Assembly: GCA_027624855.1 (NCBI GenBank)
Contig: JAQBTQ010000007.1
Location: 1 to 64,000, forward strand
Length of the DNA stretch: 64,000 bases
Direction of reading: 5' to 3'
DNA from: Bacteroidota bacterium
GTDB taxonomy: Bacteria > Bacteroidota > Bacteroidia > Flavobacteriales_D > Sanyastnellaceae
A program made the translations under genes and the position numbers. Below the pieces are notes generated by a model that was given only the letters and a program-made list of their open reading frames with translations, was not told where the DNA came from and ran no database searches. How positions within the stretch are numbered: the stretch's first letter is position 1; the number at the start of each line of letters is the position of its first letter. This document shows, piece by piece, positions 1 through 64,000 of the stretch.

Positions 1-1
1 G

Positions 2-1009
2 TCTGACATTTTCATCGGCGGCGAAGCGTTGGATGTAACAGGTGGTAGTCCAGTCTTGTATCAACACCTTTTCTGGTTCCTTGGTCACCCAGAGGTATAC
101 ATCGTACTATTGCCAGCATTGGGAATTAGTTCGGAAGTCATCGCAACCAATGCTCGGAAGCCCATCTTTGGGTACAAGGCGATGGTAGGGTCAATCTTGG
201 GAATTGGTTTTCTGAGCTTCATCGTTTGGGGACACCACATGTTTGTCACAGGAATGAACCCATTCTTGGGCTCGGTATTTGTTTTCACCACGTTGTTGAT
301 TGCCATTCCTTCAGCGGTGAAGGCATTTAACTACATCACCACCTTGTGGCAAGGCAATATCCGGTTCACACCAGCAATGTTATTTAGCATTGGTCTGGTG
401 AGCACATTTGTGACGGGAGGATTGACGGGAATCATTCTTGCAGATTCAGCTTTGGACGTCAACGTTCACGACACCTATTTCGTAGTGGCCCACTTCCACA
501 TCGTCATGGGGATGTCTGCCATTTTTGGCATGCTGGCAGGAATTTATCATTGGTTCCCTAAAATGTTCGGGCGAATGATGAATACGAAACTTGGCTACGC
601 CCACTTTTGGGTTACGTTGATCGCTGGTTATGGCGTATTCTTCCCGATGCACTTTGTGGGAATTGCAGGAGCTCCTCGGAGGTACTACGAATACAGCAAT
701 TTCGATTTCTTGGATTCGGTCATGGACCTTCAACCTGTGATCTCAACCTTTGCCATCATCGGCGCGATTGGTCAATTGTTCTTCTTGTTCAATTTCTTCT
801 ATAGCATTTTCTACGGACAAAAAGCGGTGCAGAACCCTTGGAAGTCGAATACATTGGAATGGACAACTCCAGTTAAACACGTACACGGCAATTGGGAAGG
901 AGCGTTGCCTGTAGTGCATCGTTGGGCTTATGATTATTCAAATCCAGCTCACGAGGACGACTTTGTCCCACAGACAACGCCAGCTATAGCCGGCGAGGAA
1001 ATCCATTAG
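2..1009 (+). CDS. ctaD: cytochrome c oxidase subunit I, 3' part
   Basis: This is the C-terminal ~335 residues of the haem-copper oxidase catalytic subunit, which reduces O2 to water in the inner membrane and pumps protons. The reading frame is open from base 2, so the gene begins before the window. Visible motifs are HPEVY (Cu_B histidine with the cross-linked tyrosine, residues 29-33 of the fragment), the HH pair of Cu_B ligands in WGHHMFVTG, the K-channel lysine in SAVKAFNY, and HFHIVMG with the haem a3 and haem a histidines. Several hydrophobic helices follow. The C-terminus is hydrophilic (PQTTPAIAGEE). A hairpin terminator follows, so this is probably the last gene of a cox operon lying upstream. 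Identification is secure; only the N-terminal part is missing. Confidence 0.96.
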   Translation, partial: SDIFIGGEALDVTGGSPVLYQHLFWFLGHPEVYIVLLPALGISSEVIATNARKPIFGYKAMVGSILGIGFLSFIVWGHHMFVTGMNPFLGSVFVFTTLLIAIPSAVKAFNYITTLWQGNIRFTPAMLFSIGLVSTFVTGGLTGIILADSALDVNVHDTYFVVAHFHIVMGMSAIFGMLAGIYHWFPKMFGRMMNTKLGYAHFWVTLIAGYGVFFPMHFVGIAGAPRRYYEYSNFDFLDSVMDLQPVISTFAIIGAIGQLFFLFNFFYSIFYGQKAVQNPWKSNTLEWTTPVKHVHGNWEGALPVVHRWAYDYSNPAHEDDFVPQTTPAIAGEEIH

Positions 1010-1031
1010 AGCTACAAGACATTTGATAAAG

Positions 1032-1063
1032 AGCCTCATCGATTGAATTGATGGGGCTTTTTT
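1032..1063 (+). terminator. rho-independent terminator after ctaD
   Basis: A 9-bp stem AGCCTCATC / GATGGGGCT (one G-T pair) closes a 9-base loop and runs into seven or so T residues. It lies 22 bases after the ctaD stop and 26 bases before ruvB, separating the two transcription units. Confidence 0.8.
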
Positions 1064-1089
1064 ATGCCTATCCGAATTAAATTGCATCC

Positions 1090-2124
1090 ATGATTGAGGA
1101 TTTTGACCTGCGAAATGAAGCGGAACAACCAACCGATGGAGAGCTCGATCGGGTGCTCAGGCCTGCCCGCTTTGAAGATTTCACAGGGCAACGGGCAGCA
1201 TTGGAAAACTTAGGGGTATTTGTTCAGGCCGCTTCTAAGCGCGGCGAATCATTGGATCACACCTTGTTGCATGGTCCCCCTGGTTTAGGAAAAACGACGC
1301 TTGCGAACATCATTGCCAATGAGCTTGATGTTTCGGTTCGTACGACGTCGGGACCTGTCTTGGATAAGCCGGGTGATCTGGCAGGTCTCTTGACCAATCT
1401 GGAAACAAACGATGTGCTTTTCATTGATGAGATCCATCGTCTCTCGCCCGTGGTGGAAGAGTACTTGTACAGTGCCATGGAAGATTTTCGGATTGATTTG
1501 GTCATCGATACCGGACCCAATGCGCGGACGGTCCAGATTGAATTAAATCCTTTTACGCTGGTTGGGGCAACAACGCGTTCAGGCTTGTTGACTGCACCGT
1601 TGCGTGCCCGGTTTGGCATCAACTTGCGATTGCAGTATTACGATGCCAAAACGCTGACCGATATTGTCGAAAGAAGTGCCGGGATATTGAATATTCCCAT
1701 TGAACAAGCGGCCGCTTATGAAATTGCGTCGCGTTCAAGAGGAACCCCGAGAATTGCGAATGCATTGCTGAGGCGAGTGCGGGATTTTGCAGAAATCAAA
1801 GGTGACGGCGTGATCAACCTGAGCATTACGGAGTTTGCATTGGATGCGTTGAATGTGGACCGGAAGGGATTGGATGAAATGGACAATCGCATCCTGACTG
1901 CGCTCATTGATAAATTCAATGGAGGTCCAGTAGGAGCCTCAACCATCGCTACTGCCATTGGCGAGAATCCAGGAACCTTGGAAGAGGTTTATGAGCCTTA
2001 TCTCATTCAGGAAGGGTTGTTGGTGAGGACCCCTCGCGGAAGACAAGCCACTCCCGCGGCGTATCACCACTTGGGCAGATCGCAATCTGGCAAATCTGGG
2101 TCTTTGTTTGCCGATGAATCATGA
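1090..2124 (+). CDS. ruvB: Holliday junction branch migration helicase RuvB
   Basis: RuvB is the hexameric AAA+ motor that drives branch migration of Holliday junctions with RuvA (its gene is at 29.7 kb, unlinked) and RuvC. The 344-residue length is normal. Visible motifs are Walker [10 protein letters not shown] (residues 62-70), Walker B FIDEIHRL (about 111-118), sensor 1 GATTRSG and the arginine-finger region RARFG, followed by the winged-helix DNA-binding domain ([10 protein letters not shown] and RTPRGRQAT). The stop overlaps the queG start (ATGA), which suggests co-transcription and coupled translation. Confidence 0.97.
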
Positions 2125-3059
2125 TGCAGTCTGATCTTGACGCAAGGAGCAGGAAGGAAGCATTGATTCGCAAGGCCAAAGAATTTGGATTTGCTCAAGT
2201 TGGAGTGTCTCAGGCCGGATTTCTAGAAGGGGAAGCGTCGCGATTGGAGGAGTGGTTGAAGCGTGGATACGCGGGTGAAATGGGTTATCTGGAGCGGAAT
2301 GTGGACATGCGGTTGGACCCGCGAAAACTCGTCCCAGAAGCAAAGACTGTGGTTTCGTTGCTATTCAACTATCATACAGAAAAAGGGCCGACTGATGCAG
2401 AATCACCACGCATAGCCACATATGCTTATGGAAAAGACTACCATCATGTCTTGAAGTGGAAGCTAAAGGAACTCATGAAATGGGCGCAGTCAGAATGGGG
2501 TGAAATAGCGGGCCGCGTTTTCGTTGACTCAGCGCCCGTCCACGAACGCGCCTGGGCAGCCAAGAGCGGCCTAGGATGGGTAGGGAAAAACAGTTTACTG
2601 CTCAATCAGAAAATGGGCAGCTTCTTTTTCATTGCGGAGATGATATTGGACATTGAACTCGAACCAGATGGGCCCACATCGGATCACTGTGGATCTTGTA
2701 CGCGATGCATTGACGCTTGTCCAACGGGTGCGATCATTCAACCTGAGGTAGTCGATGGTTCAAAGTGCATCAGCTATTTCACCATTGAGCTGCGGGGCGC
2801 CATTCCGGAACCGGTTCATCGCCACCTGGCTCCATGGGTGTTTGGCTGTGACATTTGTCAAGACGTTTGTCCGTGGAATCGCCATGCTCAGCAACATGAG
2901 GAAGCAGAATGGAACCCGCACGAAAAGCTGCTTTCCATGAATCGTAAGGATTGGGAAGAAATGACTGAAGAAACCTTCAATGAGGTCTTTCGAGGAACTG
3001 CTGTGAAGCGGGCCGGTTATGAAGGGATCATGCGAAATGTCCAATCTGCATTCAAGTGA
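2121..3059 (+). CDS. queG: epoxyqueuosine reductase QueG
   Basis: QueG is a cytosolic cobalamin- and iron-sulfur-dependent enzyme that reduces epoxyqueuosine to queuosine in the wobble position of tRNAs, the last step of the pathway. The 312 residues contain the conserved segment [20 protein letters not shown] with the catalytic aspartate, and two ferredoxin-like 4Fe-4S motifs: [12 protein letters not shown] at about residue 190 and [11 protein letters not shown] at about residue 243. There are two tandem ATG codons (2121 and 2124). The first overlaps the ruvB stop and fits translational coupling. The family often carries a C-terminal HEAT extension; this copy ends soon after the second cluster, as is common in Bacteroidota. 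Confidence 0.95.
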
Positions 3060-3249
3060 ATGCGTAATTCCGAAAGGTCCTTTCTATTGTCTTGCCGTGG
3101 GAATGCTTGAATTGTTCCAAGCACCAAACTTTGAATTTTTGTAAGTCGTCTCCTTTCAAATGTCGAATGGATTTTTTCAATTCCCGCACGAACAATTTGC
3201 GGTTGGTGCTCACGCGGAGCAACACTTTTTTACATAATTCAAGCATCAT
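3052..3249 (-). CDS. small lysine-rich conserved-looking protein, function unknown
   Basis: This is a 65-residue basic protein with regularly spaced leucines, KKSIRHLKGDDLQKFKVWCL being typical. That suggests two amphipathic helices. It resembles small stand-alone proteins I remember from other Bacteroidota genomes, but I cannot name a family. It fills the only space between queG and trhO and its 3' end overlaps that of queG by 8 bases. Tandem ATG codons (3249 and 3246) are possible starts. The forward-strand reading frame at the same place has no protein-like composition. No function is assigned; the main doubt is whether the gene is real. Confidence 0.55.
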   Translation of the reverse strand: MMLELCKKVLLRVSTNRKLFVRELKKSIRHLKGDDLQKFKVWCLEQFKHSHGKTIERTFRNYAFT

Positions 3250-3293
3250 TGGGCTTTTATGGAAAGTCAGGAGTCACGCTCAGAATCCTTTGA

Positions 3294-3311
3294 CTTAACG
3301 TTCAAGTTAAG
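3294..3311. promoter_or_regulatory. inverted repeat between the small gene and trhO
   Basis: CTTAAC-GTTCAA-GTTAAG is a perfect 6-bp inverted repeat with a 6-base spacer. It lies in the 132-base gap between the divergent small gene and trhO, just upstream of a TATCTTTA box. The position suits an operator, but a short repeat like this can occur by chance. Confidence 0.3.
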
Positions 3312-3318
3312 GATATCG

Positions 3319-3326
3319 TATCTTTA
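3319..3326 (+). promoter_or_regulatory. possible trhO promoter -7 box (TATCTTTA)
   Basis: This matches seven of eight positions of the Bacteroidota -7 consensus TAnnTTTG and lies 55 bases before the chosen trhO start. The nearest TTTG upstream is 26 bases away, too far for a good -33 element. Confidence 0.35.
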
Positions 3327-3381
3327 TCCAAGTTTAATTATTGACCCTCCGCGCTGGAGAGGCACTGTGACTTGTAATCGC

Positions 3382-4407
3382 ATGAAGCAACTGCGCAATT
3401 TGGTCGATCGTAAGGTGCTGTTGGAACGCATGCACGAGAACGGCGAGGATCGGACAACCGTCTCGTTTTATCGTTATGCACACATCCACAACCCCACCTT
3501 CTTTCGAGATTATTTATTCCTGCACTGGGAAGATTTTGGAGTTCTTGGCCGCATTTATGTTGCCAAGGAAGGAATCAATGCTCAGCTCTCGGTTCCAACG
3601 AAACGATTCGAAGAATTCAAAGATCATCTTTACAGCATTTCCTTCTTGGAAGGAATTCGTCTGAATGTTACTGTCGACGAGGGAAAGTCATTTTTCAAGT
3701 TGACTGTAAAAGTCAAAGAGAAAATCGTTGCGGATGGATTGAACGACGAAGCATTTGATGTATGCAAGACAGGCGTGCACCTTGACGCAGTTTCTTTTAA
3801 TGAGCTAACATCCAACGAGGATACGATCTTGGTTGATATGCGAAATCATTATGAAAGTGAGGTTGGGCATTTTAGAGGAGCCATCACTCCCGATGCGGAT
3901 ACGTTTCGTGACGAGATTGAAATGGTGGAGAAAATGCTTCAGGGAAAAGAAGATCAGAACATCGTGATGTATTGCACCGGAGGAATAAGGTGTGAAAAAG
4001 CTTCAGCATGGTTGAAACACCGGGGATTTCCCAATGTCCATCAATTGGAAGGAGGCATCATTGAATACACCCGTCAAGTCAGAAACCAGGGATTAGAGAA
4101 TCGGTTTGTTGGAAAAAATTTCGTTTTCGATGAACGCTTATCAGAGCGCATTACGCCAGATGTCATTTCAGAATGTCATCAATGCGGAACGCCCTGTGAT
4201 GATCATACCAATTGTAGGAATGTTGGTTGCAATTTGCTTTTCATTCAGTGCGCTTCCTGTTCGGAGAAACACGAGGGAACATGTGGAACGAGCTGTCAGG
4301 AAATCATTCACATGTCCGAAGAAGAACAACGTGCGTTGCGAAGAGGAAAAAAAGACAGCGCTAGAATTTTTAATAAGGGACGGTTGCGGGATCAATACAA
4401 GCCTTGA
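3382..4407 (+). CDS. trhO: tRNA uridine 5-hydroxylase TrhO (rhodanese family)
   Basis: TrhO (YceA/UPF0176) uses O2 to hydroxylate U34 of tRNAs, giving 5-hydroxyuridine. The protein has the N-terminal ferredoxin-like domain (GRIYVAKEGINAQLS), a rhodanese domain with the active loop YCTGGIRC (first cysteine near residue 198) and a cysteine-rich tail (CHQCGTPCDDHTNC and CASCSEKHEGTC) that probably binds metal. The frame is open back to an ATG at 3259, but those 41 residues are not protein-like and cover the promoter region. I therefore chose the ATG at 3382, giving 341 residues, the usual size. The stop abuts that of the convergent gene. Confidence 0.93.
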   Translation: MKQLRNLVDRKVLLERMHENGEDRTTVSFYRYAHIHNPTFFRDYLFLHWEDFGVLGRIYVAKEGINAQLSVPTKRFEEFKDHLYSISFLEGIRLNVTVDEGKSFFKLTVKVKEKIVADGLNDEAFDVCKTGVHLDAVSFNELTSNEDTILVDMRNHYESEVGHFRGAITPDADTFRDEIEMVEKMLQGKEDQNIVMYCTGGIRCEKASAWLKHRGFPNVHQLEGGIIEYTRQVRNQGLENRFVGKNFVFDERLSERITPDVISECHQCGTPCDDHTNCRNVGCNLLFIQCASCSEKHEGTCGTSCQEIIHMSEEEQRALRRGKKDSARIFNKGRLRDQYKP

Positions 4408-5118
4408 TTACGGCTTAAACTCCTTTGCTCCATCTAAGATGTAATTCATCTGGTAGATATCGTCGGCGTTGAGCCGGAACTTACCAGCGAATGTGAGCCG
4501 CTCATCTGTTTGGTACACCCTGGGGGATTTACCATCAAAGCGCAAATCAATCACAGATTCAGGCCCAGCTCCGCCACAAAAAAAACAATTGGCAAAAGGA
4601 TACCGGCTCAATACATAGAAGTCTTCGTCCAAGTCCACGGGAATGACGTATCCCGTGATGTACACGGATTCACTTTCCAAATTGTTCACGGTACTTCCAA
4701 AGGTGGGCTTCCAGTAATAAGCGTCCAATTCTTCGATGTAAACATCTTTGAATTCTACATCTTCTAACGTTTTCCAAGTCAGTTCGGAATACCCATCAAT
4801 GACTTCACCTGGAGCGGAGGTGGCCTCATCAATAGGAGCGGCGGTGGCCTCATCTACGGAAGATGATTCCTCGATGGTGGAGATCAATTCTGCTGATTCC
4901 TCCGTTATTTCCTCTGTTGATTCGAAGTCCGCCTCTGAAAGGCGATTCGTCGGCATCATCGAAGCCGCTTTGACCGCCGTCGATGTTCGCTCAGCTTCAA
5001 CCGATGGATGACAATAAGAACTTAGGTCCAACATGGATATGGTCAGTAACCCCAAGGCGCCTATCCACCAAACGTTCTTAAATCGAACTTTATGAAGGGG
5101 TGACTTAGTTTGATTCAT
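4408..5118 (-). CDS. DUF3299-like exported protein of an ABC operon
   Basis: This 236-residue protein has one N-terminal hydrophobic segment (WWIGALGLLTISMLDL), then an acidic, serine- and threonine-rich linker of about 80 residues, then a C-terminal domain resembling DUF3299. That domain contains VYITGYVIPVDLDEDFYVLS and the cysteine motif NCFFCGGAGPES. It is probably anchored in the inner membrane or exported. It is the last gene of a three-gene operon and its start overlaps the permease stop (ATGA). From memory, DUF3299 genes travel with FtsX-like ABC transporters, including a zinc-linked Vibrio cluster, so a metal-related envelope role is possible but not shown here. The low-complexity linker is unlike its neighbours. 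Confidence 0.75.
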   Translation of the reverse strand: MNQTKSPLHKVRFKNVWWIGALGLLTISMLDLSSYCHPSVEAERTSTAVKAASMMPTNRLSEADFESTEEITEESAELISTIEESSSVDEATAAPIDEATSAPGEVIDGYSELTWKTLEDVEFKDVYIEELDAYYWKPTFGSTVNNLESESVYITGYVIPVDLDEDFYVLSRYPFANCFFCGGAGPESVIDLRFDGKSPRVYQTDERLTFAGKFRLNADDIYQMNYILDGAKEFKP

Positions 5119-6299
5119 GTTGCGTCTGTCAATGTTCTCGAAGGATCAATTTTCATGGCGGAAATTCCAGGAATGGAAGCCGCCAAAAGCCCAACAAATA
5201 TAGCCAATCCCAAAAGCTGCCACTCTGTTGTCATCATGCCGAGTCCATCCCAGTCATAATGGAATTTATTTTCAACCAATTGTGCCAGGCCAAATAAACC
5301 AATTCGACTGATAAAGAGGCCCAAAATAGCACCACCACTGCTCAAAATTCCGCCCTCCAATAATAAAAGGAAGAGCAACCCTTTGCGCGAACCACCCATT
5401 GTTCGCAGCAATGCCAATTCGTATCGCCGTGCGAGCAGGTTGTCATAAACAGAAATGAAAATGCTGGCAAAACTGATGAACATGATCAGCACGGCAATGG
5501 CTCGAAGGGTGTTCATTCCGATGCCAAAATTTTGTGTCAATCGATTGATTTCAATCGCCGGTAATGCCACCTGCATGTTGGTTTCTCGAATGGTGTTTGG
5601 TATGGTAAGCACCGCCAGGGGGTTACGTTTCTTCAACAAAACAGCAGTAATCTCCCGATCGGCAAGTGCAATCGAGTCGCCGTGTGTTTCGTGAACCCCC
5701 CAAATGGTTTCAATGTCACATAGCAACAGCTGGTCTAATACGCTTCCGCTTTTTTCCAAAATGCCGACGACACGAAAAGTTTTGTCCATGTGGACATCAG
5801 TCTCGTCTTGCAATCCGTGGGCACTAAAAAATTCATCACCCAAACGCAAACCGGTTGTTTCAGCAACCTGTGATCCCACCACCACTTCAAAAGGTGCTTC
5901 AAATGGCACTCCTTCGGACCATTGGGCTTGATAGTGTTCGGTGTAATCCCTTGTGCTGCCTACGATGCGAAATCCACGGTAATTGTCCCCGTATGCCAAT
6001 GGTATTCCTTGGGCGATATACGGATGGCGCATGACTTTTTCAGCGTCTGCGAGTCGGATGTTTCCAGTTGGAGCATCAACATGATACACGTTGGCTAAAA
6101 TCAATTGCAAGGGGCTGCCCTTGGCACCCAATACCAAATCGATGTCTTCTATGTTTCGATCGAATGTATCTGACAGTTGTCGTTCCGTGAGCATCAGCAA
6201 GCTGACCAAGCCCACACCAAAAGCCAAAAGCACCAAGCTCAGGCCTGTTTGAAGTTTCTTCAACCCCAGATTCCGCCATGCGATGTAAAACCAATTCAT
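5115..6299 (-). CDS. FtsX/MacB-family ABC transporter permease
   Basis: This 394-residue inner-membrane protein has the FtsX/LolC layout. There is one N-terminal transmembrane helix (GLSLVLLAFGVGLVSLLML), a large periplasmic domain of roughly 230 residues, then three C-terminal helices (IAVLIMFISFASIFISVY; FLLLLEGGILSSGGAILGLF; LLGLAIFVGLLAASIPGI). Such permeases usually act mechanically on lipoproteins, envelope proteins or substrates in the periplasm rather than as classical importers. The gene overlaps the ATPase gene upstream and the DUF3299-like gene downstream by four bases each, so the three should form one complex or pathway. The substrate is unknown. Confidence 0.88.
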   Translation of the reverse strand: MNWFYIAWRNLGLKKLQTGLSLVLLAFGVGLVSLLMLTERQLSDTFDRNIEDIDLVLGAKGSPLQLILANVYHVDAPTGNIRLADAEKVMRHPYIAQGIPLAYGDNYRGFRIVGSTRDYTEHYQAQWSEGVPFEAPFEVVVGSQVAETTGLRLGDEFFSAHGLQDETDVHMDKTFRVVGILEKSGSVLDQLLLCDIETIWGVHETHGDSIALADREITAVLLKKRNPLAVLTIPNTIRETNMQVALPAIEINRLTQNFGIGMNTLRAIAVLIMFISFASIFISVYDNLLARRYELALLRTMGGSRKGLLFLLLLEGGILSSGGAILGLFISRIGLFGLAQLVENKFHYDWDGLGMMTTEWQLLGLAIFVGLLAASIPGISAMKIDPSRTLTDAT

Positions 6300-6946
6300 G
6301 ACGCAGCTGTAAGGGGGTTCAATGAGACGCGATTGGGGTATCGGTCTTTGAGCCGTTGGTCGTGTGTTACGATTACCAGTGTGGCGCCGACTTCTTGTGT
6401 TTGTTCTTCCAACAATGAAATCACGGCTTCGGTGCTTTCGTCATCGAGTGCACTTGTCGGTTCATCAGCGAGCACAATGGCCGGTTGATGAATCAACGCA
6501 CGCGCTATTCCGGCGCGCTGTTGCTCTCCAACGCTGAGATTTCTTGGGCGCTCATGCGCTTTATGGCCAATCCCTAGCTTATCGAGGAGTGTCTTTGCTT
6601 GGCTTTCATTGAATCTTTCTCCCAATAAAAAGGAGGGAATGGCAAGGTTTTCAATGACGCTGAGGCTTTGCAAAAAGTGGGATTTTTGAAAAACCAATCC
6701 AAAATGCTGTCCTCGAAATAGGTCGCGCTCTCGCTCGGAAAGGTCATTCAATGATTGGTTATTGATGAGGATGTTTCCTTTGCCTGGCTTGAGTATCCCA
6801 CACAAAAGATGCAGCAAAGTGGTCTTTCCTGATCCGGATTGCCCGAGCAATAGCAATTGTTCTCCCTTGCCACAGGCAATGTCGGGGAACGAAATCCATT
6901 CCGACTCTGTGTTGTATTGAAATCCTAATTGCTCGCAACGAATCAT
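6296..6946 (-). CDS. ABC transporter ATP-binding protein (LolD/MacB type)
   Basis: This 216-residue cytosolic ATPase of the LolD/FtsE/MacB class energises the adjacent permease. It has Walker A GQSGSGKTTL, a Q-loop in FGLVFQKSHFLQSL, signature motif LSVGEQQRAGIARAL, Walker B IVLADEPTSALD and the switch histidine in LVIVTHDQR. It is the first gene of the three-gene operon. A TAATTTCG box lies 7 bases before the start codon. The substrate of the system cannot be read from this subunit. Confidence 0.93.
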   Translation of the reverse strand: MIRCEQLGFQYNTESEWISFPDIACGKGEQLLLLGQSGSGKTTLLHLLCGILKPGKGNILINNQSLNDLSERERDLFRGQHFGLVFQKSHFLQSLSVIENLAIPSFLLGERFNESQAKTLLDKLGIGHKAHERPRNLSVGEQQRAGIARALIHQPAIVLADEPTSALDDESTEAVISLLEEQTQEVGATLVIVTHDQRLKDRYPNRVSLNPLTAAS

Positions 6947-6953
6947 TTCACAT

Positions 6954-6961
6954 CGAAATTA
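6954..6961 (-). promoter_or_regulatory. possible -7 box of the ABC operon (TAATTTCG)
   Basis: This matches TAnnTTTG with one change (TTCG). It is read on the minus strand and ends 7 bases upstream of the ATPase start codon. No clear -33 TTG is seen. Confidence 0.35.
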
Positions 6962-6992
6962 CAAACTGACGTCGGACATCGGCTCAATAAAT

Positions 6993-7000
6993 TACTTTTG
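6993..7000 (+). promoter_or_regulatory. -7 box TACTTTTG directly before a GTG start
   Basis: This is a perfect TAnnTTTG match ending four bases before the GTG at 7005. The predicted transcription start falls on the start codon, so the message would be leaderless. Confidence 0.5.
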
Positions 7001-7004
7001 AAAC

Positions 7005-7421
7005 GTGAATTTTCGTCAACGATTTCTGCGGTACGGCATTGGGGTCATCATTGGATTGTTCCTCAGTTTTTTCTTCTTCGGAGAACGGGGTTGCAACTGG
7101 ATGCCAGCGAAGCGAATTAAATCCCGTATGCAACTTGACGGGGTTCTGCCAGACGTGCAGCTGAGTTGCCTCATCGATTGTGAAGGGCTTTCACCAATTT
7201 CAATGCAAGACGTCGAGGCGTGGTTATTGGATTGCGAGGTGAATTTTTCAGCAAGCAATCCACGTCAGAATATCCCTTGCTATCATCTAGAAATGCCTGA
7301 GGAATCACCTTTCACCTCACTGCAAGTATGTTTTTTGGATTCCGTTGGACTCCTTTCTAACCCTGTGTTGCGGGATGGTCAATTTGACCGTTGCAATTGC
7401 GATGCTAATCTGAGCGAATGA
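7005..7421 (+). CDS. small membrane-anchored protein, function unknown
   Basis: This 138-residue protein has a basic N-terminus and one strong hydrophobic helix (GIGVIIGLFLSFFFFG) at about residues 11-26, followed by a soluble domain with five or so cysteines (LSCLIDCEG, LLDCEVN, IPCYHL, CNCDANLSE). It resembles small conserved hypothetical proteins that I remember in Flavobacteriales, but I cannot assign a family. The start is GTG, placed four bases after a perfect TAnnTTTG box. It is divergent from the ABC operon. Its stop lies in the loop of a terminator hairpin, and its last 17 bases overlap the convergent sugar dehydrogenase gene. Confidence 0.7.
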   Translation: MNFRQRFLRYGIGVIIGLFLSFFFFGERGCNWMPAKRIKSRMQLDGVLPDVQLSCLIDCEGLSPISMQDVEAWLLDCEVNFSASNPRQNIPCYHLEMPEESPFTSLQVCFLDSVGLLSNPVLRDGQFDRCNCDANLSE

Positions 7422-8979
7422 TGCTCAGTTTTCCGCGCAGGGCGGTGTCCTTGCCAGGAATCCATACCTCAACAATGTAAATACCGGGATTCATCCCTGT
7501 CGTGTTCCAAGTATAAGGCGATTGCTGAACGGCCAATTGGGCATTATGCACGATGCGACCACTTGATTCGGTTATTCGGATTCGATTTAAGTAGACGCCT
7601 TCCCCTGCATCCAGGATCACATCGCGTCCAATCGCTGTCGGATTTGGGCTAAACCGCAAAGGAGCCTCAAGATGACCAGTACCTCCTTGATCCGCGGGAT
7701 CGTATACCAATTTGTAGACGTTGAGGCGTGTGCACAAGTACAACTCCCCTTCATTATTCTCACTGAAGGCGAACCGTGTTTCATCCCAAGGAACAAATCC
7801 GCCAGGAACCTGAATGTCAAGTGGAGCATCAACCCATGACCCATCTGCTTGCTCCGCTAAGGACCAAAATTTCACATCATAAAATCCGCAGGCATCGGTA
7901 AAGATGTAGTTTCCATACAACGATGGGATGTCATTGCCCCGATAACGGTATCCACCAATGACTGAGCACCATCCATTGTAATGGGGGTAAGAGAAAATGG
8001 GCAATTGGAGCGTTCCATCGGGGTCACAATCGACGACTGGTTCATAGCACATAGGCCCTTCCATCAATCGCCATCCAAAATTCAATCCACCCTGAGAACT
8101 GGCAGCTTCCATGCTGATTTCTTCCCAATCGACCTCGCCAACGTCTCCAATGAATTTGTCTCCGGTAAGCCGGTCAAAACTCCATCGCCAAGGATTTCGA
8201 AAACCATAGGCCCAGATTTCGTCAAGGGCTTCATCATTCCCCACAAATGGATTGTCCGCTGGAATGGTATATGGTGCTAACCCGTGGACCTCAATCCTGA
8301 GCAATTTTCCCAGCAGCGTTTGAAGGTTTTGACCATTGCCGATGGGTCCGTGATCATCGCCTCCACTTCCCCCGCCAGTCTCACCTGTCCCGGTTCCACC
8401 ACCGTCGCCCGTGCTGATATACAAGTACCCGTCATTGGGTCCAAAATGCATTTGACCACCATTGTGACCTCGAGCGGGTTGAACGAGTTCGAGCACTTCA
8501 TACCAGGAAGCGGTATCTGCCATGGTGTGATCAGGATTGGTCCCAAAGCAAATCAATCGCTCATCGATAAACGTCCCGGTGCCATCAGGCCGATAGCCAT
8601 TGTAGATGACATAAAACAATCCGTTGTTTTCGAAATCAGGATCAAGGATGAGGTCGTTTAATCCTTGTTCACTCATGATGCCGTAATCGCAGAGGTCGAG
8701 TCCTGAAGCACTCAAATCCAAAAAGGGCTCTTCGCGGATTTCCCCGCTTTCTTCGTTGTACCACATGACCAGTCCGCTATGGCAAATGATTAAAAGATTC
8801 TTTTCATTCGCTTCATGGCTAGCTGGACGAACGGCCACTGGCCATTCTGCCGCGAATAGACGCTCTCCAACGATTGCTTCTGGAGCACCCTGCGCCATCG
8901 AAAAATCAGGCATGAATAAGGAGAGACATGCAATCAGTAAGGCATATCTGCTCAAATGGGGGGAAGAATGGGTCGGCAT
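7405..8979 (-). CDS. T9SS-secreted PQQ-dependent sugar dehydrogenase
   Basis: This is a six-bladed beta-propeller of the soluble glucose/sorbosone dehydrogenase family. Members oxidise aldose sugars with pyrroloquinoline quinone and pass electrons to an acceptor outside the cytoplasm. The motif GHNGGQMHFGPNDGYLYIS contains the catalytic histidine (about residue 172), and YGFRNPWRWSFD and GDVGEVDWEEI are also typical. A signal peptide (LLIACLSLFMPDFSMAQ) and a C-terminal T9SS type A sorting domain (RFSPNPTAIGRD to the end) predict surface display or release. I chose the ATG at 8979 (524 residues) because it precedes the signal peptide; the frame is open further upstream. It is divergent from the pentaheme cytochrome gene, 45 bases away. 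Not every member of this family binds PQQ. Confidence 0.88.
   Translation of the reverse strand: MPTHSSPHLSRYALLIACLSLFMPDFSMAQGAPEAIVGERLFAAEWPVAVRPASHEANEKNLLIICHSGLVMWYNEESGEIREEPFLDLSASGLDLCDYGIMSEQGLNDLILDPDFENNGLFYVIYNGYRPDGTGTFIDERLICFGTNPDHTMADTASWYEVLELVQPARGHNGGQMHFGPNDGYLYISTGDGGGTGTGETGGGSGGDDHGPIGNGQNLQTLLGKLLRIEVHGLAPYTIPADNPFVGNDEALDEIWAYGFRNPWRWSFDRLTGDKFIGDVGEVDWEEISMEAASSQGGLNFGWRLMEGPMCYEPVVDCDPDGTLQLPIFSYPHYNGWCSVIGGYRYRGNDIPSLYGNYIFTDACGFYDVKFWSLAEQADGSWVDAPLDIQVPGGFVPWDETRFAFSENNEGELYLCTRLNVYKLVYDPADQGGTGHLEAPLRFSPNPTAIGRDVILDAGEGVYLNRIRITESSGRIVHNAQLAVQQSPYTWNTTGMNPGIYIVEVWIPGKDTALRGKLSIIRSD
7410..7432 (+). terminator. terminator overlapping two convergent gene ends
   Basis: CTGAGC-gaatgat-GCTCAG followed by TTTT forms a 6-bp stem. 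The TGA of the upstream gene (7419-7421) sits in the loop, and the hairpin is also inside the last codons of the opposite gene. Confidence 0.65.
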
Positions 8980-8996
8980 CAACGGGCTTTGCAAGC

Positions 8997-9004
8997 TAAC
9001 TTTG
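8997..9004 (+). promoter_or_regulatory. -7 box TAACTTTG of the cytochrome gene
   Basis: This perfect TAnnTTTG lies 20 bases before the ATG at 9025. It abuts a perfect box on the other strand, together forming the palindromic core CTTTGCAAAG. No clear -33 TTG is seen. Confidence 0.6.
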
Positions 9005-9012
9005 CAAAGATA
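9005..9012 (-). promoter_or_regulatory. -7 box TATCTTTG of the sugar dehydrogenase gene
   Basis: This is a perfect TAnnTTTG on the minus strand, 25 bases before the ATG at 8979 and immediately back to back with the forward box at 8997-9004. Two polymerases could hardly use both at once. Confidence 0.6.
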
Positions 9013-9024
9013 CCAATCGAAACA

Positions 9025-10968
9025 ATGAACCGTCGGAGATTGATTGCCCTGATTTTGCCTTTGGTGGCCATTTCGGTAGGTTCCTTGATTACAGGAGCTT
9101 ATCATCCGGATCGTTTGCAGGCGAAGGATGACGATGAATGGACACTACGTCGAATGGGTGAATTGTGCACGGAAGAAGGGGTTTACTTCACAGGCTCTGG
9201 AAATTGTGTGAATTGCCATGCGCCAGATCCAGAGGGGGAAGCATTGGTGGACGAATACGGAAACTCCGTGAGCCCCGTTCAAGATTGGCAAGCTACGATG
9301 ATGGCAAATAGTGCCCGAGACCCTTTTTGGCAAGCCAAAGTGGATCATGAAGGGCTGATTAATCCTGAGCATCGGGAAGCCATTGAAAATGTCTGTACTG
9401 CCTGTCATGCTCCCCAAGGATTCCATGAGGCGCATTTGACTGGAACAGCCGGCGTGAATGGCTATACGATGAGTGACCTCATGCAAGACGAGTTAGGGTT
9501 GGATGGAGTGGGATGTACGGGCTGCCATGCCATTGATGACATTGGATTGGCCGGACGCTTCAATGGCGATTTGCCAATCAATCCTGACCACGTTGCTTGG
9601 GGCGCATTTGAGAATCCATGGGATGGTTTGATGAGTGGACAAACGGGGTTCATTCCAGCTTTTGGTGAGCACATGCGTGGGAGCGAAGTATGTGCAAGTT
9701 GCCATTCTTTGTATACGCATACCCAAGATTTAGAAGGGGAAGAAACGGGTCAGGTATTCTTTGAACAAACGACTTATCTGGAATGGGTGAATTCCGCTTA
9801 CAATGCCGAAAACGTGCAATGCCAAACGTGCCACATGCCATTGGTGGAAGGCGGAGCGATTGCAGCAACCCAACCCAATTGGCTATTTCCTCAGCGATTT
9901 GGACGTCATCATTTTGTTGGAGGCAACGCCTTCATGCTAAAATTGATGCGGGATAACGCAGTCTTACTCAATCTGAGCGCAGCCCCCTCACAATTCGATT
10001 CTACCATCAGCCGTACCATCCATTCACTGCAACGCGAAACGGCACTACTTCACGTTCGGCAGTTGGCATCCGCTCCTGAAGAATGGGTTTTTGAAGTCGA
10101 ACTTGAAAATTTGGTAGGCCATAAATTTCCCAGTGGTTATCCGGCTCGGTTGGCATTTCTGGAATTCACACTTATCGGAGAGAAGGGCGACACCCTTTTC
10201 CAAAGTGGCCGATGGACTTCCGATGTAGGAATCCATGGTCGGGATTTGGGCTACGAACCCCATTGGGATGAAATATCAGATCCTGACCAAGTTCAGATTT
10301 ATGAAATGGTATTGGGTGATGTCGCCGGACAGACCACCCAAGTTTTGGAACGGGCGGCCGTTGTTTTAAAGGATAATCGTTTGACCCCTAGAGGATTTTC
10401 CACGATGCATCCTGTGCATGATACTGTGCAGGTGGGACCCATGGCTGCATTGGATCTTGATTTCAATCGAAAGGATGGGAATGAAGGGTCTGGTACCGAC
10501 CAAATTCGATACCGCATTCCTGCTACAGGTGCAGACCACACGGTCCAAGCCTCGGTGAAATTGCATTACCAAGCGGTTCCCAAGCGTTGGGTGGAAGCAT
10601 TGTTTGAATTTTCCGATGAAAGCGAGCGAATTGCTGCGTTTGAATCCATGTATTTGGATGCGGATCGGACGCCGGTGGTCGTGGCAACAGCTTTGGGAAG
10701 GGGTTGGTCTGGCTTCGATCCATCGGTGAGCTCTTGGAAGGTTGCCCCGAACCCCGTTTCAAACGGTCAATTGATGCGGTTGATTCCTTCGAATGAAGCA
10801 CTCCCACAATCAATCATTTTATTAGACGCCCGCGGCAGGGCAATTCGCGAATTGTCAACCAACGAAGCATTTGTTGGTTACGCGGTGCAAGATTTAGCCT
10901 CAGGGGTCTATTATGTGCAATTGAATTTTGAAGAGCACAGCGAGACCATTCGCTGGGTAAAACAGTAA
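9025..10968 (+). CDS. T9SS-secreted pentaheme c-type cytochrome
   Basis: This 647-residue protein has five CxxCH haem c sites: CVNCH (61), CTACH (124), CTGCH (164), CASCH (223) and CQTCH (266). A beta-rich region follows, then a T9SS type A sorting domain over the last ~75 residues (WKVAPNPVSNGQ, then SGVYYVQLNF). The N-terminus MNRRRLIALILPLVAISVGS is a signal peptide or anchor, so I chose the ATG at 9025 rather than earlier in-frame codons. Haems are attached in the periplasm, and the sorting domain predicts export across the outer membrane by T9SS. The likely role is extracellular electron transfer or reduction, with the divergent sugar dehydrogenase as a possible donor. The exact multihaem family is not recognised. 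Confidence 0.85.
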   Translation: MNRRRLIALILPLVAISVGSLITGAYHPDRLQAKDDDEWTLRRMGELCTEEGVYFTGSGNCVNCHAPDPEGEALVDEYGNSVSPVQDWQATMMANSARDPFWQAKVDHEGLINPEHREAIENVCTACHAPQGFHEAHLTGTAGVNGYTMSDLMQDELGLDGVGCTGCHAIDDIGLAGRFNGDLPINPDHVAWGAFENPWDGLMSGQTGFIPAFGEHMRGSEVCASCHSLYTHTQDLEGEETGQVFFEQTTYLEWVNSAYNAENVQCQTCHMPLVEGGAIAATQPNWLFPQRFGRHHFVGGNAFMLKLMRDNAVLLNLSAAPSQFDSTISRTIHSLQRETALLHVRQLASAPEEWVFEVELENLVGHKFPSGYPARLAFLEFTLIGEKGDTLFQSGRWTSDVGIHGRDLGYEPHWDEISDPDQVQIYEMVLGDVAGQTTQVLERAAVVLKDNRLTPRGFSTMHPVHDTVQVGPMAALDLDFNRKDGNEGSGTDQIRYRIPATGADHTVQASVKLHYQAVPKRWVEALFEFSDESERIAAFESMYLDADRTPVVVATALGRGWSGFDPSVSSWKVAPNPVSNGQLMRLIPSNEALPQSIILLDARGRAIRELSTNEAFVGYAVQDLASGVYYVQLNFEEHSETIRWVKQ

Positions 10969-10987
10969 AATGTCCCAGACATTTTTG

Positions 10988-11004
10988 TTTAGAACCATTC
11001 TAAA
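10988..11004. promoter_or_regulatory. 17-bp palindrome upstream of the FecA-like receptor
   Basis: TTTAGAA-CCA-TTCTAAA is a perfect 7-bp inverted repeat, 56 bases before the receptor start codon. Its size and position suit a dimeric metalloregulator (Fur- or DtxR-type) controlling iron uptake. The regulator is an inference. Confidence 0.5.
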
Positions 11005-11060
11005 TTACCCTTTTTAGGGGATTGTTTGGTCTGCTCCTTACAGGCAATTTTGCCAGCGAA

Positions 11061-13316
11061 ATGGAAAGGAGATTCACGCGCTGCGCACCTATCATTATTG
11101 CCTCTTTTTTATTGGTTACAGGGCATGGATGGAGCCAAAAATCATTTGATGCTGATTCTTTGGGTGTGATGCTCAGTCAGTGGCACGCACTGCCAGAGGC
11201 GTCGGTCGCTGCGGTTGGTCTTGGTGCCGGTGCGCGGGGGATTGATGAAGTTCCCGGGGCCCTTCATGTCATTCGCCCAGCTGAGCTCGAACGCTATGCG
11301 TACACGGATCCGTTGCGCGTTCTCCAATCGGTAAGCGGTGTCAATATCCAAGAAGAAGATGGATTTGGTTTGAGGCCAAACATTGGACTACGTGGCTCAG
11401 GGTCTGACCGAAGTGGCAGGATTACATTGATGGAAGACGGGGTATTAATTGCTCCTGCACCTTATACGGCTCCGGCTGCCTATTATTTTCCGTCGATTGC
11501 AAGGATGAGCTCCATTGAAATTCTTAAGGGGAGTAGTCAAATAGCTTTTGGACCACAAACAGCAGGAGGCGCTATCAACATGGTTTCAGCGAACCTTGAT
11601 ACAGAAAAAACGTTGCATAGCGCGCGATTCCGAACTGAATCCAGTTCATTTGGAGGCTATCTCCAACATTTAAAAATGACGACTGGATGGGGTGGAAAAC
11701 AGGGCAATTGGGGAATGCTCATTGAGGGGCTTCAATTTGGTAGTTCAGGATTCAAAAGGCTTCCAACCGGCAGGCCAACAGGGTTTTCCAAAATGGATGG
11801 CTTGTTGAAACTTCGCTGGTCATCTTTGCCGGTGAAAGGAAGGCCCCAGTCTTTTCAGATTAAATGGGGCTATGCAGAAGAGGATAGCCATGAGACGTAC
11901 GCGGGGCTTACCCACAACGATTTCCAGATTGATCCTTATCAACGATATGGAGCATCCGAGTTAGATCGCATGATTGCCGGTCATGAGCAGCGCACCATCC
12001 GGCATGAATTGGAGGTCAATAGACGATGGAAATTGCAGACTGATGCCTACCTCAATACGTTCCAAAGGAATTGGTACAAATTGGATGGAGTGCGTGATTC
12101 TGTTGGAGATCGTCATTCACTCCTCAGCATCTATGATGAGGAATTGACGCATCTTTTAAAAGAAGAAACACCCACCGGATGGGAAATTTTGATGAAGGCG
12201 AACAACCGGAGCTATGAATCAAAAGGCATTCAGCACCGTGGCACCGTGACCTTTGATGAATCGTCAAGTCAATTGATATACGGTTTGCGTTTTCACATCG
12301 ATGAAGTCGACCGGTTTGAATGGAGGGATGGATATCAATTAGGAAACCTCGGAATGGTGCTCAACGATCCAGGAGAAAAGGGATTGGCAGGAAATCGATT
12401 GGATGGAGCAAGAGCATTCTCTGCTTTTATCCGTTCAACGTTGAATATTGGACCATTGACATTGACGCCGGGATTGCGAACGGAACAGATGCGTTTTCAT
12501 CGATACGACTATGGCAAAACGGACCTTCAACGCTCGAATGAACCAACGATTCGAACAAATGAGGTGCAGGTTTGGCTGCCGGGCGTCGGAGTCAATTTTG
12601 CTTTAGGCGAAGTACACCACTTCTTTGCTGGAGTCCATCGTGGTTTCATCCCTCCCGGGAGTTCTCCGGGTACCCGGCCAGAATCCAGCATGAATATAGA
12701 ATTGGGGTATCGTTGGGGAACGTCACGTTGGAGTGGGCAAATGGTGGGATTCCGCAATGAATATCAGGACTTGCTTGGCTCTGACCTTACGGCGAACGGT
12801 GGCACGGGATCTGGGGAAATGTTCAATGGGGGTTCGGCACGAACATGGGGAATTGAGTTGGAATGTGCAGCGGAATTGTTGCCGAACCAAAGCAAATTAG
12901 CGATGCCTCTTCGGTTGTCTTATACGTACACTCGTGCCAGATTTACGTCGGATTTTGTGAGCGATTGGGATGCGTGGAATCAGGTTTCAGACGGAGATTT
13001 CTTGCCCTATTTGGCGCCTCACCAGGGGAGCATTCAATGGTCGGTTGTTTCAGATAAATCCGCTTTGGAATTCAATGGGCGATACGCTTCTGCAATGCGA
13101 ACGAAAGCCGGTCAGGAACGGATCGCGGACTCGGATGCCACGGATGTGAGTGCATTGCTTGACGTGGTCTTTCGCCGAGAATTTAATTCGAAAATAGAGT
13201 CATATATCGGAGTGAATAATGTGTTCAATTCCGCAACCATTGTGGCCATGCGACCAGCAGGCTTGCGCCCGAATATGCCGAGACTCGTTCGAATCGGTGT
13301 CAACCTTAGCCTATAG
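11061..13316 (+). CDS. TonB-dependent outer-membrane receptor, FecA-like
   Basis: This 751-residue protein has a signal peptide (IIIASFLLVTGHGWSQ), a plug domain (GIDEVPGALHVIRPAELERY; SGVNIQEEDGFGLRPNIGLR; GSSQIAFGPQTAGGAINMVS) and a 22-strand barrel ending in the aromatic-rich C-terminal strand (PNMPRLVRIGVNLSL). The plug closely resembles the ferric dicitrate receptor FecA family as found in Bacteroidota, so the probable substrate is a ferric chelate. Uptake would be powered by a TonB such as that at 38.65 kb. It lacks the carboxypeptidase-like N-terminal domain typical of SusC proteins. The start at 11061 is chosen because it precedes the signal peptide; a TTG or ATG further upstream is less likely. 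A 17-bp palindrome lies upstream. Confidence 0.9.
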   Translation: MERRFTRCAPIIIASFLLVTGHGWSQKSFDADSLGVMLSQWHALPEASVAAVGLGAGARGIDEVPGALHVIRPAELERYAYTDPLRVLQSVSGVNIQEEDGFGLRPNIGLRGSGSDRSGRITLMEDGVLIAPAPYTAPAAYYFPSIARMSSIEILKGSSQIAFGPQTAGGAINMVSANLDTEKTLHSARFRTESSSFGGYLQHLKMTTGWGGKQGNWGMLIEGLQFGSSGFKRLPTGRPTGFSKMDGLLKLRWSSLPVKGRPQSFQIKWGYAEEDSHETYAGLTHNDFQIDPYQRYGASELDRMIAGHEQRTIRHELEVNRRWKLQTDAYLNTFQRNWYKLDGVRDSVGDRHSLLSIYDEELTHLLKEETPTGWEILMKANNRSYESKGIQHRGTVTFDESSSQLIYGLRFHIDEVDRFEWRDGYQLGNLGMVLNDPGEKGLAGNRLDGARAFSAFIRSTLNIGPLTLTPGLRTEQMRFHRYDYGKTDLQRSNEPTIRTNEVQVWLPGVGVNFALGEVHHFFAGVHRGFIPPGSSPGTRPESSMNIELGYRWGTSRWSGQMVGFRNEYQDLLGSDLTANGGTGSGEMFNGGSARTWGIELECAAELLPNQSKLAMPLRLSYTYTRARFTSDFVSDWDAWNQVSDGDFLPYLAPHQGSIQWSVVSDKSALEFNGRYASAMRTKAGQERIADSDATDVSALLDVVFRREFNSKIESYIGVNNVFNSATIVAMRPAGLRPNMPRLVRIGVNLSL

Positions 13317-13317
13317 T

Positions 13318-14508
13318 TTAATCCACCGATTTCCTGCGCGAAACTTCTCGTCGAATGAGTTCCAATTCTCGTGAAGATTGTCCGGCGACAGAAGTGTTTT
13401 CTTCGGCTCGTCGAATGAGATATGGAATGGTTTCCTGAATGGGCCCGAATGGGACGTATTTGGCCACTGAAAAACCTGCATCGGATAGATTGAAACTGAT
13501 GTGGTCACTCATTCCAAGGAGTTGCGCAAACCAAATGCGGTTGTCTCCTGGATTAATTCCCTTTTCCAAAATCAGTTTCGCGAGTAAAGCGCTGCTTTCC
13601 TCATTATGGGTTCCAGCACAAAAAGCGATGCGGTCCAGGTGGTCAAGGCACCAATGGATTCCTGCATTGAATGCTTCGTCAGTGGCTTGCTTATCCGGAT
13701 GAATTGGGGATGGATAGCCGAGTTCGATCGCACGATTTCGCTCTTTTTCCATGTACGCGCCACGCACGAGTTTAACCCCAACTTGAAATCCTTGCTGATC
13801 TCCTTCTGTGGTGATGGATTTGAGGTAGCTGAGCCGGTCAACTCGATACAGTTGAACCGTATTGTAAATCCAACAATTTTCTCCCTGGTTGAATTTTTTC
13901 ATCGCTTCCAATGCCAATCGGTCGATTGCAGGTTGAAGCCATGATTCTTCGGCATCGATGAAAAGCGGAGTTTTGCATTCCACGGCACATGCGCAAAGCG
14001 CATTCACTCGATGATTCACCCGTTTCCAAGCGTCTTTCTCCACCGGGTTCATGGCGTCAAAATCGCGAGAGGCTTTCTCCAGCAATGCTGTAGGAGCGAT
14101 TCCAGAGACTTTGAAAACAGAGAATGCATGGCGTTGATCATCCTTTGTTGCGAGAATGGCTGCTTGAATTTCCTCAAACGTTGCCTGCAATTCTGGTTCG
14201 CTTTCTTTCCCTTCTGAACTGAAATCCAAAATGGTTTGCACCCCCAATGAATCAAGTGTTTCAATGGTCTTATGGCATTCATCAATGGATTCTCCGCCAC
14301 AGAAATGGCTGTAGACAGTTGGGCGAATGGCCCAGCCAATTGGTATCCGTAATTTGAGCGCCAATTGCACTAAAACCTTCCCCACTTTCACCAGCCGAAC
14401 ATTTCCCACAGTCTGAAAAAGAAACAGGGCCTTCTTCAGTTGTTTTGAATCCAAATGGGCAAATGCCTTTTCGGTGTTCTCAAAATTCAGGGATTTAGAT
14501 GGATTCAC
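13318..14508 (-). CDS. proline dehydrogenase
   Basis: This FAD enzyme oxidises L-proline to delta1-pyrroline-5-carboxylate, feeding electrons to the quinone pool. It is the monofunctional form (396 residues), so the P5C dehydrogenase must be encoded elsewhere. The TIM-barrel landmarks are FIDAEESWLQPAIDRLA, IYNTVQLYRVD, VGVKLVRGAYMEKER, FCAGTHNEES and QLLGMSDH. The C-terminal substrate motif is YVPFGPIQETIPYLIRRAEEN. It is convergent with the TonB receptor (one base between stops) and divergent from the dipeptidase operon. Confidence 0.95.
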   Translation of the reverse strand: MNPSKSLNFENTEKAFAHLDSKQLKKALFLFQTVGNVRLVKVGKVLVQLALKLRIPIGWAIRPTVYSHFCGGESIDECHKTIETLDSLGVQTILDFSSEGKESEPELQATFEEIQAAILATKDDQRHAFSVFKVSGIAPTALLEKASRDFDAMNPVEKDAWKRVNHRVNALCACAVECKTPLFIDAEESWLQPAIDRLALEAMKKFNQGENCWIYNTVQLYRVDRLSYLKSITTEGDQQGFQVGVKLVRGAYMEKERNRAIELGYPSPIHPDKQATDEAFNAGIHWCLDHLDRIAFCAGTHNEESSALLAKLILEKGINPGDNRIWFAQLLGMSDHISFNLSDAGFSVAKYVPFGPIQETIPYLIRRAEENTSVAGQSSRELELIRREVSRRKSVD

Positions 14509-14655
14509 AGCGTGATATTCAGGGACATTGACCGCGTTACGAATATACGATGAGCGGAATCGAAATAGAGCGGGCGATTGTGGCCATGAATCAGTGGTGG
14601 GTTCCCCTGGACATGACTTAACTTCGTGGTGAACTACCCATCATCACGATTTACC

Positions 14656-16050
14656 ATGTCCGATTGCTCAACCTACATAGAATCAAACCGAGATAGATTT
14701 TTAGAGGAGTTATTTGAATTGCTCAGGATACCATCGATTTCGGCGGATCCTGCGTTTGCCTCAGATGTCGAACGCTGCGCGCAAATGGTAGCGAATCAAT
14801 TGACAGCCGCTGGCGCAATGCAAGTTGAAATCATCCCAACGGAAGGTTACCCGGTAGTTTACGGTGAATGCATGGTTTCTCCAGAAGCCCCAACGGTTTT
14901 GGTTTACGGGCATTACGATGTGCAACCAGCGGATCCATTGGAATTATGGGATTCTCCAGCATTTGAGCCGGTCATCAAAAAAACGGAACTGCATCCTGAA
15001 GGTGCCATCTTTGCACGAGGGGCCTGTGACGATAAGGGGCAATTTTTCATGCATGTAAAAGCCCTAGAGGCGATGGTCCAAAGCGATGCACTGCATTGCA
15101 ATGTGAAGTTCATGATTGAGGGTGAAGAAGAGGTAGGATCAGCCCATTTGGAACCATTTCTTGAAGCGCATAAAGAAAAATTGGCGGCTGATATTGTTTT
15201 GGTCAGTGACACAGGAATCATTTCAAACGAAGTTCCATCGATTACCGTTGGGTTGCGGGGATTGAGCTATGTGGAGGTTGAAGTGACGGGCCCGAATCGG
15301 GATCTCCACAGTGGCCTGTATGGTGGTGCGGCGCCAAATCCCATCAACATTCTTTGCGAAATGATTGCATCATTGAAAGATGAGGATCAGCGCATTACGG
15401 TCGATGGATTTTATGACGATGTGGTTGAGCTTTCTAGAGAAGAGCGAACAGCCATGGCAGAGGCGCCGTTTAATGAATCTGAATACCGCAAGAGCATCGA
15501 TATTGGTGCCGTCGAAGGAGAAAGTGGGTTTACCGCTCCTGAACGCATGAGTATTCGTCCAACTTTGGATGTCAATGGAATATGGGGAGGGTACATGGGC
15601 GATGGAGCCAAAACCGTCATCGCGAGTAAGGCTTCCGCGAAGATTTCGATGAGGTTGGTGCCAAATCAAGACCCAGATCAAATTACAGAGCTCTTTATGA
15701 AGCATTTTGAGCGCATTGCGCCGCCTTCTGTAAAAGTGAAAATCACCCCCATGCATGGCGGTCAACCGGCGGTGACTCCGACCGACTCCATTGCTTACCA
15801 GGCAGCATCTGCAGCGATGGAATCAACTTTTGGCAGAAAACCTGTTCCCTTCAGAGGAGGAGGGTCCATTCCGATTGTAGCGAGTTTCGAACAGATTTTG
15901 GGATTGAAAACGGTCCTCATGGGCTTCGGGCTGGACAGTGATGCAATTCATTCTCCAAATGAACATTATGGGGTGTTCAATTACTTCAAGGGAATTGAGA
16001 CCATTCCTTTGTTTCACAAACATTTTGCCTTGATGAGTCAAAAGCAATGA
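14656..16050 (+). CDS. M20-family dipeptidase
   Basis: This is a metallopeptidase of the M20 family (carnosinase/CNDP-like dipeptidase) with two zinc ions in the active site. Metal-site motifs are GHYDVQP (H86, D88), GACDDKG (D125), the catalytic EGEEEVGS (E155 onwards), VSDTG and the C-terminal DAIHSPNEH. The central lid domain carries HSGLYGGAAPNP. There is no signal peptide, so it is cytosolic. I chose the ATG at 14656 (464 residues); a GTG at 14626 would add ten poorly conserved residues. It is the first gene of a three-gene operon whose members overlap by four bases. Confidence 0.93.
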   Translation: MSDCSTYIESNRDRFLEELFELLRIPSISADPAFASDVERCAQMVANQLTAAGAMQVEIIPTEGYPVVYGECMVSPEAPTVLVYGHYDVQPADPLELWDSPAFEPVIKKTELHPEGAIFARGACDDKGQFFMHVKALEAMVQSDALHCNVKFMIEGEEEVGSAHLEPFLEAHKEKLAADIVLVSDTGIISNEVPSITVGLRGLSYVEVEVTGPNRDLHSGLYGGAAPNPINILCEMIASLKDEDQRITVDGFYDDVVELSREERTAMAEAPFNESEYRKSIDIGAVEGESGFTAPERMSIRPTLDVNGIWGGYMGDGAKTVIASKASAKISMRLVPNQDPDQITELFMKHFERIAPPSVKVKITPMHGGQPAVTPTDSIAYQAASAAMESTFGRKPVPFRGGGSIPIVASFEQILGLKTVLMGFGLDSDAIHSPNEHYGVFNYFKGIETIPLFHKHFALMSQKQ

Positions 16051-16499
16051 GCCGTATTTTCCTTTCAATTTGTGTGTTGTTTATGGCAGGCTGCAGCCTG
16101 GTCCAGCCTGTTACCGTAGCTGAAGTTGAGGGCCTGTCCGATTTGTCGATCACAAGGAATGGGATTGTGGGAGAAGTGGTTCTGTTGATTGACAATCCCA
16201 ACTTCGTAACCATCGATATTGAATCGGTTGATATTGATGTGGAAGTGAATGGAAAATTAACGGGGCACGTGGAGTTACCCTATGCGCAAGGCATTCCTCA
16301 GGGCGAGAGTCAGCCGCTGAGATTACGCGTCGAGGCCGAAACCATGGCGCTATTGGCTTTGTTTGAAGATAACCTGATCTCGTTTCTCCGTGGAGACGAT
16401 GTGGAGGTGGCGGTCAATGGAGAAGTTCATGGCGGAGCACTGGGAATTCGAGTCCATATTCCGGTTTCGGCCAAAGAAAATTTGAAAATAGAATTATGA
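16047..16499 (+). CDS. LEA14-like lipoprotein
   Basis: This 150-residue lipoprotein has the lipobox LFMAGC at residues 12-17. A single beta-sandwich domain of the LEA14/WHy (late embryogenesis abundant type 2) kind follows: GIVGEVVLLIDNPNFVTIDI, then the strand pattern VDIDVEVNGKLTG and PLRLRVEAETM. Family members are small envelope proteins often linked to stress, and none has a defined reaction. Translation is probably coupled to the dipeptidase and to the next gene, with ATGA overlaps at both ends. Confidence 0.82.
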   Translation: MSRIFLSICVLFMAGCSLVQPVTVAEVEGLSDLSITRNGIVGEVVLLIDNPNFVTIDIESVDIDVEVNGKLTGHVELPYAQGIPQGESQPLRLRVEAETMALLALFEDNLISFLRGDDVEVAVNGEVHGGALGIRVHIPVSAKENLKIEL

Positions 16500-19400
16500 T
16501 GGGAGCTAAGCACTTCGCAACCTTGGCCTGTACGTTGGGTCTTTTTTGCTCACTGATGAATGTTCAATCGGTGTCGGGACAGGATGTTGAGTCAATCATT
16601 GAGTCGATGAATGTCAGGCATATTGGCCCTGGTGCGATGAGTGGTCGAGTCACCACAATTGATGTTCAGCGGGATCGGCCTGAAGTCATTTATATCGGAA
16701 CGGCTAGCGGCGGGCTGTGGCGTTCAGAAACAGCGGGAGTCGAATGGGAACCGTTATTTGATGAGCAACCGACCCAAAGCATCGGTGCTATCGCCATTGC
16801 TCCATCGAATCCTGACGTGATTTGGGTGGGGACTGGAGAAGGCAACCCTCGAAATTCACATTCGAGTGGAAAAGGAATCTATCGCAGCATCGATGGAGGG
16901 GCCACATGGGAATTGATGGGGCTCGAAGCAACCCGAAACATTCATCGCATCATCATTCATCCCAATGATCACAACACCGTATGGGTCGGAGCCATCGGAA
17001 CGGCATGGGGTGATAGCCCAGATCGAGGGGTATACAAAACAACTGACGGAGGCAAATCCTGGGAACATCAGCTGTTCATTGATGAAAGGACAGGCGTGGC
17101 TGACATGATCTTGGATCCATCCAATTCAGATAAATTGTTGGTGGCCATGTGGTCGCATCGGCGAGAGCCTTGGTTTTTCCAAAGTGGAGGAGAAGGAAGT
17201 GGTTTATACATCACCCACAACGGCGGCGATGATTGGAAGCAACTGACGGAAGATGAAGGTCTTCCAGGAGGAGAGCTCGGCCGCATGGGCTTGGCCATCA
17301 GCGCAGCAAACCCCGATGTAATTTATGCGTTGATTGAGTCGAGCAACACGGCACTGTATCGGTCAAATGATGGTGGGCAGGATTGGTATTCGGTGCAAAG
17401 CAAGCAAGTGGGCAATCGGCCCTTTTACTATGCTGACATCTACGCGGACCCATCGGATGAGCAGCGCCTCTTCAATTTGTATTCCATGGTGGACATGAGT
17501 GAAGATGGAGGAAAATCGTTCCGGACCATCCTTCCTTACAGCGGAGTGCACCCAGATCACCATGCATTCTACATTCATCCGGATGATCCGAATTATCTGA
17601 TTGATGGGAATGACGGAGGTCTAAACATCAGTCGGGATGGCGGAAAATCGTGGACCTTCGTGAACAACCTCCCGTTAGGCCAATTTTACCACATTTCCGT
17701 GGACCAAGCTGTTCCTTATCGAATTTATGGCGGCATGCAGGACAATGGATCTTGGGTGGGCCCAAGTGAAGTGTGGCATGTTGGAGGAATTCGAAATGAG
17801 GATTGGCAAGAAATTTTATTTGGGGACGGATTCGATGTGGTTCCCGCACCAAATGATTTGAATACGGCCTATGCGATGTACCAAGGAGGCGCACTTTCCC
17901 GTGTGGACTTGCGTACAGGGGACCAAACAGGAATCCAGCCAGTTCCGCATGACACGACTGCGTTGCGCTTTGCTTGGAATGCTGCGGTAGCTGCGGATCC
18001 GTTCAATGACCGAGGGGTGTATTTTGGCTCCCAGTTTCTGCATCACAGCTTAGATCGTGGGAACACTTGGCAGGTGATCAGTCCGGATTTGACCACCAAT
18101 GATCCAGAGAAGCAAAATCAGGCCAAGTCAGGCGGATTGACCATTGACGCAACCCAAGCTGAAAACCATTGCACGATCCTTTGTATCGCTCCAAACCCGC
18201 ACCGTGAAGGTGAAATTTGGGTCGGCACGGACGATGGTCAAATTCAGCACACCACGGATGGAGGTACAACATGGACCAATCATGCCGATCTCATCAAACG
18301 CTTTCCCAAAGGAGCTTGGATTCCACAGATTCAGGTCAGTCCACATGATTCGAATGAGGTATATGTGGTGGTCAATGATTATCGAAGAAACAACTGGCAA
18401 CCTTATTTATACCGTACCATGGATGCAGGGGAGTCATGGGTGAGATTGGTCATGGATGGCGGTGAAGTCTCAGGCCATGCCTTATCCGTGGTTCAAGATC
18501 CGGTTGCTCCGTCTTTATTGTTTTTGGGTACCGAGGAGGGGCTATTTGTCAGCTTTGATCGCGGTACGAACTGGAGGAGGTGGAGTCATGATATTCCATC
18601 CGTCCCAGTTCGGGATCTCGTCATTCATGACCGAGATGGAGATTTAATTTTGGGCACATTTGGTCGTGCGGCCTATGTTGTGGATGACTTGGCACCACTG
18701 CGAGCCTTGGCCAATGACGGAAATGGTCTAATGGACGCGAGCCTGGTCATGTTTCCAACGCCTGACGCCTACCAAGTAAATTTTCGGCGACATGCTGGGG
18801 CGAGGTTTCCTGCGGATCATTACTGGAGCGGTGAAAATTATCGAGGTGGCGCTCGATTTCAATGGTACATCCATCCAGACACAGCTGCAGCATATGGTTC
18901 GGATGAATTGCTATGGAGCGTTTTAAACGCTGCCGGAGATACCATTCGAAACGGCGCCATGAAGGCTGACGGTGGCATTCAGGATATGCGCTGGAGATTT
19001 GACTCCAACGGAATGGAATGGCCGTCCCGCGAAATCCGATCAAAAAAAGAATTTCCCTCAGGAGGTGGCCCTCAGGTTGTGCCTGGAATGTATACGTTGA
19101 AGCTTCAGCTTGGAGATCACCTTGGAGAGTCGAGCGTGATGGTGTATTCGGACCCACGCATCCCCTACAATCAACAGGCACATGAGGCGCGTAACTTGCA
19201 CGAAAGGGTCGTAATGGAAGCGGTGAAACCCATCGCGGAGTCTATGGACCGGATTCAGCGGGCGTTTGCAACCATCGAAGTGGTAGATGAAGAACTGACG
19301 TGGATCCCAGATTCACTGAAAGAAGAGGCAGTCAACCTGCGAGATTCATTGAAAACGGAGCTCACTAGAATTGAAGAGCTTTACTATGAGCCGCGAGATT

Positions 19401-19648
19401 TTGAAGGAATAGAAAGTGTAACGGAGCGATTGAGTTCTGTTATGTGGACGGCATTTTCCGTCAATGGAGGCATGGACGCACCGGGAGGAAATGCTCAGCG
19501 TGCGCTGCAGCGTTTGCACGAGGGAGGAACAGCGTTTCGAGAGGCGGTTGACGCCGTCATTGAAGGGGTATGGGCAGATTGGATTGAAGCTGTCGAAGGG
19601 ATTGATCGGTCGCCTGGGCGTTTGTTCGAGGCCGCTGGTGATCAATAG
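16496..19648 (+). CDS. secreted Vps10/sortilin-like beta-propeller with Asp-box repeats
   Basis: This 1050-residue exported protein has a signal peptide (TLACTLGLFCSLMNVQSVSGQ). About ten Asp-box turns of the form S/T-x-D-G-G-x-x-W are visible, for example SIDGGATWE, TTDGGKSWE, SRDGGKSWT, TTDGGTTWT and SFDRGTNWR. They form a large beta-propeller like the Vps10/sortilin domain. A beta-sandwich and a helical C-terminal region (ERVVMEAVKPIAESMDRIQRA) follow. Databases often label such proteins glycosyl hydrolases, but no sialidase catalytic set is evident, so that name should not be trusted. Some relatives seem linked to peptide breakdown, which fits the operon with an M20 dipeptidase. No T9SS sorting domain is seen. 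Confidence 0.85.
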   Translation: MMGAKHFATLACTLGLFCSLMNVQSVSGQDVESIIESMNVRHIGPGAMSGRVTTIDVQRDRPEVIYIGTASGGLWRSETAGVEWEPLFDEQPTQSIGAIAIAPSNPDVIWVGTGEGNPRNSHSSGKGIYRSIDGGATWELMGLEATRNIHRIIIHPNDHNTVWVGAIGTAWGDSPDRGVYKTTDGGKSWEHQLFIDERTGVADMILDPSNSDKLLVAMWSHRREPWFFQSGGEGSGLYITHNGGDDWKQLTEDEGLPGGELGRMGLAISAANPDVIYALIESSNTALYRSNDGGQDWYSVQSKQVGNRPFYYADIYADPSDEQRLFNLYSMVDMSEDGGKSFRTILPYSGVHPDHHAFYIHPDDPNYLIDGNDGGLNISRDGGKSWTFVNNLPLGQFYHISVDQAVPYRIYGGMQDNGSWVGPSEVWHVGGIRNEDWQEILFGDGFDVVPAPNDLNTAYAMYQGGALSRVDLRTGDQTGIQPVPHDTTALRFAWNAAVAADPFNDRGVYFGSQFLHHSLDRGNTWQVISPDLTTNDPEKQNQAKSGGLTIDATQAENHCTILCIAPNPHREGEIWVGTDDGQIQHTTDGGTTWTNHADLIKRFPKGAWIPQIQVSPHDSNEVYVVVNDYRRNNWQPYLYRTMDAGESWVRLVMDGGEVSGHALSVVQDPVAPSLLFLGTEEGLFVSFDRGTNWRRWSHDIPSVPVRDLVIHDRDGDLILGTFGRAAYVVDDLAPLRALANDGNGLMDASLVMFPTPDAYQVNFRRHAGARFPADHYWSGENYRGGARFQWYIHPDTAAAYGSDELLWSVLNAAGDTIRNGAMKADGGIQDMRWRFDSNGMEWPSREIRSKKEFPSGGGPQVVPGMYTLKLQLGDHLGESSVMVYSDPRIPYNQQAHEARNLHERVVMEAVKPIAESMDRIQRAFATIEVVDEELTWIPDSLKEEAVNLRDSLKTELTRIEELYYEPRDFEGIESVTERLSSVMWTAFSVNGGMDAPGGNAQRALQRLHEGGTAFREAVDAVIEGVWADWIEAVEGIDRSPGRLFEAAGDQ

Positions 19649-19667
19649 GCTTCAGCATACGAAAAGG

Positions 19668-20318
19668 CTACCTAAAGCTCCATGTAATCAGCCACTGGAC
19701 ACTCATGTTCATCATGAAATCATCCCATCTGGCTACAGGCTGTTCAGGGCGATCGCTAATGGGCAATAAGCTTTGCGCCAGGCGCACTTCAAAAGCTGCA
19801 GATTCGCTCCATTGATAACCGGCTTGTACAATCCCTCCCCAATCAATTGGATTCAATTCGAGGTAGGTCAATTCGCTGTATCCATTCCCATAAAAATCTT
19901 CTTCACCGGCAATGAGTATGCTCGGTTGAATTCCAGCTCCAACCCACCATTCCGGGGATGGATTCCAAATCTTGGTGATAGGAAGATCAATATAAGTGAA
20001 GCGGTATCTCCAAGAATTGAAATCTCCATTTTGGGTGTCAGGAACCCTTCGGCTTCCTTTTTGTGTATATAAAATTCCCCACTGCACCCCTTGATTCGGT
20101 TGACGTCGAATGTCAACGCTGGCACCTAAAGAAGCCCCGAACTTGTTGAATCCGGAAATTTGGTCGCCATGTATTTGGCTAGTTGACAATCCAATATGAG
20201 CGCGTGCTGAAAATTGAAGGGGCTCAACTTGCCCCAATGCGATCAATGAACAGTTCATTCCCAAAAATCCAATTGCCCCGAAGGCAATCAATTTTCTTAT
20301 TGGAACGAACGAGGACAT
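19668..20318 (-). CDS. PorT-like outer-membrane beta-barrel protein
   Basis: This 216-residue protein has a signal peptide (LIAFGAIGFLGMNCSLIALGQ) and alternating beta-strand segments (GVQWGILYTQKGS, WWVGAGIQPSILIA, GGIVQAGYQWSE, AAFEVRLAQSLLP). It ends in a barrel-type strand (MSVQWLITWSFR). It looks like the PorT-family barrels that are common in Bacteroidota. I chose the ATG at 20318 because it overlaps the Omp28 stop (TGATG) and precedes the signal peptide. It is the last gene of an operon with Omp28 and a secreted thioredoxin-like protein. Its function is not known. Confidence 0.8.
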   Translation of the reverse strand: MSSFVPIRKLIAFGAIGFLGMNCSLIALGQVEPLQFSARAHIGLSTSQIHGDQISGFNKFGASLGASVDIRRQPNQGVQWGILYTQKGSRRVPDTQNGDFNSWRYRFTYIDLPITKIWNPSPEWWVGAGIQPSILIAGEEDFYGNGYSELTYLELNPIDWGGIVQAGYQWSESAAFEVRLAQSLLPISDRPEQPVARWDDFMMNMSVQWLITWSFR

Positions 20319-21220
20319 CAATCCAGGTGAATTTCTGCGACATTGACGACATAGCCGCTGGCATCGGTGACGACGGCCAAGACCGTACAATTCTCAATAA
20401 CCCAAGCTTCATTCCACGCGAAAGTGGCGGATTGCACGGCTTCATCTCCTGCACTGGCTCCAGCAGCAGCATTACCAAAGCCGATTCCGAGCGCACCATG
20501 AACAGAGCCCCGAAGCACGTGATTGAATTCATAATCTTCAACCACCTCTGGATTGGATGAATAATCCAATTGGTAGTCTATGATATGCGATTCCAGAATC
20601 AACCATGCGATTTGAATGGGACCTGCTATTGATTCATAAAACGAACCGTGTAGATGGAGATTCAAATGTCCGTTGGATGGAACCCATTCATGTGCAGTTT
20701 GCAAACCTAATTTAGGGGTCAAAGCCAGTTCGTTTGCCGTTTTATCTTCCCATTGGGCTGGTGCCCAGAATGAACCCACTCCATTGATTCGATTGATCCG
20801 ACCCAATGGATTGGCCTGAAAATCCAATTGGTCCCAAAACACATCACCTTCTTCTGTGGTCCAGTCGGTATCAAAGTGATCATCATCGGTATTGGCAAGG
20901 TTGCCTGCGTGGATGGCCATCACGCTGACCAGTCCTTCATTGTTGGCGGCGATTTCCTCAGCGATGATCGCCGCTGCTGGGCAATTGCCGCATTGATGTG
21001 CGGTAAAATCCTCGATTAGCACCCGTTTTACCGCTTCCGATTGTGGGAGCACTTCAAAGGCGGGTGCCGGGCCGTAAACCGATTCCAGATAATTTGTCGT
21101 TACTGGAATGACCGGATCTTCAAGTTCGTCACATCCACTGATGCCAACAAGGAAAAGAAGCGAGAAGACCCAGCAAAGGATTGAATGTCTATTTTGGAAG
21201 CCCATGAATTGACGCATCAT
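20318..21220 (-). CDS. Omp28-related lipoprotein with a thioredoxin-like fold
   Basis: This 300-residue outer-membrane lipoprotein has the lipobox LVGISGC. The segment VKRVLIEDFTAHQCGNCPAAA carries a redox-type CGNC motif at the position expected in the Omp28 family, which is named from Porphyromonas gingivalis. The C-terminal half is beta-rich. It overlaps its neighbours by four bases upstream and one base downstream. The context is a secreted thioredoxin-fold protein before it and a barrel after it. A role in disulfide handling at the cell surface is likely but inferred. Confidence 0.87.
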   Translation of the reverse strand: MMRQFMGFQNRHSILCWVFSLLFLVGISGCDELEDPVIPVTTNYLESVYGPAPAFEVLPQSEAVKRVLIEDFTAHQCGNCPAAAIIAEEIAANNEGLVSVMAIHAGNLANTDDDHFDTDWTTEEGDVFWDQLDFQANPLGRINRINGVGSFWAPAQWEDKTANELALTPKLGLQTAHEWVPSNGHLNLHLHGSFYESIAGPIQIAWLILESHIIDYQLDYSSNPEVVEDYEFNHVLRGSVHGALGIGFGNAAAGASAGDEAVQSATFAWNEAWVIENCTVLAVVTDASGYVVNVAEIHLD

Positions 21221-22656
21221 TCCCGGATGAATTGTTTCGTCTCGAATTGGTTTCCATTCTGAAAGCGCAGCACATAGAATCCGGGGTCGAGCGATTCTAA
21301 ATTAAGCATCCACGCATTGTTGGATCTGACACGAGATTGGTCAAAAACGATTTTGCCTGAAGCGTCAGTAATCCAAACTTGCTGATTGTTGGAAGCATTT
21401 TCACTCCCGTTGATGGTCAACAATCCGTTCGTGGGATTCGGATAGAGCGTCACAGAGGGGGCTTGGTGTTCGCTGATATTGGTATTCATTTCATTCACCA
21501 AAAATCCCTTGTTCAATTGGTTCCAATTCCCGTTGTTGTTCACCGTGAAAATGGTGTTGATGTTTACCCCTTGATCATTGAAACTGCTGATGTCGCATTC
21601 AATAGCACCCCCATTTCCAATGAGATCATAGACTTCAAAATTGTAGCATCCGAGGGTTTCCAAATTGACCCACCAAGTGTATTCAGTATTGTTTTCCGTC
21701 ATGTCGCCAAATGCAATTCCGGCCACCTCATTTCCTCCATCATCATAAATGGACCAACGGTTGTCTCCAGGCATGTTGTCCGTAGTAAATCGCACGCGTA
21801 CTAGAGACGTGGCCACCTCATTGCTCATGTTCATTGTCTCTGAAACGCTGTTGTTTCCATCGTAATCATCTTCTGAGATTACGTCAATGAAGAACATCGA
21901 GGTACTCGGGAAGATGGCCTCTCCTAGCTCAACAACCTCCATCTCATAGGTGTCCAAATTTCCGGTCCATTCATAAGTCAAAAGCTCAGCCCCGAACAAA
22001 GTGGTGGCAGCCAAAGTGAAAGAAGTCAGGGGTTCCGTTCCTTGATTCATTACCTTGACTGAGAGCGGAGTCGGCGTATTTGGACACGTGCGATTTGGCC
22101 CCAAGTATTCCAATAAACTTACATCATTGGGGGTGGACGCAGGAGCGCAAGCGCCTGATTGGAAATATCCTATGTGAGCAGCTGCCGTAGCTTGTCCGGT
22201 CTGCTGGATTATCCGGTTTGGACAAACGGTAAAAATCGTTGGATAATAAGCGCATTGGTACAAATCGAAAACATTGCCACCGTTGTCCGCGATGGGATAT
22301 TCCACGCCAGCAGTCCAGTCTCCCCATGTGCTTGTTCCTGTTCCGTGCAGGTCATCGTCTGTGGTATTGTCATCCGATTCGATGAAGAGGATGCGCACCT
22401 CGTTCGTTCCGTCCGGTCCGTGGGCATCGTATATTTCTTCAAACACGCCACTGGTGTGGTAGTTCCAACAAGGGCCGCACCAAGTTGCAGAAAAGTCGAT
22501 GATTACGGCATATCCCGAATCAAGATAGCTGTATAAGTTGTGTTCTTCACCCTCGATATCGGTAATGGTGAAATCGGGAGCAACGCTTCCGTTTGGAAGT
22601 TGCGCAGAGGCAAAAAACGCAAAGGAGATGAATAGGCAAGTCGTAAGCTGTTTCAT
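21217..22656 (-). CDS. T9SS-secreted thioredoxin-fold protein (copy 2)
   Basis: This 479-residue protein has a signal peptide, an N-terminal TlpA/AhpC-like redoxin domain with the active site FSATWCGPCW and the cis-proline-like segment AYYPTIFTVCPN. Beta-sandwich regions and a type A T9SS sorting domain (LYPNPTNGLLTINGSE to FIRE) follow. It should act outside the cell or on its surface as a disulfide oxidoreductase or thiol reductant. It is a close paralogue of the gene directly upstream (22767-24242), with most N-terminal residues shared. It leads an operon with Omp28 and a beta-barrel and has a terminator upstream, so it is transcribed separately from its paralogue. Confidence 0.87.
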   Translation of the reverse strand: MKQLTTCLFISFAFFASAQLPNGSVAPDFTITDIEGEEHNLYSYLDSGYAVIIDFSATWCGPCWNYHTSGVFEEIYDAHGPDGTNEVRILFIESDDNTTDDDLHGTGTSTWGDWTAGVEYPIADNGGNVFDLYQCAYYPTIFTVCPNRIIQQTGQATAAAHIGYFQSGACAPASTPNDVSLLEYLGPNRTCPNTPTPLSVKVMNQGTEPLTSFTLAATTLFGAELLTYEWTGNLDTYEMEVVELGEAIFPSTSMFFIDVISEDDYDGNNSVSETMNMSNEVATSLVRVRFTTDNMPGDNRWSIYDDGGNEVAGIAFGDMTENNTEYTWWVNLETLGCYNFEVYDLIGNGGAIECDISSFNDQGVNINTIFTVNNNGNWNQLNKGFLVNEMNTNISEHQAPSVTLYPNPTNGLLTINGSENASNNQQVWITDASGKIVFDQSRVRSNNAWMLNLESLDPGFYVLRFQNGNQFETKQFIRE

Positions 22657-22709
22657 GGATTCAGGATCATTCGAATTTCAACATGTGAATATGCACCTTT
22701 TTAAATGAA

Positions 22710-22743
22710 AAATCCGCACCCCCGGTAATGGAGGTGCGGATTT
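22710..22743 (-). terminator. strong terminator between the two thioredoxin-fold genes
   Basis: AAATCCGCACC / GGTGCGGATTT is an 11-bp perfect stem with a 12-base loop. On the minus strand it is followed by a run of T residues. It ends the transcript of the gene at 22767-24242. Confidence 0.85.
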
Positions 22744-22766
22744 CGCACGTCATAATGGACGATAAA

Positions 22767-24242
22767 TTACTTCAAGGTCACTCGCATGGTAGTGGTTTCA
22801 CCACCTGCATTCAATGTCACCAAGTATACTCCGGCAGACACACCATTGAAATTCAAGATGTGGTTATGCTCTCCAGCAGGCAAAGTACCCAAGTTGTCAT
22901 TGATGATTTGCTCGCCAACCAAGTTGTACGCAACAATTGAAGCTTCTCCAGCTTCAGCTGTACTGAATTGCAAATTGGTTTGGTCAGCAAATGGATTCGG
23001 GAATACGCGGGTAACATCGCTGAGTGTTTGCTCCTCTACTCCAACGTTAACAGAAGAAACGCTCATGCCAGCAGATTCTGCTTCATAATCGTAAGATCCG
23101 TCGTAGTCATAGATGGTAGAGATGTAGACGATGTCGTCGTTGTAAGATTTCACTGTGCAGTAGCCATCGATGGATCCCCACTGGGCACCTGAGATGCCGT
23201 CGCCATAAGCGTCAGTAATGGTGAACGTGTAGCATCCTGTAGAAGGAACGCTGACCCACCATTCGACGATATCACCAGCGCTTCCTCCGACTGAACCTTC
23301 AGCAACTTGCTCAACAACCGTTCCCATGTCGTCAGTGACTGACCATCCGATTTCTTGTGGCCAGTTGTCGACCATGATTTCAATGTGGATGAGTGAAGTG
23401 GCATCGGTAGCCAAGGCAACGGATCCAGAAGAAGAGTTGTTTGCATTGTTGTCGTCAGCTGAGGTAATTTCAATGGTGAAATCGGTGTCTGCGTCAAACG
23501 TTGCTGTTCCTAGGTTGACGTTGGTGATTCCGTAAGTTTCCAAATCACCACTCCAATCGTATGACAATACAGAGTTGCCTCCGACCATTACGTCAATTGT
23601 TGCATACTGCAAGTTGGTTACACCCAAGTTCATCATGTCGACTGACATGTTAACTGGCTCACCAGGACAAGCGGTTGTTCCACCCGTGTAGTTCAACAAA
23701 GCAGGATCATTAGCGAGAGTCGCCGCTGCGCAATCGTTGGCAGAGAAAATGCTGTGGTGTTCCTCAACGCCCACCTGACCTGACTCGGTCAAGATGCGGT
23801 TTGGACAGATGGTGTAGATGGTAGGGTAGTATGCGCCGGCGTAATCATCAAAGATGGACCCTCCGTTGTCGATGATTGGATAGCTCGTTCCTGTCACCCA
23901 GTCACCTTGTGTGGCTGTGCCTGTTCCGTTCAAATCAGCATCAGTGGTTGAGTCATCTGATTCGATGTAGAAGATGCGCAATTCGTCTGTTCCGTCAGGA
24001 CCATAGAGTTCGTAAAGCTCTTCAAACACGCCACTTGTGTGGTAGCTCCAGCAGGGGCCGCACCATGTGGCTGAGAAGTCAACGATGACTTTCTTGCCTT
24101 CATCAAGCAAGTCATATAGGTTGTGCTCCACGCCATTGATGTCAGTGGCAGTGAAGTCCGGCGCAATGCTGCCGTCAGGCAATTGCGCGAAAGATGCTGT
24201 TCCGACCATCAGAGCAGCGATCAAAGCGTAAATGTGCTTCAT
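22767..24242 (-). CDS. T9SS-secreted thioredoxin-fold protein (copy 1)
   Basis: This 491-residue protein has a signal peptide (IYALIAALMVGTASFAQ) and a redoxin domain with FSATWCGPCW. The domain is followed by the stretch HTSGVFEELYELYGPDGTDE, shared with its downstream paralogue. Beta-sandwich regions (one with TGCYTFTITDAYGDGISG, a calcium-binding-like turn) and a type A T9SS sorting domain (FPNPFADQTNLQF to VTLK) complete it. Predicted role: surface or extracellular thiol-disulfide exchange. It has its own TATTTTTG promoter box and a strong terminator, so it appears to be monocistronic. Confidence 0.87.
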   Translation of the reverse strand: MKHIYALIAALMVGTASFAQLPDGSIAPDFTATDINGVEHNLYDLLDEGKKVIVDFSATWCGPCWSYHTSGVFEELYELYGPDGTDELRIFYIESDDSTTDADLNGTGTATQGDWVTGTSYPIIDNGGSIFDDYAGAYYPTIYTICPNRILTESGQVGVEEHHSIFSANDCAAATLANDPALLNYTGGTTACPGEPVNMSVDMMNLGVTNLQYATIDVMVGGNSVLSYDWSGDLETYGITNVNLGTATFDADTDFTIEITSADDNNANNSSSGSVALATDATSLIHIEIMVDNWPQEIGWSVTDDMGTVVEQVAEGSVGGSAGDIVEWWVSVPSTGCYTFTITDAYGDGISGAQWGSIDGYCTVKSYNDDIVYISTIYDYDGSYDYEAESAGMSVSSVNVGVEEQTLSDVTRVFPNPFADQTNLQFSTAEAGEASIVAYNLVGEQIINDNLGTLPAGEHNHILNFNGVSAGVYLVTLNAGGETTTMRVTLK

Positions 24243-24282
24243 ATTTTAACGATTTGGTTGGATTAATTTCTTAGCTAATTCC

Positions 24283-24290
24283 CAAAAATA
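24283..24290 (-). promoter_or_regulatory. -7 box TATTTTTG of thioredoxin-fold copy 1
   Basis: This is a perfect TAnnTTTG on the minus strand, 40 bases before the start codon, in the 68-base gap after the DUF6029 gene. No clear -33 element is seen. Confidence 0.5.
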
Positions 24291-24310
24291 GGATAATCGA
24301 CTTGAATAGT

Positions 24311-25996
24311 TTAGAAACTCGATGAAAAATTGATTTCAAACCCATTTGATGCGGGGACAGCCCTGCAAACTCCGCCAATACAAAAGATCCCTTCACGCCT
24401 CTTTCCATAGCCAATTGAAAGCCTGTGAGGGCCATCGATTCGACCTACTGCACCGTACAGGTAATGCACTCGCGCATCTTCACTTGGATTTCCAAAGTTG
24501 TATTGATCAATCACGCTTGCGAACCAATGAGGACTCCAAGTGTATTCGGCTAAAACCGTTGCCCAATCTCCTTTGTCCTGTTCAGTAAACAAGGCTTGGA
24601 ATTCGGTTCTCAGGCTCTCGCGCTGTCGGGTTTTGATTTGGGTTTCAAGGACGTGGATGTCGGCATATACGATACCCTTGAAAGTAGTTGTGACAGGGGT
24701 GGCAAGCGTATTGAATTCAAGGTTGAAAAAGGTGTATTTCCACTTGAATTTTTTCGATTCTTTTCTGCTGATTTGGACATTGAAATCTCGGACGAATTTG
24801 CTAGGTCCAAATCCCCATGAGTTGCGCTCAAATCCATAGACCAATTCGTCAGCCCCACTCAAATGCGTTGTGTCCAAACCATTTGCTGCAGCGAAGTTCA
24901 AGCTGACATTGGTTCCATATTTTCCACCGAGCTTGGTCCCCTTGGGGATGGTGTAGAATACTTCTGCACTGGCACTGGATTCTCCTGAAATGACTGTCGC
25001 ATATGGATAGAGGGTCGCCGCCAAATTGTAGGTGTGTTGCTGAGTGATTGCAGGGATGTAGTTGATGGGCAAATCAAAAAGCAACACGTCACGATCTGAG
25101 CGGAAACTCATGTTGTCGACGGTCTTGGCATTGATGCTTACCCCGAGGCCTCGGCGCGTGTAACCCAAATTCATTAAAATCGCCTCGCCATTTCTGTATG
25201 TGTACCCGTTGTCTGCGCTGGGATCGTTGATTTTTCCGGCATATTCTACACCAGCAGACCAGCCTCCTCGCATGGCATCCAATCGGTATGACCAGGCTCC
25301 AATGTTTCCAGGTAATTGCAAAAGCAAGGAGTCCTTCGAGATTGTTCCTCCTGCTTGGAACTTACTTACAAAACTCGCGCCAATGGTCCACTTGGTTTTC
25401 CAGTCGAGGCCGCCAGCTTGGGCGAATAAATTATTGACATCAATTGTTCCATCGATGGCGCGCACGGTGCCAGGTCCATTGATTAAGCGGCTGTCAAAAT
25501 CCAACCGTTGCTTTCCATAGAGCGCTTTGACTTCGATGCCATCGACGGGTCGCAAAATGATTCGAATTCCATCGAGCGCATTATCAATTCCCAAGGCTCG
25601 CTCTTCGTATGCTCTGAGCACGATGCCGCTTCCGAATTGCTCATAGAAATTTCCAATGGTAAAGTCCACCTTACCCGTTTCATCAGTATACCGCGCAAAT
25701 CGATAGCCAATCCCGCTACCCTTGAATCGCCCAGGAAATCCAAGCACGGCGCTGAGGTAAGATTCGTAGCGCATCCCGGCACTGAAACCTCCTTGCGTAT
25801 AAATGAGATTTCCAAATGAATTCAGGCCAGTTTTCTCTGGTGGGACAATCGCTCCGATGAGCGGATCTTCACTGTACGACTGCCAGAGCGTTTGAACATT
25901 TCCCGTTACAACTCCTTGATTGTTCTCAATTTCTTGGGCAGCGGCACCGAAGGCAAGGCAAAGGGCAATGCCCACCAAAATCAAATTTTGCCTCAT
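24311..25996 (-). CDS. DUF6029-family outer-membrane barrel protein
   Basis: This 561-residue protein has a signal peptide (LILVGIALCLAFGAAAQ) and many amphipathic beta-strands throughout. It contains GNFYEQFGSGIVLRAYEERALGIDNALDGI, a segment I associate with DUF6029 proteins, and ends in FEINFSSSF, a barrel-type C-terminus. It is predicted to be a large outer-membrane beta-barrel with no known function. The ATG at 25996 overlaps the TlpA stop (ATGA) and is preferred to the GTG at 26005. Co-transcription with TlpA suggests a link to thiol-redox processes at the envelope. Confidence 0.78.
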   Translation of the reverse strand: MRQNLILVGIALCLAFGAAAQEIENNQGVVTGNVQTLWQSYSEDPLIGAIVPPEKTGLNSFGNLIYTQGGFSAGMRYESYLSAVLGFPGRFKGSGIGYRFARYTDETGKVDFTIGNFYEQFGSGIVLRAYEERALGIDNALDGIRIILRPVDGIEVKALYGKQRLDFDSRLINGPGTVRAIDGTIDVNNLFAQAGGLDWKTKWTIGASFVSKFQAGGTISKDSLLLQLPGNIGAWSYRLDAMRGGWSAGVEYAGKINDPSADNGYTYRNGEAILMNLGYTRRGLGVSINAKTVDNMSFRSDRDVLLFDLPINYIPAITQQHTYNLAATLYPYATVISGESSASAEVFYTIPKGTKLGGKYGTNVSLNFAAANGLDTTHLSGADELVYGFERNSWGFGPSKFVRDFNVQISRKESKKFKWKYTFFNLEFNTLATPVTTTFKGIVYADIHVLETQIKTRQRESLRTEFQALFTEQDKGDWATVLAEYTWSPHWFASVIDQYNFGNPSEDARVHYLYGAVGRIDGPHRLSIGYGKRREGIFCIGGVCRAVPASNGFEINFSSSF

Positions 25997-26493
25997 TTCG
26001 ACCACTTCAGCAATTGTTCATACACCTCTTCTTCGTCTCCATCTGAGTAATTGTTGTGCTGCCAAACAATTTCTCCAGCGCCGTTTACCAAAAAGGTGTG
26101 CGGAACATTGACGACCTGCATGGCGCGTGCAAAATCTTTATTGGGGTCGAGAAGCACCTCATAATCCCAAAGAACACTGTTGACATAGGGTGCCACTCGT
26201 CGAATGCTTCGCTGGTCATCGATGCTGACCGCAATGATGTTGACTCCGGTTTCTTCTTGCCAGTCTTCGTAGAGTTCGGCGTAATTGTTCAATTCTCTTT
26301 TGCACGGACTGCACCAAGTTGCCCAAAAGCAAATCAAAGTGGGGGCGTCATCCTGTGCTAGGTTATTCGTTGAAATCGATTCGCCAGCTAAATTTTTCAA
26401 CTGGACAGAGGGAAGGTTTTTTTGCGCTTTTGCTGTCAGAGCAAAGGTCAGAAGCAAAATGATGAGGCTTGGGATACGGATGTTCATGGTCAT
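25993..26493 (-). CDS. TlpA-family periplasmic thiol-disulfide oxidoreductase
   Basis: This 166-residue exported thioredoxin has a signal peptide (SLIILLLTFALTAKAQ), the active site CFWATWCSPCKREL and the cis-proline segment VNVPHTFLVNGAGEIVW. It probably keeps periplasmic thiols reduced, for instance for cytochrome c maturation or partner proteins. It heads an operon with the DUF6029 barrel and lies beside two T9SS-secreted thioredoxin-fold proteins and Omp28 on the same strand. Confidence 0.92.
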   Translation of the reverse strand: MTMNIRIPSLIILLLTFALTAKAQKNLPSVQLKNLAGESISTNNLAQDDAPTLICFWATWCSPCKRELNNYAELYEDWQEETGVNIIAVSIDDQRSIRRVAPYVNSVLWDYEVLLDPNKDFARAMQVVNVPHTFLVNGAGEIVWQHNNYSDGDEEEVYEQLLKWSK

Positions 26494-26585
26494 TGCATTG
26501 GTTTCTCCTCGGTAAGGGAAGACAAATTAAAAGGAAATGGGTGAAAGCTTGTTCATTTGGCATGCAATTTCCAGGCCAATCGCGG

Positions 26586-26593
26586 TATCTTCG
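26586..26593 (+). promoter_or_regulatory. -7 box TATCTTCG just before a start codon
   Basis: This is one mismatch from TAnnTTTG and ends five bases before the ATG at 26599, again placing the expected transcription start at the start codon. Confidence 0.42.
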
Positions 26594-26598
26594 TCGGC

Positions 26599-27378
26599 AT
26601 GAATTGGAAAAACTTGCCTGTGCTACTTGCCCTTTTTGGTATTGCAATGGCTTCAACAGGGGTGCTTGCTCAGCCTACCCTTGTTGATCCGATTGAAGTT
26701 TTTGAAGGGTCTTTGGATGATCCTGAGACGGAAGAAATTGCCATCCATTGGGACGTGACGAACTTGACTGACGACACATTGAACTTGATGGTGACGAGGT
26801 CCATTATTCAATTGGTCAGTCCCTACAATTTGCCTTACAATGAACAATCTCCTGGATCTTATGATCGGTTTTGCTGGGGTCCGCTTTGCTACCCATACGG
26901 GACAACGAGCTCTTTCAGCACGGAAGGTTATCTAGTGGAATTGTTGCCAAATGAAACCGACACCACCTTCATTGCGGATTTTTATCCTGCCGGAATCGCT
27001 GGAGTTACGGCATTCAATTATTGCTTCCATCCGGTGGGGTGGGACAATGTCTCGGAAGCAGGGACGTGCCAGCAAGTGCTCTTTTGCTTGGATGCTGAGA
27101 ACTGCGCGTTAAATGTGGACGAATCTGCAATCCAGACGTCCCCACTGTTCCCGCAACCCGTCACGGGAATTTCTTCATTCCCTTACCACCTCAATGGCGC
27201 TCCTGATGCGATGCTCAGGATTCATAGCATTGCAGGGCACCTTGTGAAATCTGAGAACCTTCGAGCTCAACACGGGATCATTTACATCAATGCAGATGAA
27301 TTTGAATCGGGAGTCTACATCCTTTCGATTACAGCCCGAGATGGCGGACAAGTTTCTGAAAGGTTTATTGTGCAATAA
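26599..27378 (+). CDS. T9SS cargo protein of unknown function
   Basis: This 259-residue protein has a signal peptide (LPVLLALFGIAMASTGVLAQ) and a beta-sandwich domain with several cysteines (FCWGPLCYPYGTTSSF; FNYCFHPVG; CQQVLFCLDAENC). A type A T9SS sorting domain follows (SPLFPQPVTGISSF to SERFIVQ). It is predicted to be secreted or surface-attached. The ATG at 26599 is preferred to one 42 bases upstream because it precedes the signal peptide and follows a promoter-like box. I do not recognise the central domain. It is divergent from the TlpA operon. Confidence 0.8.
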   Translation: MNWKNLPVLLALFGIAMASTGVLAQPTLVDPIEVFEGSLDDPETEEIAIHWDVTNLTDDTLNLMVTRSIIQLVSPYNLPYNEQSPGSYDRFCWGPLCYPYGTTSSFSTEGYLVELLPNETDTTFIADFYPAGIAGVTAFNYCFHPVGWDNVSEAGTCQQVLFCLDAENCALNVDESAIQTSPLFPQPVTGISSFPYHLNGAPDAMLRIHSIAGHLVKSENLRAQHGIIYINADEFESGVYILSITARDGGQVSERFIVQ

Positions 27379-27389
27379 GTTGATTGCAC
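27370..27389. other. inverted repeat across a stop codon
   Basis: GTGCAAT-aagttg-ATTGCAC is a 7-bp perfect inverted repeat containing the TAA of the upstream gene. It could be a weak terminator or mRNA end structure, but no T-run follows. Confidence 0.35.
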
Positions 27390-27417
27390 CAGAATCACCT
27401 CATCGTAAGATTACATC

Positions 27418-29685
27418 ATGAGTTTGTCGAGCAAGAAAGAGGCATTGGACTACCATAGCCGTGGTAGACGAGGGAAGATCGAAGTCGTCCCAACGAAGCC
27501 GTATAGTTCACAAAAGGACTTGGCACTGGCTTATAGTCCTGGCGTAGCAGAGCCTTGTAAAAAAATCGCTGAACGAACGGAAGATGTTTACAAATACACC
27601 GCCAAGGGCAATTTGGTGGCTGTTATTACCAACGGAACGGCAGTACTTGGGTTAGGAGATATTGGTCCCGAAGCGAGCAAGCCGGTTATGGAGGGGAAGG
27701 GCGTACTTTTCAAGGTCTTTGCGGACATTGATGTCTTCGATATTGAGGTAGATGCGACGGACGTAGAGCAATTCATCTCGACAGTTAAAGCGATTGCGCC
27801 AACTTTCGGAGGGATCAATCTCGAAGACATCAAAGCCCCAGAGGCATTTGAAATTGAACGGCGACTGAAGGAAGAATTGGATATCCCGGTGATGCACGAT
27901 GATCAGCATGGTACGGCGATCATCTCCGCTGCGGCATTATTGAACGCCCTTGAGCTTGCTGAGAAACGAATTGACCAAGTTCGAATTGTCGTAAGCGGTG
28001 CTGGCGCGGCGGCCATGAGCTGTCTTGACTTGTATGAGCAGCTGGGAATGTCACCTAATCAAGTGGATGTATTTGATAGCCGTGGACATGTCAATTCCAG
28101 TCGAGAAGGCTTGGATGAATCCAAGCAGAAATACGCCAATGATCGGAATTTCAGCGATTTGACGGAGGCTATGAAAGGTGCGGACGTCTTCGTGGGATTG
28201 AGTAAAGGAGGGTTGGTGTCAAAAGCAATGGTTGAGCAGATGGCCGACAACCCCATTGTGTTCGCTTTGGCAAATCCTGAGCCTGAAATCGGTTACGATG
28301 AAGCGATGTCAGTTCGGGATGATATCATTATGGCAACCGGTCGATCCGATCATCCAAATCAGGTAAACAACGTCTTGGGATTCCCCTTCATATTCAGGGG
28401 AGCACTCGACGTTCGTGCCACGGGAATCAATGATGCCATGAAACTGGCGGCTGTGCGAGCCATTGCTGACTTGGCAAAGGAAAACGTGCCGGACGAGGTG
28501 TCTGAAGCTTACGGCAATCAGTCGTTTGTATTTGGTAAGGAATTGATCATTCCAAAACCGCTTGACCCAAGGCTCATTACTTATGTAGCTCCAGCTGTCG
28601 CAAAAGCGGCAATGGAATCTGGTGTTGCTAAGTTGGCCATCAAAGATTGGGAGGCTTATGAAAAGCAATTGTTAGACCGGATAGGCTACGATTCAGGGTT
28701 TGCACGCACCATCGCAGATCGAGCCAAAAAGGCGCCGAAGCGGGTGGTTTTCGCTGAGGCGGATCATTACCGTGTGCTCAAGGCGGCGGAACAAGCGATG
28801 GAGGAGGGCATTGCGCAGCCGATTCTGCTCGGACGCCGCTCTGTAATTGAAGGATTGATTGAAGAATACAGTCTGGAACTGGAAGGGGTTGAGGTGATCA
28901 ACCCCAGGGCGGATGAAGAATACGATCGCCGGTGTGCTTTCGGCGCTGAGTTTTTCCAGCTTCGCTTGAGGCATGGATTAACCGCCCGTGAAGGTGAACG
29001 GTTGATGCGTCAGCGCAATTATTTCGGTGCAATGATGGTCCGTACCGGTCAGGCCGATGCCTTGATTTCTGGATTGACCCGGACGTATCCCAGCGTCATC
29101 CGTCCAGCCCTTCAAGTCATTGGAAAGGCGGATGGCGTGGATAAGGTAGCGGGTATGTACATTTTGGAGACCAAGCGTGGCCCGATGTTTTTTGCAGACA
29201 CCACGGTCAATTTAAATCCTACCGCAGAGGAAATCGCTTCGATAGCTGTACTGACAGCAAAGGCTGTACGCAACCTCCGAATTGTTCCAAGAATTGCGTT
29301 GTTAAGCTATTCCAATTTTGGATCTGCAGGAGGGGTGGATGCAGAAAAAATGGCTCAAGCAGCCAAGATTTTGAAGGAGCGGCATCCGGATCTGATCGTC
29401 GATGGAGAGATTCAAGCCAACTTCGCCTTGAACGATGAGTTGCTTTCGGAATCATTCCCGTTTTCAACGCTGCACAACAAGCGGGTCAACACGCTAATTT
29501 TCCCAAATTTGGCCGCGGGTAACATCGCCTACAAATTGCTCCAAGAGATGGCAGGAGTTGAGGTTCAAGGCCCTGTTCTCTTGGGCATGCGCCAGTCGTT
29601 TCATGTTTTGCAGATGGGGTCCTCTGTCCGGGAAATTCACGATATGGTCCGACTTGCGGTGGTGGATGCTCAAATCAAACGTTAA
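27418..29685 (+). CDS. maeB: NADP-dependent malic enzyme with phosphotransacetylase-like domain
   Basis: MaeB decarboxylates malate to pyruvate with formation of NADPH. This 755-residue protein has the malic enzyme half first ([48 protein letters not shown]; nucleotide fold [11 protein letters not shown]). It is followed, from about residue 425, by the C-terminal phosphotransacetylase-like domain ([50 protein letters not shown]) that in known MaeB enzymes is regulatory and binds acetyl-CoA. It starts the maeB-ruvA-sprA-gcvH-vanZ run with a two-base gap to ruvA. Confidence 0.95.
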
Positions 29686-29687
29686 CA

Positions 29688-30284
29688 ATGATTCATCATC
29701 TCAACGGAAGACTGGTCGAGAAAACGCCAACTTATGTGGTGATCGAATGCGGAGGAGTGGGCTATCAAGTAAACATCAGCTTGAACACCTTCGAGCAGAT
29801 CGGTGGGAATGAACAATTGAAACTCCACACGCACCTCGTAGTGCGGGAGGACGCACAGATTTTATATGGTTTTGCGCAGACAGAAGAACGAGAGCTGTTC
29901 CTTTTATTGCTTGGTGTAAGCGGAGTAGGAGCAAGCACAGCCCGTATGATTTTGAGTTCGATGGATGTGAATCAAGCCAAGATGGCCATCCAGTCCAATG
30001 ATGTGAATGCGATGAAAAGCGTGAAAGGAATTGGCGCAAAAACAGCTCAACGAATCATCATTGATCTGCAAGACAAATTGGGCGCGTTGGAGCCTCAGTT
30101 TGGCGAAGTCTCAACCCAATCATTGACAGCGCACAATAATTCTCGACAAGAGGCGTTAATTGCGCTCACGACCTTGGGTTTTGACCGCAGTCGTTGTGAA
30201 AAGACACTGGACCAGATTTTAAAAGATAAGCCCACCATGGCTGCTGTTGAGGATTTAATAAAAGACGCGTTGAAGCGCTTGTGA
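29688..30284 (+). CDS. ruvA: Holliday junction recognition protein RuvA
   Basis: RuvA is the tetrameric Holliday junction-binding subunit of the RuvAB motor. The 198 residues show the OB-fold N-terminus (MIHHLNGRLVEKTPTYVVIE), two helix-hairpin-helix motifs (LLGVSGVGASTARMIL and VKGIGAKTAQRIIIDL) and the C-terminal RuvB-contacting domain (ALTTLGFDRSRCEKTL). Its stop overlaps the sprA start (TGATG). Confidence 0.97.
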   Translation: MIHHLNGRLVEKTPTYVVIECGGVGYQVNISLNTFEQIGGNEQLKLHTHLVVREDAQILYGFAQTEERELFLLLLGVSGVGASTARMILSSMDVNQAKMAIQSNDVNAMKSVKGIGAKTAQRIIIDLQDKLGALEPQFGEVSTQSLTAHNNSRQEALIALTTLGFDRSRCEKTLDQILKDKPTMAAVEDLIKDALKRL

Positions 30285-33200
30285 TGGGAGAAAAACACAT
30301 CCGACATAATCGATGCGTTTTGTTGTTTTTGGGACTGCTTTGGACGGCAATCGCGGTCGCCCAATCGGAGTCCAATGTGGCTGCGGATTCCTCGCAAATC
30401 ATCTTGCCATTTCCCTTCGGCGGTGAGGATCAATTTAATCCTACCGAGTCCCCTTCAGGATTTGATTTTGCTTGGCCAGATAATTTCAATTACGAAATCA
30501 TTTTTGACGAAACGACGGGACTCTATAGCATCCAACAGCGCATTGGTGATACGCTCCTTTATCGCCCAAGTACGTTTTTGACGCTGGATGAATACCTCGA
30601 TTATGACATTGTCGGAAACCTAACAGAATACTGGGACGAACTGCAAACTGAGGAGGACGAAGCCGACCGAGCATTTGCGCCAAAGCTAACGGTCGATAGC
30701 GAGTTGTTTGAAACCATTTTTGGCAGCAATGAAATTGAAATTAAACCGCAGGGATCTGCAGAATTGACATTTGGAATCAATATTTCAGATACCGAAAACC
30801 CGCGAATTCCAGAACGACAGCGACGAATTACAACCTTTGATTTTGACCAACGTATCCAATTAAATATTGGAGGTAAAATAGGAGATAAAATTGACCTCGG
30901 GACCAACTACAATACGGAAGCCCTGTTCGATTTTGAAAACCAGATGAACATCGGTTTCCAAGGTGAGGAGGACGACATTTTGAAAAACTTCGAGGCGGGT
31001 CATATTTCAATGCCATTGCCCGGCACCCTGATAACAGGAAGCCAGAGTTTGTTCGGGGTCAAGTTGGAAACGCAGTGGGGCAGGTTGTTCAATACGACGG
31101 TATTTTCTCAACAAAAAGGAGAACGAAAGGAAATCGAGGTTGAGGGAGGTGCGCAAACGCAAGAATTTGATATTCGAGCAGATGATTATGAGGCGAACCG
31201 GCACTACTTCTTGTCTCAGTATTTCTTGAATCAGTACGATCAGGCCATGGAAAGCCTGCCTGTGCCGAATTCGGGAGTGAACATCACACGAATTGAAGTG
31301 TGGGTTGTGAACACGCAAGCCAATACACAGGATGTCAGAAACGTTATTGGATTTACCGATTTGGGGGAGCATCCCGATTACGTATCGAGCAATTTGCCAG
31401 TGTCTGAATTGGTCGATGACCCCAATTTGACCATCACGACAGCTCGAAACCCAACGAATGGCAATAATGAGGTGTTTGACATGATGGTGAACAACTCCGA
31501 AGTCATGGGATTCACGGGGGCGAATGGCGCCATCTCTGCCATGAATTTAGGGTTGACCCAGGGCATCCACTATGAGCGAGTAGGGAACGCGCGAAAGTTG
31601 GCTCCGACAGAGTTCACTTACAATGCGCGATTGGGATTTATTTCATTGCGCCAGGCATTGAACAATGCTGAAGTTTTAGCGGTCGCGTACGAATACACTT
31701 TAGGCGGAGAGACCTACCAAGTGGGAACACTTTCTCAAGATGGTTATGCAGCACCAAGCGCCTTGGTTTTGAAAATGCTGAAGTCCAGCATTACCCAGTT
31801 GAAATTGAGCAATGGAGACCCTGCGCCGCTCTGGAAGATTATGATGAAAAATGTCTATTCGATGCAGGCGTTTGGATTGAGTCAGGAAAATTTCAGGTTG
31901 AATATCTGGTACAACGATCCGGCAACCGGGGTCGATTTGAATTACATCCCACGAAACCCCCTTGACGGTACCTTATTGCTTCAGTTGCTGGGTATGGATC
32001 GGTTGGACATCAATGGGATGAATCAACCGGATGGTGTATTCGATTTTGTGGATAATGCTGCCCTCATGGGAGGGACCATTCACAGTCAAAACGGCCGAAT
32101 TTTCTTCCCATCGGTGGAGCCATTTGGTTCCAATCTGAGGGAGGAAATCGAGCAGCGTGTGGAAGACCCTGATTTGGCGGCGAATTTGATTGAGACAATC
32201 GTTTTTCAGCCGCTGTACGACAGCACCAAGACCGCAGCCCAACAAATTCCGGCCCTCAATCGTTTCCGAATCAAAGGCGAATTCCAAAGCCAGACGAGCA
32301 GCGAAATTGCGTTGCAAGCGATGAACATCCCTGAAGGGTCAGTCACTGTGACGGCAGGCGGAGTTCGGCTGATTGAAAACCAAGACTACACGGTCGATTA
32401 CCAATTGGGGAGGGTTCGAATCATCAATGATGGCCTGCTCGAATCGGGTCGGAATATTAAGGTCTCCTTGGAAAGCAATTCGCTATTCAGCATTCAAACC
32501 AAGACCATGATGGGAACACGGTTTGATTATGCAATCAATGACCGGTTTAGTATGGGAGCGACGATGTTGAATTTGAGGGAGCGACCACTGACCCAAAAAG
32601 TCAACATCGGCAATGAGCCAGTCAACAACTCCATCATTGGGACCGACTTCAAATATCAAGGAGACAGCCAGTTCTTGACCGATTTGGTTGATGCGCTGCC
32701 CTTTTATGAGACAAGCGCTGCATCCAGCATAGACATTTCTGCTGAGGCTGCTTACCTCATTCCAGGACATAGCCGCGCAATTGGACAAGATGGAAATGCC
32801 TACATCGATGATTTTGAAGGCAGCCAATCGGCCATTGACATCCGATCTGTCAATCGCTGGTTTTTAGCTTCGACTCCCAAGCTCCAGCCGAATTTGTTTC
32901 CAGAAGGAAACTTAGAAGACAGTTTGATTTACAACTACAACCGTGCAGCGTTGAGTTGGTATACGGTTGATCCTCAATTTTTCAGGGGATCGGGACTGCA
33001 GGATGGTCAGGTATCAGCAGAGGTAAAGAGCGATCACCGTACCCGAGAAGTATTGGAAGGCGAAGTTTTTCCGAACAGAGAATTGCCCACGGGTACTCCT
33101 CCAAACATCCCTACGTTGGACTTGACTTTCCGGCCTTCAAATCGCGGGATGTACAATTATGAAAAACCAGAAGGAACCAATGGCATTTCCGCTGGGTTGA

Positions 33201-36200
33201 CGGCCGATGGATTTCTTGCCGACCCCAGTAGTCGTTGGGGTGGAGTGCAGCGTGCTTTGACGACCACGGATTTTGAAGCAGCAAACATTGAGTACCTCCA
33301 ATTTTGGTTGATGGACCCTTTCAATGAGGATTCAGAGAATTTCACCGGGGGAGATTTTTACATCAACTTGGGCAATGTCTCGGAAGATGTATTGAACGAT
33401 AGTCAGCTGTCTTATGAAAACGGGTTGCCTTCGGAAAACAACCCGGATCTTCCCGTGGTCGATTCGTTGTCTCCATGGGGTGTGTATCCGGATCCGACGA
33501 CATTCAATGTGGTGAATGCGTTCGATAATTCTTCAGGCAATTATGAGTTGCAAGATGTCGGTTTGGACGGATTGGCAGATGCCGACGAACAAGTATTCTT
33601 TTCTGATTGGTTGTCTGAAGTTGCTGATTGGGTAACACCCGATGCATACTCAACCATTGTAAGCGACCCATCAGGCGATAACTTCCGTTATTTCAGGGAT
33701 CCTCAGGCTCAGGCTAATGAGGAGACGATCCTAGAGCGCTACGAGCGTTTCAATGGTTACGAGGACAATTCAAATACAGGATCTCCCAATGGGTACCCCA
33801 TCACCTCCACGACCATTCCAAATACGGAAGACATCAATCAGGACATCACCCTATCGACCATAGAGAGTTATTATCAGTATAAGGTTTCCATACGTCCTCA
33901 AGATTTAGGAGAATTCAACATCGGTAGCAATTACATCACGGATTCATTTGAGCAAGTTGTCACCACAGCAAATGATGAAGACCGGACCATTCGCTGGTAC
34001 CAGTTCAAAATTCCGGTTCGAGAGTTTGAATCAAAAGTTGGAGGCATCACGGATTTTCGTTCGATCCGCTTTATCCGAATGTTTATGACAGGATGGTCAG
34101 AGCCTGTGACATTGCGATTTGCACGTTTGGAGTTGATTCGAGGGGAATGGAGGCGCTACCTCAATTCATTGGCAGGCCCACAAGAGGTTGAGCCCGATGA
34201 CCCTTCATCTACGGCTTTCACCATCAGTGCAGTAAACATTGAAGAAAATGGAAATCGTGACCCCGTTCCTTACGTCACACCTCCGGGGATCATTCGAGAA
34301 ATCGATGTGGGAACGGCAAACCAGCGCCGATTGAATGAGCAGTCATTGGAGATGGCCGTTTGTGGTTTGAAAGACGGAGACGCACGTGGGGCATACCGCA
34401 ACATCAACTTTGACATGCGGATGTATAAGAGGCTGCGCATGTATGTTCACGCAGAGGCCGGTCCTGATGGGACGACCTTGAATGATGATGATTTGACGTG
34501 CTTCATCCGATTGGGGAATGACTTCGAAAATAACTACTACGAATATGAGATTCCACTCAAGGTTACTCCGTGGAATACGGGTGACGAAGACTTGATTTGG
34601 CCGGCTGAAAACAACATTGACATTGAATTCCGGAAGCTGCAGAACTTGAAAATTGAACGTCCATCGGGCTTTCCTTTATTCGAGGAATATGAGGGAATGG
34701 ATTCGGAATACAATGCCCGCTTAGCGGTCAAAGGGAACCCAAATTTGGCCAATGTCGTCATGGTCATGGTCGGGGTTCGGAATCCAAATAAGAATGACAA
34801 TGTTTTCGATTCGGATGATGACGGTCTGGATAAATGCAGCGTCGTTTGGGTCAATGAGATGAGGTTGGCGGACTTCAACCAGCAAGGAGGTTGGGCAGCA
34901 ACGGCACAGTTGAACGCGAAGTTGGCCGACCTTGGTAACGTGGCCCTCGCCGCCAACATGTCTACACCGGGATTTGGTGGATTGGAGCAGCGCATCCAAG
35001 ACCGCCAGCGAGAAACCATTCGAGCAATTGATGCTTCTGGTACCATCCAATTGGGCAAATTGTTACCCAAAAAATTGGGCGTCACTCTGCCCATGTACCT
35101 CGGCTATTCCCAAGAAATTTCGACACCCCAATTTGACCCCTTATCGCCTGATATTGAAATGGCTGAGCAGCAAGGCTTGAGTCAGGAGCGTCAGGACAAT
35201 GCGCAATCCGTTAATCAACTTAAGTCAATCAATTTCTCCAATATCAAGATTGACCCTCAATTTGGATCGGGGGCCTCATCAGGTTCTCGTGACAGAAATC
35301 GAAATCGAGGCGGTGCCGACGCTGGTGGGCGCGGTGGAATTGGGGAAGACAAAGGGGGGAAAGACGAAAAATCAGGTGAGGAATTGCAGGGAGATGTGAA
35401 CATGGGTTCAGCTCGCGGTGGCGGCGGAGGTTCAGCACGTGGCGGTTCGAGCAGGGGAAGCGGTAGCTCCAACGTCGGGCTTCTCAAACTCCTGGATCCA
35501 GGAAACTTCTCGGCCAACTTCAGCTACATTGAAGCGTTCAACCGTGATGTGAACACCGAATTCCAAATCAACCGGGAATACCGAGGGGGTTTGAATTACA
35601 ACTTCTCGCACTCGCCGAAAAATTTCCAGCCTTTTGGAAAGATAGGATTCTTGAGAAAGATGGAGTCCATGAAGTGGCTGACGGATTTCAATTTCTATTT
35701 ATTCCCGAAGCAGTTCACTGTGGGAACTGAAATGAATCGCATCTACGAAACCAGTCGGGTGCGGAACAACACGGAAGAGCTATTGGGTGTGGAGACCAAT
35801 TTGCTCATCAATACCCAGGTGATGAAAACCTGGCAGTGGTCGAGGAATTATGCGCTGAAATACGATTTGACGCGGGCGTTGAAATTCGATTACAACGGAA
35901 CGGCTCAGGCATTGGTTGGAGAACCCGCAGGAGAAATCATTCGCGATGACGCGGAGGCATATCAAGCCTACAAGGATTCGGTATTGGTCAATTTGCAAAA
36001 CGCGGGTGAAATAACGACTTACAACCACAATGTCACTGGGAGTTACAAGTTGCCCTTCGACAAGTTGCCCATTGTCAATTTCATCTCGAGTGACATTCGA
36101 TATCAAGGGAGTTATCGATGGGATCGGGCGCCTTTTTCGCAGGATAGCTTGGGCCATACGATTCAAAACTCACGAAATCTGAGTCTGAATGCGCAAGCGA

Positions 36201-37777
36201 ACTTTTCGAATCTCTACAACAAGATTCCGGGGGTGAAAGACTTATTGAATCCACCGCGTCGCGCTCCCCGTCGAAACGAGATTCGCAATGAAGATCGCGA
36301 CGGTTTTGGCAATGCAGAAGACGACGAAAAAGTCAAGTTCGAATTGAATCCATTGGCAACCATCGTCCGATTGATCGCGAGTGTGCAAAACGTTTCAGGT
36401 ACGTTTACGAGAAACGAAGGAATGCTTTTGCCGGGCTATGCTGAACGTGCGAGGTATGTGGGATTGAACGAACAGTTCACTGCGCCCGGTGCTTTGTTTG
36501 TGCTAGGGCATCAAAACACCAATTGGCAAGGCGTTCAAATCCGCGATTTTGCAACGGAAGCAGCATCCAATGGTTGGCTGATCCAACAACCGTATCAGAA
36601 TCAGCAATACAATCAAACTTTCCAAGAGACGTTCAACGTTCGTGCGAATTTGGAACCCATTAAGCACCTGAAAATCGAGCTCACCGCCAACCGTAACATC
36701 AGTCAGAATTACACCAGTTTCTTCCGATTTGACGAGGAACTGAACGACTTCGTTTATGATTCTCCGAATGAAACGGGGCAATTTTCGGCCACCGTCATGA
36801 GTTGGAACACTGCATTCGTAGAGGATGACATTGAGGATGAATTCAACTCAGAAAATTGGTCCAACTTCCTGTTGTATCGCCTTCAGATTTCAAACCGGTT
36901 GAATGAAAGTTCATACCAATTGGATGAGCCAGAGAACACGGGATATTATGTGGGATGGGGTGCTACCAGCCAGGACGTCACCATTCCAGCATTTATTTCC
37001 GCTTATCTCGGGCTGGATCCAAAAGAAGTGCCATTGGATGTCTTCAATACGCCTGTTGCTCCAAACTGGCGTGTCACCTATGATGGTCTGACCAAGAATG
37101 AGTTCTTCAAGCAGTATTTCAAGCGATTCAATTTGAATCACAGTTACCGCTCAACGCTCACGACCAACTACGTGACGAACTTAAACTACACGGAAGATGA
37201 AAGTGGTTTGCCAACGGCATTCGACCAGAGCGCCTTTGGTAATTACATTTCAGAACGTCAGTTCAATGTTGTGAGCTTAAGCGAACAGCTATCACCGTTG
37301 ATCGGAGTGGATATGACGATCAAGACGGAAGGAGAAAATGAACCCCAACTGAAGGTGGAGTTAAAACGGGATCGAAATGTCGCCTTTGGATTGACCAATT
37401 TCCAGATCACGGAAACCAAGAGCCAGGGCTTGGTCATTGGCTTTGGCTACAAGTTTAAGGATGTCCCTAATCCATTCATCAAGACCTACGGCAAACTGCC
37501 TGTGCAAATGTTGAAAGAGACGGATTTGGTCTTGCGCGCTGATTTGAACGTACGTGATAATCGCACCATCATTAGGAAGATGGAGGAACGACAGAATCAG
37601 GTAACCGCTGGACAAAACCTCGTTTCAATCAAGATGTCAGCGGACTTAGAGGTATCTGACAAACTCACCATGCGGGCCTTCTACGACCACCAAATCACCA
37701 ATCCTTATATATCCACTTCTTTTGCTACTTCGAATATTCGTTCTGGAGTAGCTTTGCGATTCAATTTGAATCAATAG
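30284..37777 (+). CDS. sprA: T9SS outer-membrane translocon protein SprA
   Basis: SprA (Sov in Porphyromonas) forms the giant outer-membrane beta-barrel channel through which type IX cargo leaves the cell, and it is needed for gliding in Flavobacterium. The protein has about 2,497 residues, in the normal range, with a signal peptide ([15 protein letters not shown]). Visible family segments include [37 protein letters not shown] and a barrel-type C-terminus ([10 protein letters not shown]). An ATG at 30284 follows an in-frame GTG at 30281; I prefer the ATG, which forms TGATG with the ruvA stop. At about residues 1660-1730 there is a very glycine-, serine- and arginine-rich stretch that looks disordered. 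The position between ruvA and gcvH is typical of Bacteroidota. Confidence 0.96.
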
Positions 37778-37782
37778 GAGCC

Positions 37783-38160
37783 ATGAATATTCCTCAGGAT
37801 TTACGTTACACAAAAGAGCACGAATGGGTGCGAATTGACGGCGATATAGCAACGGTTGGCATCACTGATTATGCCCAAGGTGAGTTGGGTGACATTGTGT
37901 TTATAGAAGTTGATACCGTGGGAGAAACCATTGCTGCGGAAGAGGTTTTTGGAACGATTGAGGCGGTGAAAACCGTAAGCGACATGTTTGCACCCTTGGC
38001 AGGAGAAGTGCTTGAATTCAACGAAGCATTGGAAGATGCACCAGAAGCGGTCAACAGCGACCCCTACGGAGAAGGGTGGATTGTCAAGTTGAAATTAGAA
38101 GACCCAGAGGCGGCATCGCAATTGCTTTCCGCTGAGGATTACGAGGCGTTGGTCGGATAA
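37783..38160 (+). CDS. gcvH: glycine cleavage system H protein
   Basis: GcvH is the lipoyl carrier that shuttles the aminomethyl group between the P, T and L proteins of glycine cleavage. The 125 residues contain [12 protein letters not shown] and the lipoylation site EAVKTVSD, with the lysine near residue 64. The start is five bases after the sprA stop, so it is in the same transcript. Confidence 0.97.
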
Positions 38161-38163
38161 TCC

Positions 38164-38571
38164 ATGAGGGGAGACCTCAATGATACGGGAATTGAGCGCG
38201 TGTTTCTTTGGCGACATGCCGTCATTCCTGCGTTTTGGATGGCCTTGATTCTCTGGTTTCATGCCATACCTGGCACGGATCTTCCCCAACCAGCATTTTT
38301 TCAAGTGTTTCACTTGGACAAGCTGATGCATTTGGTCATGTTTGCTCTGCTCTCCTCCAGTGTTTTTATCGCCCTTGGGAAATCAGGAGTAATTAGGAAA
38401 TACAAATGGTTTGCCGCTCTGGGATTGATTTTTTATGGAATTGGCCTGGAATTTGCTCAAGATTTATGGTTCATTGAACGATATGCCAGTGTTGCGGATA
38501 TGATTGCGGATGGATTGGGCGTCTTACTAGGACGGTTGGCATTTCGAGCGATATATGGTTGTTGGAATTGA
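38164..38571 (+). CDS. VanZ-family small membrane protein
   Basis: This 135-residue integral membrane protein has four hydrophobic segments and the VanZ-like features DKLMHLVMFALLSSS and FIERYASVADMIADGLGVLLG. The biochemical role of this subgroup is unknown; VanZ itself gives low-level teicoplanin resistance. It starts three bases after gcvH, completing the ruvA-sprA-gcvH-vanZ run that is common in this phylum. Confidence 0.85.
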   Translation: MRGDLNDTGIERVFLWRHAVIPAFWMALILWFHAIPGTDLPQPAFFQVFHLDKLMHLVMFALLSSSVFIALGKSGVIRKYKWFAALGLIFYGIGLEFAQDLWFIERYASVADMIADGLGVLLGRLAFRAIYGCWN

Positions 38572-38650
38572 GGAGATGGAATCCTTTAAGTTAAAATCCT
38601 TCCTCGTTCTGCGTTTATTGACGTAATTTCGAGGCCCAATTAAGACAAAA

Positions 38651-39355
38651 ATGCTCAGTCGAAAAACACCTGAAGCGAACTTGGAGAATAAGCGTTCGGC
38701 ATGGAAAGCCCTAGGTTTTGTGGCATCCTTGTCCCTCCTGTTGAGCGCGTTGGCTTGGACATCTTACGATGTAGCCATTACCCAAGCCATCGATTTTGAA
38801 GCCGACCTTCTTGAAGATGAGGAGATCCCTGTGAACATTGTGGTGCCACCTCCACCACCTCCACCACCACAACAAACAACGGTCATTGAAATTGTCGATG
38901 ATGAAGAGGAGATCGAGGAGGAGTTAGAAATCGAAGACATCGAGTTGGACGAAGACACTGAGATTGAGATTTTCGATGAATTTGAAGAAGAAGAGGAGGA
39001 AGACGTCCCGTTCATGATTGTAGAGAACATGCCAGCAATGGGTGATTGTAAGCAGTTGCGTGGGGATGAACGCCACCAGTGTACCCAAATGGAAATCATT
39101 AAGTACGTTTCAAAAAACACCAAATATCCACCCATTGCAAAAGATGCGGGAATACAGGGCACCGTGTTTGTTTACTTCGTGGTCGGAAAGGACGGAAAAG
39201 TGAAGGATGTAAAGGTGCTGCGAGAAGTCGACTCGCGATTGGATGCAGAAGCCGTAAGAGTCGTAGAAAGTTTACCTGAATTTGAACCCGGGGAACAACG
39301 TGGAAAAGCCGTGAGTGTTCAATACACCATCCCTGTGAAATTCATCATTCGCTAA
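38651..39355 (+). CDS. tonB: energy transducer TonB
   Basis: This 234-residue inner-membrane protein transmits proton-motive energy from ExbBD to TonB-dependent receptors. It has one N-terminal helix (ALGFVASLSLLLSALAWTSY), a short proline stretch (VVPPPPPPPPQQ) and a TonB C-terminal domain (IQGTVFVYFVVGKDGKVKDV; LPEFEPGEQRGKAVSVQYTI). Unusually, the periplasmic linker is mostly acidic (a stretch of about 45 residues dominated by Glu, Asp and Ile) rather than proline-lysine rich. It is probably monocistronic; a TAATTTCG box at 38624-38631 may be its promoter. Confidence 0.93.
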   Translation: MLSRKTPEANLENKRSAWKALGFVASLSLLLSALAWTSYDVAITQAIDFEADLLEDEEIPVNIVVPPPPPPPPQQTTVIEIVDDEEEIEEELEIEDIELDEDTEIEIFDEFEEEEEEDVPFMIVENMPAMGDCKQLRGDERHQCTQMEIIKYVSKNTKYPPIAKDAGIQGTVFVYFVVGKDGKVKDVKVLREVDSRLDAEAVRVVESLPEFEPGEQRGKAVSVQYTIPVKFIIR

Positions 39356-39364
39356 TCAGCGAAT
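39347..39364. terminator. hairpin spanning two convergent stop codons
   Basis: ATTCGCT-aatc-AGCGAAT is a 7-bp perfect stem with a 4-base loop covering the stops of tonB and the opposite kinase gene. Four T residues follow shortly on the plus strand. It may be a weak bidirectional terminator. Confidence 0.45.
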
Positions 39365-39907
39365 CGTTTTGACAAAAGCATTGAAGGCTCGGACAGATTG
39401 TTCGAGTCTTTCTTTTTTGGTGCTTTTGTCTACCAAAGACCAAGGCCCACCGCACTCCATTCGATTCAAATACATCTGGTGAAGCGCTGCACGTTCTGAT
39501 TTATCAGGATTGCTTCGTAAAGCATCAGGAACCCATGGAATTGTAGGGGAGCACAACAAGGTAAATTGAGGCCACGCTTGGAGCTTTTCGAGTCCGCTCA
39601 AGGGGTGATTCCAACGCCATGCTGACCAAACCATGAGCACGTGGGCGTCGGTATCAGTAATCACTCCGCTTGCTCCTGATTTCCTTGCAATTTCCTCTGC
39701 CTCCTGACAACGCTCCCATTGTTCATGCCCCAAACGCTCCAATGTTGATATGGAAACGGTGCCGGCTTGCACTTCAGCATCGTAACGAGCACATTCTTCA
39801 ACTACGATCATGTTCAGCGCAGAACCCAGGGATTGTGCCAGGGTACTTTTACCGGTCGACTCGACCCCGGTAATAGATATTCGGTGCAGTTGATCTAGGC
39901 GACCCAT
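39356..39907 (-). CDS. NadR-like ribosylnicotinamide kinase (AAA ATPase)
   Basis: This 183-residue P-loop protein resembles the C-terminal kinase domain of NadR. Walker A is GVESTGKSTLAQSL and is followed by VVEECARYDAE. Such kinases phosphorylate nicotinamide riboside to NMN. The N-terminal adenylyltransferase domain of full NadR is absent, so NMN adenylation must be done by another enzyme. The ATG at 39907 is preferred to the TTG at 39916. It overlaps the 3' end of pnuC by 13 bases, and this pairing supports a vitamin B3 salvage role. It is the last gene of the ribF-LRR-pnuC-kinase operon. Confidence 0.83.
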   Translation of the reverse strand: MGRLDQLHRISITGVESTGKSTLAQSLGSALNMIVVEECARYDAEVQAGTVSISTLERLGHEQWERCQEAEEIARKSGASGVITDTDAHVLMVWSAWRWNHPLSGLEKLQAWPQFTLLCSPTIPWVPDALRSNPDKSERAALHQMYLNRMECGGPWSLVDKSTKKERLEQSVRAFNAFVKTIR

Positions 39908-40455
39908 CCAAACCAACCGTTAAGTGCGAGCAAGGTGTAAACGACAAATAACCCAGCTCCCCAGTACAATTTGCGGCTCACATACAACCAGGTAGCGGCG
40001 GCATTGATAACAATCCAGTACAACCAGTTGGCATGCACAAATTCAAGCATCCAATACGTAGCGACTAGGCTTCCAGCGGTAGTGAAAGAATCGAGGGAGG
40101 GCTTCCAACTTTTTTGTCGAAGGAAAATGGTCAGACCTGCCCAAATTACCGATCCGATGGCCAATGAAATGAGGTGCTCATACAGGGGAGCCACAGGCAA
40201 AGGGTCGGGCCATCCGGCTTCTACTTTAGTCGCTCCATAAATCGCCATTCCAACATAGAATAACCACAGCAATGCCTCGGCCTTCAAAGCTCTTTGCCAA
40301 CAAATCAGCATGAAAAGGATGGAACCCAATCCCGCACTTTCAAATGTCCAATTGGACTGGAATTGATAGCCGATGGTATAGGCTAAATTCAATCCGACCG
40401 CTGCGGGTTCTCCCCAGCGATGCCATGTCCTTTTGGAATCTCCTAACTCCATCAA
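39895..40455 (-). CDS. pnuC: PnuC-family nicotinamide riboside transporter
   Basis: This 186-residue membrane protein has about seven hydrophobic segments and PnuC features (EHLISLAIGSVIWAGLTIFL; LVATYWMLEFVHANWLYWIVINA). PnuC proteins carry vitamin precursors by facilitated diffusion and trap them by phosphorylation. The overlapping NadR-like kinase points to nicotinamide riboside rather than thiamine or riboflavin, although ribF is also in the operon. Its start overlaps the stop of the LRR gene (ATGA). Confidence 0.88.
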   Translation of the reverse strand: MMELGDSKRTWHRWGEPAAVGLNLAYTIGYQFQSNWTFESAGLGSILFMLICWQRALKAEALLWLFYVGMAIYGATKVEAGWPDPLPVAPLYEHLISLAIGSVIWAGLTIFLRQKSWKPSLDSFTTAGSLVATYWMLEFVHANWLYWIVINAAATWLYVSRKLYWGAGLFVVYTLLALNGWFGWVA

Positions 40456-41153
40456 TCATCGAATTGGCAGCGACAGGGTTTAGACAGAACAAGTTGCACG
40501 CGATCGGGCAGCCATGATTTCAATAGCTCTTGTTCTTCGGCGGTCATGTCATTGTATTCTAAATCGAGACGCTGTAGTTCTTTCATATCTCCCAAGCTCG
40601 CCGGATAATGCTCGATCACATTTGACCAGAGAATGACCTCTTGAAGGTGCTGCATGGCGTCGATGTCGAGTGGGATGGAATCGATGTAATTATCAGCGAG
40701 GTTTAAGAATTCCAGGGCGCTCCATTGGGTCAAATCATCTGGAAACGCGTTCAGTTGATTGGACGCTGCAGAGAATCGAACGAGGTGCTGCCATTGACTT
40801 AAATCCTCGTTGATTTCTGAAATCTTATTTCGATCCAATGTGACTTCTCGGAGTTCGTCCCAATGAGCGATTTCTGCTGGAAAAGACTTGAGCCGACTTT
40901 TAGATAAGTCCAATTTGTAAATGGGGGTGCCACTGGCGCGAACCGTGCGAGCTTCTTCCAAATCAGTATAGGTGGGGCTGCTCGACCATGAAGTGATATC
41001 AGTATCCTGCGCTGAGGCACGAAATCCTGTGGATGTCAGGCCATTCCCGATCAGGCCCAATGCAATGAGCAACAAGGTGCGCCAAAGACTCAGCCCTGAG
41101 GCCAATGAGTCCAGGTGGAATGATGAACTGAAGCGAGGCACTTTATGGGGCAT
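40452..41153 (-). CDS. exported leucine-rich-repeat protein
   Basis: This protein has about 233 residues, with a basic N-terminus, a hydrophobic signal segment (TLLLIALGLIGNGLTST), then five or six leucine-rich repeats. Examples are IYKLDLSKSRLKSFPAEIAH, ALEFLNLADNYIDSIPLDID and ELQRLDLEYNDMTAEEQELL. It ends in a C-terminal CRC motif. LRR domains bind proteins; no enzymatic function is evident. The ATG at 41153 is preferred to the GTG at 41165, which overlaps ribF further. It sits inside a cofactor operon between ribF and pnuC, which is an odd place for it. Confidence 0.82.
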   Translation of the reverse strand: MPHKVPRFSSSFHLDSLASGLSLWRTLLLIALGLIGNGLTSTGFRASAQDTDITSWSSSPTYTDLEEARTVRASGTPIYKLDLSKSRLKSFPAEIAHWDELREVTLDRNKISEINEDLSQWQHLVRFSAASNQLNAFPDDLTQWSALEFLNLADNYIDSIPLDIDAMQHLQEVILWSNVIEHYPASLGDMKELQRLDLEYNDMTAEEQELLKSWLPDRVQLVLSKPCRCQFDD

Positions 41154-42102
41154 CAATGGGTTCACGCTGCAAGATAGAACGCGTCAATTGTTCATCTTGT
41201 TGCAGCTGATGCTGAAGACTCTTGAGCCCGTCGAACTGCATTTCGTCGCGAAGGCGCTCGATGAATTGAACTGAAATCACTTCGTTGTAGCACTGCCGAC
41301 CTCCCTCCAGAAAATGCAGCTCAATGTGTTCAATTTCAGGGGTCGCACTCACGGTTGGTCGCACACCGATATTCACCATTGAGGCATGCCAGGTTGCATC
41401 GTTTTCGATGCGTGCCCATGCCGCGTATGCGCCTCTTCCAGGGATGAGCTTCATTTCATCGAGCGGCTTAAGGTTGGCAGTCGGATAGCCCATTCGTCGT
41501 CCTAGCTGTTCTCCTCGGACAACGGTTCCATGAAAAGGGTAAGGCTTACTCAGCCATTTTTTTGCTTGGCGAACATCACCGTTCAAGAGGGCCTCACGCA
41601 CCTTTGTTGAACTGATTCTTGTGTCTTCAAGGGTCTGAGCAGGCAGTTCTTCAACCGCAAAACCGAAAACCTTGCCCAAATTTTGAAGGCTTTCAAAGGA
41701 TCCTTCCCGATTTCTTCCAAATCGGTGGTCGTAACCGACGATGACCGCGTCTGGACGGATTCCTTCTGCAAAAATTTCCCTGACATACTCCATGGGTGAC
41801 ATGCGAGACAAACTTTCTGTGAATGGTTGAATCACCAAATGATCCAGTCTGGCATCAGCCAGCAGCGCTTTTCGCTCATCTATGGTGTTGATGAGTTTGA
41901 GGTTATGCGAATCAGGATGAAGTACGACCCGGGGATGGGGATCAAAGGTCAGTAAGACGCTTTCGCCCTGGATTTCTTGGGCTCGCTTTTTCAATAAATC
42001 GAGCACGGCGCGATGTCCGATGTGCACTCCATCAAAGGTTCCAATCGTTAGCACCACGGGTCGATCGGAAGAAAATTCGCTCGCGTTGTAGTGGACTTTC
42101 AC
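41143..42102 (-). CDS. ribF: bifunctional riboflavin kinase / FAD synthetase
   Basis: RibF phosphorylates riboflavin to FMN and adenylates FMN to FAD. The 319 residues show the N-terminal nucleotidyltransferase domain (TIGTFDGVHIGHRAVL; FDPHPRVVL; VGYDHRFGRNREG; ISSTKVREALLNGDV) and the C-terminal kinase domain (PFHGTVVRGEQLGRRMGYPTANL; NIGVRPTV). The frame continues upstream, but the GTG at 42102 gives the normal N-terminus and lies five bases after a perfect TATCTTTG box. It heads an operon with the LRR, pnuC and kinase genes and is divergent from atpD. Confidence 0.95.
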   Translation of the reverse strand: MKVHYNASEFSSDRPVVLTIGTFDGVHIGHRAVLDLLKKRAQEIQGESVLLTFDPHPRVVLHPDSHNLKLINTIDERKALLADARLDHLVIQPFTESLSRMSPMEYVREIFAEGIRPDAVIVGYDHRFGRNREGSFESLQNLGKVFGFAVEELPAQTLEDTRISSTKVREALLNGDVRQAKKWLSKPYPFHGTVVRGEQLGRRMGYPTANLKPLDEMKLIPGRGAYAAWARIENDATWHASMVNIGVRPTVSATPEIEHIELHFLEGGRQCYNEVISVQFIERLRDEMQFDGLKSLQHQLQQDEQLTRSILQREPIDAP

Positions 42103-42107
42103 TTTTG

Positions 42108-42115
42108 CAAAGATA
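42108..42115 (-). promoter_or_regulatory. -7 box TATCTTTG of the ribF operon
   Basis: This is a perfect TAnnTTTG on the minus strand, ending five bases before the GTG start of ribF, so the transcript would be nearly or fully leaderless. Confidence 0.6.
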
Positions 42116-42117
42116 AG

Positions 42118-42149
42118 TTGGTAATCACGCGGATTACCTTGTACTTTTG
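42118..42149 (+). promoter_or_regulatory. full atpD promoter: TTG - 21 bases - TACTTTTG
   Basis: A -33 TTG (42118-42120) is spaced 21 bases from a perfect -7 TACTTTTG (42142-42149), the best complete match to the Bacteroidota promoter consensus in the window. The leader before the atpD ATG would be about 30 bases. A palindrome fills the spacer. Confidence 0.65.
42120..42138. promoter_or_regulatory. 19-bp palindrome in the atpD promoter spacer
   Basis: GGTAATC-acgcg-GATTACC is a perfect 7-bp inverted repeat placed between the -33 and -7 elements of atpD and just upstream of the ribF promoter. It is well placed to be an operator acting on one or both transcription units. Confidence 0.45.
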
Positions 42150-42162
42150 CGCCGAAATTTAA

Positions 42163-43683
<1,521 letters not shown>

Positions 43684-43690
43684 AACCGAG

Positions 43691-43924
43691 ATGACAGTTC
43701 ACATTCTCACTCCTGACGCGACCCTGTATAGTGGAGAAGCGAGTTATGTTGGATTGCCCGGCTCCGATGGAAGCTTGGGAATCATGAATCGTCATGCTGC
43801 ATTGATCACAACCTTGCAATCAGGGGAGGTGTTGGTTCGTACCAATGACGGGGAAGAACGATTTCCGGTGAAGGGAGGTACGGTAGAAGTACTCAACAAC
43901 GTCGTGACGGTGTTGGCGGCGTAA
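43691..43924 (+). CDS. atpC: ATP synthase F1 subunit epsilon, short form
   Basis: This 77-residue epsilon subunit consists only of the N-terminal beta-sandwich (VHILTPDATLYSG; LPGSDGSLGIMNRHAALIT; FPVKGGTVEVLNNVVTVLA). The C-terminal helical hairpin that inhibits ATP hydrolysis in E. coli is missing, as is usual in this phylum. The ATG at 43691 lies seven bases after the atpD stop; an upstream in-frame start inside atpD is unlikely. A terminator follows. Confidence 0.93.
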   Translation: MTVHILTPDATLYSGEASYVGLPGSDGSLGIMNRHAALITTLQSGEVLVRTNDGEERFPVKGGTVEVLNNVVTVLAA

Positions 43925-43944
43925 ACCAAAAATGAAATGAATTG

Positions 43945-43974
43945 AAAAGCCCGGAGAAATCTGGGCTTTTTTTA
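43945..43974. terminator. terminator shared by atpDC and rlmH
   Basis: AAAAGCCC / GGGCTTTT with inner GGA/TCT pairing forms an A-stem-T hairpin that works in both directions. On the plus strand seven T residues follow. The rlmH stop codon lies in the T-run. Confidence 0.85.
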
Positions 43975-44448
43975 TTCATGATGATAAGGCTCGCCTTTGA
44001 GAATGGTGTGGGCCCGGTAAAGTTGCTCGGCGGCAAATGGCCGAATCATTTGGTGCGAAAAGGTCATCGGCCCCAAACTCAAAAATGCATCTGCTTTGGA
44101 GCGAATTCGATCAGCGAATCCATACGGTCCGCCAATGACAAATAGCGCGTGGCGCAACCCTCGATTTTGTAGGGTTTGAATCTGTCTCGCAAACTGAGTT
44201 GAAGAGTAGGACTTTCCTTTTTCATCGAGCAGAACAAGGTGATCGACTCCGTTCAGGTGACGTTCGAGTATTTGTGCTTCCGCCTCTTGCACGGCCAAAG
44301 GATCTGCCTTTGAATGTTTCAATTTAGCATCGACAGTTTCGACGTAATCAAATCGCACGTAATGTTGAAGGCGTTGGGTATAAACCTCGGTACCTTCCGA
44401 AATCCATTTGGACTGTGTTTTTCCGATGGCTAGCAATGTGATTCGCAC
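43972..44448 (-). CDS. rlmH: 23S rRNA pseudouridine-1915 N3-methyltransferase RlmH
   Basis: RlmH is a SPOUT methyltransferase that modifies m3-pseudouridine 1915 of helix 69 on assembled ribosomes. The 158 residues end in the conserved tail (EQLYRAHTILKGEPYHH). The knot motifs are LVLLDEKGKSYSSTQFA, FVIGGPYGFADRIR and LSLGPMTFSHQMIR. The start is GTG, four bases after a TACCTTTA box. It is divergent from nadC. Confidence 0.96.
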   Translation of the reverse strand: MRITLLAIGKTQSKWISEGTEVYTQRLQHYVRFDYVETVDAKLKHSKADPLAVQEAEAQILERHLNGVDHLVLLDEKGKSYSSTQFARQIQTLQNRGLRHALFVIGGPYGFADRIRSKADAFLSLGPMTFSHQMIRPFAAEQLYRAHTILKGEPYHHE

Positions 44449-44452
44449 CTCG

Positions 44453-44460
44453 TAAAGGTA
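44453..44460 (-). promoter_or_regulatory. -7 box TACCTTTA of rlmH
   Basis: This is one mismatch from TAnnTTTG and ends four bases before the GTG start. It lies three bases from the nadC box on the other strand. Confidence 0.42.
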
Positions 44461-44463
44461 TTC

Positions 44464-44471
44464 TATCTTCG
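44464..44471 (+). promoter_or_regulatory. -7 box TATCTTCG of nadC
   Basis: This is one mismatch from TAnnTTTG and ends four bases before the ATG at 44476, so the message may be leaderless. Confidence 0.45.
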
Positions 44472-44475
44472 TTGC

Positions 44476-45363
44476 ATGATTTCATCATCCATGAAGCGGG
44501 CCATTCAGTGGGCGCTGGAAGAAGATTTAGGCTCCGGCGATTGCACGTCTGAATCGTCGTTGCCCAGTCATCTGGAGGAAACTGGTTGGATCATTGCAAA
44601 AGAGGATGGCGTCGTTGCAGGATTGGCTGTGGTTGAATGTGTTTTCCAGCAGGTGGATGAATCCATTCGCTGCCAGCGACTCTGTGAAGAAGGAGAACGC
44701 GTCGAATCGGGCCAACAAGTCATGCGGATCGAAGGGAATGCGCGCAGCATACTCATTGGAGAACGCGTGGCCTTAAATTTTTTGCAGCGCATGAGTGGTA
44801 TTGCTTCTCGAACCGCACAAGTGATGCAATCATTGGATGGAACAAAATGTGCCGTACTTGATACCCGAAAGACCACTCCAGGCTTGCGGGAATTTGAAAA
44901 ACTTGCGGTGAGATTGGGGGGAGGAACGAACCATCGCATGGGTTTGTATGATATGATTCTGATCAAGGATAACCATGTGGATTTTGCGGGCTCCATGGAA
45001 GGCGCGTTGGAACAGGTTGCCCTTTATCTGAACGAGGAGAATCGTAACCTTCCTGTGGTAGTAGAGGTGCGGAATGCTGCAGAAGCACAGGCTGCTATGG
45101 AGGCTCGAAGTAGATGGAAAAAGCCTTCAGGCGAGCCGCTTGTCGATCGGTTGTTACTTGATAATCACAGCCCAGAAGAGGCAGCGAAAATGGTGGAGCA
45201 ATGGGGGCATGCAATCGCATTGGAGGCCTCAGGCGGAATCACACCTTCGAATGCTAGGGCCTATGCTGAGGCAGGTGTTGATTTTGTCTCAATGGGTTGG
45301 ATCACTCACAGCGTTCCTTCAATGGACTTCAGTTTGAAATCAAGTCATCATTTCAATGGCTGA
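44476..45363 (+). CDS. nadC: nicotinate-nucleotide pyrophosphorylase (carboxylating)
   Basis: NadC converts quinolinate and PRPP to nicotinate mononucleotide in de novo NAD synthesis. The 295 residues contain ALEEDLGSGDCTSES, NFLQRMSGIASRTAQ, CAVLDTRKTTPGLREFEKLA, RLGGGTNHRMGLYDMILIKDNH and LEASGGITPSNARAYAEAGVD, all diagnostic. Its 3' end overlaps yihY by eight bases. Confidence 0.97.
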   Translation: MISSSMKRAIQWALEEDLGSGDCTSESSLPSHLEETGWIIAKEDGVVAGLAVVECVFQQVDESIRCQRLCEEGERVESGQQVMRIEGNARSILIGERVALNFLQRMSGIASRTAQVMQSLDGTKCAVLDTRKTTPGLREFEKLAVRLGGGTNHRMGLYDMILIKDNHVDFAGSMEGALEQVALYLNEENRNLPVVVEVRNAAEAQAAMEARSRWKKPSGEPLVDRLLLDNHSPEEAAKMVEQWGHAIALEASGGITPSNARAYAEAGVDFVSMGWITHSVPSMDFSLKSSHHFNG

Positions 45364-46318
45364 TGTTCCGCCACCGTTCGCCCCTGAAGGCCCATTTTTT
45401 CGATGGATGTCTCAGAACCGGATTTTCCTCTGGATTCGAAAGGTCCTTCGGGCCATTCACCCATGGCAGGATAAGTCCACCAATGTTTACGATGTCGCGC
45501 GCTTCTTTGTCCTGGGTTTGATGAATGGATCGGTTGCAACGCGATCGGCATACATCAGTTTCAATCTTTTTGTGGCTTTTTTTCCTGCCATGATATTGCT
45601 GCTGAGTATCATTCCTTATACCTCTTTGGAGACAGCAGAAGTCATCGCGAGTTTGGAGCAATTTTTTCCACAACAGGCAATTCAGCTGTTCCATTCGGTC
45701 GTGGCAGACTTGATTGACCAACAGCAAGGCACTTTGCTATCCGTGGGAGTCGTGCTGTTGCTTTATTACGCATCCAATAGCGTCAATGCGATACTCGTTG
45801 GTTTTGGCCAAAGTGCACATGTTGCAGGCCAGCCTCGGAATTGGTTGGTTTTTCGTCTGTTGTCCGTTGGGTTGCTTCTTGCACTTTCCATATTGTTTGT
45901 GGCAGCGACATTTTTGATCGGTTATGCAGGCAGTGTGATCCAATGGGCAGATGGCAATGGTTGGTTGGAAGGGGTCAACATACCGATGATCAAAGTGTCC
46001 AGGTGGATTCTGTCGTTTGGGCTCATCTACTTTGCGGTAACCATCCTCTACAATGTGGGGAATTTCAATTCCAAAAGATGGTCTTGGTGGAGTGTTGGCG
46101 CAACTGCTACAACAGCGCTTTTCATCTTTGTAACGTTCACCTTCTCCTGGTTTATTGATCAATTTGCTTCCTATAATTCGCTTTATGGCTCGTTGGCTAC
46201 ATTATTGGTGACACTTTTATGGTTGAATTCTAACAGTTCCATTTTATTATTGGGCTATGAACTAAATGCCTCAATCCAGCGTGCTCGAAAGGATGGAGGA
46301 ACTGAAAAAAACAACTGA
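45356..46318 (+). CDS. YihY/BrkB-family inner-membrane protein
   Basis: This 320-residue polytopic membrane protein has about six helices and the family features STNVYDVARFFVLGLMNG, AYISFNLFVAFFPAMILLLSII and YGSLATLLVTLLWLNSNSSILLLGYELNA. The family was once misnamed ribonuclease BN; its function is unsettled. It overlaps nadC and is followed after three bases by the DUF2147 gene. Confidence 0.88.
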   Translation: MADVPPPFAPEGPFFRWMSQNRIFLWIRKVLRAIHPWQDKSTNVYDVARFFVLGLMNGSVATRSAYISFNLFVAFFPAMILLLSIIPYTSLETAEVIASLEQFFPQQAIQLFHSVVADLIDQQQGTLLSVGVVLLLYYASNSVNAILVGFGQSAHVAGQPRNWLVFRLLSVGLLLALSILFVAATFLIGYAGSVIQWADGNGWLEGVNIPMIKVSRWILSFGLIYFAVTILYNVGNFNSKRWSWWSVGATATTALFIFVTFTFSWFIDQFASYNSLYGSLATLLVTLLWLNSNSSILLLGYELNASIQRARKDGGTEKNN

Positions 46319-46321
46319 ATC

Positions 46322-46759
46322 ATGCGCATCTTAACAACCCTGCTCTTCTCCTTTTTTGCCTGTGCGGCAATGGCTCAAAATCCTGTTCTCGGCAAATGGA
46401 AAACCATTGATGATGAAACAGGTCGAATCAAAAGCATTGTCGAAATCACGGAACGCAATGGAAAGCTATATGGTAAGGTTGTAGAACTTTTCCGATTGCC
46501 AGATGAAGATCAAAATCCCATCTGCACGGATTGTACCGATGATCGTAAAAACAAGCCCGCTTTGGGAATGGAAATTGTACGGGACATGGTGCAAGACGGA
46601 AAGGCGTTGGAATGGGAAGATGGTACCATCTGTGATCCAAAAAACGGAAAAGTGTATGAGTGCGCGATGTGGTTTGAGGAGGGCGAAATGGATGAGCTGA
46701 AAGTCAGGGGCTACATCTATTTCTTATATCGAACTCAGACTTGGTTGAGGGTCAAATAA
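46322..46759 (+). CDS. DUF2147 exported protein
   Basis: This 145-residue protein has a signal peptide (LTTLLFSFFACAAMAQ) and a DUF2147 lipocalin-like domain: VLGKWKTIDDETGRIKSIVEI, NGKLYGKVVEL, then CTDCTDD and ALGMEIVRDM. It ends in YIYFLYRTQTWLRVK. It is predicted to be periplasmic with unknown ligand. Last gene of the nadC operon. Confidence 0.88.
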   Translation: MRILTTLLFSFFACAAMAQNPVLGKWKTIDDETGRIKSIVEITERNGKLYGKVVELFRLPDEDQNPICTDCTDDRKNKPALGMEIVRDMVQDGKALEWEDGTICDPKNGKVYECAMWFEEGEMDELKVRGYIYFLYRTQTWLRVK

Positions 46760-46770
46760 GGCCTTTCGTT

Positions 46771-48249
46771 TTAAGGCCACCACGATACCCGACGTTGCAT
46801 CCCTGTTCGAAATTCGGGGAAATAACCCAGCACATAGCAAGCGATAAAGGTCGTCCCAGAGGCGAGTAACCCTTGTGATATTGCCTCCAAGATTGGATGC
46901 CATCCGAGTGTTCCAAAGGTCCAGTGAAACAAAACGGCGGATGCGCTTCCAACCAACATCATGACAGGGAGAGACCAAGTAAAGGGATGAACGCCCAACT
47001 TGCGCCAGACGAGCCAGAGTCGCCACGCGTTGTTCCATAAATAGGTTCCGAGTGTTGCCAAGGCGGCCCCAGCCAAGCCCCATTCAAAGGTGACCAAAAA
47101 GACGTAGTTCATTGCGACGGTAACTACGACCAAGGCCAAATTCACGGGAAGTACCAAGCGGTAATGTTCGCTCAATCCTAAGTGGCTGTTGTTGCTGATG
47201 TTCAGCCCTTCAATGACCCGCGAAAAACCGATGCAGAGAAAGACCCATTCCAACCCTCGGTATTTTTCTGGCAACAACTGCTGAAAGGGGTCAAAACCTG
47301 CCCAGATTCCTGCCATGACACAAGTCATGAGCAACACATTCACACGAGCGGAGTTTTTGTTCAGTGCCCCAATGCTTTCGGATTGATCTGAATGGATTTT
47401 ATGAGCCAAAACGCCTCGGACAATGCTCGCTGTGGCTCGAGCTGGCATCGCCACCACTGATCCTACAAAAAATCCCAAGGTGTAGATCGGCACTTCTTCC
47501 AGACCGAGGTATTTGCCAATCATGATGTAATCGAGCTGTCCCGCCACAATCAACGCTCCACCCGCGAAGAGGCTGAATGCGCTGTACTCCGCGAATCGCG
47601 GCACGTCGGATGTGTTAAACCCATGTTTCAGCCCCTTGCCAATGCTTCGGCTCGGCCACGCCAGCAGTACCAATGATATCCCGTAGGTTCCAACGTAATA
47701 AGCCACGAATTGCTCTATCCCGATTACATCGAAAAGCAACAGCAAACCAAGGATGATGTAACTGCTTTTTTGCCAAACTTCATCTATCCAGGATACATAC
47801 CCTGTCCTCAAGCCAAAAATCAAAACCGCTCGGAAAATGTGCATTAGGCTCATGACGACCATCATCATGATGAACCATTGCGCGTGTGCGGAGAGTAATG
47901 CGGCGTTTGAAGGATCCATCCATAGGATCCACTGCTCTCCCCAGATGAGAATGCTTCCTACAGTGAGTAAAATTCCAAAAATTGCAATGGCGATGATCGA
48001 ATTGAGTGCCTTTGGGCGATCCTCATCAGCATATTGATGCAGAAAACGTACGATGGCCCCTGGGGCCCCCAAGGTCGATAAGGACGCAAAAATCAATCCC
48101 CACGATGTCATGATGCGTACCAGTCCCCACATCGCTTCATTGCTTTCAAAAGCGCGAGGTAAGACAACCATGTTGTTCGCTGCTCCGATGACCATGCCGA
48201 TTCCAAGTGCGATGGCCGCATAACTGGATTGTTTTGCAATGACTCCCAT
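46771..48249 (-). CDS. polysaccharide/lipid flippase of the MOP superfamily
   Basis: This 492-residue protein has about fourteen transmembrane helices, of the Wzx/oligosaccharide-flippase kind. Typical segments are IALGIGMVIGAANNMVVLP, ASLSTLGAPGAIVRFLHQY, AGGALIVAGQLDYIMIGKYL and VPIYTLGFFVGSVVAMPARA. It probably moves a lipid-linked glycan across the inner membrane. No glycosyltransferase genes lie next to it, so the substrate is unknown. The ATG at 48249 lies two bases after the stop of the upstream nuclease gene, so it is co-transcribed. Confidence 0.87.
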   Translation of the reverse strand: MGVIAKQSSYAAIALGIGMVIGAANNMVVLPRAFESNEAMWGLVRIMTSWGLIFASLSTLGAPGAIVRFLHQYADEDRPKALNSIIAIAIFGILLTVGSILIWGEQWILWMDPSNAALLSAHAQWFIMMMVVMSLMHIFRAVLIFGLRTGYVSWIDEVWQKSSYIILGLLLLFDVIGIEQFVAYYVGTYGISLVLLAWPSRSIGKGLKHGFNTSDVPRFAEYSAFSLFAGGALIVAGQLDYIMIGKYLGLEEVPIYTLGFFVGSVVAMPARATASIVRGVLAHKIHSDQSESIGALNKNSARVNVLLMTCVMAGIWAGFDPFQQLLPEKYRGLEWVFLCIGFSRVIEGLNISNNSHLGLSEHYRLVLPVNLALVVVTVAMNYVFLVTFEWGLAGAALATLGTYLWNNAWRLWLVWRKLGVHPFTWSLPVMMLVGSASAVLFHWTFGTLGWHPILEAISQGLLASGTTFIACYVLGYFPEFRTGMQRRVSWWP

Positions 48250-48251
48250 GC

Positions 48252-51071
48252 TCAGCCAAAGTAACGAATTGGGGGATCTAAAACCGTGCAATAGGCGCAG
48301 TATGAAGCATCTTCATTGTGATCGATGGCTTCCCCACCGACATGTGTCTCATCCAATTGACTGACCAGCCAATTCAATAATTTTTTGGCATCATTTCGAT
48401 CAATCATTTGCTGGCCATCGATGGAGAGTGAAAGCAGCCCCACTTTTGCATTTCTTCCAGATCGTATACCGGATTGAACGGAATCAATGGGATTTCCATC
48501 GACTCGAAGAGTTTCGAGGGAAATTGCTGCGTACATGAGCAATTGGAGCGCCTTTCCTGCTTTGCCAGTAGCCAATTTCTCTGTCCATTCTCCTTTCAAC
48601 GCAAGGTCATTGGATTTGACCGTACCGGTTTTATAATCCGTGACAAAGACCTGTCCTTTTTCAATATCTACACGATCCGCTTTTCCGTGCAAACGTATGG
48701 AAGAGAAAACGGCATGATCTGTCTCGAATGCATGGGATAGCGCCATTTCGACTTCGACGACTTTTCGATCCTTAATCCGTTCCAACTCCTTGATTTCGAC
48801 ATCAATCAACTTGTTCAAAGTGGCCTCAGCCATGGCGAAATGCAAGTAGTTTTCGCCATTTTCTGTAAGGGATAGATTGTATCCTTCAGCGACGGATTCA
48901 CGCAAAAGACCGGACACGTTTTTTTTGAGCTCAACCAGATCATCGCGCTTCAAAACATCATCTTTCAGTTTGGCCAAGCCATCCTCCAAAACCTTGTGCA
49001 CGACCGTCCCAAAAGTGCTAGACGACATCTCATCCTCGAACTCATCTTGTTCATGCAACTTTAACAAGTACTTGTAGTAGAAGTCGCGTTTACAGGCCAT
49101 GAAGGTATTCCAGGCAGATGGACTGATGCCCTTCTTTGACCAATCGACCAATTGTTTTCTAGACCAATCGCTCCACTGAATCGGCTGGATTTCTGGCCGC
49201 ATTTCTGGCAGAGGCACCTGGGTTTTTTCCTGTGCAATCTCGAGTAAGTCTTGGCCGTTGGGTCTGAATGATCGCTCGAATTGGAGGAGGTACCTGCTCT
49301 TTTCTGCACTTTCATCTTGCCCTCGATAAAGGAAGCGTATTTCTTTGGAACGATTGAGTAGGCGGTAGGTGTAATAGGCAAAAATCGCCTCACGCTGATG
49401 CCGTCCAGGCAAGCCCCACATGTAGCGCAAATCGAATGGAATAAAGCTCTCAGGTGGAGAGGATTTAGGTAAGGTTCCTTCGTTGCAGTCCAGCACGAAG
49501 ATGCGGTCGAAATCCAACGCTCGGGTTTCAATCAACCCCATGATTTGTATGCCTGCCTCTGGCTCACCGAGCAGGTCAATTCGTTCGCCCTGCAACGCGT
49601 TCCACAAGAAGGCCCAGGCGTCATCTACGGATTGGAGAATCCGATGCTGTGATTCAAATCGAATGGCGATGGAAAGGACTTGGATGACCTTTTTCCAGCC
49701 TGCAGCCGTCCATGGGTCACACGCTTCATTGGACTCCAGCATTTGTCCAATGCCCGACGCCCATTTCGCTAACGCGGTCAGAAATGGGAGCGTTTCCCGG
49801 AATTGGAGGGCTTGGAATTTTGTGAAAAATTCGGCTACTGGGCCTTCAGAAAGCTCATTCAATTGGGGCGCAGACACCCATGCCCATTTTCTTTTTGCCA
49901 TTTCATTTAAGATGTGATTTGCATCATCTTGAAATGAGCTGTCTTCGTACGCTTGATGAAGAAGTGGTTCGCTAAGTAATTTTCTGATGTCCTCGTGATG
50001 CCAACTGCGGTGATTTCGAGAAAGGATGTGCTGAATTGTCCGAAAAAAGCCACGAGCGGGGGTCTCGCCCCAACCCAGTCCCATGGTGACGTTGAAGGAC
50101 TTTTGAAGCGATGTTGGGAGAGACTGCAACAATAAAGGCAATTGACTGCCATCCGGCAGAATGATGGCCGTGCGGGCCCGCTCGTTTTCGTCGAGCTCTT
50201 CAATGCACTTTCGAACATATTGACATTGCAAAACATTGCTGCTGCATTGAACTTGGACAATTTTTGGAGGATGAATGGAAAGTCGATTGGGGAGCGTTGA
50301 TTGGGTTTGTCCCATGCGCTCTTGGTTTGCCCGGATGAATAGGCCAGCTTCAACGTTGGGTTGGCTCACATAACTATCATCGCCATCCCAGACCCAAGTC
50401 AACTGATTGGATTTTTCGTAGGCGTTGAGAAAAGACAATTCAGCAGGAGTCAAAGCGCTCATGCCCGCCACAAATACATGGTCATAGCCGAGTTTTACCT
50501 GCATTTCCGCCGCCTTTCGTGCCATGAGTCCCGCATAGCCTTGCCGGCGATTTTGCAGCGTTTGAACCAGGGCTTCGTACAGTTCTCCCAATTGCAAGTA
50601 TTGTTTCAAAAAAGCAATTTGGCCGGACTTGAGTTCCGATGAATCTCCAAAGCTCCAGTCTTCAATTCCTTCGATGTCGCATAGGTTTTGAAACACCTCA
50701 CGAGCAGGCTTCAAATGTTGATCTATTTCATTGAAATCGCGCAGGGCGATGCGTCCCCATGGCATGAACGAACGGAATGACTTTTGTTGATCTTCTGCCT
50801 CTTTTTTCTTGGGCAGTTGCACCCAGATTTGATAAAGCAAAGCCAATGATTCCATGGAGGTGAGCGGCGTCCATTTGGTATGTTCCTGAATGGCTTTGCC
50901 GAGGGTTTGCACCTTCGGAAGCCAACTTGCTCGGCTCAATTGATTCAGGAGGGCCCGCTCGAACTTCGCTGCTGCTCGCTGGCTAGGAAGGATGACCAAA
51001 CATCGTTCGGGATTTGCCTGTTCGAGCACCTGCTCTGCCAGTTCATCTAAAAAGCTTGGAAGCGGTGTCAA
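48252..51071 (-). CDS. AddB-like PD-(D/E)XK nuclease/helicase subunit
   Basis: This 939-residue protein belongs to the AddB/RecB-type nuclease family, which acts with AddA to process double-strand breaks for recombination. The N-terminal part is helicase-like with a degenerate nucleotide site. The C-terminal nuclease domain shows SPSAWNTFMACKRDFYYKYL, FGTVVHKVLEDGL and LHGKADRVDIEKGQVFVTDY followed by KTG (the D-x-K core). The C-terminal cysteines YCAYC fit part of the AddB iron-sulfur site, but the expected fourth cysteine is missing because the protein ends soon after. A matching AddA-like gene begins at 63.68 kb on the other strand. It is co-transcribed with the TPR and flippase genes. Confidence 0.88.
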   Translation of the reverse strand: MTPLPSFLDELAEQVLEQANPERCLVILPSQRAAAKFERALLNQLSRASWLPKVQTLGKAIQEHTKWTPLTSMESLALLYQIWVQLPKKKEAEDQQKSFRSFMPWGRIALRDFNEIDQHLKPAREVFQNLCDIEGIEDWSFGDSSELKSGQIAFLKQYLQLGELYEALVQTLQNRRQGYAGLMARKAAEMQVKLGYDHVFVAGMSALTPAELSFLNAYEKSNQLTWVWDGDDSYVSQPNVEAGLFIRANQERMGQTQSTLPNRLSIHPPKIVQVQCSSNVLQCQYVRKCIEELDENERARTAIILPDGSQLPLLLQSLPTSLQKSFNVTMGLGWGETPARGFFRTIQHILSRNHRSWHHEDIRKLLSEPLLHQAYEDSSFQDDANHILNEMAKRKWAWVSAPQLNELSEGPVAEFFTKFQALQFRETLPFLTALAKWASGIGQMLESNEACDPWTAAGWKKVIQVLSIAIRFESQHRILQSVDDAWAFLWNALQGERIDLLGEPEAGIQIMGLIETRALDFDRIFVLDCNEGTLPKSSPPESFIPFDLRYMWGLPGRHQREAIFAYYTYRLLNRSKEIRFLYRGQDESAEKSRYLLQFERSFRPNGQDLLEIAQEKTQVPLPEMRPEIQPIQWSDWSRKQLVDWSKKGISPSAWNTFMACKRDFYYKYLLKLHEQDEFEDEMSSSTFGTVVHKVLEDGLAKLKDDVLKRDDLVELKKNVSGLLRESVAEGYNLSLTENGENYLHFAMAEATLNKLIDVEIKELERIKDRKVVEVEMALSHAFETDHAVFSSIRLHGKADRVDIEKGQVFVTDYKTGTVKSNDLALKGEWTEKLATGKAGKALQLLMYAAISLETLRVDGNPIDSVQSGIRSGRNAKVGLLSLSIDGQQMIDRNDAKKLLNWLVSQLDETHVGGEAIDHNEDASYCAYCTVLDPPIRYFG

Positions 51072-51083
51072 TCAATTGAATTT

Positions 51084-51719
51084 TCAATCGTTCAATTTAA
51101 ACCCATTGCGCAGGAATGCAATGAATTCTTTACGCCCTTTTGAGGTCAGAAGCGCCTGCATGATCTCTCTTCGCGCATTGGATGATGTGTTTTGGGGTGC
51201 GGATGATTTTGCGGTCGAAGCGTTTTTGGTCAAAACAGGATTTTCTTCAGATGCGGAAATGTTGGTTTCCCGGAGAACTTGGTCCAGTTCATCTGCAATG
51301 GCAAAACGCTCCTTCGCCGATTGTATCCTTCCGAGTTGTTCCTCGAGAATGCCCAAGTTGTTTTGGGTAATTGCGTCTTGGGGATCCAACTCGAGGGCTT
51401 TTTCATAATCTTGAATGGCCCCATTTGTGTCTTTGGCCGCTTGCTTCATCCAGCCTCTTGCTGCATAGCGGTAGCCGTAATCCGGCTGCAAAAGGATGGC
51501 ATCATCCAGATGTTTCAGCGCAAGTTGGGAATTGCCGTTATGAAAGGTGGCCACGGCAAGGTCGTTCAAGAAATCGGGATCGTTATTCCATTCGCTGCTG
51601 GCCAAGAGGGCCTCTTGGTAAGATTGAAGCGCCAATTTCCATTCGCCCGATTCAGCTTGTGATCGGCCTTTTTGGACTTCAGAAGAACCCGGTATTTCGT
51701 CGAAGGATTGCACGTGCAA
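51084..51719 (-). CDS. TPR-repeat protein
   Basis: This protein of about 211 residues has three to four tetratricopeptide repeats (WKLALQSYQEALLASSEWNN; LAVATFHNGNSQLALKHLDD; GAIQDYEKALELDPQDAITQ; NLGILEEQLGRIQSAKERFA) and a low-complexity, serine-rich tail before a final helix. It has no signal peptide, so it is cytosolic and probably a protein-binding scaffold. The start codon is uncertain: TTG at 51719 or GTG at 51713. It lies 12 bases before the AddB-like gene in the same direction and is divergent from murB. Confidence 0.75.
   Translation of the reverse strand: MHVQSFDEIPGSSEVQKGRSQAESGEWKLALQSYQEALLASSEWNNDPDFLNDLAVATFHNGNSQLALKHLDDAILLQPDYGYRYAARGWMKQAAKDTNGAIQDYEKALELDPQDAITQNNLGILEEQLGRIQSAKERFAIADELDQVLRETNISASEENPVLTKNASTAKSSAPQNTSSNARREIMQALLTSKGRKEFIAFLRNGFKLND
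51708..51719. promoter_or_regulatory. 12-bp palindrome TTGCACGTGCAA at the TPR start
   Basis: This is a perfect 12-bp palindrome over the first codons of the TPR gene. A near-identical copy lies 81 bases away at the murB start. Confidence 0.35.
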
Positions 51720-51788
51720 GAGATTGATGCGTTAATGTTAAAAATACAACGATTGGTTCGGATGATTGTTTCCTCTTGCGTTGCGAAC

Positions 51789-51800
51789 TTGCACGTGCCA
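51789..51800. promoter_or_regulatory. second CACGTG site at the murB start
   Basis: TTGCACGTGCCA matches the palindrome at 51708-51719 in eleven of twelve bases and ends on the first base of the murB ATG. Confidence 0.35.
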
Positions 51801-53116
51801 TGGAAATGACATTCCCAAAATACCGAAAGCTAGCAGGTTCAAATTCTGTTTATGCAATCGAAGGGACCCATCATGTCACAGAATGGCAACCCATGGGGAG
51901 CGAGGGCTGGATCGTTCATCGCCATTTTGCTTCGGATTATCCCCGGTTTGTTTGGATTCGAGAAATGGAGCAATGCAGTGGCGATTTTGAATCCCTCACC
52001 TCAAACGAATGGAAAGAGCTGATTGCAGCAAGGCATGAACATCAACCGACGGAGGCCATTGGTAGAAATCTCGATCCTTTGTCGCATCCAGAGGAGTGCT
52101 CGTTCAATTGGGCCATGGCAGAGCGAACAACGTTTGGCGTGGAAGCATCAGCACGTGCTTGTGCGGAAGTTCGTTCTGATGCGGGTGTTCGGTGGGCATT
52201 GTGCGAAGCCCAGCGTCAAACTTGGCCATTGATGATTTTGGGTGGCGGATCCAACATTCTGATGCACAGCGATTGGCCTGGATTGGTGATGCATATGAAC
52301 ATCCGAGGAGTTGAGGTCATTTACGAGGAGGGGAATGTCGTACATGCAACGGTGGGAGCCGGTGAAAATTGGCACGACTGGGTCATGTTAGCCACTCAAA
52401 ATGGTTGGCACGGCTTGGAGAATTTGGCACTCATTCCCGGTTCTGTAGGAGCTTCGCCTATGCAGAACATAGGAGCCTATGGTGTTGAGCTGAAAGATCG
52501 GTTTCTATGGCTCGAAGCGATCAATCGGGAAACTGGAGCACTCCAACGGTTTGATCATGAGGTCTGTCAATTTGGATATCGACAAAGCATCTTCAAGGCT
52601 GAAGAACGGGAGCGTTGGGTCATCGTGCGGGTTGCTTTTGCCTTGGATCGCGATGCACCGCTTTGTACCGAATACGGTGCGATTCAGAGTGAATTGGAAG
52701 CGATGGGTGTAGCCGAATCTGCTACTCACTTCGATGTCGCTCAGGCAGTCATGAACATACGAAGGTCAAAATTGCCCGACCCGAATGAATTGGGCAATGC
52801 CGGAAGTTTCTTTAAAAATCCGGTCATAAGCCGTGAGGCCTTTCAAAAGGTCCTAGCCAATCATCCCGACGTTGTCCATTACGCGCTGGAATCGGGACAA
52901 GTCAAATTGGCTGCGGGATGGTTGATTGAGCAGGCAGGCTGGAAGGGGTATCGCAAAGGATCATGTGGAGTGCACGATCGTCAAGCGCTGGTACTGGTCC
53001 ATTACGGGGGAGGGACGGGCGCTGAGTTATGGAACCTTGCCCAGTCGATCATGGAAGACGTGAAGCTAAAATTTGGCGTTCAACTGGAGCCCGAGGTGAA
53101 TCAAGTTGGCGTGTAA
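51800..53116 (+). CDS. murB: UDP-N-acetylenolpyruvoylglucosamine reductase with extra N-terminal domain
   Basis: MurB is the FAD- and NADPH-dependent enzyme that makes UDP-MurNAc for peptidoglycan. The MurB core starts near residue 100 (ERTTFGVEASARACAEVRS). It shows LMILGGGSNILMHSDW, GLENLALIPGSVGASPMQNI, QSIFKAEERERW and GNAGSFFKNPVIS with the catalytic serine. The core is a normal ~338 residues of type I MurB. In front of it is a ~72-residue domain (FPKYRKLAGSNSVYAIEG; WIVHRHFASDYPRFVWIREM) plus a linker, giving 438 residues in all. The extra domain looks like a small stand-alone Bacteroidota protein but I cannot name it. The ATG at 51800 is chosen; 51806 is an alternative. Confidence 0.93.
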   Translation: MEMTFPKYRKLAGSNSVYAIEGTHHVTEWQPMGSEGWIVHRHFASDYPRFVWIREMEQCSGDFESLTSNEWKELIAARHEHQPTEAIGRNLDPLSHPEECSFNWAMAERTTFGVEASARACAEVRSDAGVRWALCEAQRQTWPLMILGGGSNILMHSDWPGLVMHMNIRGVEVIYEEGNVVHATVGAGENWHDWVMLATQNGWHGLENLALIPGSVGASPMQNIGAYGVELKDRFLWLEAINRETGALQRFDHEVCQFGYRQSIFKAEERERWVIVRVAFALDRDAPLCTEYGAIQSELEAMGVAESATHFDVAQAVMNIRRSKLPDPNELGNAGSFFKNPVISREAFQKVLANHPDVVHYALESGQVKLAAGWLIEQAGWKGYRKGSCGVHDRQALVLVHYGGGTGAELWNLAQSIMEDVKLKFGVQLEPEVNQVGV

Positions 53117-53124
53117 CTACACAA

Positions 53125-53156
53125 GCCCGACCTCCAAGAATATCTGGAAATCGGGC
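53125..53156. other. hairpin between convergent murB and sprF-like genes
   Basis: GCCCGA ... TCGGGC with an inner TCCA/TGGA pair forms a two-part stem over 32 bases. It lies in the 70-base convergent gap. No T-run follows, so its role as a terminator is uncertain. Confidence 0.4.
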
Positions 53157-53186
53157 GAGTGGTATGAATTCTGATCCGCTTAACTA

Positions 53187-54224
53187 TCAGAAAACAGGGC
53201 AAGGCAAGTATCGAGGAGTCGCGGAAGGCTTCTTCTGGTAAGTTTTCCAATTGTATGACAATACAATTTCATGACTTCCGCCAGTTGTTGACAACCCAAG
53301 TCGATTCAAGGTGATGTCATAACTGTATCCGATTTTCCAGTTTTCAGTACCGTATCCGAAGATTGCGCTAACTGCGTCCACATCCGTTCCTCCTTCAATC
53401 GTATGTCCGAAGGGCAATCCCTGGTACCACAATCCAAAACTCAAGGGTTTGGTATCATAGTAAATTCCGAGGTCCAATTGATCGAATGGACCCTGGGCCA
53501 TGTAGTTGAAGGCCACGATGAGGTCGCCATGATGTCGATCCCGCATGTAATCTTGAATCGGCATTCTCCAACCCCCGTGAATGGAAGTCTTGATATCCAT
53601 TGGGTCGATGTAAGTGGGGTTTAAGCTTTCATTTGGATTGTTGAGGTGATCGAAAGACACTCCTAACCAATTGTATTTACCCGAAAGCAAGAATCCGGTC
53701 GCAAAGTCAAAATAATGACGGGAAACACTCGGCCGATCCTCGATGGTTGAAACCTGAGGACCTCGGATCAATTGATCGCCAAAAGTCAGTTGTTGCATAT
53801 CGATGGATCGATTGCCAAAAGCCCCTTGAAGTGCAGGGCGCAAACGCCAGCCGCCACCCAATGGTATTTCATAAGCAAACTGTCCCGCGATGCGCGTGGT
53901 GCTCAAGCCACCAGCTCCAGCTTCTTCTTGCGTCATCAAAATGCCAAATCCGCTGTTGAGGTTGCTGTTGTACCAATCAGCTGCAACATGCCAACCCGTA
54001 TAGGAACCAGGCATCGATGCCCATTGATTTCTATAAACCGTAGCGAGGCGAGCGTCGTCCATGGAACCAGCAAAGGCTGGGTTGATGCTTGTTGGGATTG
54101 CGTTGTATTGGGTGTACCGCAAATCTTGAGACCATGCTTGCGCACTGCATAGGCCAATGGCCATGGTCAATATGGTAATCGCTTTCATAGCGGTGGTATT
54201 ATTCAAGTTATTCATTTGGTTCAT
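53187..54224 (-). CDS. PorP/SprF-family T9SS membrane protein
   Basis: This 345-residue outer-membrane barrel of the PorP/SprF family has a signal peptide (ITILTMAIGLCSAQAWSQ). The family hallmark is the start of the mature protein, DLRYTQYNAIPTSINPAFAG, followed by barrel strands including YNWLGVSFDHLNNPNES and the C-terminal SHEIVLSYNWKTY. In Flavobacterium johnsoniae, SprF is needed to secrete or attach the adhesin SprB. Here the gene overlaps the stop of a giant PKD adhesin by four bases, so it probably serves that cargo. An internal ATG at 54188 could be the true start. Confidence 0.92.
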   Translation of the reverse strand: MNQMNNLNNTTAMKAITILTMAIGLCSAQAWSQDLRYTQYNAIPTSINPAFAGSMDDARLATVYRNQWASMPGSYTGWHVAADWYNSNLNSGFGILMTQEEAGAGGLSTTRIAGQFAYEIPLGGGWRLRPALQGAFGNRSIDMQQLTFGDQLIRGPQVSTIEDRPSVSRHYFDFATGFLLSGKYNWLGVSFDHLNNPNESLNPTYIDPMDIKTSIHGGWRMPIQDYMRDRHHGDLIVAFNYMAQGPFDQLDLGIYYDTKPLSFGLWYQGLPFGHTIEGGTDVDAVSAIFGYGTENWKIGYSYDITLNRLGLSTTGGSHEIVLSYNWKTYQKKPSATPRYLPCPVF

Positions 54225-57200
54225 TTGATCAGGGTCACATCACCCGCTTGGATTGTACGGTAACCATTGCTAAATGTTGCCACTGCTTTCCAAGCATAGA
54301 CATCTTGGCGAACGATTTGCCCTTGGAAATAGCCATCCCAACCGATGTAGGGATCGGTAGATCGGAACAGTAATTCGCCCCATTTATTGAAAATCACGAG
54401 TTCGTATTCAACGATTCCGGAGTGGTGGGGATGGAAAACATCGTTGTCCAATGCCGCTGGATCGTAGTAACCTCCGTTAGAACCTCCAGTGTTTGGTGTG
54501 AAGGCAGTCGGGAATTCCATGAATCCACCAGCAATAGCCTGCACGGCATTTTCCATCACATACGTTGTCGGACAATTGAAGTCATTGTTTGCAGTCAATG
54601 TCACCGTGTACGATCCGGGTTCTGTGTAGAAATGTACAGGGTTCATTTCTGAACTGGTCGTACCATCTCCAAAGTCCCAATGGAACTCCGTCGCATCGAT
54701 ATCAGACAAGTTGACGAAGTCTACAGGCTGATCGGGAACGATGACCTGAGATGGGCTATGAACAAATGCAGCAGAGGCGGATGGGAACACTTCGACAGCA
54801 CCGTAATGCACCACTTGTTCTTCCTGACCCTCATGACCGATTACGGTGAGTGAAACGTGGTACACTCCAGGTCGCGTGAATTCATGAGTCGGGGATTCTT
54901 CAGAGGTCATCACGTCATCACCGAAATCCCAGATGTATTGAGCCCCATGATTCGAGTTGTTTTCAAATTCCACCGTCAATGGCGCACATCCTGATCCACT
55001 TCCTGTGAAGCTTGCTACAGGGTGCGGAGACAAAATGGTAATCTGTTCGGTGTGAGCATCTGCACAGAAACCATTATCTACCAACAACGTGATGTTGTAC
55101 GTTCCCCACGAATTGTAGGTGTGGAAGATGGGTTGATCTGATGCAACCTCGTCACCGTCACCAAAACTCCAGTATTGGACAGCACTCTCTGCCGCGACAC
55201 TGGAATTGTTGATTCCGACGGTCGTATTAGGATAAGTTTGAATCGCTGGACTCACGCTGAATTGAGCATGAGGAGTGGCATATACATCCACACCGATGGA
55301 AAGCGTATCTGCACAACCGTAAGCGCTCATAGCAATCAATTCCATGTGGTACGTCACATCTTCATCCGTCGTATTTAAGAAGGTGTGTACTGGATTTTCT
55401 TCATTCGAAGGCGCAGAACCGTCATTGAAGTTCCAGATGAACGCTGCAGCGCCTTCAGACTGGTTGATGATCTCTGCTTCTACAGGAGAACACCCTTCAG
55501 TAACCACATCGAACTGAGCGTTCAAGTAGGGGCCGACTTCAAATTCGACCTCATCGGTCGCTGAACATCCGTGATCATTCTGAACAACAATCGCAGTGGT
55601 GTAGGTAATCAATTCGCTGGTAGGGTTGAAGAACGTCTTCGTGTGAATCGAATCTTGATTCAAACCGAATTCACCATTTCCGTAGTTCCACTCAACCACC
55701 TCATGGCCTTCACTGCCATTCACGAATGTCACGTCGACAGGATAGCACCCCTCCAAACTTTCAATGCTAAGGTCGGCTGTGGGCACGCCCCATACAGTTA
55801 CGGTCTGCTGAGTGGTATCCGCGCATCCAAATGCGCTGGTCGCAATCAACTCTATTGCAAAAGATTCATTCTCAGTGGACGTTGCTTCAAAGAGGTGAAC
55901 AGGCGCTTGCTCAGCAGAGGTCGTCCCATCACCGAAATTCCAAGCAAACTGGCCATCTGCATTGATGGAAGTGTTTTCAAATTGTGCCTCGAGCGGTGAA
56001 CAAACAGCTGCAGGAGTCACGAATGATGCTGTCACTGCTGGGAAAACCGTGTGGGTTGAAGAAGCCGTGGCATCGCAACCGTTTGCTGACGTAGCAGACA
56101 ATTCGATTGCCAATGGCATTGCATCAGCGCCTTCATTTACTGTATTCAAAATAATATTCGCGTCGGGATTGGTCAATGTTTCTGAACCATTCAACGTTAA
56201 GTTGATCGTTTCAGCGAGTTCAGCGCTGTGCGAGACCATCCATTCTTCACCAGAACAAGTCGTTTCAGAAGAAAGGCTCAAGGCCAAAACCGGAACGGGA
56301 TGAACCGTCACGTCAAACTCAAGAGCGTCACTGCAGCCGTATTGTGAAATGGCTTCTACGCTCATCGCAAAGGTTGCGTCTTCATTGTCGTCGCCAGCAA
56401 ACTGGAAATCCAATAGATTTCCGCTTCCTGCAGTCGTTCCATCGATGGTCCAATTGATTTGTTCCGTTGGAGTTCCTGTGTAAATGAATGAAGTATTCAA
56501 TGGTGCACAACCCTCCGTCAAACCTTCCCAAGAAGCTACGATTTCAGGCATGACCGTTACCGATTTTTCTTGTGTATCGACACATCCCAATGCATGGGTG
56601 GTTGTCAATGAAATGGTGTACTCTGCCAATTCAGATTCGCCATTAAAGATGTAAGCATGTGCTTCGGAAGGATCAGAACTTGACGTCCCGTCACCATAGG
56701 TCCATTGGAAGTCATCACCGTTGATGCTATTGTTGAATAATTCAACTTCAAAGGGAGCGCAGCCGGCCTCAGCAGACAACTCGAAGATGGCTTGAGGTTG
56801 AGGAAGGATTTCGACTTGTGCAGAGGCATTTCCAACGCAACCGAATGCGTTACTTCCTTCAAATGAAACCTCACTGGTCAACAATTCGTCGGAAGCGTTA
56901 TTCCAAGTGTGTTCTGGCGTCAATTCGTTCGACATCGTACCATCACCGAAAGTCCACAATGCGTCAACTGCATTTGACATGGCCGGCATGGTCAATGTCA
57001 AAGGCGAGCATCCTTCTGCGACTTCCAATTCCAGATCGAAAGTTGGAGTTGGGCTCACGGAGATAGTGAGGTTCGCCTCGTCGGTGCATCCCAAGTTATC
57101 GATGGCCATCAACGTCACATTGTACTCGCTGATTGCGTTTTGATCATTGGCTGTGAACGTGTGCTCAACTTGTGCTCCATTGTTCACTTCTCCGGGAACG

Positions 57201-60200
57201 GGAATTGAAGTGTCATTGAAATTCCAGATGTACACATCGCCATTTTCGCTCATGTTATTGAACGTTGTGCCAAATGGTTCACAACCTTCGGTTTCATTTG
57301 CTGTGAACGATGCCACAGGTTGTGGTCGGATGTGAACCGTAGCTTGAGCAGCACCAACACATCCATTCAACGTTTCGCCGCTAAAGGTCACCACAGCGCT
57401 CATCAATTCACTGGTAGAATTGACCCATGCGTGCTGAGGAGCTTGTCCACTTGCTGTTGCTCCATCTCCAAAGTCCCAGGTGATGTTTGTTCCGCCTGGA
57501 ATGGTAGGAAGAGTCAATTCAAGTGGTGAACAAACACTATCGGTTGGCAAATTCAATGAGAAATCAGCTGCTGGGAAGGCGATCACTTCGCGCGTCACGC
57601 TGCTGCTGCAACCCAATTCATCGATGGCAGTCAGTGACACCTCAAACGCCGTGTTCGTTGCTTCAGCAACAAACGTTGCATTGGGGTTTTCGCTGGTGGC
57701 CGTTGAACCGTTATTGAAGTCCCAAACAAAAGAGTCGGCCTGAGTGCTAAGGTTATTGAACTGCACAGCCAAGGGTGAGCATCCTTCGACCACATTCGCA
57801 GCAAAATCTGCTGTAGGTTGTGGCTTGATGTAGACGGTTGAGGAGGCAGTGCCGATGCAGCCATTTGCTGTTTGAGCAACAAATGAAACAGTAGCAGCCA
57901 ACAACCCTTCAGTGTCATTATTCCAGGTGTGCGTAGGATTCTGTCCCACCGCGGTCGTCCCATCGCCAAAATCCCACTGGATGTTTTGAGCACCTGCGAT
58001 GGTTGGCATCGTTAATACCAATGGCGAACAAACGGTGTCAGCAGTGAGCGACAATTCAAAATCTGCTGCAGGAAATACCGTAAGTTGCTTGGAAGTCACG
58101 TCAGAACAACCGAGATCGTCATGAGCGGTCAGCGTAACGTCGTAAACAGTCGTTTCATTGGTGGCTTCGAATGCATGGGTCGGGTTCGTGCTGTGGTCAG
58201 TCGATCCATCTCCAAAGTCCCAATCATAAGAATCGGCCAATGCACTTTCATTGTTAAACTGACTCACCAAAGGATTGCAACCTGCGTCGTAATTCACAGA
58301 AAAGTCTGCAATCGGTTGTGGCTTAATGTGGACTTCAGTCTCTGAAGTGCCTACGCAACCCATAGCCGTTTCGGCAGTCAAAGTGACCGTGGCGGTCATT
58401 AATTCACCCGTGTTGTTATTCCATGTATGGGTTGGCGTGGATTCAGTAGAAGTGGTTCCATCACCAAAATTCCATTGGACGTTTTGGGCACCTTCAAACT
58501 CTGGCATGGTCAAAACCAATGGAGAGCAAACAGAATCATTACTCAAATTCAAGGCATACTCCGCCGCTGCAAATACTTCAATCTGCTGTGAGAAGGTGTC
58601 TTCACATCCCAAGGCGTGGGTCGCCGTCAACGTCACGGAATATTCCGTGTCAACGCCTGAAGTGGTGAATGAATGCGTGGTTTCCGTTCCGATGGCGGTG
58701 TTACCGTCACCAAATGACCAAGTCAATTGATCAGCCAGAGAACTGGAACTCACAAAGTTGGATTCCAATGGCTCACAACCATTTAAAACATCCGCATAAA
58801 ACGCTGCAGTAGGTTGAGGCTTGATGTGAATCAAATCCACAGCAAATCCATCACAACCGTAAGCGGTTTCTGCTGACAACGTCACGATGTACGAATCCAA
58901 TGCATCCGAATCATTGGCCCATGTATGGAATGGAGTCGCTTCAGTGGAAGTGGTTCCATCTCCAAAATTCCACTGAAAATTTTGTGCGCCTTCAATGGCA
59001 GGCATACTCATTTCCAGGGGCGAGCAAACGGATTCAACACCGAGATCCAAGACAAAATCTGCTGCCGGGTAGACCGTCACTTCAAGTGAATCGGTATCGG
59101 TACAACCGAGGTCATCAATTGCCGTTAACGTGATGGTAAAATTCTCTGGTTCAGCACCTGAGGCATAAAACGCTACTGCGGCAGTGGGACCATCGTCAGA
59201 GATTCCGTTTCCGAAATCCCAGATGTATGAGTCTGCATCGCTGCTGATGTTTTCGAGATTGCAAGCCAACGGCTCGCATCCTTCAGTTGCATCAGAGGAA
59301 AATTCAGCCACAGGTTGTGGACGAACGTAAACCGTTTCAGTATGCGAATCGATGCAACCGAAAACGGAAACTCCCGTGAAGGTGATCGATGATCCCAACA
59401 ATCCGCCATTGGTGTTTTCCAAAGTGATCGAGGGTGTTTGCTCGTTGCTTGTGTTGCCTCCTCCAAAATTCCAAGACAAAGAGTTCACTCCTTCCATGTA
59501 AGGCATGGTCAATTCCAGAGGAGAACAAGCGGTGTCATTGGGCAAATCAAATGTGAAATCGGCTTGAGGATATACCTGCAATTGGGCGGCCGTCGTGTCA
59601 TGGCAACCAAATGGAGATAAGGCCACAAGTTCGACGGTTTGATTTTGAATGGTGTTACTCGTGTTTTCGAGCGTACCATCCCAATCGGCAGTGGATCCAA
59701 CGAGTACGTCATTCGCATACCATTCATAGGCATTCGCTCCTTGGGATTGATTCGCAATTCCCAATGTTAAAGGGGCGCAACCAGCAGAAACTGCCGGCTG
59801 AATTTGCGCAATGGCTCGAGGGAATGATTGAACGATCACTTCGTCGCTCGCGGTGCATCCCGCTGTTGAAGTAGCCACGACGGTTGCGGTGTGCACGTCA
59901 CTTTCATTCAAAGCAGTTTCGATGACAGCATTAACCGTTTCACCAGCGTACAGCTGTCCTTCGATGTTCCATTCGAATTCCGCCGCCAAAGAACCTGTTG
60001 CCTCAAAATCAACTTCGAGTGGAGAACATCCGGTCAACACGTTAGCGCTGGCCTCAACGGAAGGAAGGGGGTTGACTTCAATCAACTGAGATGTTGAAGC
60101 AGAGCATTCGGGAGTGGTGACCGTCAAACTCACGTTGTAGTCTCCGGTAAATGCATAGTCGTTTGTTGGATTCGACTCGTAGCTGATTGAGCCGTCTCCA

Positions 60201-61162
60201 AATTGCCAATACCATCCAGTAATGTCAGAGCTGTAGTGAATGGTTGACTCATCTGTAAATTCAGTGGTCTCTCCAATGCACGTGCCGTTGAAAGCAAAAT
60301 CAGCTACAGGTTGGTGGTGCACCGTCACAAATTGTTGTGATGTTGCTTGGCAACCGTTCACTCCAGTCACTGCGACTGAAATGGGGTGGTTACCAGGATT
60401 GTTGAACGTAATGGGGTCAAGCGTAGTTCCTACCTGAAAGGTGGGACTTGGCATGAAGGACCAAACGTAGAGGTATGAATTGGGTGCTGAAACATCTCCA
60501 GATACCGTCAAACTTCCGCAACCCTCCGTAGCTGAAAGGTTCATATCAATTACAGGCTTTGGCAAAACGGTCACCTCGATGCTCGAAGTGTCTGTGCAAG
60601 CCCCATTGGTGCCTGCATATTGGATAACACTTTGAATGGTGTATTGACCCGGGTTTTGAAAAGTGAAGCTCACATGCCCAGTTGAGGTATTTAAGAAATT
60701 CGGATTGACCCCAAAATTCCATGAATACTGAACGCCAGTTGCTTCTTGATGAAACTGAATGGAGTTGCCCTGGCAAACGCTTTGTGAGCTGCTCCAAAAA
60801 TCACTCACTGGAGGGCTACTGAAATAATGGCCTTCAATGCTGCATGAACCGTCAGCTTCAGAAAGTGTAACGGTGTACGAAGAAGCATCTCCAGCAAAGG
60901 TGTGCTCAACAGCAGGATCTCCTGGATTGAACGCTCCAACTGACTCCAACGCACTTCCATCACCCCAGTCAATAACCAAATTGGTCCAACCGGATGAAGT
61001 TTCAATGCTCAGGATTTCTGAACCTGTGTCGCAATTATGCCACGTCGGGTTTGAAGTGGCAAAACCTTCGTTATCAAGTACTTCGGGGCACTGTGAAAAG
61101 GCAATTCCCGGCATGATCATGCCGAGAACGATTGCTAATGAAATGAAATTTAAGCGGATCAT
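54221..61162 (-). CDS. giant PKD-repeat adhesin with gliding-type (type B) T9SS domain
   Basis: This 2,313-residue surface protein has a signal peptide (ISLAIVLGMIMPGIAFSQ) and about 25 immunoglobulin-like PKD repeats of 80-95 residues. Each has a C-S/A/E-P-L start and a WNFGDGTTS-type motif. The C-terminus (FMEFPTAFTPNTGGSNGGYY; VIFNKWGELLFRSTDPYIGW; QDVYAWKAVATFSNGY) is the gliding-motility-associated type B sorting domain. It is predicted to be secreted by T9SS and to act as an adhesin or surface filament, similar in plan to SprB. Between about 57.0 and 59.5 kb pairs of repeats form a larger unit of about 498 bases. It is co-transcribed with the SprF-like gene. Confidence 0.93.
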   Translation of the reverse strand: MIRLNFISLAIVLGMIMPGIAFSQCPEVLDNEGFATSNPTWHNCDTGSEILSIETSSGWTNLVIDWGDGSALESVGAFNPGDPAVEHTFAGDASSYTVTLSEADGSCSIEGHYFSSPPVSDFWSSSQSVCQGNSIQFHQEATGVQYSWNFGVNPNFLNTSTGHVSFTFQNPGQYTIQSVIQYAGTNGACTDTSSIEVTVLPKPVIDMNLSATEGCGSLTVSGDVSAPNSYLYVWSFMPSPTFQVGTTLDPITFNNPGNHPISVAVTGVNGCQATSQQFVTVHHQPVADFAFNGTCIGETTEFTDESTIHYSSDITGWYWQFGDGSISYESNPTNDYAFTGDYNVSLTVTTPECSASTSQLIEVNPLPSVEASANVLTGCSPLEVDFEATGSLAAEFEWNIEGQLYAGETVNAVIETALNESDVHTATVVATSTAGCTASDEVIVQSFPRAIAQIQPAVSAGCAPLTLGIANQSQGANAYEWYANDVLVGSTADWDGTLENTSNTIQNQTVELVALSPFGCHDTTAAQLQVYPQADFTFDLPNDTACSPLELTMPYMEGVNSLSWNFGGGNTSNEQTPSITLENTNGGLLGSSITFTGVSVFGCIDSHTETVYVRPQPVAEFSSDATEGCEPLACNLENISSDADSYIWDFGNGISDDGPTAAVAFYASGAEPENFTITLTAIDDLGCTDTDSLEVTVYPAADFVLDLGVESVCSPLEMSMPAIEGAQNFQWNFGDGTTSTEATPFHTWANDSDALDSYIVTLSAETAYGCDGFAVDLIHIKPQPTAAFYADVLNGCEPLESNFVSSSSLADQLTWSFGDGNTAIGTETTHSFTTSGVDTEYSVTLTATHALGCEDTFSQQIEVFAAAEYALNLSNDSVCSPLVLTMPEFEGAQNVQWNFGDGTTSTESTPTHTWNNNTGELMTATVTLTAETAMGCVGTSETEVHIKPQPIADFSVNYDAGCNPLVSQFNNESALADSYDWDFGDGSTDHSTNPTHAFEATNETTVYDVTLTAHDDLGCSDVTSKQLTVFPAADFELSLTADTVCSPLVLTMPTIAGAQNIQWDFGDGTTAVGQNPTHTWNNDTEGLLAATVSFVAQTANGCIGTASSTVYIKPQPTADFAANVVEGCSPLAVQFNNLSTQADSFVWDFNNGSTATSENPNATFVAEATNTAFEVSLTAIDELGCSSSVTREVIAFPAADFSLNLPTDSVCSPLELTLPTIPGGTNITWDFGDGATASGQAPQHAWVNSTSELMSAVVTFSGETLNGCVGAAQATVHIRPQPVASFTANETEGCEPFGTTFNNMSENGDVYIWNFNDTSIPVPGEVNNGAQVEHTFTANDQNAISEYNVTLMAIDNLGCTDEANLTISVSPTPTFDLELEVAEGCSPLTLTMPAMSNAVDALWTFGDGTMSNELTPEHTWNNASDELLTSEVSFEGSNAFGCVGNASAQVEILPQPQAIFELSAEAGCAPFEVELFNNSINGDDFQWTYGDGTSSSDPSEAHAYIFNGESELAEYTISLTTTHALGCVDTQEKSVTVMPEIVASWEGLTEGCAPLNTSFIYTGTPTEQINWTIDGTTAGSGNLLDFQFAGDDNEDATFAMSVEAISQYGCSDALEFDVTVHPVPVLALSLSSETTCSGEEWMVSHSAELAETINLTLNGSETLTNPDANIILNTVNEGADAMPLAIELSATSANGCDATASSTHTVFPAVTASFVTPAAVCSPLEAQFENTSINADGQFAWNFGDGTTSAEQAPVHLFEATSTENESFAIELIATSAFGCADTTQQTVTVWGVPTADLSIESLEGCYPVDVTFVNGSEGHEVVEWNYGNGEFGLNQDSIHTKTFFNPTSELITYTTAIVVQNDHGCSATDEVEFEVGPYLNAQFDVVTEGCSPVEAEIINQSEGAAAFIWNFNDGSAPSNEENPVHTFLNTTDEDVTYHMELIAMSAYGCADTLSIGVDVYATPHAQFSVSPAIQTYPNTTVGINNSSVAAESAVQYWSFGDGDEVASDQPIFHTYNSWGTYNITLLVDNGFCADAHTEQITILSPHPVASFTGSGSGCAPLTVEFENNSNHGAQYIWDFGDDVMTSEESPTHEFTRPGVYHVSLTVIGHEGQEEQVVHYGAVEVFPSASAAFVHSPSQVIVPDQPVDFVNLSDIDATEFHWDFGDGTTSSEMNPVHFYTEPGSYTVTLTANNDFNCPTTYVMENAVQAIAGGFMEFPTAFTPNTGGSNGGYYDPAALDNDVFHPHHSGIVEYELVIFNKWGELLFRSTDPYIGWDGYFQGQIVRQDVYAWKAVATFSNGYRTIQAGDVTLIK
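57006..60021. repeat. tandem coding repeats of about 498 bases
   Basis: Equivalent points of the C-S-P-L segments occur at 57006, 57528, 58026, 58524, 59022 and 59523, that is spacings of 522, 498, 498, 498 and 501 bases. Each unit encodes two PKD domains. The outer limits are approximate because the similarity fades. Confidence 0.75.
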
Positions 61163-61216
61163 ACCGCACTTTTACGGCATTTATCCTGATAGGTTGCAAA
61201 TCGGAATGCTTATTTA

Positions 61217-61714
61217 TCAATCGTTTACCTCAGCCAGAATGGATTGAAGCATTTTCGAAACAGCAGGGCAGAGATGGGTGTTTTGTTCTGTGATTCTCAA
61301 AATTTGATGCATGTTTTTGCGATCAGTATGCGGAAAATCGCGGCATGCTTGAGGCCTTTCTGCGTAGATGGTACAGGCATTGGTTTCCAATTCTAAAAAG
61401 GGGCAGGGGGCCCACTGCAACACCCAATCGCCTTCTTCATCTCTTTTGAGGTACTTCGACGAAAAATGACCTACACTCATTTGCAGGTGCTTCGCAATCC
61501 TCACAATGTCGCGTTCCTTGAAGATGGGGCTTGTGGTTCTGCAGCAATTGGCACATTCGAGGCAATCGGTTTGTTCAAAGGCTCGATCATGCTCCCGTTC
61601 AAAGTGGCCATCAATTTCAGAAGGATGAGACTTTTTCCATTGTTGGAAGAGCCGCTGAATGGGCTTTCTCATTTTGGCAGCCCATATCAATCGTTTTGAG
61701 TACTCTTCTTTCAA
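61217..61714 (-). CDS. YkgJ-family cysteine-cluster protein
   Basis: This 165-residue cytosolic protein has the YkgJ zinc/iron-chelating pattern CLECANCCRTTSPIF near residue 54, and further cysteines in CPFLELETNACTIYAERPQACRDFP. The family is thought to bind a metal or Fe-S cluster but has no established reaction. It overlaps the di-haem peroxidase-like gene by four bases, making it the third gene of the MbnP operon. Confidence 0.88.
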   Translation of the reverse strand: MKEEYSKRLIWAAKMRKPIQRLFQQWKKSHPSEIDGHFEREHDRAFEQTDCLECANCCRTTSPIFKERDIVRIAKHLQMSVGHFSSKYLKRDEEGDWVLQWAPCPFLELETNACTIYAERPQACRDFPHTDRKNMHQILRITEQNTHLCPAVSKMLQSILAEVND

Positions 61715-62841
61715 TGGGGATCCTGAAAATGGGGATTTTGAACAAAGGAAGTGTCTGTCAAGGTATGCAAGAACGCGATGAGCTGCGACTTTTGGACCGG
61801 GCTCAAGGCCAATCCCCCCGTGGTGTATTTCATGAAAGGATCAATGGTTGCGGAAGGCACGCCACCTGAATTGTAATGGTCTATGACCTCTTCCAAGGAT
61901 TGAAATCGACCATCATGCATGTAGGGACCCGTCAAGGCAATATTTCGGAGCGTCGGAGTTTTAAAGCGTCCAGAGTCCAAAGGATTTCCTGAAACAATGG
62001 CGTGCCCAGCGTCTGCCGTAAAGGTGCTGTCCAATCCATTGTTTCGGAACAAATAATCACTGAATTGCAACCCTGCTTCACTGTGGCAATGAAAACAATC
62101 ACCTCCAAATTGCCCCCCTGGAGTGGTCTCGGGATCACCTCCTTCCCGCAAGAAAATTTCATATCCGGCAAACTCGTCATCGGTCAACACGGTTTCTCCA
62201 CGACGCCACTGATCAAATTTTGAATCGGCGGAAACCATGGTGCGTAAAAATTGTGCAATGGCTTTGGTGACGCCTTCTGCGGTAATGTTTCGATCTCCAA
62301 ATGCCACTTCAAATCGGTCGGGATAATTGACGTCGCTTTGAGCGGCAGATTCCGTTGCTTGCAATCGCGCGACTGCTTGCGTCCATTCTAACGCCATCTC
62401 GTCAGGGTGTTCGACGGGCTCGAGAATTTGTTCTTCTAAGGTCAAGGCCCGACCGTCCCAGAAAAAGGAAGGCGCCCATCCAATATTGATGATGGCCATT
62501 GCGTTCCGTATTCCTGTCGCGCCTGTAATTCCCGTGCTGTAAGGGTTGGGATCTGAAAAACTCGATTCCGGGAGGTGACATGACCCGCAGCTCATGGAAC
62601 CGTCGGCGGAGAGCTGTTTTTCCCAAAACAGTAACCTCCCCAATTCAATTCCTTCGACCGTCAATGGGTTGTCTTCTGGAATGTCCATTGGCGGGAAAAA
62701 AGGTGGAATTTCCAATTCAAATGGGGTGGCTGCAGGGCTACAATCTGCTGTGTCGCAAGGCACTTCTCTGCATCGATCACATCCCGTCGTGAAGAGGACG
62801 GAGAATAGCAGCAAAATGGATGTGATCGAATGCGTTTTCAT
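61711..62841 (-). CDS. di-haem MauG/MbnH-like cytochrome c peroxidase, lipoprotein
   Basis: This 376-residue protein has the lipobox FTTGC (C21) and two haem c sites, CGSCH (85-89) and CFHCH (249-253). It ends with the family segment TPTLRNIALTGPYMHDGRF and LEEVIDHYNSGG. It is a di-haem enzyme of the bacterial cytochrome c peroxidase/MauG class. Because it is coupled (ATGA) to an MbnP gene, the best model is MbnH, which oxidises a tryptophan of MbnP to kynurenine. Ordinary hydrogen peroxide reduction is the alternative. The ATG at 62841 is chosen as it precedes the lipobox at the correct distance. Confidence 0.9.
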   Translation of the reverse strand: MKTHSITSILLLFSVLFTTGCDRCREVPCDTADCSPAATPFELEIPPFFPPMDIPEDNPLTVEGIELGRLLFWEKQLSADGSMSCGSCHLPESSFSDPNPYSTGITGATGIRNAMAIINIGWAPSFFWDGRALTLEEQILEPVEHPDEMALEWTQAVARLQATESAAQSDVNYPDRFEVAFGDRNITAEGVTKAIAQFLRTMVSADSKFDQWRRGETVLTDDEFAGYEIFLREGGDPETTPGGQFGGDCFHCHSEAGLQFSDYLFRNNGLDSTFTADAGHAIVSGNPLDSGRFKTPTLRNIALTGPYMHDGRFQSLEEVIDHYNSGGVPSATIDPFMKYTTGGLALSPVQKSQLIAFLHTLTDTSFVQNPHFQDPH

Positions 62842-63608
62842 GGTAGTAAGTTCCATGTCCATGCATCATCCAGTAGGTTCATCATGACACTGCCTAGGCT
62901 GTCTCCACTGGCATTATGCGTTACCGGGTTCAATGCGATATCAATGCTTTCATCAACGCCGATCAATGCTTTGGCAGCATCAAGCGTGAGAATGGATGCG
63001 GTTGCTTCATGGCTTTCAATCGCCAGTGGTTCATCCCACTCGAATAGAACGGTCCGGTAGCTTTCATCGGTTCCACAATGGTAGGACAGGGGTTCAATCA
63101 ATTGGCTCCCGCTTTCCAAAGCGAATTTGCCTTCGTATTTGACGAAAATGTAGCCTGAAGCCCAGGTCCAAAACATTCCGGCCGAACCCAAAACACTCAA
63201 AGGGTGATCGTTTGGATAAGAAGCAGGATCGATATCGGTATTGATCTCTGGAGGGATGCCCAATCCCATCCTGAAGGCATCGTAGCTTCCAGCAGGAAGT
63301 GCAGCGACGATGGTGGGATTGTGTTCACTGAAATCAATTAAGTAAACGTCATCGATTGTGATCCATTCGCCATCTTTTTCACGGAATTCAATGGGAGCGA
63401 TGTAGCATTGCAAATTGTCGATGCGCACTGGATGTCCCAAATGATCCTCGGCCACATCTCCCACAGCATAGGGCTCGTCATTCCATTCCAATGCCACTTG
63501 CATCCTTAAGGATCCTGGCACGGGATCTAAATCATCGGCATCCCAAGGTACACAACCCAACAAAGCAATGGAGCAAATAATTAGTATTTGATTACAAAAG
63601 GATTTCAT
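62838..63608 (-). CDS. MbnP-family copper-binding lipoprotein
   Basis: This 256-residue protein has the lipobox LLGC (C19) and the MbnP domain: NLQCYIAPIEF, LPAGSYDAFRMGLGIPPEIN, GMFWTWASGYIFVKYEGKF (W147 and W149) and YHCGTDESYR. MbnP proteins bind copper, and in a methanotroph copper binding depends on a tryptophan turned into kynurenine by the partner MbnH. The partner gene overlaps here. The protein is probably outer-membrane-anchored and facing the periplasm or outside. A TACCTTTG box lies 17 bases before the start. No methanobactin genes are present. Confidence 0.88.
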   Translation of the reverse strand: MKSFCNQILIICSIALLGCVPWDADDLDPVPGSLRMQVALEWNDEPYAVGDVAEDHLGHPVRIDNLQCYIAPIEFREKDGEWITIDDVYLIDFSEHNPTIVAALPAGSYDAFRMGLGIPPEINTDIDPASYPNDHPLSVLGSAGMFWTWASGYIFVKYEGKFALESGSQLIEPLSYHCGTDESYRTVLFEWDEPLAIESHEATASILTLDAAKALIGVDESIDIALNPVTHNASGDSLGSVMMNLLDDAWTWNLLP

Positions 63609-63625
63609 AAAACGAGGTTGCTTCT

Positions 63626-63633
63626 CAAAGGTA
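63626..63633 (-). promoter_or_regulatory. -7 box TACCTTTG of the MbnP operon
   Basis: This is a perfect TAnnTTTG on the minus strand, 17 bases before the MbnP start codon. No clear -33 TTG is seen. Confidence 0.52.
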
Positions 63634-63682
63634 AGACGCCTAATTTGTGCTGACGTTGCACGGCCATCACAAAAAGCACGAA

Positions 63683-64000
63683 ATGGGGGAGAAGTTCGAA
63701 AAACGGGGGTTTCATATCGTCAAAGCTTCTGCAGGATCGGGAAAAACGTATCGACTGGTACGGGACTATTTGGCTTGTTGTCTTTGGGAAGGCAATCCCC
63801 ACGATTTCAAACACATTTTGGCCATTACGTTCACAAACAAGGCGGCTCAAGAAATGAAAGATCGCATTCTTGAGGATGTTCAAGAAGTAAGCCTTGGAGA
63901 AGGCCACATGTACCATTCCCTGTTGGAGATTGTCTCAGTAACAGAAAAAGAATTGCAGCGTAGGGCAAAGGAAGTGTCCAAAGCGATGATGCATCAGTAC
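63683..64000 (+). CDS. AddA-like UvrD-family helicase/nuclease, 5' part
   Basis: The first 106 residues are visible and the gene runs off the window. Walker A is VKASAGSGKTYRLVRDYLA at about residues 13-31, and motif Ia is HILAITFTNKAAQEMKDRI. This is the start of the superfamily 1 helicase domain of AddA/RecB-type recombination proteins. With the AddB-like gene at 48.3-51.1 kb it would form the double-strand-break-processing complex, although the two genes are 12.6 kb apart and on opposite strands. A long opposite-strand frame over this region is a shadow. The nuclease domain cannot be seen. Confidence 0.85.
   Translation, partial: MGEKFEKRGFHIVKASAGSGKTYRLVRDYLACCLWEGNPHDFKHILAITFTNKAAQEMKDRILEDVQEVSLGEGHMYHSLLEIVSVTEKELQRRAKEVSKAMMHQY

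Follow-up and report, generated by a model that had tools for sequence, protein, structure and literature searches.

A divergent gene pair for a GSDH-family protein and a pentahaem cytochrome, both with predicted type IX sorting tails, in Flavobacteriales

Cytochrome c552 of Thermochromatium tepidum, Geobacter ExtKL and the cable-bacteria proteins sPHC and lPHC are grouped as one pentahaem family, as given in the available text of the source (PMC11976967). The same text discusses pentahaem relatives as potentially catalytic, and T. tepidum c552 is reported there to be related to the cytochrome nanowire AvECN. Surface multihaem c-type cytochromes, with ten haems in the OmcA/MtrC family, occur in the MtrCAB/OmcA porin-cytochrome conduits. 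Among the glucose/sorbosone dehydrogenase (GSDH) family, Asd (3a9g, 2g8s) and sGDH (1c9u) combine a catalytic His with a PQQ-binding Arg-Asn pair. The coupling of a dehydrogenase to a haem protein is described for the fungal AA12 PQQ pyranose dehydrogenase CcPDH, which is fused to an AA8 cytochrome b (PMC6881789, in the available text).

The locus described here, known from uncultured Flavobacteriales bacteria, encodes a GSDH-family protein and a pentahaem cytochrome from divergent genes (Table 1). As the preliminary description had it, both open reading frames lie in place, with start codons at 8979 and 9025 and 45 bases between them. Like Asd and sGDH, the dehydrogenase-like protein belongs to the GSDH family and has the catalytic His as well as the Arg-Asn for PQQ, but it differs in bearing a predicted T9SS tail, in that the PQQ carboxylate arginines are not evident, and in having HHIP as its closest solved relative by sequence. 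The cytochrome is like the T. tepidum c552/ExtKL family in its five CxxCH sites, its fold and an Ig-like region after the haem region, and unlike it in bearing a T9SS tail. With MtrCAB/OmcA it has in common a marginal MtrC/MtrF domain match and its predicted nature as a surface multihaem c-type cytochrome; however, it has five CxxCH sites, not the ten of the OmcA/MtrC decahaem proteins, and again the T9SS tail. The pair would resemble CcPDH in that a haem protein works with an extracellular dehydrogenase of the same fold class, whereas CcPDH is a single fused polypeptide with a b haem and the pair comprises two genes, five c haems and T9SS tails (PMC6881789, same portion of the text).

Table 1. 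Features of the locus; positions are those of the window, the whole 64-kb stretch of DNA analysed
Feature	Position	Strand	Remarks
Small conserved protein, no Pfam or NCBIfam match	7005-7421	plus	At 3' end of dehydrogenase gene; retained where pair lost
GSDH-family (glucose/sorbosone dehydrogenase-like) protein	7405-8979	minus	524 aa; N-terminal signal-like segment and predicted C-terminal T9SS type A tail
Back-to-back -7 boxes TAACTTTG and CAAAGATA	8997-9012		In intergenic gap; putative bidirectional promoter core
Pentahaem c-type cytochrome	9025-10968	plus	647 aa; signal-like segment, five CxxCH, Ig-like region, predicted T9SS type A tail
FecA-like TonB-dependent receptor	11022-13316	plus	Pfam Plug and TonB_dep_Rec; optional neighbour, outside core pair

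Conservation and joint loss of the two genes

Comparing the positions of dehydrogenase and cytochrome matches places the divergent pair in 28 of the 114 genomes of the family, spread over six genera. The neighbourhood search that the preliminary description had proposed thus finds the genes adjoining well beyond this one genome, and their adjacency is confirmed to be more than chance. Among the 22 genomes of the same genus, both genes are present in 19, neither in three, and one alone in none. The three genomes without the pair retain both flanks on one contig. In G054, 53 codons of the dehydrogenase tail remain, and the flanking matches are separated by 171 bases in G051 and 61 in G055. The deletion junctions differ among these genomes, and each deletion removes both genes.

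Outside the pair, each gene is also found with other company, which counts against a strict pairing. A match to a cytochrome of this kind (E <= 0.001) is present in 107 of the 114 family genomes, a few of the matches being weak, and in 50 of the 72 cytochrome rows sampled no GSDH gene lies next to the cytochrome. Within the clade of paired cytochromes a GSDH gene adjoins every one of the 19 rows sampled, in a neighbourhood sample that is not random and from which 17 of the 28 pair genomes entered the tree with these 19 rows. In 15 of the 72 rows the neighbour is a CRTAC1-like FG-GAP/UnbV exported repeat protein. Two further candidates for this class (L172 and L133), at about 99 bits each, were left outside that count, L172 being an L-type lectin. 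On the cytochrome tree, the distribution of the GSDH label against the CRTAC rows needs at least three changes, with L172 still labelled CRTAC there and two long branches (L093, L104) of uncertain placement. In genus g21, eleven genomes keep a GSDH gene (53–65% identical, best piece) with no cytochrome adjoining, and the ten loci searched contain no cytochrome match. Where four of these loci were laid out, the GSDH gene stands opposite a TonB receptor, after which comes a DUF4249 protein (assigned by Pfam on L078), so that the dehydrogenase there has another partner. Further GSDH–cytochrome neighbourhoods with other GSDH types are found in G014/G015 (Pfam 241.7 and 245.3 bits) and in G123 (176.6 bits, the sole GSDH match in that genome); six genomes have one to five GSDH matches each.

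The gap between the start codons contains two back-to-back matches to the Bacteroidota -7 box, the consensus of which we take to be TAnnTTTG. This is the sole perfect back-to-back site in the window, against a Markov-shuffle mean of 0.01. At the 28 pairs the core is perfect in 21 and has at most one mismatch in 25, counts that are not independent because the genomes are related. Ten of 12 g21 stretches, drawn from nine genomes, have no such site. A scan for sigma-70 promoters between 8700 and 9300 found none. The boxes are a putative bidirectional promoter core for both genes. The all-or-none presence within the genus, this promoter-like core and the conservation in 28 of 114 genomes together indicate that the two genes form a unit.

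Residues, haem sites and sorting tails

The dehydrogenase scores 94.7 bits against Pfam GSDH (PF07995, cut-off 25), and 32.2 bits against the glucose/sorbosone PQQ dehydrogenase subfamily TIGR03606, below its cut-off of 434.55. The catalytic His172 and the PQQ-binding Arg261-Asn262 align to 3a9g, relative to which the protein has a Gly-rich insert of about 17 residues; these residues and Arg347 are invariant in all 20 aligned dehydrogenase rows. By sequence, its closest solved relative is HHIP, at E 3.2e-35 versus 1.2e-17 for the best PQQ enzyme. HHIP has lost the Arg-Asn pair on sequence comparison and is not known to bind PQQ. The C-terminal PQQ-carboxylate arginines of sGDH and Asd are not evident in the C-terminal half, which could be aligned to HHIP only, nor is an equivalent of Arg408; Arg347 may correspond to Lys377, judging by a hand alignment to the motif. 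The designation as a PQQ-type enzyme in the preliminary description is supported as far as His172 and Arg261-Asn262 go. One of the 28 paired dehydrogenases (G062) carries an in-frame stop. A structure model of the protein was set aside as poor (mean pLDDT 49.2, 9 sequences). PqqC (TIGR02111) gave no match in the 114 family genomes, a zero count that is no proof of absence, since the control was silent in all 14 control genomes.

The cytochrome has five CxxCH sites, at C61, C124, C164, C223 and C266, the number claimed earlier. The best fold match of its model is T. tepidum c552 (5ze8; Z 17.5, rmsd 3.9, 333 residues), which Foldseek also finds at 6.8e-10; a profile search matches 5ze8 (E 2.1e-9) and the MccSep selenoprotein 9wt8. 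Matches ranked below 5ze8 by VIA-align are Ig-like domains and T9SS tails, and further relatives of the haem region are possible. The ExtKL model matches 15 of 17 cytochrome members (E <= 0.01), and the cytochrome itself scores 19.7 bits against the ExtKL equivalog NF040886, below its cut-off of 250. It marginally passes Pfam Cytochrom_C552 (25.3, cut-off 24.1) and the MtrC/MtrF domains II/IV (PF22113; 31.8 bits, cut-off 30), and MtrC (6qyc) is matched by Foldseek only at E 4.8e-3. The five CxxCH sites and the common fold of the model place the cytochrome in the T. tepidum c552/ExtKL pentahaem family. Outside the CxxCH sites, five conserved histidines (216, 295, 366, 413 and 462) could give each of the five haems a second ligand.

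The T9SS type A tails named in the preliminary description were recovered, clearly for the cytochrome and at the borderline for the dehydrogenase. Against TIGR04183 (cut-off 23) the cytochrome tail reaches 34.2 bits in the protein scan; the dehydrogenase tail reaches 20.8 bits in that scan, below the cut-off, and 25.0 bits in the genome scan. The same family matches 16 of 17 aligned cytochrome homologues and 17 of 20 aligned dehydrogenase homologues (E <= 0.01). The C-terminus of the cytochrome model (566/570–647) resembles the solved T9SS tails 8glk_D, 8qb1_A and PorZ 5m11. Both N-termini look, by eye, like signal peptides, and the genome encodes the SprA translocon and a c-type cytochrome assembly protein. 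Having a T9SS tail, the cytochrome should leave the cell. The earlier suggestion that this export replaces a porin-cytochrome conduit agrees with the lack of an MtrB/PioB match in this genome, a weak test whose control matched one of 14 genomes and nowhere above cut-off.

Possible roles of the pair

Two genes that are kept or lost together, are apparently switched on together and encode products both tagged for the surface suggest an electron-passing pair outside the cell. Both products would be matured in the periplasm, where haem would be attached to the cytochrome, and exported to the cell surface by the type IX system. The GSDH-type protein may then oxidise an external sugar or similar compound with PQQ scavenged from the environment; the pentahaem cytochrome would take up the electrons and could pass them to an external acceptor, be it a metal, a small oxidant or a further redox protein on the surface. 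We give an even chance to this account of a co-regulated, co-inherited unit in which sugar is oxidised and a surface cytochrome reduced; the electron-transfer interpretation of the preliminary description is thus partly supported.

The closeness to HHIP, the missing signs of the C-terminal arginines and the CRTAC1-like repeat proteins beside family cytochromes elsewhere would also fit a dehydrogenase-like protein that no longer binds PQQ and serves as a binding or scaffold module, positioning the cytochrome as the sole redox part. The residues His172 and Arg261-Asn262 are invariant, whereas HHIP has lost the Arg-Asn, and the Pfam GSDH score is well above its cut-off; such a scaffold is rather unlikely. 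That the cytochrome is an extracellular reductase (e.g. of ferric iron, or of nitrogen or oxygen species), in a pair for surface iron acquisition or detoxification with a FecA-like receptor importing the product and the dehydrogenase possibly the donor, is unlikely. It draws on the receptor that follows the cytochrome at five of eight loci laid out in the genus, on the marginal Cytochrom_C552 and MtrC/MtrF matches and on the potentially catalytic relatives in the available text of PMC11976967. However, no such receptor appeared next to 12 of the 17 pairs laid out, with one of the contigs stopping at that point, and G054 retains the receptor after loss of the pair. The five extra histidines, if they are ligands, would occupy the second position on every haem.

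Two unrelated T9SS cargo genes, adjacent by chance and inherited together, could also give this picture, as T9SS tails are common in the genome (66 of 72 TIGR04183 matches exceed the cut-off), single deletions can remove neighbours jointly and the genes are separated in g21. The differing deletion junctions that each take both genes, the conserved promoter-like core, the two other GSDH–cytochrome neighbourhoods with different GSDH types and the count of one to five GSDH matches per genome in six genomes make this very unlikely.

If the electron-passing pair is real, it adds a redox module that depends on type IX secretion to bring its components to the surface, within a Flavobacteriales family where cytochromes of this kind are near-universal. 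It would offer a testable answer to the role of T9SS-tagged "dehydrogenases" in bacteria for which a search, with a silent control, turned up no gene of PQQ synthesis, and it draws attention to the onward path of electrons set free extracellularly. The matches listed in full-text literature searches, the scope of which excludes most subscription papers, name no T9SS-exported multihaem cytochrome. A broader scheme can be imagined for Flavobacteriales, in which such pentahaem cytochromes assemble at the surface as a conducting layer or filament. Exported proteins that can stand in for one another (GSDH here, CRTAC1-like elsewhere) would charge it, without an outer-membrane cytochrome conduit. 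These cytochromes are related to the family for which a link to archaeal cytochrome nanowires is reported; we regard the scheme as highly improbable.

The receptor downstream of the cytochrome matches FecA (1kmo) at 2.4e-12, FecA being its only solved relative at E <= 1e-5, and lies beside five of the 17 pairs laid out. A role in importing PQQ was not adopted, because the receptor is FecA-like and its occurrence patchy. The small protein at the other side of the pair has no Pfam or NCBIfam match; its position is conserved at the pair loci, and it is kept in G051, G054 and G055.

Gene arrangement, export signals and promoter-like core

The dehydrogenase and cytochrome genes are divergent, with 45 bases between their start codons, as the preliminary description had placed them. 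It also ascribed type A sorting domains of the type IX secretion system (T9SS) to both products. That tail is clear in the cytochrome, at 34.2 bits against a cut-off of 23, and borderline in the dehydrogenase, at 20.8 and 25.0 bits in two scans. Most aligned homologues match the tail model at E <= 0.01, 17 of 20 for the dehydrogenase and 16 of 17 for the cytochrome. The source genome, a draft of 2.29 Mb that is 96.63% complete, encodes a c-type cytochrome assembly protein, and 66 of its 72 T9SS tail matches exceed the cut-off. The T9SS translocon SprA is encoded in the same window as the pair.

Positions of the features and loci discussed
Feature	Position	Strand
GSDH-family protein gene	7405-8979	minus
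Pentahaem cytochrome gene	9025-10968	plus
Back-to-back -7 site	8997-9012	
ABC transporter and 236-aa protein genes	4408-6946	
SprA, 2498 aa	30281-37777	
Open frame, 2313 codons	54221-61162	
Distant cytochrome relative among FG-GAP/UnbV proteins, Acidobacteria MAG	L104, 7587-9197 and 11448-13235	
CRTAC1-like neighbours of cytochromes	L117, L120, L122, L124, L128, L131, L132, L147, L149, L155, L158, L162, L165, L169, L173	

The gap contains TAACTTTGCAAAGATA, two back-to-back -7 boxes, one toward each gene, identified with TAnnTTTG, which we take to be the Bacteroidota consensus. It is the sole site of its kind in the 64 kb window, where 100 Markov shuffles give an expected mean of 0.01. Among the 28 genomes with the pair, which are kin and do not amount to 28 independent observations, 21 have a perfect site and 4 a site with one mismatch; all 25 sites lie in the gap and are unique within their own fetched locus (2.5-5 kb). 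No site was found at the one-mismatch level in G052, G042 and G043. The comparison set comprised 12 stretches from nine genomes of genus g21, in which the dehydrogenase has another partner. Ten of these have no site within one mismatch, and two have a single-mismatch site, located just upstream of the dehydrogenase in G101 and far from it in G104.

Conservation, joint loss and recurrence of the pair

Both genes were searched for in one set of 114 family genomes, and comparison of the match places located the divergent pair in 28. Of these, 19 belong to the own genus and the remaining 9 to five further genera; the two genes are indeed neighbours outside this genome. Most flanking genes are shared among the 17 loci whose gene order was compared, and a FecA-like receptor adjoining the cytochrome is an optional neighbour. 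Two tandem cytochromes adjoin the dehydrogenase in two genomes of one genus, and one stop interrupts the dehydrogenase frame of G062.

Three genomes of the own genus, G051, G054 and G055, are missing both genes, with the flanking genes ordered on one contig. G054 retains the TonB receptor and a 53-codon remnant of the dehydrogenase 3' end; the flanking matches are 171 bases apart in G051 and 61 bases apart in G055, with no receptor match there. Because the three junctions differ, two or more loss events, each taking out both genes, are likely. No own-genus genome was found with only one of the two. G048, outside the genus, is also without the pair at the same place, with the flank on one side rearranged. 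The neighbouring genes for an ABC transporter, a LolD/FtsE-like ATPase and a permease that score below NCBIfam cut-offs, are accompanied by that of a 236-aa protein of no family; their order is conserved next to the pair, and they are retained where it is lost.

In the cytochrome tree of 74 rows, a GSDH adjoins all 19 rows of the paired clade. The starred branches force at least three changes of the GSDH label against CRTAC rows, ungrouped rows being left out, a count that could equal one gain and two losses, as the tool warns. In genus g4 (G014, G015), a cytochrome of another clade has as its facing neighbour an Asd-like GSDH that itself carries a T9SS tail. A third GSDH, also T9SS-tailed and the only GSDH match in its genome (G123, another family), lies directly upstream of the cytochrome on the same strand.

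The two proteins and a possible surface module

The structure model of the cytochrome (mean pLDDT 71.4, pTM 0.73) matches the fold of Thermochromatium tepidum pentahaem cytochrome c552 (5ze8), with a Foldseek value of 6.8e-10 and a superposition of Z 17.5 and rmsd 3.9 over 333 residues. The ExtKL model is matched at E <= 0.01 by 15 of 17 cytochrome members; the window protein scores 19.7 bits (cut-off 250), and is marginally over the cut-offs of the Pfam domains MtrC/MtrF (31.8, cut-off 30) and Cytochrom_C552 (25.3, cut-off 24.1). The profile search also retrieves selenoprotein MccSep and a T9SS tail. A pentahaem family including ExtKL has been proposed, with structural homology to T. tepidum c552, in a paper that cites a suggested link of the latter to the archaeal nanowire AvECN (PMC11976967). 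The cysteines and histidines of all five CxxCH motifs are invariant in 70 long rows. Five further histidines are conserved, 216 in 60/70, 295, 366 and 413 in 70/70 and 462 in 66/70, and judging from the alignment these would suffice as second ligand for each haem.

Arg347 of the dehydrogenase may stand for sGDH Lys377, in a hand alignment to what we take to be the sGDH motif. The catalytic His and the Arg-Asn, which face the PQQ quinone in this enzyme type (PMC6881789, PMC6881810), align with those of the PQQ enzyme 3a9g and do not vary across 20 aligned rows; HHIP, which among solved structures is closest to the dehydrogenase in sequence, has lost Arg-Asn. No equivalent of the C-terminal arginine is evident, and that half aligns to HHIP only; the PQQ binding presumed in the preliminary description is therefore plausible, with part of its residues in place. 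A PqqC search gave no match in any of the 114 family genomes, but its control was silent too. PqqU-bearing Bacteroidota are reported without PQQ biosynthesis genes and would depend on scavenging (PMC12124388).

In the proposed surface module, the dehydrogenase would oxidise an external sugar using scavenged PQQ and pass electrons to the cytochrome, and from there presumably to a final acceptor. An MtrB/PioB search of the own genome, a weak test, found no outer-membrane conduit. Both constituent families are already known. Among the open papers listed by full-text searches, in one case 25 of 258, none named the combination of a pentahaem cytochrome and a GSDH protein that are inherited together and both T9SS-tagged. 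The terms 'type IX', 'T9SS' and 'Bacteroid' are absent from the main text of a paper surveying multihaem cytochromes of the outer membrane (PMC11475568).

Other partners of the two families

Several observations speak against a strict pair. In eleven g21 genomes no cytochrome adjoins the GSDH, whose best piece is 53-65% identical; the cytochrome search gave no match at ten of these loci, and in the eleventh genome (G110) the cytochrome match and the GSDH are on different contigs. Gene order was compared at four g21 loci (L078-L081); there the dehydrogenase diverges from a TonB receptor gene, with that of a DUF4249 protein next after it, as labelled from a Pfam scan of L078 only. The immediate neighbours of 50 of 72 cytochrome rows include no GSDH, and a paralogue in the own genome, 44% identical, belongs to a group in another conserved setting. 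CRTAC1-like FG-GAP/UnbV(_ASPIC) proteins adjoin 15 cytochrome rows, and the three scanned for tails (L132, L155, L162) all have a T9SS tail. A shared theme of these settings may be that a pentahaem cytochrome is accompanied by some exported partner.

Some CRTAC1-like loci contain apparent cbb3-oxidase assembly genes, labelled by size and similarity. The distant relative in L104 has five CxxCH by eye, and because this Acidobacteria MAG locus has the FG-GAP/UnbV setting, the neighbourhood may predate Bacteroidota. In L160 (G126), the second frame after the pentahaem cytochrome is an open frame of 761 residues with eight CxxCH.
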